The notes under the pieces were generated by a model, which saw nothing but the letters and a program-made list of their open reading frames with translations, did not search any database and was not told where the DNA came from. The position numbers were made by a program, and so were the translations under genes. From a virus: a stretch of 24,259 nucleotides of DNA. The stretch is from positions 1 through 24,259 of IMG/VR virus record IMGVR_UViG_3300030107_002499; one strand, 5' to 3'. Positions 1-24,259 of the stretch are shown here, piece by piece (position 1 is the stretch's first letter; every line of letters begins with the position of its first letter).

Positions 1-2
1 TC

Positions 3-149
3 TGGCTTGCTGGTATAATGTTATCTGAAGGAATACCCACAGGTACGACAAGACATATAGCACTTGTACATACAGGTGTTAATATGTTTATGGCAATTAC
101 TCTTCTACCCTTTATTCAACCAATAGCTAGATCTATATCTAAATTTTAA
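3..149 (+). CDS. C-terminal end of a membrane protein (holin candidate), 5' end outside window
   Basis: An open frame enters from the left edge and ends at TAA 147-149, giving 48 residues without a start. The visible part has a hydrophobic stretch (VNMFMAITLLPFIQPIA) followed by a short basic tail (RSISKF), as expected of the last membrane segment of a small inner-membrane protein. It lies 3 bp before an M15 peptidase (endolysin) gene, and holins often sit next to endolysins in phage lysis cassettes, so a holin is my best guess. The identification rests on position and hydrophobicity only; the N-terminal part is not visible and no family motif was recognised. It could be another membrane protein of the late region. 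Confidence 0.45.
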   Translation, partial: WLAGIMLSEGIPTGTTRHIALVHTGVNMFMAITLLPFIQPIARSISKF

Positions 150-152
150 AAA

Positions 153-617
153 ATGAAACTAAGTAAAAACTTTAGTCTCAAAGAGTTGACCAAAAGTCAA
201 ACTGCAATGCGTAATGACATTGATAATAGCCCTAATACTGAACAAATAGTAAACCTTACAGCACTATGTAATTGTGTACTACAACCCATCCGTGATGAAC
301 ATGGTAGAGTCGATATTAATTCTGGGCTACGTGTACTTGAGTTAAACCGCAAGATCGGAAGTTCGGATTCAAGTCAGCATGTGCAGGGTATGGCGGCAGA
401 CATTGAATGTCCTGCTGTAGATAACTTTGAGTTAGCCAAATGGATTAACAGCAATCTGGACTTTGACCAGTTAATACTGGAGTTCTACACTGCTGGTGAA
501 CCTACAAGTGGATGGGTTCATGTATCATATAATCGTGATGGAAGCAACAGAAAAAAAGCAATGACTGCTGTAAAAAATAACGGAAAAACTGTATACCAAG
601 AAGGATTACATGGGTGA
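153..617 (+). CDS. M15-type peptidase, probable endolysin (peptidoglycan-cleaving)
   Basis: A 154-residue protein of the D-Ala-D-Ala carboxypeptidase/endopeptidase type (peptidase M15). The zinc-binding signature is visible: SQHVQGMAADIE at 73-84 gives ligands H76 and D83, and WVHVSY at 121-126 gives the second His, H123. E110 in QLILEF is in the usual place of the catalytic acid. The N-terminal FSLKELTKSQTA and the SGLR motif (57-60) are also typical of this phage family. It would cut peptide cross-links in the cell wall at the end of infection. There is no signal peptide, so it should need a holin; the preceding hydrophobic protein is a candidate. No clear Shine-Dalgarno sequence precedes the ATG. 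It overlaps the next gene by 8 bp. T7 itself uses an amidase instead, so this is a replacement common among marine relatives. Confidence 0.85.
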   Translation: MKLSKNFSLKELTKSQTAMRNDIDNSPNTEQIVNLTALCNCVLQPIRDEHGRVDINSGLRVLELNRKIGSSDSSQHVQGMAADIECPAVDNFELAKWINSNLDFDQLILEFYTAGEPTSGWVHVSYNRDGSNRKKAMTAVKNNGKTVYQEGLHG

Positions 618-1074
618 CCAGTGGGAAGAAGGTAGACGACAATTAAAAATCAGTAGAGCACGACTAGCTAAAAGAAAGCTGGCAGACTCAGCAAAAGAAG
701 TCCTTAAAACAACAAATCTAGGTCGGACAACTATAGCAAATGCAAGGGCTGTTACAGGACGTACAGCAAATATTCCTGTAAAGAATATGAAAACGTCAAT
801 GGCTTTAGAAAGACCAAAGACACCTACACAAAAAGTAGTATCTAAAATAACTTCTTTTGGTAAAGGAGCACTTAAAATAGCTACACCATTAGTTGTAGCA
901 CAGTCAGCATATAGTTTATTTGGTCCTGAAGGACTTGTGAACCAAACTTTTAATGAAGCTGTAGAGCACGGAAAAAAACGTGGTGAACGTCACAGACGGA
1001 AAGCTCAGATACCAAAAGCAAAACACGTAAGTAAAATTATACAATCAAGTTTAAACAAATTAAGAGATAGATGA
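610..1074 (+). CDS. Hypothetical basic protein with a hydrophobic central segment
   Basis: A 154-residue protein starting at ATG 610, inside the end of the endolysin gene, so probably translationally coupled. It is strongly basic at both ends (N-terminal RARLAKRKLADSAK; C-terminal GKKRGERHRRKAQIPKAK). Around residues 85-106 there is a moderately hydrophobic stretch (ALKIATPLVVAQSAYSLFG) that could be an amphipathic or membrane-associating helix. I recognise no family. Its place between endolysin and small terminase would suit a lysis accessory or a minor virion protein, but neither is shown. It resembles in style (small, Lys/Arg-rich, one hydrophobic patch) the proteins at 22067-22510 and 22510-22911, without clear alignment. 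Confidence 0.7.
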   Translation: MGDQWEEGRRQLKISRARLAKRKLADSAKEVLKTTNLGRTTIANARAVTGRTANIPVKNMKTSMALERPKTPTQKVVSKITSFGKGALKIATPLVVAQSAYSLFGPEGLVNQTFNEAVEHGKKRGERHRRKAQIPKAKHVSKIIQSSLNKLRDR

Positions 1075-1295
1075 TGTCTTCAACACACGAAACACTATCC
1101 ACACTCCATACCGCAGTAGCTCAAGAGTTACTAGATCGTATTAAGAGTGGTGAAGCTAAACCAGCAGATCTCGCAGTTGCCGTAAAGTTTCTCAAAGATA
1201 ATAACATTGAGTCACTTCCAGTTGACAATACTCCATTTAAAAGTTTGATTGACGCTATACCTTTTCCAACACACGATGAAACGAGAATCTCTTAA
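1071..1295 (+). CDS. terS: Putative terminase small subunit (T7 gp18 / DNA maturase A type)
   Basis: A 74-residue protein starting at ATG 1071 (ATGATG, second Met at 1074), overlapping the upstream stop as ATGA. The segment LHTAVAQELLDRIKSGEA followed by LAVAVKFLKDNNIESLPVD matches the pattern of small terminase subunits in T7-like marine phages: an N-terminal helix beginning LH..VA.EL, a GEA turn, then a helix ending FLKDNNI. The family is short (T7 gp18 is about 90 residues). It would recognise concatemeric phage DNA and recruit the large subunit encoded at 2674-4350. Between the two lie four small genes, more than in T7. The assignment rests on motif recall and position, not on an alignment. 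Confidence 0.65.
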   Translation: MMSSTHETLSTLHTAVAQELLDRIKSGEAKPADLAVAVKFLKDNNIESLPVDNTPFKSLIDAIPFPTHDETRIS

Positions 1296-1437
1296 ACAAC
1301 GAGAACAGAGAATTAGTTATCAACAATCAATGGGTATGAGAGAACGTAACATGGTTGACAATATATGCGAAGAGTGTAACCAAGATCCTTGCGTTTGTAA
1401 AGAAAAGAAATTAATAGAAATAAGAGGAGGTCAGTAG
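1276..1437 (+). CDS. Small Cys-rich (zinc-knuckle-like) protein, 53 aa
   Basis: An open frame from ATG 1276 overlaps the end of the small-terminase gene by 20 bp and ends at TAG 1435-1437. An in-frame ATG at 1249 exists, but it would lie deeper inside the upstream gene. The N-terminal half is basic and Gln/Glu-rich. The C-terminal half has CEECNQDPCVC at 31-41, four Cys in a CxxC-x4-CxC arrangement that could bind one zinc ion. I know no named family for it. The end of the gene contains the strong AGGAGGT ribosome-binding site (1425-1431) of the next gene, so the two are likely coupled. There is no good ribosome-binding site before 1276, so expression may depend on the upstream gene. Confidence 0.6.
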   Translation: MKRESLKQREQRISYQQSMGMRERNMVDNICEECNQDPCVCKEKKLIEIRGGQ

Positions 1438-2081
1438 TGGACCCTGTGAAACGTAGGACATTCTTAAAGATAGTAGGTGCTGGTTCTTTAGCTACTATAG
1501 GTAACATAGGTTCTTCAGGAAAGGTTACTCCTGTTAAGCCTGTGGCTCCTACGACACTCAAGATTACACCAAAAGGTAGAGCATATAGAGAGTTTTTGAA
1601 AACTCCTTTAGTAGCTCATAGTATAGAAAACCATGCTGAGTTACGTACTAAAACTTTTAACGCTAATACTTTTGAAGAGTTTAGTGCTGAATACGATGAA
1701 GCTAAACGTAAATTTAGAAATACTGTTGCCAAACCTGCTTTTAAAGAAGCTGTAGACAAAACCAATATTGATATAGCAGAACGAAAAAAAGTTATAAACC
1801 CCTCTCTTCCTGCGAGTAGCAAACCTTCAGTTGCTAGAAAACATCCTTTTATGGATAGATTGGCTAGTAACCCTTATAGAAATATAAGTCAAGGTGCTAA
1901 TATAGAAAGAAACAAACACGCTGCTGGTTTAATTAAAGATGCTCGTTCAGCATACGCTAAACAAATAAAACTAGCACGAGACAAAATAAGTAGTGCTAAA
2001 AAACCTGTCGTTGCTAAACCTGTAAAAAAGCGTAGTCTGTTGCACATAGTTAAGAAAATATTTACTAAAGGAAGGGGATAG
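1437..2081 (+). CDS. Basic protein with a Tat-type (twin-arginine) N-terminal signal
   Basis: A 214-residue protein starting at GTG 1437, chosen because AGGAGGT (1425-1431) lies 5 bases upstream; an in-frame GTG at 1446 is too far away. The N-terminus KRRTFLKIVGAGSLATIG (residues 5-22) fits the twin-arginine signal consensus (S/T)RRxFLK followed by a weakly hydrophobic Gly/Ala segment. No clear AxA cleavage site follows, so the signal may stay as an anchor. The rest is Lys/Arg/Ala-rich with several helical stretches (for example FEEFSAEYDEAKRKF) and a very basic C-terminus (KPVKKRSLLHIVKKIFTKGRG). I recognise no domain. If the signal works, the host Tat system would carry the folded protein to or across the inner membrane. 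The neighbouring secreted protein at 2310 makes an envelope or lysis role conceivable. Confidence 0.75.
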   Translation: MDPVKRRTFLKIVGAGSLATIGNIGSSGKVTPVKPVAPTTLKITPKGRAYREFLKTPLVAHSIENHAELRTKTFNANTFEEFSAEYDEAKRKFRNTVAKPAFKEAVDKTNIDIAERKKVINPSLPASSKPSVARKHPFMDRLASNPYRNISQGANIERNKHAAGLIKDARSAYAKQIKLARDKISSAKKPVVAKPVKKRSLLHIVKKIFTKGRG

Positions 2082-2082
2082 C

Positions 2083-2313
2083 GTGTCTCTATTACGTACA
2101 CTATTAAAACAGCACGATTTAACTCCAGATGATATTAAAAAGTTAAAACAGATAACTCCTAAGATAGAGAATATTTCAAGACAGAATAGAATTTTAACAG
2201 CTTTAAAACCTAAAGATCCGTCTATTGACATTAAGAAAGTACAAAGTATTATGAATAAATATATAAAAAAGAAGCCTGTCAAGCACGGATTGAAAATAAA
2301 AAAGAAAGAATGA
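2083..2313 (+). CDS. Hypothetical small basic protein, 76 aa
   Basis: The start is GTG 2083, one base after the upstream stop, with a GGAAGGGGA ribosome-binding site inside the upstream end. The protein is helical and Lys-rich: the N-terminal LLRTLLKQHDLTPDDIKKLKQ looks like a short helix-turn-helix-sized unit, and the C-terminus is a run of lysines (KKKPVKHGLKIKKKE). No domain was recognised. It overlaps the next gene by ATGA (2310-2313). A nucleic-acid or membrane-surface interaction is plausible from charge alone, but no function can be assigned. Confidence 0.6.
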   Translation: MSLLRTLLKQHDLTPDDIKKLKQITPKIENISRQNRILTALKPKDPSIDIKKVQSIMNKYIKKKPVKHGLKIKKKE

Positions 2314-2642
2314 TAAAGTATATATTAATTCATACAGCCCTTATAGCGGCTCTTTTATTTCCCAACACTGCGTTAGGTATTAAAACCAAGGGTTCCTTTA
2401 CGACACAGCAGATTAGAATGCTCTGGATGGGGTGTTATCAAGGAGCCAACATGAAGAGTCCTCAGTCACCCCAGGTCAATGGAATGGTCTGTGATTGTAT
2501 CTTAGATAAAACCAGGATACTTTATACGTATGATGAAATAGAAAAAAAGTCAGGTAAACCCATGCAAGACGAATATAGCAGGTTAGCTGATGTTTGTATT
2601 AATGAACTTGGGTTAAGACCTAATCCAGAATTAAGTATATAG
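2310..2642 (+). CDS. Secreted Cys-containing protein with Sec signal peptide
   Basis: A 110-residue protein starting at ATG 2310 (ATGA overlap). Residues 1-23 form a classical signal peptide: a positive Lys at 3, the hydrophobic core ILIHTALIAALLF, then cleavage probably after ALG (21-23). The mature part has four Cys: C42 (MGCYQG), C61 and C63 (MVCDCILD), and C96 (ADVCINEL). This would suit two disulfide bonds in the periplasm. There is no lipobox, so it is not an obvious o-spanin. I do not recognise the family. Its place between the terminase subunits, beside a Tat-signal protein, suggests an envelope function late in infection, perhaps lysis or superinfection exclusion; this is inference from location and export only. 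Confidence 0.75.
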   Translation: MIKYILIHTALIAALLFPNTALGIKTKGSFTTQQIRMLWMGCYQGANMKSPQSPQVNGMVCDCILDKTRILYTYDEIEKKSGKPMQDEYSRLADVCINELGLRPNPELSI

Positions 2643-2673
2643 TTATTCATACAACGGACGGAGTTAAAAGATT

Positions 2674-4350
2674 ATGATAGCAGATGAACTGAGAGACTTC
2701 CGCAACTTTCTTTTTGTTGTGTGGAAGCATCTGAACCTTCCAGAGCCTACTCCAGTTCAGTATGATATGGCAGCATACATACAATCTGATGTTAAACGTA
2801 GTGTTATTGAAGCTTTCCGTGGTGTAGGCAAGAGTTATATTACAAGTGCCTATTGTTGCCACACGTTATTGTTGGACCCACAAAAGAAGATACTGGTAGT
2901 CAGTGCCAGTAAAATCCGTGCGGATGACTTTTCTACTTTCACGCAACGGCTGATAAACGAAATGCCTCTCCTTGCCCATCTCCGTCCAAGGGAGGGGCAA
3001 CGTATGTCAAAAATATCTTTTGATGTGGGTCCGACTAAAGCCTCCCACAGTCCTTCTGTAAAGTCTGTAGGTATCACAGGTCAGTTAGCTGGTAGTCGTG
3101 CAGATCTTATCGTGGCTGATGATATAGAGATTCCTAACAATTCTGCTACTCAAACTATGAGAGACAAGATCTCTGAAGCAGTAAAGGAATTTGATGCTAT
3201 ACTAAAACCAGACGGACGCATACTGTACTTAGGTACTCCTCAAACAGAAATGAGTCTATACGAATTGTTACCTGAACGGGGATACCAAGTTCGTATATGG
3301 CCCGCCCGATACCCTACAGAAAAACAAAGAGAAAAATACCACAACCGATTAGCTGGTATTGTAGCGGATACTCTTGATCGTACTCCTGAGTGTGTCAATG
3401 AACCTATAGACCCAAAACGCTTCAACGACGAGGATCTCTTAGAAAGAGAACTATCTTATGGTCGTTCAGGATTCAGCCTACAGTTCATGCTCGACACATC
3501 TCTCAGTGATGCAGACAGGTATCCGCTAAAGTTATCAGATCTTATTATAATGGATGTTGATAACGACAAAGCACCAGAGAAACTTATATGGACTAAGAGT
3601 ACTGAGAAACGTATTACGGATCTTCCTAATGTCGGTCTGCCTGGAGATCACTATCATGAACCCTTAGAGGTTGTTGGAGATTGGATAAATTATACTGGCA
3701 GTATTATGACCATAGACCCTGCTGGTAGAGGACAAGATGAGACAGCCTTTGCTGTAGTAAAGATGCTCAATGGTAATCTTTATGTTATAGACTGTGGTGG
3801 ACTCCAAGGAGGCTATAATAAGGATGTACTTATGTCATTAGCAGTTCTTGCTAAGAAATATAAAGTTAATGAGATCAGAGTAGAAAGTAACTTTGGTGAT
3901 GGTATGTTCAGTGAACTATTTAAACCATACCTTACTAAGATATATCCTGTTACTATAGAAGAAGTAAGATCTACTACACAGAAAGAAAAAAGAATAGTTA
4001 GTTACTTAGAACCAGTAATGAATCAACATAGACTTATAGTAAACAAGAGTATCATATCTACTGACTATAAGTCAACACAAAAGTACCCAGCAGATAAAGC
4101 TACTCGGTATATGTTGTTCTATCAGATGTCAAGACTAACACAGGAACGTGGTGCGTTAGCTCATGATGATAGATTGGATGCTCTTTCTATGGCTGTCCAG
4201 TATTGGACTGATCAAATGGCAGTAGATGCTGATAAGAAGATAGTAGAACGAAAAGATGACCTTTTGTTTAAAGAGTTAGACCACATGGCTAACTACGTGG
4301 TGGGTAAAGAGAGATTCCAAGTTTCTAGTAATAACTGGTTAAATGTTTAG
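2674..4350 (+). CDS. terL: Terminase large subunit (T7 gp19 type: ATPase and nuclease)
   Basis: A 558-residue packaging motor, close to T7 gp19 (586 aa). ATPase: Walker A FRGVGKS at 48-54 (K53), Walker B DLIVADD at 144-150 with the catalytic acid following (E152), and the coupling motif GTPQT at 187-191. Nuclease (RNase H-like fold): D348 in MTIDPAG, E404 in IRVESNFGDG and the D498/D499/D502 cluster in AHDDRLDAL are in the expected order. It would cut concatemeric DNA and pump it into procapsids through the portal. The start ATG 2674 follows ACGGAG at an ordinary distance. It is the last gene before a 650-base non-coding stretch, which matches the right end of T7-like genomes. Confidence 0.95.
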   Translation: MIADELRDFRNFLFVVWKHLNLPEPTPVQYDMAAYIQSDVKRSVIEAFRGVGKSYITSAYCCHTLLLDPQKKILVVSASKIRADDFSTFTQRLINEMPLLAHLRPREGQRMSKISFDVGPTKASHSPSVKSVGITGQLAGSRADLIVADDIEIPNNSATQTMRDKISEAVKEFDAILKPDGRILYLGTPQTEMSLYELLPERGYQVRIWPARYPTEKQREKYHNRLAGIVADTLDRTPECVNEPIDPKRFNDEDLLERELSYGRSGFSLQFMLDTSLSDADRYPLKLSDLIIMDVDNDKAPEKLIWTKSTEKRITDLPNVGLPGDHYHEPLEVVGDWINYTGSIMTIDPAGRGQDETAFAVVKMLNGNLYVIDCGGLQGGYNKDVLMSLAVLAKKYKVNEIRVESNFGDGMFSELFKPYLTKIYPVTIEEVRSTTQKEKRIVSYLEPVMNQHRLIVNKSIISTDYKSTQKYPADKATRYMLFYQMSRLTQERGALAHDDRLDALSMAVQYWTDQMAVDADKKIVERKDDLLFKELDHMANYVVGKERFQVSSNNWLNV

Positions 4351-4462
4351 AAAAAAAATATGAAACCCTAAGCGATAACCACAAACTAAAGTTTACCCCA
4401 TGCCGCCAACCTGTGGTTCCTTAAATCTAACATATAAGTGGGCGGTGTATAACCAAAAGTTA

Positions 4463-4507
4463 GTCTTATATAAGACATAAGACATACGATAAAAGAATAT
4501 CTTTTAT
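4463..4507 (+). repeat. Palindrome, tandem repeat and hairpin downstream of terminase
   Basis: GTCTTATATAAGAC (4463-4476) is a perfect 14-bp palindrome. Its right half ATAAGAC is repeated directly at 4477-4483. Next comes a hairpin with stem ATAAAAGA (4489-4496) and TCTTTTAT (4500-4507) and a 3-base ATA loop. A T8 tract follows at 4526-4533, about 18 bases beyond the stem, too far for a standard intrinsic terminator. The cluster could be a terminator-like end of late transcription, a terminase recognition site or a replication element; sequence alone does not decide. Confidence 0.5.
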
Positions 4508-4529
4508 TCATATATAATATATCTGTTTT

Positions 4530-4542
4530 TTTTCTTTGATAA
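4530..4542 (+). promoter_or_regulatory. boxA-like motif, copy A
   Basis: TTTTCTTTGATAA, followed by ACTATATA. This is one of four copies in the window of a T(G)YTCTTTGAYAA motif resembling the rrn boxA antitermination element (E. coli TGCTCTTTAACAA). This copy is the weakest, lacks a G at position 2 and is not next to a start codon. Confidence 0.35.
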
Positions 4543-4717
4543 ACTATATACATAATCAAACTCAAAGTTTCCCAAACTATTTTCGTTAATAATATCAGTG
4601 GTTTAGCTCTAAGTATCTGATTTCATTGATGATCTTTTATTTGATTGGGTCTTTCATCCATGAAATAATGATATCCAAGACATTAAACAAAAGGTTTTAC
4701 TCAAATAAACTTTAAGT

Positions 4718-4746
4718 TTGACATTCTATTTTAAATGATTTAATTT
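4718..4746 (+). promoter_or_regulatory. Sigma70-like promoter, upstream
   Basis: TTGACA (4718-4723), 17-base spacer, then TAATTT (4741-4746). The -35 is perfect and the spacing is ideal, but the -10 is weak. It lies within the non-coding block and points toward the early genes, where host RNA polymerase would be needed before the phage enzyme is made. Confidence 0.4.
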
Positions 4747-4809
4747 ATTCATTAAGATATTCAATTGATTCAGCCATCGGAAAGATCAGAGATCAATTAA
4801 AAATATATC

Positions 4810-4839
4810 TTGACAATAAATTTTATTTCATGTTAAAAT
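4810..4839 (+). promoter_or_regulatory. Sigma70-like promoter for early genes
   Basis: TTGACA (4810-4815), then TAAAAT (4834-4839) after 18 bases, or TTAAAA (4833-4838) after 17. The transcript would start near 4846, pass the boxA-like motif at 4893-4905 and the palindrome array, and enter the first early gene at 5001. This is the best host-type promoter in the window. Confidence 0.6.
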
Positions 4840-4892
4840 ATACTTAGTTAAACATAAAGTATCTTGAATTGATCTTAGTTTAACTTTTGGTT

Positions 4893-4905
4893 TGCTCTTT
4901 GATAA
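4893..4905 (+). promoter_or_regulatory. boxA-like motif, copy B
   Basis: TGCTCTTTGATAA matches E. coli rrn boxA (TGCTCTTTAACAA) at 11 of 13 positions. It is about 50 bases downstream of the likely early transcription start, which is where boxA lies in rRNA leaders. It is followed by ACTAATTAG and the palindrome array. Confidence 0.5.
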
Positions 4906-4915
4906 ACTAATTAGT

Positions 4916-4976
4916 TATACTATATAGTATATAACTTTAGTATAACTTTAGTTATACTAAAGTATACTATATAGTA
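4916..4976 (+). repeat. Palindrome and tandem-repeat array before the first early gene
   Basis: TATACTATATAGTATA (4916-4931) is a perfect 16-bp palindrome. TATAACTTTAG is repeated head to tail at 4930-4940 and 4941-4951. ACTTTAG (4945-4951) and CTAAAGT (4957-4963) form a 7-bp stem with a 5-base loop. TACTATATAGTA (4965-4976) is a 12-bp palindrome repeating the core of the first. The AGGA ribosome-binding site (4991-4994) of the 5001 gene follows. It could be a repressor operator, a leader-RNA structure or part of a terminal repeat. Confidence 0.7.
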
Positions 4977-5000
4977 AACTAGGATACTAAAGGAAATTCT

Positions 5001-5246
5001 ATGAAAAAAGAAAAGCCTTTGGATCTACCTAGAGAACTAGGCATTAAGATTTCAGGTGTCTACAATATGGGACGTAGAGGGTCTGAAATTAGGAATGCTA
5101 GGCTTTATAGTTCAGCTTCTAGGGCAAGACAACACAAAAACCTAGTTGTAGGCAGGGATTCTACTGAGCCTAGAAGAATCTCAGCTAAAACTGGACAAGT
5201 GATAGAATCGTCTTGCGGATTAGATCCTAATATGGCAACCTATTAA
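5001..5246 (+). CDS. Early hypothetical basic protein, 81 aa
   Basis: This is the first gene after the non-coding block, with AGGA 6 bases before ATG 5001. The protein is basic, with many Arg/Ser (NMGRRGSEIRNARLYSSASRARQHK) and two Cys-free halves, and there is no hydrophobic segment. I recognise no family. By position it corresponds to the T7 gene 0.3-0.7 class of host-takeover proteins, which are small, diverse and often interact with host defence or RNA polymerase. That is positional inference only. The frame is clean, the ribosome-binding site is good and the promoter lies about 160 bases upstream. Confidence 0.7.
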   Translation: MKKEKPLDLPRELGIKISGVYNMGRRGSEIRNARLYSSASRARQHKNLVVGRDSTEPRRISAKTGQVIESSCGLDPNMATY

Positions 5247-5258
5247 TTGTATAGTCCT

Positions 5259-5326
5259 ATAAGTGCATCTCTAGCCTATGACAAGTCAAGATGCACTTGT
5301 GGATGCTATGCAATAATGCTAGTATC
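5259..5326 (+). promoter_or_regulatory. Two hairpins in the 5247-5363 leader (possible processing or termination)
   Basis: Stem 1: AAGTGCATCT (5261-5270) pairs perfectly with AGATGCACTT (5289-5298) across an 18-base loop. It can extend by a G-U and an A-U pair to 5259/5300. Stem 2: GATGCTA (5302-5308) pairs with TAGTATC (5320-5326), with one G-U. A T-rich ATTTTAGTTCTTTG follows, which runs into boxA-like copy C. T7 early mRNAs are cut by RNase III at intergenic hairpins; these could serve that way or act as weak terminators. Confidence 0.6.
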
Positions 5327-5331
5327 ATTTT

Positions 5332-5344
5332 AGTTCTTTGATAA
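5332..5344 (+). promoter_or_regulatory. boxA-like motif, copy C
   Basis: AGTTCTTTGATAA, followed by TCTAATCTGGAG and the ATG at 5364. The spacing from motif to Shine-Dalgarno sequence to start is nearly the same as at copy D (6036-6048), so the two leaders look like copies of one module. Confidence 0.45.
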
Positions 5345-5363
5345 TCTAATCTGGAGATTGAAT

Positions 5364-5678
5364 ATGTATATTCAAACACTGAAGGCGTTACGTGGTCAAA
5401 ACATTCCAATGTCAGCCTTTGAGGAATTAAGGGCTGGTCAATGGGTATTCCTTGGAAACGATGGGACTGCTAAGTATAAAGCAGTCTACATTGGTAAGGT
5501 AAATCGTAGCGGTGAACATGTCTTCTGTGAACATGAAGGTGAAAGACCTGTCCAGTTTGGCAAGAAACTCAAAGTTTTCTATGAGTATCTTAAAGAAATG
5601 AATGGTCCAGGCCAGAAGATGCCTAATCTTTTGGATCACCTGATGTCCATCACAGAAAGTCATCGAGTAGCCGCATGA
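5364..5678 (+). CDS. Early hypothetical protein, 104 aa
   Basis: I chose ATG 5364 because GGAG (5353-5356) lies 7 bases before it; a TTG at 5358 is in frame but too close. The protein is soluble, without a signal or membrane segment. A central part reads like a small beta-barrel (GQWVFLGNDGTAKYKAVYIGKVNRSGEHVFCEHEGERPVQF shows alternating strands, residues about 25-66), followed by a helical C-terminus. No family was recognised. It is preceded by two hairpins and boxA-like copy C, and overlaps the next gene as ATGA, so the two are co-translated. By position it is an early, host-takeover type gene. Confidence 0.7.
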   Translation: MYIQTLKALRGQNIPMSAFEELRAGQWVFLGNDGTAKYKAVYIGKVNRSGEHVFCEHEGERPVQFGKKLKVFYEYLKEMNGPGQKMPNLLDHLMSITESHRVAA

Positions 5679-5911
5679 ATGTAAAGGCTACCGAACGTCG
5701 ATTACGAGCTACTGTCCGTAACATGCAACAACTTGCAATCTACAAGGCAGTAGACTTTGAAAGATTAGACAGTCGATTAATTCCAGTAGTAAAGGATAAG
5801 ATCGATAAGTGTGAGGCTACAATAGCCAACACGAAAGTAAAACTTAGAGGTATGAAACACATGACATCACCTTGGCATGATGTTACCATACCACAGTACG
5901 ATATGAGTTGA
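5675..5911 (+). CDS. Early hypothetical protein, 78 aa
   Basis: ATG 5675 overlaps the upstream stop (ATGA), giving translational coupling. The protein is mostly helical and basic: the N-terminal TERRLRATVRNMQQLAIYKAV, then ERLDSRLIPVVKDKIDKCEATIANTKVKLRGM, which has coiled-coil-like heptads. There is no membrane segment. No family was recognised. The gene ends only 7 bases before a strong hairpin (5919-5944), so its mRNA 3' end may be defined or protected by that structure. Confidence 0.65.
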   Translation: MNVKATERRLRATVRNMQQLAIYKAVDFERLDSRLIPVVKDKIDKCEATIANTKVKLRGMKHMTSPWHDVTIPQYDMS

Positions 5912-5918
5912 CACTTTA

Positions 5919-6030
5919 GGTAGACTATGGCAACATGGTCTACCATGAGTATCAACACTAACATGACAGATACCTTGCAGGTCAGCCCATGTTATGAGAT
6001 ACTATCACAGTAGACCAAAGTTGGTCTACT
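5919..6030 (+). promoter_or_regulatory. Three consecutive stem-loops in the 5912-6069 leader
   Basis: Stem 1: GGTAGACTATG (5919-5929) pairs with CATGGTCTACC (5934-5944), 11 bp with one G-U, closed by GCAA, a GNRA-type tetraloop. Stem 2: AGTATC (5948-5953) with GATACT (5998-6003), then TAACATG (5959-5965) with CATGTTA (5988-5994), then an inner ACCT/AGGT, forming one long interrupted hairpin. Stem 3: AGTAGACCA (6009-6017) pairs perfectly with TGGTCTACT (6022-6030) over a 4-base AAGT loop. Stems 1 and 3 share the GTAGAC/GTCTAC core. boxA-like copy D follows at once. The structure is too regular to be chance; an RNase III-type processing site or riboregulator is the likely role. Confidence 0.7.
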
Positions 6031-6035
6031 AGGTC

Positions 6036-6048
6036 TGTTCTTTGACAA
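6036..6048 (+). promoter_or_regulatory. boxA-like motif, copy D
   Basis: TGTTCTTTGACAA matches E. coli rrn boxA at 11 of 13 positions. It is followed by CCTAATATGACGGAG and ATG 6070. It directly follows stem 3 of the leader. The layout (hairpin, motif, CTAAT, Shine-Dalgarno, ATG) copies that at 5302-5364. Confidence 0.5.
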
Positions 6049-6069
6049 CCTAATATGACGGAGTTGGAT

Positions 6070-6708
6070 ATGTTCAAAACTCATAATCCACAGGTTCGTC
6101 AGTTTGCACAGTTTAGTCCTGAAAATATGGAGCAAGTCTTTGCTTTCATTCAGGCCAGTATCCGTGAGGGTACGTACAAACTGTATGAAATGATGGCATT
6201 GTGGAGACAACTGGGATTGAGTTATGATCGACTGACATGGGGCAACAAGGGTGATGCCATGAAGCACATTGACAGTCATCGTAATGAAATCTACAAGGAC
6301 ATTATGAAGGCTATTCGTTCACGAAAACACGTGACGCATAAGATCATTGACATCGTGTCGGATATTCCAGGCTTTGGTGTACCGAAAGCTGGATTCGCTA
6401 GTCAACTCATACATGGTAGTGGTGGATGTCTTGATGTCCACAACAAGAAGATGTATGGGATAACGGACAACTTTGATGTAAACAAGGTTAGTCCACAACT
6501 CAAGGCTAAACGAATTGACAATTACGTTATAGTCTGTAATAATTTAGGTGGTGCTAGGAAACTTTGGGACGTATGGTGTACGTTTGTAGCCAACAAGTAT
6601 CCCAAACATTTTGAATCGCCAGAGGTAGTCAGCAAGTTACACGTTGACTGCTTGTACTGGCCTATCGTAAAGGTAGACAATGGAAGTCCAGAAAATTTCA
6701 AGAGATGA
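6070..6708 (+). CDS. Early protein with HhH-GPD-like motif (possible DNA glycosylase fold)
   Basis: A 212-residue protein. I chose ATG 6070 because CGGAG (6059-6063) lies 6 bases before it and the leader matches that of the 5364 gene; ATG 6055 is in frame but has no ribosome-binding site. IPGFGVPKAGFASQLI (99-114) reads as a helix-hairpin-helix (LPGVGPKTA pattern), and GCLDVHNKKMYG (119-130) follows at the distance where HhH-GPD base-excision glycosylases carry the catalytic Asp (pattern PVDTHVxR). D122 would be that residue. No iron-sulfur Cys cluster is visible. The N-terminal half is helical and unassigned. A role in DNA repair or in attacking modified or host DNA is possible. The fold call is motif recognition only. 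Confidence 0.6.
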   Translation: MFKTHNPQVRQFAQFSPENMEQVFAFIQASIREGTYKLYEMMALWRQLGLSYDRLTWGNKGDAMKHIDSHRNEIYKDIMKAIRSRKHVTHKIIDIVSDIPGFGVPKAGFASQLIHGSGGCLDVHNKKMYGITDNFDVNKVSPQLKAKRIDNYVIVCNNLGGARKLWDVWCTFVANKYPKHFESPEVVSKLHVDCLYWPIVKVDNGSPENFKR

Positions 6709-6859
6709 GGCATGGAGAAGGTACTTGATTGGTGACTATACCATGAGAGTACCACCTGTTTGCACTGATAATTGGGATGATTGGGATTGGGTACGATGGA
6801 CGTTCCCTAATATAGAACCTGAACCAGGAACAGAGTATGGAACAGAAAACAATAGTTGA
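6680..6859 (+). CDS. Small acidic Trp-rich protein, 59 aa
   Basis: The open frame from ATG 6680 to TGA 6857-6859 is preceded by AAAGG (6669-6673) at good spacing. It overlaps the upstream gene by 29 bp and the downstream gene by 23 bp, filling what would otherwise be a 128-base gap. The protein has an unusual Trp/Asp cluster (CTDNWDDWDWVRWTFPN) and an acidic Pro/Glu tail. The coding density around it and the ribosome-binding site support a real gene. No family was recognised; small acidic phage proteins are often inhibitors of host DNA-binding enzymes, but that is speculation here. Confidence 0.6.
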   Translation: MEVQKISRDEAWRRYLIGDYTMRVPPVCTDNWDDWDWVRWTFPNIEPEPGTEYGTENNS

Positions 6860-7043
6860 GTACAAGTCAGCCAGTAAAGGTTGGATTAATATCGAGGACA
6901 TGGCACAGGAACACCTTGTTAATGTGATCAAGAAGTCCTTGAGAGAACAGAAGGTTGCCCGATTTCGACAGGTAAATAGTGTCGAGTTTGTATTACAACC
7001 TGATGTAGCCACAGAACAACTCAACCTACGTCTGGTAGGCTAG
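6837..7043 (+). CDS. Early hypothetical protein, 68 aa
   Basis: ATG 6837 has an AGGA-type ribosome-binding site inside the preceding small gene. The protein is soluble. Its middle part is a predicted amphipathic helix (MAQEHLVNVIKKSLREQKVARF) followed by strand-like VNSVEFVLQPD. There is no signal or membrane segment and no known domain. It is followed 4 bases later by the next early gene. Confidence 0.6.
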   Translation: MEQKTIVEYKSASKGWINIEDMAQEHLVNVIKKSLREQKVARFRQVNSVEFVLQPDVATEQLNLRLVG

Positions 7044-7047
7044 ACTT

Positions 7048-7296
7048 GTGGAAGACTTGAAGATAGATCGTGGGAAACTAAGTGATGAGGACATCGAAGA
7101 TGCAGAGCAAAAGACTCACGATCTACTGTTAAAGTTCTTCGGTGTCATACATGAAGTAATACAGGATGACAACCCTGATTTGTCAGACTCGGATAAGTAC
7201 ACGATAGTATGTAACATCCATGAATCAATAGGTGTAGCCATGACTATGATCGCTAATGATCTGGAGATCAAGGCTACTGGAAAGATGGTGAACTGA
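7048..7296 (+). CDS. Early hypothetical acidic helical protein, 82 aa
   Basis: The start is GTG 7048; AGGC is a weak ribosome-binding site. The protein is acidic in its first two thirds (DRGKLSDEDIEDAEQK, DDNPDLSDSDKY) and all-helical in appearance, with no membrane segment. It is unrecognised. Its position in a run of small overlapping early genes favours a regulatory or anti-host role, but nothing in the sequence defines it. Confidence 0.55.
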   Translation: MEDLKIDRGKLSDEDIEDAEQKTHDLLLKFFGVIHEVIQDDNPDLSDSDKYTIVCNIHESIGVAMTMIANDLEIKATGKMVN

Positions 7297-7298
7297 CT

Positions 7299-7532
7299 AT
7301 GATGAAACCAATATACCATCTATACTTTGGATTAGTTGTCTTGACAATACTAATATCTACAAGTATAATGGTTTTAAAACTAAGGGATATAATGTGGAAG
7401 ACCAGAGTCATCCACAGTAAGATAGATACTATACGTATGATGAATGAAATTATTCTACTGGAGAACGATGGGTATTCTAAACAGAGGGTCACAAGTACAC
7501 CGAGACAGAACCAAATACCACAGACCCAGTAG
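7299..7532 (+). CDS. Small membrane protein with one N-terminal transmembrane helix, 77 aa
   Basis: The start is ATGATG at 7299, 2 bases after the upstream stop. Residues 7-27 (HLYFGLVVLTILISTSIMVL) form a single hydrophobic helix. The rest is a charged helical domain (LRDIMWKTRVIHSKIDTIRMMNEIILLEND), probably cytoplasmic if the positive-inside rule holds, then a Gln/Pro/Thr tail. It could be a superinfection-exclusion or envelope-modifying early protein. No family was recognised. The last 65 bases overlap the next frame. Confidence 0.55.
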   Translation: MMKPIYHLYFGLVVLTILISTSIMVLKLRDIMWKTRVIHSKIDTIRMMNEIILLENDGYSKQRVTSTPRQNQIPQTQ

Positions 7533-7737
7533 CAATAACGAATTAACTGATGAGTACAGGCAGAACTATAGATTTCTACCACACTATAGCTACCTAGTAG
7601 GTGTGAGTCTACGACTAGAGGTAGACCATTCAGTAGATATGGTGTCTGTCCACTACAATCGTAAACTGCTGGAAGGAGCAGTAAAGGATGTTATAACTAA
7701 GAACATGGGTGAGTATCCAAATGTAAAAGGAACCTGA
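7468..7737 (+). CDS. Hypothetical protein whose 3' end overlaps the tRNA-Tyr gene, 89 aa
   Basis: The open frame is taken from ATG 7468, with TGGAG (7459-7463) 4 bases before it; an earlier in-frame ATG at 7444 has no ribosome-binding site. The N-terminal part is basic and low in hydrophobics. The middle (YSYLVGVSLRLEVDHSVDMVSVHYNRKLLEGAVKDVITKNMG) looks like strand-strand-helix and is the most protein-like part. The last ten codons and the stop lie inside the 5' half of the tRNA-Tyr gene (7707-7792). Either this dual use is real or the true protein ends differently in related phages. No family was recognised. Confidence 0.45.
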   Translation: MGILNRGSQVHRDRTKYHRPSSNNELTDEYRQNYRFLPHYSYLVGVSLRLEVDHSVDMVSVHYNRKLLEGAVKDVITKNMGEYPNVKGT

Positions 7738-7792
7738 CTGTAAATCAGGCGTGTGCACACACATGTAGGTTAAAATCCTACCTCACCCACCA
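7707..7792 (+). tRNA. tRNA-Tyr (anticodon GTA), class II with long variable arm, CCA encoded
   Basis: Acceptor GGGTGAG (7707-7713) pairs perfectly with CTCACCC (7782-7788), followed by ACCA. Anticodon arm CCTGA-CTGTAAA-TCAGG (7733-7749) gives anticodon GTA at 7740-7742. The variable region 7750-7764 is long, with a GTGT/ACAC stem, as expected of bacterial tRNA-Tyr. T stem GTAGG/CCTAC (7765-7769, 7777-7781) is perfect. Oddities: the D stem is only 3 bp (TCC/GGA), its loop lacks the usual GG pair, and the T loop is TTAAAAT instead of TTCRANT, so the G19-C56 elbow pair is missing on both sides. Confidence 0.88.
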
Positions 7793-7935
7793 GATAGGGG
7801 CATGGGAGGCATCCCATACGGACCAGAATATTTTCTGCGAATGTAGTTAATAGTCTGCGTGACAGGTACGAACAGTTGCCTTTGAGGATTGAATGATCAA
7901 CTTTCCGAGCTTGCCGTAAGCCCCTTTTACTTAAA
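7793..7935 (+). other. Non-coding spacer with local hairpins between the two tRNA elements
   Basis: No open frame is credible here. Visible stems are ATGGG/CCCAT (7802-7806, 7813-7817, 6-base loop) and CAGAA/TTCTG (7824-7828, 7833-7837, TATT loop). A larger stem, AGCCC(C)TTT/AAAGGGCT (7919-7927, 7933-7940), uses the same bases as the 5' acceptor strand of the tRNA-Trp-like element, so the two folds exclude each other. I could not match this stretch to a third tRNA, tmRNA or RNase P RNA. Confidence 0.5.
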
Positions 7936-8005
7936 GGGCTATCATCTGGGATGCGATCTGATTCCAAACCAGATTAGGAGGGTTCGATTCCTTCATAGTC
8001 CGCCA
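7936..8005 (+). tRNA. tRNA-Trp-like element (anticodon CCA) with shortened D arm
   Basis: Acceptor GGGCTAT (7936-7942) pairs with ATAGTCC (7995-8001) with one G-U, then discriminator G and encoded CCA (8003-8005). T arm GAGGG-TTCGATT-CCTTC (7978-7994) is canonical. Anticodon loop TTCCAAA (7962-7968) has U33, anticodon CCA and A37. The anticodon stem TCTGA/CCAGA has one A-C mismatch next to the loop. Discriminator G is correct for bacterial tRNA-Trp. The D-arm region is only about 12 bases (7945-7956) with at most a 2-3 bp stem, and position 8 is C, not U. The total is 70 nt. It may be a working minimal tRNA, a decaying one, or an attachment site keeping the tRNA 3' half. Confidence 0.65.
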
Positions 8006-8023
8006 AGACTGACTTAAAACAAT

Positions 8024-8191
8024 CACTACGAACAAAGCATTATGATGCGGTAGTGACCAAAGGTTGAAGGCCCGAAGTCAGGGTTTGTTGCATCCCAAGT
8101 ATGGTGGGGTGTACCAGACTTAACCAAAAAACCATACAAACCGAGGGCAGATAGACCAGGAGGATAGTTGACTCCATTCCTCTGTCTGTCC
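8024..8191 (+). ncRNA. Nested hairpins forming a structured leader before the 8204 gene
   Basis: P1: CACTAC (8024-8029) with GTAGTG (8050-8055), enclosing GCAT/ATGC (8037-8040, 8045-8048). P2: GGTTTGT (8082-8088) with ACAAACC (8136-8142), enclosing P3 GCATCCC (8090-8096) with GGGGTGT (8106-8112). P4: GGGCAGATAGA (8145-8155) with TCTGTCTGTCC (8181-8191), 11 bp with two G-U. Inside P4 the strong ribosome-binding site AGGAGGA (8158-8164) can pair through GGAG (8159-8162) with CTCC (8172-8175). These stems do not conflict with one another. The arrangement suggests a structured 5' leader controlling translation of the next gene; I recognise no known riboswitch class. Confidence 0.5.
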
Positions 8192-8203
8192 TCACCACTA
8201 AGA

Positions 8204-8455
8204 ATGACTATGAGTACCAAGAAATATATTCATGTCAATCAGCATAAGATCAAGGCAAATCGAAAAGATTTCTTTGCTAATAATCCTGTCTTGACAGTGA
8301 AAGATTATAAGAGTAATGTGTATTGTAATGAACTTGAAATCTTGGATGATGCAGGACACGTAGTAGCCAAGGTAATATACAGACCAGAGAAACCATTGTC
8401 CTGTGGAGCAGAGGTCTGGATAGAAACTCATAGAGAGGTACGCTTATGTTCGTAA
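8204..8455 (+). CDS. Conserved phage hypothetical protein (KKYIHVNQH type), 83 aa
   Basis: The start is ambiguous: ATG 8204 or 8210, or TTG 8168, which sits just after a strong AGGAGGA but within a hairpin. I favour 8204/8210 because the KKYIHVNQHKIKANRK segment is, as I recall, the usual N-terminus of a small family widespread in marine phages and prophages. Other family marks are VLTVKDYKSNVYCNELEI and PLSCGAEVWIET near the C-terminus. The fold looks all-beta. Function is unknown. It overlaps the next gene by 10 bp. The structured leader upstream suggests translational control. Confidence 0.75.
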   Translation: MTMSTKKYIHVNQHKIKANRKDFFANNPVLTVKDYKSNVYCNELEILDDAGHVVAKVIYRPEKPLSCGAEVWIETHREVRLCS

Positions 8456-8664
8456 AGAATGTCTATATAACTATATGGGATTTTGCTGACAGTGATGAAG
8501 GTGAAGAGGTAGCTAAATTAAAATTTAAATACCTTGACCTTGACACAATAGAACAAGTAGTATATACTATTGTAGAAGAATCAGATGCACTCTTTGATGA
8601 TTCAATCAAAGTAGAAGTAAACTTTAATTATTACCCAGTACATACAGTTAATGAGTCTCATTGA
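8446..8664 (+). CDS. Hypothetical acidic protein, 72 aa
   Basis: ATG 8446 with GAGG a normal distance upstream. It overlaps the preceding gene by 10 bp and the RNA polymerase gene by 14 bp, so it is probably coupled to polymerase translation. The protein is acidic (DFADSDEGEEVAKLKF, EESDALFDDSIKVEVNF) with alternating strand and helix character and no membrane segment. No family was recognised. Being immediately upstream of the RNA polymerase, it might modulate that enzyme, but this is only position. Confidence 0.65.
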   Translation: MFVKNVYITIWDFADSDEGEEVAKLKFKYLDLDTIEQVVYTIVEESDALFDDSIKVEVNFNYYPVHTVNESH

Positions 8665-11089
8665 AGAGCAACTTAAAATAGAGCAGGAGTCGATAGACTT
8701 TGGTATCGACCACTATCGTAAACAGGTAGCTGAAGCCAAGCAGATGAGCCGTGAAGGGACTACACTGCACGGCATACTACTAATGAAGCACAGTGTAGAC
8801 AAGGTGTCACAAGTGATACGTGATTTCCTTGACAGTGCATTGAGTGGAAAGATAGGGAGATACCAGACTTCTGCTTTAAGACTAGATGAAATAGATCCTG
8901 AAGTCAGTGCCTATATAGCATTGAAGTGTATGGTAGATGGAGTGTCCAATCGTATGTCACTCACCAAGTCATCCCTTATGATAGGGAATGCACTTGAGGA
9001 TCACGTTAAGTTTTCTATCTGGCAGAGTAAAGAAAGAAAGATATTTAACAGGACTCTCAAGGACGTTAAAGCTCGTACCTCTAACCGACACTACCAGAGG
9101 TACAATGTAATACGTAAGATGTCCAAGATTGAGGTGATAGACTACGCACTATGGGACAAGTCAGAACGTGTACGAGTAGGATCTAAACTAATAGACCTAG
9201 TGATAGGAGCCACTGGTCTATTCAAAGTACAGACATTCCAACTCAGTAAACGACTGAGAGAAACTGTAATCCTAGCAACTGAGGATACACTTAAATGGAT
9301 TGAAGAAGTCAACAAACGTGGTGAGGTACTGCACCCAAGGTATTATCCTTGTGTGATACCACCTTTAGATTGGTCAGGTCCGTTGGATGGTGGATACCAT
9401 ACGGATAAGTTGCGTCAGATACCCATGATAAAAACTACCAATCGTAAGTACCTTGAGGAAATGGAAACAGTATCCATGCCTATGGAGTACCGATGTATTA
9501 ACGCATTGCAACGTACTCAATGGTGTGTTAATGTTAAAGTTCTTGAGGTGATGAAACAAGTGTGGGAATCAGGGCAACCTTGGCCTGGAATACCACCAAA
9601 GTTTGATCATCCAATACCACCTGCACCAGTACCAGAGGGTATGAATAAACAGGACATGGATCAAGAACTGTACCAAGAGTTTATAACATGGAAAAAAAAT
9701 GCGGCAAATATATACAATGAGAATGCACGTATAGGTAGTAAGCGTATCCAATTTGTACGTACACTATCAATGGCCCAGAAGTTTGAGAAGTACAGGGATA
9801 TATACTTTGTATATCAATCAGACTTTAGAGGACGTAAGTACACAGTCTCGTCCTTCATGACACCACAAGGACCAGACTTTGCTAAAGCCTTACTGACATT
9901 CAGTGCTTCTGAACCTATCGAGAATGATGAACAAGCTAAATGGCTTGCAGTTCATGGAGCAAACTGTTATGGTTATGATAAGGTATCACTTGATGATAGA
10001 TACCAGTGGTGTTTAGATAACTTAGATAAGATACAACGTACTGCTGAAGATCCTTTCGGATACCGATGGTGGACTGAGGCTGATGAACCTTGGCAATTCC
10101 TAGCATTCTGTTTTGAATGGTCAGGGTTTGCAGATAAAGGTTACGGATACATGTCAAGTCTTCCTGTTATGGTGGATGGAAGTAACAACGGACTGCAACA
10201 CTATTCAGCAATCCTTCGTGATCCTGTTGGCGGTAAGGCTACGAACCTTACTAATGAAGAGATGCCACAGGATATATACCAAGAGGTAGCTGACCTAGTG
10301 TTGAAGGATGTACAATCAGAGTACGATGTAGATACACACGCTAAACGATGGGTGGACTCAGGACTTATAACACGTAAGCTAACTAAACGTCCTGTCATGG
10401 TCGTACCTTATGGTGGTACGATGTATTCATGTCGAGCCTACATTGAGGATGCTATGCGTGAAGAGTTTCTGAAAGGAGTTCCTAATCCTTTTGGAGATGA
10501 CTTGTTTAAATCATCCATGTACCTAGCACGTTCCGTATGGAAAGCGATAGGTAAGGTGGTAGTCTCTGCACGAGAGGCAATGAAATGGTTACAAGTAATA
10601 GGGAATAGTATTAGTAAAAAACAAATGCCTATCGTATGGTCTACACCTTCTGGATTTGTAGTGCATCAGATGTATCCTGCAATAAAGGAACGTCAGATTG
10701 CTACACATATAGATGGTAAACTTATTAAACCTGTAATAGCAACACAAGATTATGCTAGAGTTGACCGACACCGAGCAGTCAATGGTATAGCACCCAACTT
10801 TGTACATGCACTTGATGCGTGTGCATTGACCATCACAGTGAACAAGTGTCTCGATGATGGTATCATGGACTTCGCTATGGTTCATGACTCTTATGGTGTG
10901 TTTGCCCATCACTCTCCTGAATTATCTGTCAATCTTAGACAGGCATTCTATGAGATGTACAATGAGAACGATGTGCTACACCAGTTTAGGTTATCAGCAA
11001 CTGATGTACTGGATGAGGTTGAATCACCACCTGAACGTGGGAATCTTGACTTATCTAAGGTACTAAAATCAGATTACTTTTTTTCTTAA
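8651..11089 (+). CDS. Single-subunit DNA-dependent RNA polymerase (T7 gp1 type)
   Basis: An 812-residue enzyme (T7 gp1 is 883) that would transcribe middle and late phage genes from its own promoters. Key motifs are intact: SDFRGRKYTVSSFMTPQG (390-407, T7 DWRGRVYAVSMFNPQG); catalytic Asp D509 in VMVDGSNNGLQHYSAILRD (T7 D537); LTKRPVMVVPYGG at 577-589 with K579 and Y587 (T7 K631, Y639); NGIAPNFVHALD (711-722); and the second catalytic Asp D746 in MVHDSYG (T7 D812). The C-terminus YFFS ends in aromatics like the T7 FAFA foot. The start ATG 8651 lies within the previous gene. The ~70-residue difference from T7 is mostly N-terminal. A CCTAT/ATAGG hairpin follows the stop. Confidence 0.97.
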   Translation: MSLIEEQLKIEQESIDFGIDHYRKQVAEAKQMSREGTTLHGILLMKHSVDKVSQVIRDFLDSALSGKIGRYQTSALRLDEIDPEVSAYIALKCMVDGVSNRMSLTKSSLMIGNALEDHVKFSIWQSKERKIFNRTLKDVKARTSNRHYQRYNVIRKMSKIEVIDYALWDKSERVRVGSKLIDLVIGATGLFKVQTFQLSKRLRETVILATEDTLKWIEEVNKRGEVLHPRYYPCVIPPLDWSGPLDGGYHTDKLRQIPMIKTTNRKYLEEMETVSMPMEYRCINALQRTQWCVNVKVLEVMKQVWESGQPWPGIPPKFDHPIPPAPVPEGMNKQDMDQELYQEFITWKKNAANIYNENARIGSKRIQFVRTLSMAQKFEKYRDIYFVYQSDFRGRKYTVSSFMTPQGPDFAKALLTFSASEPIENDEQAKWLAVHGANCYGYDKVSLDDRYQWCLDNLDKIQRTAEDPFGYRWWTEADEPWQFLAFCFEWSGFADKGYGYMSSLPVMVDGSNNGLQHYSAILRDPVGGKATNLTNEEMPQDIYQEVADLVLKDVQSEYDVDTHAKRWVDSGLITRKLTKRPVMVVPYGGTMYSCRAYIEDAMREEFLKGVPNPFGDDLFKSSMYLARSVWKAIGKVVVSAREAMKWLQVIGNSISKKQMPIVWSTPSGFVVHQMYPAIKERQIATHIDGKLIKPVIATQDYARVDRHRAVNGIAPNFVHALDACALTITVNKCLDDGIMDFAMVHDSYGVFAHHSPELSVNLRQAFYEMYNENDVLHQFRLSATDVLDEVESPPERGNLDLSKVLKSDYFFS

Positions 11090-11123
11090 CCTATCCTGAA
11101 TAGGAGTTAATGACTATTATAGC

Positions 11124-11297
11124 ATGAAGTACGATATAGATTATCTTTGTAGATTATGTGTACACTACTTAGATAATGATGAACAAATACCTATTGACAT
11201 TGTATTTGAATGTGTTACACTAGGTATTGATGTTAGTAAATTAGAAACCAACCATTCTTTAGGAAAGGATACATGGCAAATAGAGAGTACACAGTAA
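11124..11297 (+). CDS. Small hypothetical protein between RNA polymerase and SSB, 57 aa
   Basis: The open frame from ATG 11124 to TAA 11295-11297 covers most of the otherwise empty 183-base gap and overlaps the SSB gene by 25 bp. The product is acidic, with three Cys (YLCRLCVHYLDNDEQIP; FECVTLGIDV) and a helix-loop-helix look. The nearest AGGAG (11102-11106) is 17 bases from the ATG; it fits better a 5-codon frame starting at 11110 whose stop overlaps ATG 11124 (ATGA), so re-initiation is possible. Function is unknown and the coding status uncertain. Confidence 0.5.
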   Translation: MKYDIDYLCRLCVHYLDNDEQIPIDIVFECVTLGIDVSKLETNHSLGKDTWQIESTQ

Positions 11298-11917
11298 CAC
11301 CGAAAGGTGAGATGAGATGGGCTTACCTTCATAAGCCTGACACTCAGTTTGATTCTAATGGAGTGTTCCATGTCAAACTTCGGTTAGCCAATGGATCATC
11401 TGATGATCTGCGTAAGGCTATTGAACGTGAGCATAAGGCAAACAAGAAGGATGCCGTAGCTCGTAACCCTAATCGGAAATCCTTCCGAGAATTTCTACCT
11501 TTCAAAGAGGTCTTGAATGAGGACGGATTAGCTGATGGCTACGAATTTCAATTCAAGTTGAAAGCAGTAGCAACCAACTCTAAAACAGGGCAGGAGTTTA
11601 CTCAACGTCCTGTTGTAGTAGGTCCAGACAAGAAGCCTATTCCTTCTGAGGTTACCATTGGTAATGGAAGCATCGGGAAGATAGCCTTTGAAACTATTCC
11701 CTACTTTACAGGGAATAACTTAGGTGTCTCGCTTCGTCTGCGTGGAGTTCAGGTTCTTGAACTGGTAGAGTATAATGCAGGTGGGAACGATATGTTCTCA
11801 GTTGAGGAAGGATACTCAATCGTAACCAGTTCCAAGGCCAATGAAGAACAAGAAGCAGAGATGTTTGAAGAAGAAGAAACCAGTAACCAAAAAGGAGAAG
11901 ACGAAGAAGACTTTTAG
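11273..11917 (+). CDS. Single-stranded DNA-binding protein (T7 gp2.5 type)
   Basis: A 214-residue protein with an OB-fold-like body and an acidic C-terminal tail that ends in Phe (NQKGEDEEDF), the hallmark of gp2.5 and SSB tails. The opening (TPKGEMRWAYLHKPDTQF), RNPNRKSFREFLPFKEV and the late VSLRLRGVQVLEL match marine T7-like SSBs as I remember them. It coats ssDNA during replication and recombination, and the tail would dock on polymerase and helicase. AGGAAAGG precedes ATG 11273 at good spacing. The last 77 bases also encode the start of endonuclease I in another frame; GAA-rich codons read as Glu here and as Lys in the other frame. It heads the replication block. Confidence 0.88.
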   Translation: MANREYTVTPKGEMRWAYLHKPDTQFDSNGVFHVKLRLANGSSDDLRKAIEREHKANKKDAVARNPNRKSFREFLPFKEVLNEDGLADGYEFQFKLKAVATNSKTGQEFTQRPVVVGPDKKPIPSEVTIGNGSIGKIAFETIPYFTGNNLGVSLRLRGVQVLELVEYNAGGNDMFSVEEGYSIVTSSKANEEQEAEMFEEEETSNQKGEDEEDF

Positions 11918-12287
11918 ATCTTTATTTGAGGAGTCGATTGCTTGTAATCTTACGAAGCGTAAAGTTGAGTATGACTATGAGTCAATCGACATCTCATATA
12001 CCACTATACGAAAGTATAAACCAGACTTCATACTATCCAATGGGATTATCATTGAAGCCAAAGGCTATTTCCGTAGTGCGGATCAAAGAAAACATAAGCT
12101 CATCAAAGAACAACACCCAGATCTGGACATACGTTTTGTATTTCAGAAGGCAAGTGCTAGAGTACAAGGAAGTCAAATGACTTGTGCTCAATGGTGTGAT
12201 ACTTATAAGTTTCAGTACTCGGAAACATACATCCCTAAGAATTGGATAGACGAATTAACTTTAACAAAGAAAGGAACTCATGATTGA
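11841..12287 (+). CDS. Endonuclease I, Holliday-junction resolvase (T7 gp3 type)
   Basis: The family is clear from YKPDFILSNGIIIEAKGYF (59-77) and KHKLIKEQHPDLDIRFVF, nearly the T7 gp3 sequence. Catalytic residues: E30 (in FRSLFEE), D62, E72 and K74, a PD-(D/E)XK centre corresponding to T7 E20, D55, E65, K67. It resolves branched DNA before packaging and helps degrade host DNA. The only in-frame ATG before the domain is 11841, giving a 77-bp overlap with SSB and a very Lys-rich N-terminal extension (KNKKQRCLKKKKPVTKKEK). A non-ATG start nearer the domain, such as after the AGGAG near 11900, cannot be excluded. The length of 148 aa is close to T7 (149). Confidence 0.93.
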   Translation: MKNKKQRCLKKKKPVTKKEKTKKTFRSLFEESIACNLTKRKVEYDYESIDISYTTIRKYKPDFILSNGIIIEAKGYFRSADQRKHKLIKEQHPDLDIRFVFQKASARVQGSQMTCAQWCDTYKFQYSETYIPKNWIDELTLTKKGTHD

Positions 12288-12540
12288 AAGATATGTTCTG
12301 CAACGTGATGTCATCGATGATAAAGGTGAATCCCATGCTCATGTTGAGATGGAGTTCAATGCTGATTATCTTACGGACATCATGCAGGAATTTCATTCGT
12401 TCTTGATTGCTTCAGGTTTCGCATACGTGACCGCAGTTGCCGCACAGAAAAGTGATGGTGATGTAGCGTGTTCAGATGGATGGGAATACACTGCTGAAGT
12501 GGATGAAGATGAGGATGAAGATGACGAATTTGACGAGTAA
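12280..12540 (+). CDS. Hypothetical acidic-tailed protein, 86 aa
   Basis: ATG 12280 with AAGGA upstream, overlapping endonuclease I by 8 bp. The N-terminal two thirds look like a small alpha/beta domain (YVLQRDVIDDKGESHAHVEMEF, then a helix). The end is a run of Asp/Glu (VDEDEDEDDEFDE). Such an acidic tail could compete with the tails of SSB and helicase for the same partner, or mimic DNA. No family was recognised. The primase-helicase start lies within this tail. Confidence 0.7.
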   Translation: MIERYVLQRDVIDDKGESHAHVEMEFNADYLTDIMQEFHSFLIASGFAYVTAVAAQKSDGDVACSDGWEYTAEVDEDEDEDDEFDE

Positions 12541-14146
12541 CTTTATTCAACATCAGTCATGTGACAGTTGCGGATCTAAGGATAACGTGGCTGTCTATGA
12601 CGATGGGCATACGTGGTGCTTTGGTTGTAACACGTATGGTAAAGGGGATAGAACTTATGAACCTACTGTAAAGAGGGATATGAAGTTTATAGACGGAACG
12701 ATTCAAGGACTTTCCAAACGTAGAATCAGTGAGGATACGTGCCGTAAGTGGGACTATCAAACTGGTGAATACAATGGACGTAAAGTTCAGATCGCAAATT
12801 ACAAGAACTCATCGGGTAGTGTTGTTGCACAGAAACTACGCATGGCTAACAAGCAGTTCCTTTTTATAGGAGATGCTAGTGAAGCAGGGCTATACGGAGC
12901 ACACCTATGGTCTGAAGGTGGTAAACGTGCAGTGATAACCGAAGGTGAGATCGATGCCCTATCTGTCTCACAGGCATTGGGGAACCAGTGGCCTGTGTTT
13001 AGTGTACCTACTGGTGCATCAGGAGCACCTAATGCTGTACGTAAATCCATTGAGATGCTATCAAAGTTCGATGAAGTTGTCATCCTATTTGATAGTGACG
13101 AAGCAGGAAGTAAAGCATCAAAGGAATGTGCTCAGTTGCTACCACCTGGGAAAGCAAAGATAGGACACCTACCTCTCAAGGATGCTAATGAGATGGTAGT
13201 AGCAGGTAAGACAAAGGAACTTGTTACTTGTTTGTGGCAAGCTAAACCTTTCAGACCTGATGGAATCATACAAGGTTCAGATCTATGGGATCTTGTATCA
13301 AGTGAGGATGTGGCATCATCCTGTAAATACCCATTTGAGGGTATCAATCAGAAGACTTTAGGTCTACGAAGAGGAGAGATAGTTACTTTCTGTGCAGGTA
13401 GTGGTATCGGCAAGTCCCAAATTTGTAGGGAGATAGCTTACCATTTACTTTTGCAGGGAGAAACGATAGGCTATGTAGCTCTTGAAGAAGGAGTTAAACG
13501 TAGTGCGTTAGGGTTTATGTCTCTAGCTATTAACCAGCCTCTTCATCTCGGTGATAAAGAGATTGATCCTGAGTCATTCAAGTTAGCGTTTGAGGATACA
13601 TTAGGTACTCAACGTGTCTTTCTATACGATCATTGGGGTTCACTTGATGGTGATAATCTCATCAACAAGATCCGATACATGGCACATGGTTGCGGTTGTA
13701 ACTATGTAGTATTGGATCATATCAGTATAGTAGTATCTGGTATGGAAGGTGGGGATGAACGTAGGATGATTGATAATACCATGACAAAACTACGTGGACT
13801 TGCTGAAGAAGTAAACGTAGGGATACTGATGGTGTCACATCTTAAAAGACCTCAAGGTAACAAAGGTCATGAAGACGGAGCACAAACCAGCATGGCTCAA
13901 CTCCGTGGATCTGCGGCCATAGGTCAGTTATCTGATATAGTTATCGGGTGTGAAAGGGACCAACAATCTGAGAATCCTAACGTAACTACTGTAAGGATAT
14001 TAAAGAATCGTTGGACAGGAGAAACAGGAGTCGCTTGTTATCTGGAATACATGAAAGATACAGGACGCATGACTGAAGTAGATCGGCCCGATGATGCTAT
14101 TGACTTTGAAAAGAATGAAGAGGAAGTAATCAATGAGGACTTCTAA
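12521..14146 (+). CDS. Primase-helicase (T7 gp4 type)
   Basis: A 541-residue bifunctional replication enzyme. I chose ATG 12521 because AGGA (12512-12515) is 5 bases upstream and it places the zinc-binding domain at the N-terminus; an ATG at 12476 would add an odd Met/Lys-rich leader. Zinc ribbon C14, C17, C33, C36 (primer template recognition). TOPRIM primase: TEGEIDAL (140-147) and ILFDSDEAG (188-196) with D191/D193. Helicase: Walker A GSGIGKS (293-299), Walker B VVLDH with D399, SHLKRP with H440, and KNRWTGETG (495-503). The C-terminus NEEEVINEDF is acidic with a final Phe, as in T7 gp4, where it binds the polymerase. It overlaps DNA polymerase by one base. Confidence 0.96.
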   Translation: MTNLTSNFIQHQSCDSCGSKDNVAVYDDGHTWCFGCNTYGKGDRTYEPTVKRDMKFIDGTIQGLSKRRISEDTCRKWDYQTGEYNGRKVQIANYKNSSGSVVAQKLRMANKQFLFIGDASEAGLYGAHLWSEGGKRAVITEGEIDALSVSQALGNQWPVFSVPTGASGAPNAVRKSIEMLSKFDEVVILFDSDEAGSKASKECAQLLPPGKAKIGHLPLKDANEMVVAGKTKELVTCLWQAKPFRPDGIIQGSDLWDLVSSEDVASSCKYPFEGINQKTLGLRRGEIVTFCAGSGIGKSQICREIAYHLLLQGETIGYVALEEGVKRSALGFMSLAINQPLHLGDKEIDPESFKLAFEDTLGTQRVFLYDHWGSLDGDNLINKIRYMAHGCGCNYVVLDHISIVVSGMEGGDERRMIDNTMTKLRGLAEEVNVGILMVSHLKRPQGNKGHEDGAQTSMAQLRGSAAIGQLSDIVIGCERDQQSENPNVTTVRILKNRWTGETGVACYLEYMKDTGRMTEVDRPDDAIDFEKNEEEVINEDF

Positions 14147-15903
14147 TGAGAATCTTATTCGATATAGAATCCAAAGTTAGTGAGGGTAAGACTGATCTTA
14201 TCTCCAGAACTGAGGATGTATTTATCATTGTCACAAAGAACCTTGATGATAGAGATGAGGTAATAACTCATTATAATATTGAGGATGGTATTCGGTATCT
14301 TCACTGTGCTCATGAAATTATAGGACACAACATCATTGGTTATGATTTACCAGTGTTGAATAAACTCTATGATTTTGAATTTGTAGGTAAGATAACGGAC
14401 ACGCTAATGATGTCTCGTTTAGTATATCCCAATCGTAGGGAACGAGATCATTTGTATCGACAACCTGAATTAGACAGTAGGTTGTATGGTTCCCATAGCC
14501 TTAAAGCATGGGGTCAAAGGTTGCACTTTAACAAGGGTGACTATGGTGAAACTGAAAATGCTTGGCAGAAACTCACTGAAGAAATGGTTGAGTACTGCAA
14601 GCAGGATGTGGAACTAACACATAAACTGTACAGTATTCTGTACAGTAAGTTACAGAGTGAGGATGCTCTACAGTTAGAGCAGAATCTGACAGTGATCTGT
14701 AATCGACAGGAAGCAGATGGTATGCCCTTCGATGTAGATAAAGCACAGGAATTGTACGCAGTTCTGTGCGGAAGAAGATCGGAACTTGAAACAGAACTTG
14801 TAGATAAGTTTGGAACGTGGTACACTGGGGAACTAAGAGAACCAAAGACTAAACCTGCATACAGTAAACTGATTAAAGTTACTTTCAATCCAAGATCACG
14901 ACAGCATATAGCCAAGAGACTCAAGGATTTCTATAACTGGAAACCTACTGAGTTCACACCTTCAGGTGAACCGAAGGTAGATGAGTCAGTACTTTCTACT
15001 ATGGAATATCCAGAAGCTAAGTTGCTTACTGAGTATCTCTTGGTTAATAAGCGTATCTCTCAACTAGCGGAAGGAGATCAAGCATGGTTAAAACTGGAAA
15101 GGTTAGGACGAATACATGGTAGGATCAACACGATGGGTTCGGTCACGAGTCGATGCAGTCACTCGCATCCTAACCTCGCACAAATTCCAAATGTTTCAGC
15201 ACCATACGGCAAAGAATGTAGGTCGTTGTTTACTGCACCTAAAGGATTTTCTTTTCTGGGGGTGGATGTCAGCGGTCTGGAACTTCGGTGTCTTGCTCAC
15301 TACATGGCACTATATGATAGTGGGGAATATGGGAAGAAACTTTTGGAAGATGATATACACACAGTCAATCAACGTGCGGCAGGGCTTCAGTCTCGTAACG
15401 ATGCAAAGCGTTTTATATACGCATTCCTTTATGGTGCTGGTGACGAAAAGATTGGGGAGATTGTTGGAGGAGACTCACAAACAGGAGCAAGAATCAAGAA
15501 AAAATTCTTAGCTCAGATCCCTGCTCTTGGTAAGTTACGTACCGCAGTACAAAACAAATCAAAGCAGGGATATATCAAAGGTCTGGATGGTAGGCACATA
15601 CCTGTCCGTTCAGAATATGGTGCATTGAATACGTTGATGCAATCAGCAGGAGCAATTATATGCAAGCGTTGGGTTGTTGAGTTTCACAAACTTCTGAAAG
15701 AACGAGGGTTTGACAATGGTACTGATTACCAACAAGTAGCCTTTGTTCATGATGAACTCCAACTAATCGTAAAGGATCAACATGCAGAAAGAATCGGACA
15801 GACCGCAGTTGAAGCTATACAAATCTCAGGAGATAAGTATGGATTCCGTATCCCTCTCACAGGAGAATACAAGTGTGGTCAATCTTGGGCAGACACGCAT
15901 TGA
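14146..15903 (+). CDS. Family A DNA polymerase (T7 gp5 type) without thioredoxin-binding insertion
   Basis: A 585-residue replicative polymerase (T7 gp5 is 704). Exonuclease residues: D6 and E8 (FDIES), D67 (GYDLPVL), D154 (CKQDVELT). Polymerase: motif A VDVSGLELR with D374; O-helix RNDAKRFIYAFLYGAG with K421 and Y425 (T7 K522, Y526); motif C FVHDELQ with D536/E537. Between GTWY (223-226) and VTFNPRSRQHI (245-255) there are only 18 residues; T7 gp5 has about 70 there, which form its thioredoxin-binding domain. Processivity must therefore come from something else. The start ATG 14146 overlaps the helicase stop (TAATG). The 3' end overlaps the next gene. Confidence 0.96.
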   Translation: MRILFDIESKVSEGKTDLISRTEDVFIIVTKNLDDRDEVITHYNIEDGIRYLHCAHEIIGHNIIGYDLPVLNKLYDFEFVGKITDTLMMSRLVYPNRRERDHLYRQPELDSRLYGSHSLKAWGQRLHFNKGDYGETENAWQKLTEEMVEYCKQDVELTHKLYSILYSKLQSEDALQLEQNLTVICNRQEADGMPFDVDKAQELYAVLCGRRSELETELVDKFGTWYTGELREPKTKPAYSKLIKVTFNPRSRQHIAKRLKDFYNWKPTEFTPSGEPKVDESVLSTMEYPEAKLLTEYLLVNKRISQLAEGDQAWLKLERLGRIHGRINTMGSVTSRCSHSHPNLAQIPNVSAPYGKECRSLFTAPKGFSFLGVDVSGLELRCLAHYMALYDSGEYGKKLLEDDIHTVNQRAAGLQSRNDAKRFIYAFLYGAGDEKIGEIVGGDSQTGARIKKKFLAQIPALGKLRTAVQNKSKQGYIKGLDGRHIPVRSEYGALNTLMQSAGAIICKRWVVEFHKLLKERGFDNGTDYQQVAFVHDELQLIVKDQHAERIGQTAVEAIQISGDKYGFRIPLTGEYKCGQSWADTH

Positions 15904-16288
15904 TAGACAGGACATAACATCACGAGCCTATGCTAGTGAGATGGTAGCAATGTCCTTGTTTATACGATGGGGTTATGATGTACTCCAACCATATACACCT
16001 ACAGTATATGACTTTGTGGTACTGAAAGATAACACGTTTAAAAAAGTCCAAGTGAAGAGCACAGACTGTGGTATTTTTAGCTTGCTTCGTAGTGGAAAAA
16101 GTGTACAATATGATAAGAAAGATTTTGATTATCTCTGTGGTGTAGAGTTCCCTAATGTCTGGGTAATACCTTGGGCATTGATAAAGAACAAGACAGGGAT
16201 AACCTCAAATGTTTTGGAGAAAAAATTTAACGACTATAAATTTGATCTCACTGACCCAAACACCTATAAAACAAATGGTAATTCATGA
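15875..16288 (+). CDS. PD-(D/E)XK nuclease-like protein, 137 aa
   Basis: I chose GTG 15875, with AGGAG (15861-15865) 9 bases before it, giving 137 residues. An ATG at 15782 in the same frame would add 31 residues inside the polymerase gene and looks less likely. ASEMVAMSLFIRWGYDVLQPYTPTVYDFVV followed by KKVQVKST fits the PDDEXK_5-type pattern: a helix with E22, then D46, then Q59-x-K61 where Q replaces the usual E, which is known in this group. DFDYLCGVEFPNVWVIPW completes the strand order. It may cut DNA during recombination or act on host DNA; some relatives are intron-linked endonucleases. It overlaps polymerase by 29 bp and exonuclease as ATGA. Confidence 0.7.
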   Translation: MVNLGQTRIDRQDITSRAYASEMVAMSLFIRWGYDVLQPYTPTVYDFVVLKDNTFKKVQVKSTDCGIFSLLRSGKSVQYDKKDFDYLCGVEFPNVWVIPWALIKNKTGITSNVLEKKFNDYKFDLTDPNTYKTNGNS

Positions 16289-17031
16289 AAGTCTTATTAT
16301 TAGACGGAGACATTTCTTTGTATGTTGCAACAACGCAACACGAAACAGAGATTGATTGGGGTGATGACTTCTGGACACTCACTTGTGACTTCAAGTCTGT
16401 TGCTCAAACACTAGACCAAACTATCACAGACCTTGTGAAGAAAACCAAGGTTGATAAGATAGAAGTATGTCTATCAGATAAAGGAAACTTTAGAAAAGAT
16501 ATTAATCCATCTTACAAATCAAACCGAAAGTCTTCACGCAAGCCTATCTGCTTCGTTCCTGCTCGTGATTATCTTATAGATAACTATGATGTATATATCC
16601 GTAAGACTCTTGAAGCAGATGATGTGATAGGAGTACGAGCTACACGACCAGCGTATAGTGAGGTATGCGAATATATAATAGCAAGCCCAGACAAAGATCT
16701 GCTCACAGTTCCAGGTCTTCATTGGGACCACAGAGAGGAGGTGATCCATCAGGTATCCGAGAAACAAGCCGACCATTTTTTCTACACTCAAGTTCTTACT
16801 GGAGATGCAGTTGATGGTTACTCTGGATGTCCAGGGATCGGCCCGAAGAAAGCAGAAAAACTTTTGGAATCCTGTGAAGATCATAGAGACTATTGGATAA
16901 AGATAGTTAATACCTATGAGAGTGCAGGACTTACAGAAGATGAGGCTATTTTAAATGCTAGGATGGCACGTATATTGAGGTGGAATGATTACCAAGATAC
17001 TAAGGTTGATCTATGGAATCCCCCAATATAA
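16285..17031 (+). CDS. 5'-3' exonuclease (T7 gp6 type, FEN-like)
   Basis: A 248-residue nuclease of the FEN/5'-3' exonuclease family. Metal-binding acids appear in order: D7/D9 (LLLDGD), E110, D112 and D113 (LEADDVIG), D136/D138 (SPDKDLL), and D174/D177 (TGDAVDG). The helix-3-turn-helix GCPGIGPKKA (181-190) binds DNA. It removes RNA primers, takes part in recombination and feeds nucleotides from host DNA to synthesis, matching its place after the polymerase. It starts at ATG 16285 (ATGA overlap). The T7 homologue is 300 aa, so this one is somewhat shorter. Confidence 0.94.
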   Translation: MKVLLLDGDISLYVATTQHETEIDWGDDFWTLTCDFKSVAQTLDQTITDLVKKTKVDKIEVCLSDKGNFRKDINPSYKSNRKSSRKPICFVPARDYLIDNYDVYIRKTLEADDVIGVRATRPAYSEVCEYIIASPDKDLLTVPGLHWDHREEVIHQVSEKQADHFFYTQVLTGDAVDGYSGCPGIGPKKAEKLLESCEDHRDYWIKIVNTYESAGLTEDEAILNARMARILRWNDYQDTKVDLWNPPI

Positions 17032-17333
17032 AAATGGCAGACTATAATAAAGATGAGATGGACAGAGAGGAATCTAAATCTCAGTACGATCCTCACATGA
17101 GGTACGTAGAATCTGTCCATCAATCTGAAGATGAGTTCCATAATCCTAAACATTACACCGAAGGATTTGGTATTGAACCTATCGAATATATTATAGCAAA
17201 CGAGATGGACTTCTTAGAAGGTAACATCATTAAGTATGTTAGCCGTTACCCATTGAAAGGTGGACTGAATGATTTAAAGAAAGCAAAGGTGTATATTGAA
17301 ATGTTAATTAAACGAGAAGAAAAGAAACAATGA
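17013..17333 (+). CDS. DUF3310 protein (nucleotide-kinase-like, T7 gp1.7 domain)
   Basis: The domain is clear: NPKHY (44-48), IEPIEYI, EGNIIKYVSRY (69-79) and KGGLNDLKKAKVYIEML (82-98). DUF3310 occurs in T7 gp1.7, reported to be an unusual nucleotide kinase for dTMP/dGMP, so a role in dNTP supply fits the neighbouring RNR. The first ~40 residues are acidic and variable. I chose ATG 17013 because AAGG (17001-17004) is 7 bases upstream; ATG 17034 has no ribosome-binding site. It overlaps exonuclease by 19 bp and RNR as ATGA. Whether it has kinase activity cannot be judged from sequence. Confidence 0.9.
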   Translation: MESPNIKMADYNKDEMDREESKSQYDPHMRYVESVHQSEDEFHNPKHYTEGFGIEPIEYIIANEMDFLEGNIIKYVSRYPLKGGLNDLKKAKVYIEMLIKREEKKQ

Positions 17334-19234
17334 CCCAGTTACCCACACAGTACCAAGAATATATACACCTTTCACGTTATGCAAGGTGGAGCTATGAAGA
17401 GGGACGAAGAGAAACTTGGAGCGAAACTGTAGAAAGATATTTTAATTTCTTTATTAATCATCTCCATAAGAATTGTGGGTACTCAGTTCAAGGAGACATC
17501 ATTGCTAAATTAGAAAAGGCAGTACTTAATCTGGACATCATGCCCTCTATGCGGTGCTTGATGACAGCAGGACCAGCCTTAGAAAAGGAGAACATTGCTG
17601 GCTATAATTGTAGTTATATTCCTATTGATACTCTACGTTCGTTTGACGAGATCCTCTATGTTTTAATGAACGGAACAGGAGTTGGATTCAGTGTTGAATC
17701 TCAGTATACTAATCAACTCCCTGTTGTACCTGATGAGCTACACAATACTGATTCAGTTATTGATGTACGTGATTCTAAACTAGGGTGGGCTAAAGCGTAC
17801 AGAGAATTAATTAGTTTATTATATTCAGGTTTGATTCCAAGATGGAACATGGATAAGGTCAGACCTGCTGGTGCTATATTAAAAACATTTGGAGGCAGAG
17901 CTTCTGGTCCTGTACCTCTTAATGAATTGTTTCACTTTACTGTAAAGATATTCAACAATGCAAAAGGAAGAAGACTTAGACCCATCGAGTGTCATGACCT
18001 CGTTACGAAAACGGCAAAGGTTGTGGTCGTTGGTGGGGTTCGTCGGTCTGCTCTTATCTCTCTCAGTGATATTGGGGATGAGCAAATGCGACAGGCCAAA
18101 TCAGGAGCATGGTGGGAAGAGTACGGACACAGAGCACTCGCAAACAATTCAGCCAACTACCACTCCAAACCTGACACAGGAACATTCCTTAAAGAATGGA
18201 CTTCACTTTACGAGTCCAAGTCAGGGGAACGTGGAATCTACAGTTCATCTAATGCAAGAAAACAAGTCGAAAGATTCGATCATAGAGAACCTAGAGATGA
18301 CTTCGGAACTAATCCATGTTCTGAAATAATTCTCAGACCAAGGCAATTCTGTAACTTATCTGAAGTTATTATAAGAGCCGATGATACTATAGCTACCTTA
18401 AAGGAAAAGGTACATCTTGCTACGATCCTTGGTACGTGGCAAAGTACTCTTACTAACTTCAGATACCTATCTAAAAAGTGGAAGGAGAATTGCGATGAAG
18501 AAAGATTACTAGGAGTTAGCCTTACTGGAATCATGGACTGTGAATTGACTAATGGATTTGTTAGTGCATTACCCTCAGTCCTTGAAGAACTTAGGGACCA
18601 TGCCAGAGAGACTAATAAGGAATGGTCCCAACGATTAAATGTAAATGAATCATCAGCAATAACTTGTGTCAAACCTAGTGGTACTGTATCACAACTATGT
18701 GATTCTGCTAGTGGTATTCACTCAAGGCATTCTGAGTATTACATTAGAACTGTACGTAGTGATTTAAAAGATCCTATAACTAAACTAATGATTGATCAAG
18801 GTGTACCTCATGAACCTGATGTCATGAATCCAGCAGATATGATGGTCTTCTCGTTCCCAATCAAATCACCTGAAGGTGCATTTACTCGTGATAACAGGAG
18901 TGCTATAAGTCAATTAGAGTTCTGGAAAGTATACCAAGAACATTGGTGTGAACATAAACCAAGTGTAACTGTAACTGTAAAAGAAGATGAATGGACTGAA
19001 GTTGGGTCGTGGGTTTACAACAATTTTAATGTGGTGTCTGGTATATCTTTCCTTCCTCATTCTGACCATGTATATCAGCAAGCTCCATATCAAGACTGTA
19101 CTGAAGCAGAGTACAAAGAATTGGAAGAACAGATACCAGTATTGGATTGGACAAAACTAAGTGAATACGAATCAGAAGACTATACAACAGCATCTCAAGA
19201 ACTTGCTTGTGTGGGTAATTCCTGTGAGTTGTAG
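17330..19234 (+). CDS. nrdJ: Class II (adenosylcobalamin-dependent) ribonucleotide reductase
   Basis: A 634-residue enzyme of the monomeric triphosphate-reductase type. Active-site marks: C94 (GYNCSYIPID), NPCSEIIL at 328-336 with C330 (thiyl radical) and E332, C341 (RQFCNLSEV), a late VKPSGTVSQL, and the C-terminal redox pair C627/C632 in CVGNSCEL. C94 and C341 form the reducible disulfide; no class I radical subunit gene is nearby. It makes dNTPs for phage DNA and needs adenosylcobalamin from the host or its surroundings. The Lactobacillus enzyme is about 740 aa, so this is shorter. It ends the DNA metabolism block just before virion genes, as in several marine podoviruses. Confidence 0.95.
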   Translation: MTQLPTQYQEYIHLSRYARWSYEEGRRETWSETVERYFNFFINHLHKNCGYSVQGDIIAKLEKAVLNLDIMPSMRCLMTAGPALEKENIAGYNCSYIPIDTLRSFDEILYVLMNGTGVGFSVESQYTNQLPVVPDELHNTDSVIDVRDSKLGWAKAYRELISLLYSGLIPRWNMDKVRPAGAILKTFGGRASGPVPLNELFHFTVKIFNNAKGRRLRPIECHDLVTKTAKVVVVGGVRRSALISLSDIGDEQMRQAKSGAWWEEYGHRALANNSANYHSKPDTGTFLKEWTSLYESKSGERGIYSSSNARKQVERFDHREPRDDFGTNPCSEIILRPRQFCNLSEVIIRADDTIATLKEKVHLATILGTWQSTLTNFRYLSKKWKENCDEERLLGVSLTGIMDCELTNGFVSALPSVLEELRDHARETNKEWSQRLNVNESSAITCVKPSGTVSQLCDSASGIHSRHSEYYIRTVRSDLKDPITKLMIDQGVPHEPDVMNPADMMVFSFPIKSPEGAFTRDNRSAISQLEFWKVYQEHWCEHKPSVTVTVKEDEWTEVGSWVYNNFNVVSGISFLPHSDHVYQQAPYQDCTEAEYKELEEQIPVLDWTKLSEYESEDYTTASQELACVGNSCEL

Positions 19235-19252
19235 CCTATTATTAGAAGACTT

Positions 19253-19441
19253 ATGAAAATACCTTTTGATATAACCCAATCATTATTGGATAGATTAAAC
19301 AAATTATATCCTGATAAACTACCAAGCAAGGTAGTATCATCTACAGATTTAGCATACCTTATGGGACAACGATCTGTAATCGATAAGCTAACCGATATTT
19401 ATAACGAGGAAACTAATAATGTGTTTCGTGAATCCGAGTAG
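19253..19441 (+). CDS. Hypothetical protein, 62 aa
   Basis: ATG 19253, 18 bases after the RNR stop. The ribosome-binding site is weak (AGAAGA). The protein is helical (ITQSLLDRLNKLYPDKLPSK; LAYLMGQRSVIDKLTDIYNEETNN), soluble and acidic at the end. No family was recognised. It overlaps the next gene by 23 bp. Its position bridges metabolism and virion genes, where T7 has several small genes of unknown role (6.3-6.7). Confidence 0.6.
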   Translation: MKIPFDITQSLLDRLNKLYPDKLPSKVVSSTDLAYLMGQRSVIDKLTDIYNEETNNVFRESE

Positions 19442-19664
19442 TCCACCTTCTACTCCAATGGTAATGCCTCCACCTGCTACACCTGAAGCTCATGCTTCAA
19501 CAAAAGACCCAGCAGAATTTGAAGAGAATGTACGTAGTGCTGAACGAGATGAAGGAGGAAAAAATTTACAAGGAACTCAGACAAAACGAGTTAAGAAACC
19601 TAGAGCTAAAAGTAATGCGTTACAAATAGCATCATCAAATAAACCATCTTATTCATTATCATAA
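19419..19664 (+). CDS. Small pre-portal protein, possibly T7 gp7.3-like virion protein
   Basis: ATG 19419 with AGGA 8 bases before it. The protein begins MCFVNPSSPPSTP, with a Pro-rich N-terminus (MVMPPPATPEA), then an acidic helix (AEFEENVRSAERDEG) and a basic C-terminus (KRVKKPRAKSNALQIASSNKPSYSLS). T7 gp7.3, a tail-associated virion protein just before the portal gene, has a similar end (basic run, then L-x-(I/V)-x-R-S-S and a short apolar tail). The resemblance is of pattern, not proven homology. Its place two genes before the portal agrees. Confidence 0.5.
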   Translation: MCFVNPSSPPSTPMVMPPPATPEAHASTKDPAEFEENVRSAERDEGGKNLQGTQTKRVKKPRAKSNALQIASSNKPSYSLS

Positions 19665-19665
19665 T

Positions 19666-20418
19666 ATGCCTGGAAGATATACACTATCAAAAAATAGAAA
19701 AAAACTAGCAAGTCAAGGTAGGTTTGGTGATACAGAAATTGGAATGGTAGATGGGAAGTTAGAACACCTTAACAAATTAGAAAAATATTTATTAGATAAT
19801 AAGACAACAAACCAAAGTGATAAATATTTGCTAAAAAAATTAGGAGCATCTCGTACTACTAATCCAAATACAGGGTTGACAGAGAATTGGGGATGGTCCC
19901 CTCCCACTGTTAGTATTCCAGTACCTAAAATAAACGTACCTAAATCTACAGGTGATATAGTAAAGGGTGTTCAAAAATCTTATGATACCAGTGTTAAAGC
20001 ACACCTTCCTGAAGGAGCAAGTGTAGAACATTTAGGGGGAAAAGTTCATGAAACCCTTCAGGCTACTGAGCATCATGCTGGTAAAATGGTAACAGATGTT
20101 GGTCGAGGTATAGTAGGCACAGCAATGCAAATTTTAACAGGAAAAAATCCTTATACTGACCAAGGTTCATCAGATACTGATACATCAGGTAGTTCAGTTA
20201 CAGGTGGTCAATCATATAAAGGATTTGGTGCAGTTAAACGTAGAAAAAAGAAAAAGAAAATGATAGGTGGTCAAGGTGAAGGAACTGAAACCTCTATTGC
20301 TACGGCTGGAAAAAGAGGTAGTATAGTTACACCAGGAAGAAATAAAAGATCAGGACTTAGCATACCATCAAGAGGTTCAGGATTAAGTGGAACATCCCCT
20401 AGTTATGGATTAGGATAG
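19666..20418 (+). CDS. Putative structural protein with DTxxxH...NPxTGLxE-type motif, 250 aa
   Basis: ATG 19666 directly after the preceding stop. Residues 20-77 contain FGDTEIGMVDGKLEHLN and later TTNPNTGLTENWGW. This resembles a recurring virion-protein pattern (GDT.LAHV.....N P.TGL.EFW) that I recall from tail and internal proteins of many phages. The middle (IVKGVQKSYDTSVKAHLPEG, HETLQATEHHAGKMV) is amphipathic helix. Then comes a Ser/Gly-rich linker, a basic RRKKKKK run and a Gly/Ser-rich tail ending SYGLG. A virion or assembly role is likely from motif and position before the portal; the exact role is unknown. Confidence 0.6.
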   Translation: MPGRYTLSKNRKKLASQGRFGDTEIGMVDGKLEHLNKLEKYLLDNKTTNQSDKYLLKKLGASRTTNPNTGLTENWGWSPPTVSIPVPKINVPKSTGDIVKGVQKSYDTSVKAHLPEGASVEHLGGKVHETLQATEHHAGKMVTDVGRGIVGTAMQILTGKNPYTDQGSSDTDTSGSSVTGGQSYKGFGAVKRRKKKKKMIGGQGEGTETSIATAGKRGSIVTPGRNKRSGLSIPSRGSGLSGTSPSYGLG

Positions 20419-20423
20419 TACAA

Positions 20424-22070
20424 ATGGATACAGTTCAAGCTGTAAGCATATCCGACAGAGGAATTACCGAAGGAGGATTTGTCTCTTCACAGTATAACAA
20501 CTTAGCGACAGTACGTGATGCGTTTCTCAAACGAGCACGAGAAGCATCTAGGATTACTATACCTACATTGATACCTGAATCAGGTGCAACATATAATACT
20601 GAATACCATACACCATACCAAAGTATAGGAGCAAGAGGAGTTAATAACTTAGCATCCAAGATGTTAATGGCTTTGCTTCCTCCTAACAGTCCGTTCTTTA
20701 GATTAACCATTGATGACTTTGATCTTGCTAATCTTATAGGAGAAGATCAACGTGGTGCTGTAGAAGAAGGACTAGCACGTATAGAACGAGCCGCACTTGC
20801 TGAGATAGAATCAGAAGCTATGCGTGTTCCTATATTTGAAGCGTTAAAACATTTAATTGTTGGTGGAAATGCTCTGTTACATCTGCCAACTAAAGGTGGA
20901 ATGATGAGGATATTCCATCTTAATTCGTATGTAACTAGGAGAGATCCATCAGGCAACATATTAAAAATAATAGTAAAAGAAAATCTCAATGGAAAGACCT
21001 TACCTGAAGAACTTCAAAAATATATTAATGTCCCTGATTCAGAAACTCCTGCAAAGAATTACGAACTTTACACGTGCATCCATCGGACACCTAAAAGATA
21101 TGAAATATATCAGGAGATCCAAGGGAACCGCATAGAGGAAAGTTATGGTCAATATCCGTTGGATCAATTGCCGTGGATTCCTCTGCGGTTCAACAGAATT
21201 GACAATGAAGATTATGGTCGAGGATTTGTAGAAGAATATATCGGAGATCTTAAATCAGTTGAAGCATTAAGTCAAGCCGTGGTTGAAGGGTCAGCCGCAG
21301 CCGCAAAAGTTTTATTCCTTGTCAAGCCAAATGGTACTACTAAACTCAGAACTCTCGCTGACTCCCCTAATGGAGCTATTGTACAGGGAGATGCAAACGA
21401 TGTCTCCACGTTACAGCTACAGAAATCTACTGATTTCCGTGTAGCAAATGAAATGTTGCAGTATCTTACTAATAGATTGCAAATAGCATTCCTTATGAAC
21501 TCGTCAGTTGAACGACAAGCAGAACGAGTTACCGCAGAAGAAATAAGATACAAAGCACAAGAACTAGAGATGGCCCTTGGTGGTGTCTATAGTGTACTGA
21601 GTCAAGAACTTCAGGTTCCTTTAGTTAAACAGTTATTGAATCGTTTAACGAAACAAGGGAAGATGCCTAAGTTTCCTAAGAATTCAGTAAAACCTGAGAT
21701 CGTTACAGGTATTGAAGCTCTTGGTAGAGGACAGGATCTTAACAAACTAAATACATTCTTACAGTATCTGCAACCATTAGGACAGGATGTCATAGCTAGA
21801 GAGATGAACGTAGGGGATTACATAGATCGTCTTGGTGCATCCCTTGGTATTGATACAGGGGGATTGATTAAGTCTCCTGAACAGAAAGCTATGGAACAAC
21901 AACAAGCTGAACAACAACGTCAGCAAATGATGCAACAAGAAATGATGAAGAATGTTGTTGAAGGTAGTGCTCCTGCTGTTACTAAAGAAATGGTAGCTGG
22001 TATGGGAAACATGGACCCTGAACAACTGCAAGAATCTATGCAACAAATGCAACAACAAATGCCACAATGA
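20424..22070 (+). CDS. Portal protein (head-tail connector, T7 gp8 type)
   Basis: A 548-residue protein (T7 gp8 is 536). Family marks are the early ARGVNNLASKMLMALLPPNSPFFRL (70-94), GNALLHLP, a stem region DYGRGFVEEYIGDLKSVEALSQAVVEG, and RVTAEEIRYKAQELE before a helical C-terminus. The end is Met/Gln-rich (runs of QQQ and MMQQE). Twelve copies would form the ring at one capsid vertex through which the terminase pumps DNA and to which the tail binds. ATG 20424 lies 6 bases after the previous stop with AGGA upstream. It overlaps the next gene as ATGA. Confidence 0.95.
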   Translation: MDTVQAVSISDRGITEGGFVSSQYNNLATVRDAFLKRAREASRITIPTLIPESGATYNTEYHTPYQSIGARGVNNLASKMLMALLPPNSPFFRLTIDDFDLANLIGEDQRGAVEEGLARIERAALAEIESEAMRVPIFEALKHLIVGGNALLHLPTKGGMMRIFHLNSYVTRRDPSGNILKIIVKENLNGKTLPEELQKYINVPDSETPAKNYELYTCIHRTPKRYEIYQEIQGNRIEESYGQYPLDQLPWIPLRFNRIDNEDYGRGFVEEYIGDLKSVEALSQAVVEGSAAAAKVLFLVKPNGTTKLRTLADSPNGAIVQGDANDVSTLQLQKSTDFRVANEMLQYLTNRLQIAFLMNSSVERQAERVTAEEIRYKAQELEMALGGVYSVLSQELQVPLVKQLLNRLTKQGKMPKFPKNSVKPEIVTGIEALGRGQDLNKLNTFLQYLQPLGQDVIAREMNVGDYIDRLGASLGIDTGGLIKSPEQKAMEQQQAEQQRQQMMQQEMMKNVVEGSAPAVTKEMVAGMGNMDPEQLQESMQQMQQQMPQ

Positions 22071-22510
22071 CACAAACATACAAACCTAAAAAGAAAACCA
22101 AAGGGATAGGTTTAAACAAAGGACAGAGACTGCAAGTTACAACAGGCAAGCCTGGGGTACTAAGTGCTCCATCTAAAGGTCCGTCAATGTCTAGGGAAGC
22201 CTTGGCTACTGTATCTAAACATATTGCTCCTTATTCTGATAAAGCAAAAAAGAAAATAATAGCTCAAGGTTCTAAATCAAAGAGCACTTTGAAAAGACTT
22301 TCTCGCACTAGAGTTGGACGAGAAGGATCACTAGCGTTGTTAGGAACTACGTTAGTAGCTTTAGTTAAAAAATTTGAACAAGCTAAAAAAGAAGGAGTTA
22401 GTGAAGTAGCGGTAGGAGGATCAAGATTCACAGTGTCTCCATCAGATAGTGATGATGCTGTTACTAGGTATCTAAAAGCCAATCCTAATCCTGCTCCAAG
22501 ATATAGATAA
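22067..22510 (+). CDS. Small basic protein A between portal and scaffold, 147 aa
   Basis: ATG 22067 (ATGA overlap with portal). It is very basic in the first 90 residues (YKPKKKTKGIGLNKGQR, SDKAKKKIIAQGSKSKSTLKRLSR), then has a hydrophobic helix (EGSLALLGTTLVALVKKFEQAKK) and a short beta motif VSEVAVGGSRFTVSPS. The next gene product shows the same order and a matching SEITIGNMRFTKPP motif, so the two are probably paralogues. T7 has no gene between portal and scaffold, so these are additions. They could be minor virion or DNA-binding internal proteins. No family was recognised. Confidence 0.65.
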   Translation: MTQTYKPKKKTKGIGLNKGQRLQVTTGKPGVLSAPSKGPSMSREALATVSKHIAPYSDKAKKKIIAQGSKSKSTLKRLSRTRVGREGSLALLGTTLVALVKKFEQAKKEGVSEVAVGGSRFTVSPSDSDDAVTRYLKANPNPAPRYR

Positions 22511-22911
22511 TGGGTGATAAAAGAAAAGCTAGAAAAGTAGCGACTAAAATTTTAAAAGAAATGGGCTTTACTAAAAAAGCTCAACAAAGTTTATCACAAC
22601 CTAAAGTTGACAGGTTTGGAGAAACTGATACAGAACGTGCGTTTAGATTAGGCGGTAAGAAAAAGGAAAGGGAACTCCAAAGAAGACTAACAGGACGTAG
22701 GATTAAAATGACACCTGGAAGAATAGGACTTATTGGAGCATTGATGGGATGGGCAGGAGATAAGATATATAGTGGAGCTAAAGAGTTTGTACAGAATAGT
22801 AAGATAAAAGAAACTGATAGTGAAATAACTATAGGTAACATGAGGTTTACTAAGCCTCCACCTAGATTAAAGAATCAACCTAAAATAAATTTGAAACCTA
22901 AAAACTTTTAA
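22510..22911 (+). CDS. Small basic protein B between portal and scaffold, 133 aa
   Basis: ATG 22510 overlaps the previous stop by one base (TAATG). The N-terminus is Lys/Arg-rich (GDKRKARKVATKILKEMGFTKKAQQ), followed by RFGETDTERAFRLGGKKKERELQRRLTGRR, then a glycine-rich hydrophobic helix (GRIGLIGALMGWAGDKIY), and SEITIGNMRFT near the end followed by a Pro/Lys tail. The layout matches protein A upstream, suggesting an old tandem duplication. The hydrophobic helix could insert in a membrane or pack in the virion. Function is unknown. Confidence 0.65.
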   Translation: MGDKRKARKVATKILKEMGFTKKAQQSLSQPKVDRFGETDTERAFRLGGKKKERELQRRLTGRRIKMTPGRIGLIGALMGWAGDKIYSGAKEFVQNSKIKETDSEITIGNMRFTKPPPRLKNQPKINLKPKNF

Positions 22912-22919
22912 TAACTGAC

Positions 22920-23717
22920 ATGGTAGATAAAGTAGAAATTAGAACTGGTGATGAAGTTCCTAGTGCAGGAACTACAGATCATCTACAAGAAATGCTAGAA
23001 GTAGCAGAGAGTGCAGAAAACCCTGAAGTATCAGACCGACCTGAATGGTTGCCTAATAAGTTTGATTCTCCTGAAGCATTAGCTCAAGCCTATACAGAAC
23101 TTGAGCAACGTATGGGAAGACAAGGACAAGAGCAACAAGAAGACAGTGAGTGGACGCATGATGAAGATAATGTTTCAGTAGAAACTGAAGAAGATCCTTC
23201 TGAAGTACAGAATTTTTTAGCCTCACGAGGTCTTGATTTTAATCAGTTCCAAGAAGAATTTAACCAGAGTGGAGGTCTTAGTGAAGATGCCTATGGTGCT
23301 TTAGAAAAGGCTGGTATTCCTCCAACTTTAGTAGACTCATGGCTTGAAGGTCAGAAAGCAGTGAGTCACCAACTTCAATCTACTATCCACAATTCTGTGG
23401 GTGGTACTGAAGCCTACAACCAAATGGTTGAATGGGCATCTGATAACTGGGGTCCAGAAGAGATTGATGCTTTTAATCAGTCTGTGGACTCCACTAACAT
23501 GAACCAAGTTATGCTGGCAGTAAGAGGGTTACAAGCCCAGTATAGTCTTGCTAATAATGATCCCTCATTATATTCAGGAGATGGAGGTTCAGTATCTCCT
23601 AATACTTTTGAATCTCTGAACCAAGTCACTGAAGCAATGAAAGATCCACGCTATGCTAATGACCCTGCATATCGTAGGGAAGTGGAAACTTTGCTTCAAA
23701 ATTCTAACGTCATATAA
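22920..23717 (+). CDS. Capsid assembly scaffold protein (T7 gp9 type)
   Basis: A 265-residue acidic protein directly before the capsid gene. RPEWLPNKFDSPEALAQAYTELEQRMG (41-67) is the typical N-terminal segment of T7-like scaffolds (W-L-P-x-K-F..PE.LA.AY.ELE). A disordered Gln/Glu/Asp stretch follows, then NFLASRGLDFNQFQEEFNQSGGLSEDAYGALEKAGIPPTLVDSW and a helical C-terminus. It would direct assembly of the major capsid protein into a procapsid and then leave. The length is near T7 gp9 (307). ATG 22920 lies 8 bases after the upstream stop. Confidence 0.92.
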   Translation: MVDKVEIRTGDEVPSAGTTDHLQEMLEVAESAENPEVSDRPEWLPNKFDSPEALAQAYTELEQRMGRQGQEQQEDSEWTHDEDNVSVETEEDPSEVQNFLASRGLDFNQFQEEFNQSGGLSEDAYGALEKAGIPPTLVDSWLEGQKAVSHQLQSTIHNSVGGTEAYNQMVEWASDNWGPEEIDAFNQSVDSTNMNQVMLAVRGLQAQYSLANNDPSLYSGDGGSVSPNTFESLNQVTEAMKDPRYANDPAYRREVETLLQNSNVI

Positions 23718-23835
23718 CTATTTACAAAATTAGTCTTTGCCCTTTGCGAAGGATAACACTGAACGAAATTGCACTTAGAAGTATCCACGATAGAGTTCGA
23801 TTATCTAATATAACATTTTTCTAAAGAAAGAAAAT

Positions 23836-24259
23836 ATGGCTGTTAATTATAGTCCAATTAGACATGGACAAACGAACGCTACAGGAGATGCTAGAAGTCT
23901 ATTTCTCAAGCTATACGCAGGGGAAGTCCTTACAGCGTTCCAAACACGTAACGTCATGATGCCTTTGCATCGTGTACGTACTATTTCTAAAGGGAAGTCA
24001 GCACAATTCCCGATGACAGGTAAGTTTCGTACTGCGAGTTACCATACTCCAGGTAATGAAATAGAACCTACTACTGCAAAGCAGGGTGAAAGAATTGTCA
24101 GTATTGATGATCTCTTAATCAATGCTCAGTTTATTGCTAACATTGATGAGGCGATGTCCCATTATGATATTCGATCCATCTACACTCAAGAAGCAGGTTA
24201 TGCTCTTGCCAAGGTAGCAGATCAGAATATTCTAAGAACTGCTATTAAATCAGGTCTTT
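23836..24259 (+). CDS. Major capsid protein (T7 gp10 type), 3' end outside window
   Basis: The frame is open from ATG 23836 to the window edge, 141 complete codons. The opening (MAVNYSPIRHGQ), DARSLFLKLYAGEVLTAFQTRNVMMPLHRVRTISKGKSAQFP and GRIVS-like ERIVSIDDLLINAQFIANIDEAMSHYDIRS are the usual start of T7-like HK97-fold capsid proteins. The 118-base gap upstream holds a short CCTT/AAGG stem (23741-23752) and a GTTCGATTATCTAATATAAC segment that resembles the tail of the boxA-like leaders. AAAGAAAG precedes the ATG as a weak ribosome-binding site; strong late transcription would be expected here. Confidence 0.95.
   Translation, partial: MAVNYSPIRHGQTNATGDARSLFLKLYAGEVLTAFQTRNVMMPLHRVRTISKGKSAQFPMTGKFRTASYHTPGNEIEPTTAKQGERIVSIDDLLINAQFIANIDEAMSHYDIRSIYTQEAGYALAKVADQNILRTAIKSGL

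What the first reader, a model, noticed from the sequence alone, without database searches (positions are those of the whole stretch)
1437..1530. Twin-arginine (Tat) signal on a phage protein in the packaging cassette
The product of 1437-2081 begins with KRRTFLKIVGAGSLATIG, a near-consensus Tat signal, behind an excellent ribosome-binding site. Tat export of phage-encoded proteins is rare, and this gene lies between the terminase subunits, next to a Sec-exported protein. A folded, highly basic phage protein delivered to the periplasmic side could act in lysis, receptor blocking or envelope remodelling.
Basis: partly seen in the sequence, partly recalled or inferred. Interest (0 to 1): 0.62.

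Follow-up and report, generated by a model that had tools for sequence, protein, structure and literature searches.

The report
Phage accessory protein with Tat signal
An uncultured, probably marine T7-like phage carries a rare optional gene whose protein starts with a convincing twin-arginine export tag, kept in a relative whose tag differs in DNA and most residues, so the phage probably sends a very basic protein into the host's cell envelope for a purpose not yet known.

Summary
ORF 1437-2081 (GTG, AGGAGG six bases upstream) encodes 214 aa beginning MDPVKRRTFLKIVGAGSLATIGNIGSSGK: RR, F+2, L+3, K+4, then a 14-residue uncharged, weakly hydrophobic stretch and a basic c-region. In the most divergent one (L006) the signal differs in DNA (28 of 48 aligned bases match; synonymous sites near saturation) and most residues, yet reads MEISRRNLLKLGGATVAVGASIGSSGK and passes Pfam's TAT_signal cut-off in a genome search. 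The gene is an orphan accessory gene of one uncultured T7-like clade. It is cleanly absent, start codon to start codon, from a near-identical relative (L004). It is mosaic: conserved signal, constant linker, swapped or freely evolving middle, and a conserved basic C-terminus ending in an amphipathic helix. It lies in a TerS-TerL slot that in relatives holds Na/Pi transporter, PstS and IscU-like genes. Tat targeting is likely; the function (outer-membrane disruption, exclusion or other) is unproven. 'Folded' is not supported by the structure model. It is a new orphan family using a known export route, of moderate interest.

The parts
1425..1430 (+). Shine-Dalgarno sequence AGGAGG, 6 nt before the GTG start
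   Evidence: sequence; kept in L001, L002 and L006; in L004 the same RBS serves the next gene
1437..2081 (+). the gene: 214-aa basic protein with N-terminal Tat signal (GTG start)
1437..1520 (+). Tat signal region, codons 1-28 (MDPVKRRTFLKIVGAGSLATIGNIGSSG)
1452..1457 (+). twin-arginine codons R6-R7 (CGT AGG; AGA AGG in L006)
   Evidence: invariant in all homologues; codon change
1506..1601 (+). constant block I24-K55 (Pro/Lys-rich linker), 89/96 nt identical to L006 with a 65-nt perfect run; where the divergent segments rejoin
1602..1940 (+). variable middle, codons 56-168: unrelated in L002/L003, freely diverging from L006 (dN/dS about 0.9)
1941..2078 (+). conserved basic C-terminus, codons 169-214 (dN 0.18, dS 1.40 against L006)
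2031..2063 (+). C-terminal amphipathic segment RSLLHIVKKIF, the highest 11-residue hydrophobic moment in all three alleles
1071..1295 (+). TerS (T7 gp18-like), 5' border of the accessory slot
1276..1437 (+). small ORF upstream (Cys motif CEECNQDPCVC), stop overlapping the GTG; its 3' half diverges in L006 together with the Tat signal
2083..2313 (+). basic 76-aa neighbour; in L004 it follows directly from the upstream RBS in place of the Tat gene
2310..2642 (+). 110-aa protein with Sec signal and four conserved Cys; a lipoprotein-type signal in L028
2674..4350 (+). TerL (T7-type), 3' border of the slot

Best explanation
The gene is an accessory gene in a variable TerS-TerL slot of an uncultured, probably marine T7-like phage clade. 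Its protein carries a real Tat signal, so the host Tat translocase most likely delivers it to the periplasmic side of the inner membrane (inferred). There the conserved, very basic C-terminus with its amphipathic end helix binds membrane or anionic envelope polymers, while the variable middle does allele-specific work or is free to vary. My best guess for the role is a late envelope-weakening factor helping outer-membrane disruption at lysis. Shown by sequence: Tat-type N-terminus under purifying selection, accessory status, mosaic middle, conserved basic C-terminus. Inferred: export. Speculative: the lysis role.
For: RR kept in all homologues with the Arg codon changed CGT to AGA; signal region dN 0.59 against dS 2.08; L006 signal over Pfam's TAT cut-off in a genome search; weakly hydrophobic h-region and basic residues K29/K34 just after it, which fits Sec avoidance (sequence; established Tat knowledge). 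Gene cleanly missing in L004, whose TerL is 99.8% identical. Middle of L002 unrelated while both ends match. C-terminus dN/dS about 0.13, and RSLLHIVKKIF is the most amphipathic segment in all alleles. No plausible o-spanin lipoprotein found in the lysis genes examined by a simple lipobox scan; phage disruptins that attack the outer membrane are recognised (mentioned in PMC9239132), and T7 keeps Rz/Rz1 in this interval (own knowledge). TatC is reported throughout the sequenced alphaproteobacterial order that included SAR11 (PMC3827258).
Against: No export assay or trained signal-peptide predictor was available. The window allele is below Pfam's TAT cut-off and has no clear AxA site. Only five contigs, three alleles. 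The model gives no confident fold, while Tat prefers folded cargo. The gene is absent from a near-identical phage, so it cannot be an essential lysis gene. The host is unknown.
Confidence: 0.42

Rival explanations
1. Tat-exported superinfection-exclusion or competition factor: the conserved ends place it at the envelope, and the swapped middle binds or masks a receptor or blocks DNA entry of particular competitors.
For: Ends conserved while the middle is replaced wholesale between phages whose TerL is 99.6% identical and evolves at dN/dS about 0.9 against L006; presence/absence polymorphism.
Against: The gene lies among late packaging and lysis genes, whereas exclusion genes are usually early (own knowledge); no similarity to any known exclusion protein in Pfam or PHROGs; dN/dS near 0.9 may be plain relaxation.
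Confidence: 0.22
2. Not exported: a cytoplasmic nucleic-acid-binding or virion protein, like its basic neighbours, whose N-terminus merely resembles a Tat signal.
For: Mature pI 10.5; neighbouring genes 610-1074 and 2083-2313 are basic and lack signals; packaging neighbourhood; window allele under Pfam's cut-off; no clear AxA site.
Against: RR, L+3, K+4 and an uncharged weakly hydrophobic stretch kept in L006 despite near-saturated synonymous change; chance rate about 1.4e-4 per ORF.
Confidence: 0.25
3. Tat decoy: the signal engages TatBC but is not cleaved, anchoring the protein at the translocase and impairing host Tat export.
For: No clear AxA site in the window allele (sequence); an uncleaved Tat signal would leave the protein tethered to the membrane.
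Against: No precedent found; L006 has a plausible site (VGA|S), so cleavage is possible; no reason why Tat inhibition would help a lytic phage is apparent.
Confidence: 0.06

Closest known systems
Bacterial Tat signal peptides (Pfam PF10518 TAT_signal; TIGR02811-type leaders)
   Same: RR with F/L at +2, L at +3, K at +4, weakly hydrophobic uncharged h-region, basic c-region; L006 exceeds the family cut-off in a genome search.
   Different: Window allele under the cut-off, K in place of S/T at -1, no clear AxA site; the cargo is an orphan phage protein and not a cofactor enzyme.
T7 Rz/Rz1 spanins (genes 18.5/18.7) in the TerS-TerL interval
   Same: Same genomic interval, late, envelope-directed.
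   Different: No N-terminal transmembrane anchor plus coiled coil, no lipobox, Tat and not Sec/Lsp signal, dispensable in L004.
Phage disruptins (outer-membrane-disrupting lysis proteins, mentioned in PMC9239132)
   Same: Strongly cationic with an amphipathic helical segment (that disruptins are cationic is own knowledge).
   Different: Has an export signal and is accessory; no sequence similarity was tested because no disruptin sequence was at hand.
Phage Mu gp25 releasin with a reversed RR motif (PMC9239132)
   Same: A proposed link between a phage envelope protein and the Tat system.
   Different: gp25's RR follows its transmembrane segment (reversed order); here the order is canonical and at the N-terminus.

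Membership tests
Tat substrate (PF10518-type signal) | RR pair followed by x-[FLIVM]-[LIVMF], often K at +4 | tested here: met
   KRRTFLK; SRRNLLK in L006
Tat substrate (PF10518-type signal) | uncharged, weakly hydrophobic h-region after RR | tested here: met
   14 residues, mean KD 1.32 and 1.30
Tat substrate (PF10518-type signal) | score above the curated Pfam cut-off | tested here: inconclusive
   window 13.8 bits and L001/L002 15.7 under 22.7; L006 23.8 over in the genome search but 21.2 in hmmscan
Tat substrate (PF10518-type signal) | AxA-like signal peptidase site | tested here: inconclusive
   none clear in the window allele (SSG|K at best); VGA|S in L006 (sequences)
Tat substrate (PF10518-type signal) | RR kept across homologues | tested here: met
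   all homologues found
Tat substrate (PF10518-type signal) | export lost without TatC or without RR | not testable with these tools
   needs an experiment
T7-type spanin (Rz/Rz1) | o-spanin lipobox Cys, or i-spanin TMD with coiled coil | tested here: not met
   no Cys in the protein; no 19-residue TM segment found in it
Disruptin | cationic amphipathic, disrupts the outer membrane | tested here: inconclusive
   cationic and amphipathic by sequence; activity not testable

The most novel reading that the evidence does not exclude
A tailed phage of bacteria hijacks the host Tat translocase to deliver a cationic envelope-attacking or exclusion protein with an exchangeable central domain, a route not described for tailed phages in the papers searched.
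Probability: 0.25. Interest if true: 0.6.

Novelty: new variant of a known kind. Interest (0 to 1): 0.4.

Why it matters
Phage envelope effectors are thought to use Sec, lipoprotein export or signal anchors. A Tat-routed one would show a further route for phage proteins across the inner membrane and would make host Tat a determinant of infection outcome. The mosaic design (fixed export tag and basic tail, exchangeable middle) also makes the question of what selects the middle directly testable.

Tried and rejected
Tat protein against 50,697 phage records by tblastn: only an insignificant match (E 0.6); the L006 allele gives none. Genome contigs: none. IMG/VR by protein, alignment and DNA pattern found no contigs beyond the same four. 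The L002 middle alone: nothing beyond L002/L003. PHROGs and NCBIfam: nothing meaningful. Fold: low confidence, so no fold search was made. Sec neighbour folded (pLDDT 77.9), but no PDB match better than E 1.3. Host from the Na/Pi transporter: the best genome hit (77%) lies in a contig filed under a Chloroflexi MAG whose neighbouring ORFs look phage-like; host left open. The 65-nt identical block was considered as a conserved DNA element and rejected: TerL of the same pair has an 88-nt perfect run at 89.7% identity, so it only reflects recent shared ancestry or recombination. A spanin reading was rejected for lack of lipobox or TMD.

Full report
The window is a 24,259-base virus record of a T7-like phage: single-subunit RNA polymerase, primase/helicase, DNA polymerase, exonuclease, ribonucleotide reductase, T7-type head-tail adaptor and scaffold, TerS and TerL. 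Its nearest annotated relatives by TerL are Roseobacter phages such as CRP-125 (64.7%), then Rhizobium and Pelagibacter phages. The host is unknown; a marine alphaproteobacterium is a guess from these relatives.

The ORF 1437-2081 begins with GTG six bases after AGGAGG, overlaps the stop of the upstream ORF by one base, and encodes 214 aa. The N-terminus reads MDPVKRRTFLKIVGAGSLATIGNIGSSGKVTPVKP. Against the Tat consensus (S/T-R-R-x-F-L-K) it lacks only the S/T. The h-region is uncharged for 14 residues with mean hydropathy 1.32, lower than the Sec signal of the gene at 2310 (2.52 over 12 residues). Random N-termini of this composition meet the rule at about 1.4e-4, and among 1661 ORFs of related loci it picks this gene and one 69-aa ORF of doubtful reality in L034.

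IMG/VR holds four other contigs with the gene: L001 (97%), L002 and L003 (54%), L006 (47%). All keep RR. L006 is the strongest case: its signal is MEISRRNLLKLGGATVAVGASIGSSGK, with 28 of 48 aligned bases identical to the window and the first Arg codon CGT against AGA. In this region synonymous change is near saturation (dS 2.08) while dN is 0.59 (only 20 codons, so approximate). L006 exceeds Pfam's TAT_signal cut-off in a genome search (23.8 against 22.7 bits; 21.2 in hmmscan); the window type does not (13.8-15.7 bits). In L006 the diverged segment begins within the upstream small ORF and ends at codon 23, where a constant block begins. Whether this is replacement or long divergence, the Tat features survived.

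The gene is accessory and mosaic. L004, whose TerL is 99.8% identical, lacks it exactly from start codon to start codon: AGGAGGTCAGTA is followed there by the GTG of the 2083 gene. In L002, whose TerL fragment is 99.6% identical, the first 55 and last 47 residues match the window almost perfectly but about 115 middle residues are unrelated (score 28 against 27 for shuffles). The L006 middle is a real but distant homologue of the window middle (score 100 against 28.5, s.d. 5.3) diverging at dN/dS near 0.9, whereas the C-terminus shows dN 0.18 against dS 1.40. So selection keeps the signal and the basic C-terminus, while the middle is exchanged or freely evolving. The C-terminus ends in KKRSLLHIVKKIFTKGRG, holding the most amphipathic 11-residue segment in all three alleles. 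The protein has no Cys or Trp and a mature pI of 10.5-11.0. AlphaFold2 gives no confident fold (pLDDT 59.5, five-row alignment).

The slot itself is a hotspot. Across relatives the TerS-TerL gap runs from about 0 to 1870 bases. It holds Na/Pi cotransporter-like ORFs, PstS-like ORFs (L018, L021), an ORF that reads like IscU (L028, from sequence only), small basic ORFs and a four-Cys Sec protein. The Tat gene occurs only in the window's clade; in L006 it directly precedes TerL and the two downstream genes are missing.

Mechanism. Export by host Tat is the most likely reading; SAR11 and other sequenced members of its then order are reported to have TatC (PMC3827258). The basic residues just after the h-region fit Sec avoidance (own knowledge). 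For the end function I favour envelope weakening at lysis: the site corresponds to T7 Rz/Rz1 (own knowledge), no plausible o-spanin lipoprotein was seen in the lysis genes examined, and disruptins that attack the outer membrane are recognised phage lysis proteins (named in PMC9239132). Against this, the gene is dispensable in L004. Exclusion with a variable recognition domain is the main exported rival; a non-exported basic packaging protein is the main sober rival.

Known context. Searches of the open-access library found no described Tat substrate of a tailed phage; the nearest is the suggestion that Mu gp25, with a reversed RR motif, may involve Tat (PMC9239132). Subscription papers were not searched, and haloarchaeal viruses were not examined. 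The protein family has no match in the curated libraries beyond the TAT signal.

Limits: five contigs and three alleles; no trained signal predictor; no host; shallow alignment for structure. The conclusion is a probable Tat-exported orphan accessory protein of unproven role.

Noticed in passing
1-149; full copy in L001 447-893: The window starts inside a 148-aa Na/Pi cotransporter-like ORF (PF02690, 3e-16; one repeat only), common in this phage group next to the lysis or terminase genes. PF02690 genes are already reported in HMO-2011-type phages (PMC9038755).
   Followed up: partly
L018 1801-2769; L021 1496-2464: PstS-like phosphate-binding protein with Sec signal in the TerS-TerL slot of related phages, where others carry the Na/Pi transporter or the Tat gene.
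   Followed up: partly
L028 895-1278: ORF MAYSSKVLEHYEKPKNIGSLDSRDNSVG..., which reads like an IscU iron-sulphur scaffold, in the same slot (recognised by eye, not tested).
   Followed up: no
2310-2642: Sec-exported 110-aa protein with four conserved Cys just before TerL; homologues also precede a different type of terminase (L115-L117), and L028 has a lipoprotein-type signal. Helical model, no PDB match.
   Followed up: partly
610-1074: Basic ORF between endolysin and TerS that varies in length and C-terminus among close relatives (154, 206, 212 and 194 aa), another fast-changing gene.
   Followed up: no
7707-7792: A tRNA-Tyr (GTA) gene in the window, a possible clue to host or integration site.
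   Followed up: no
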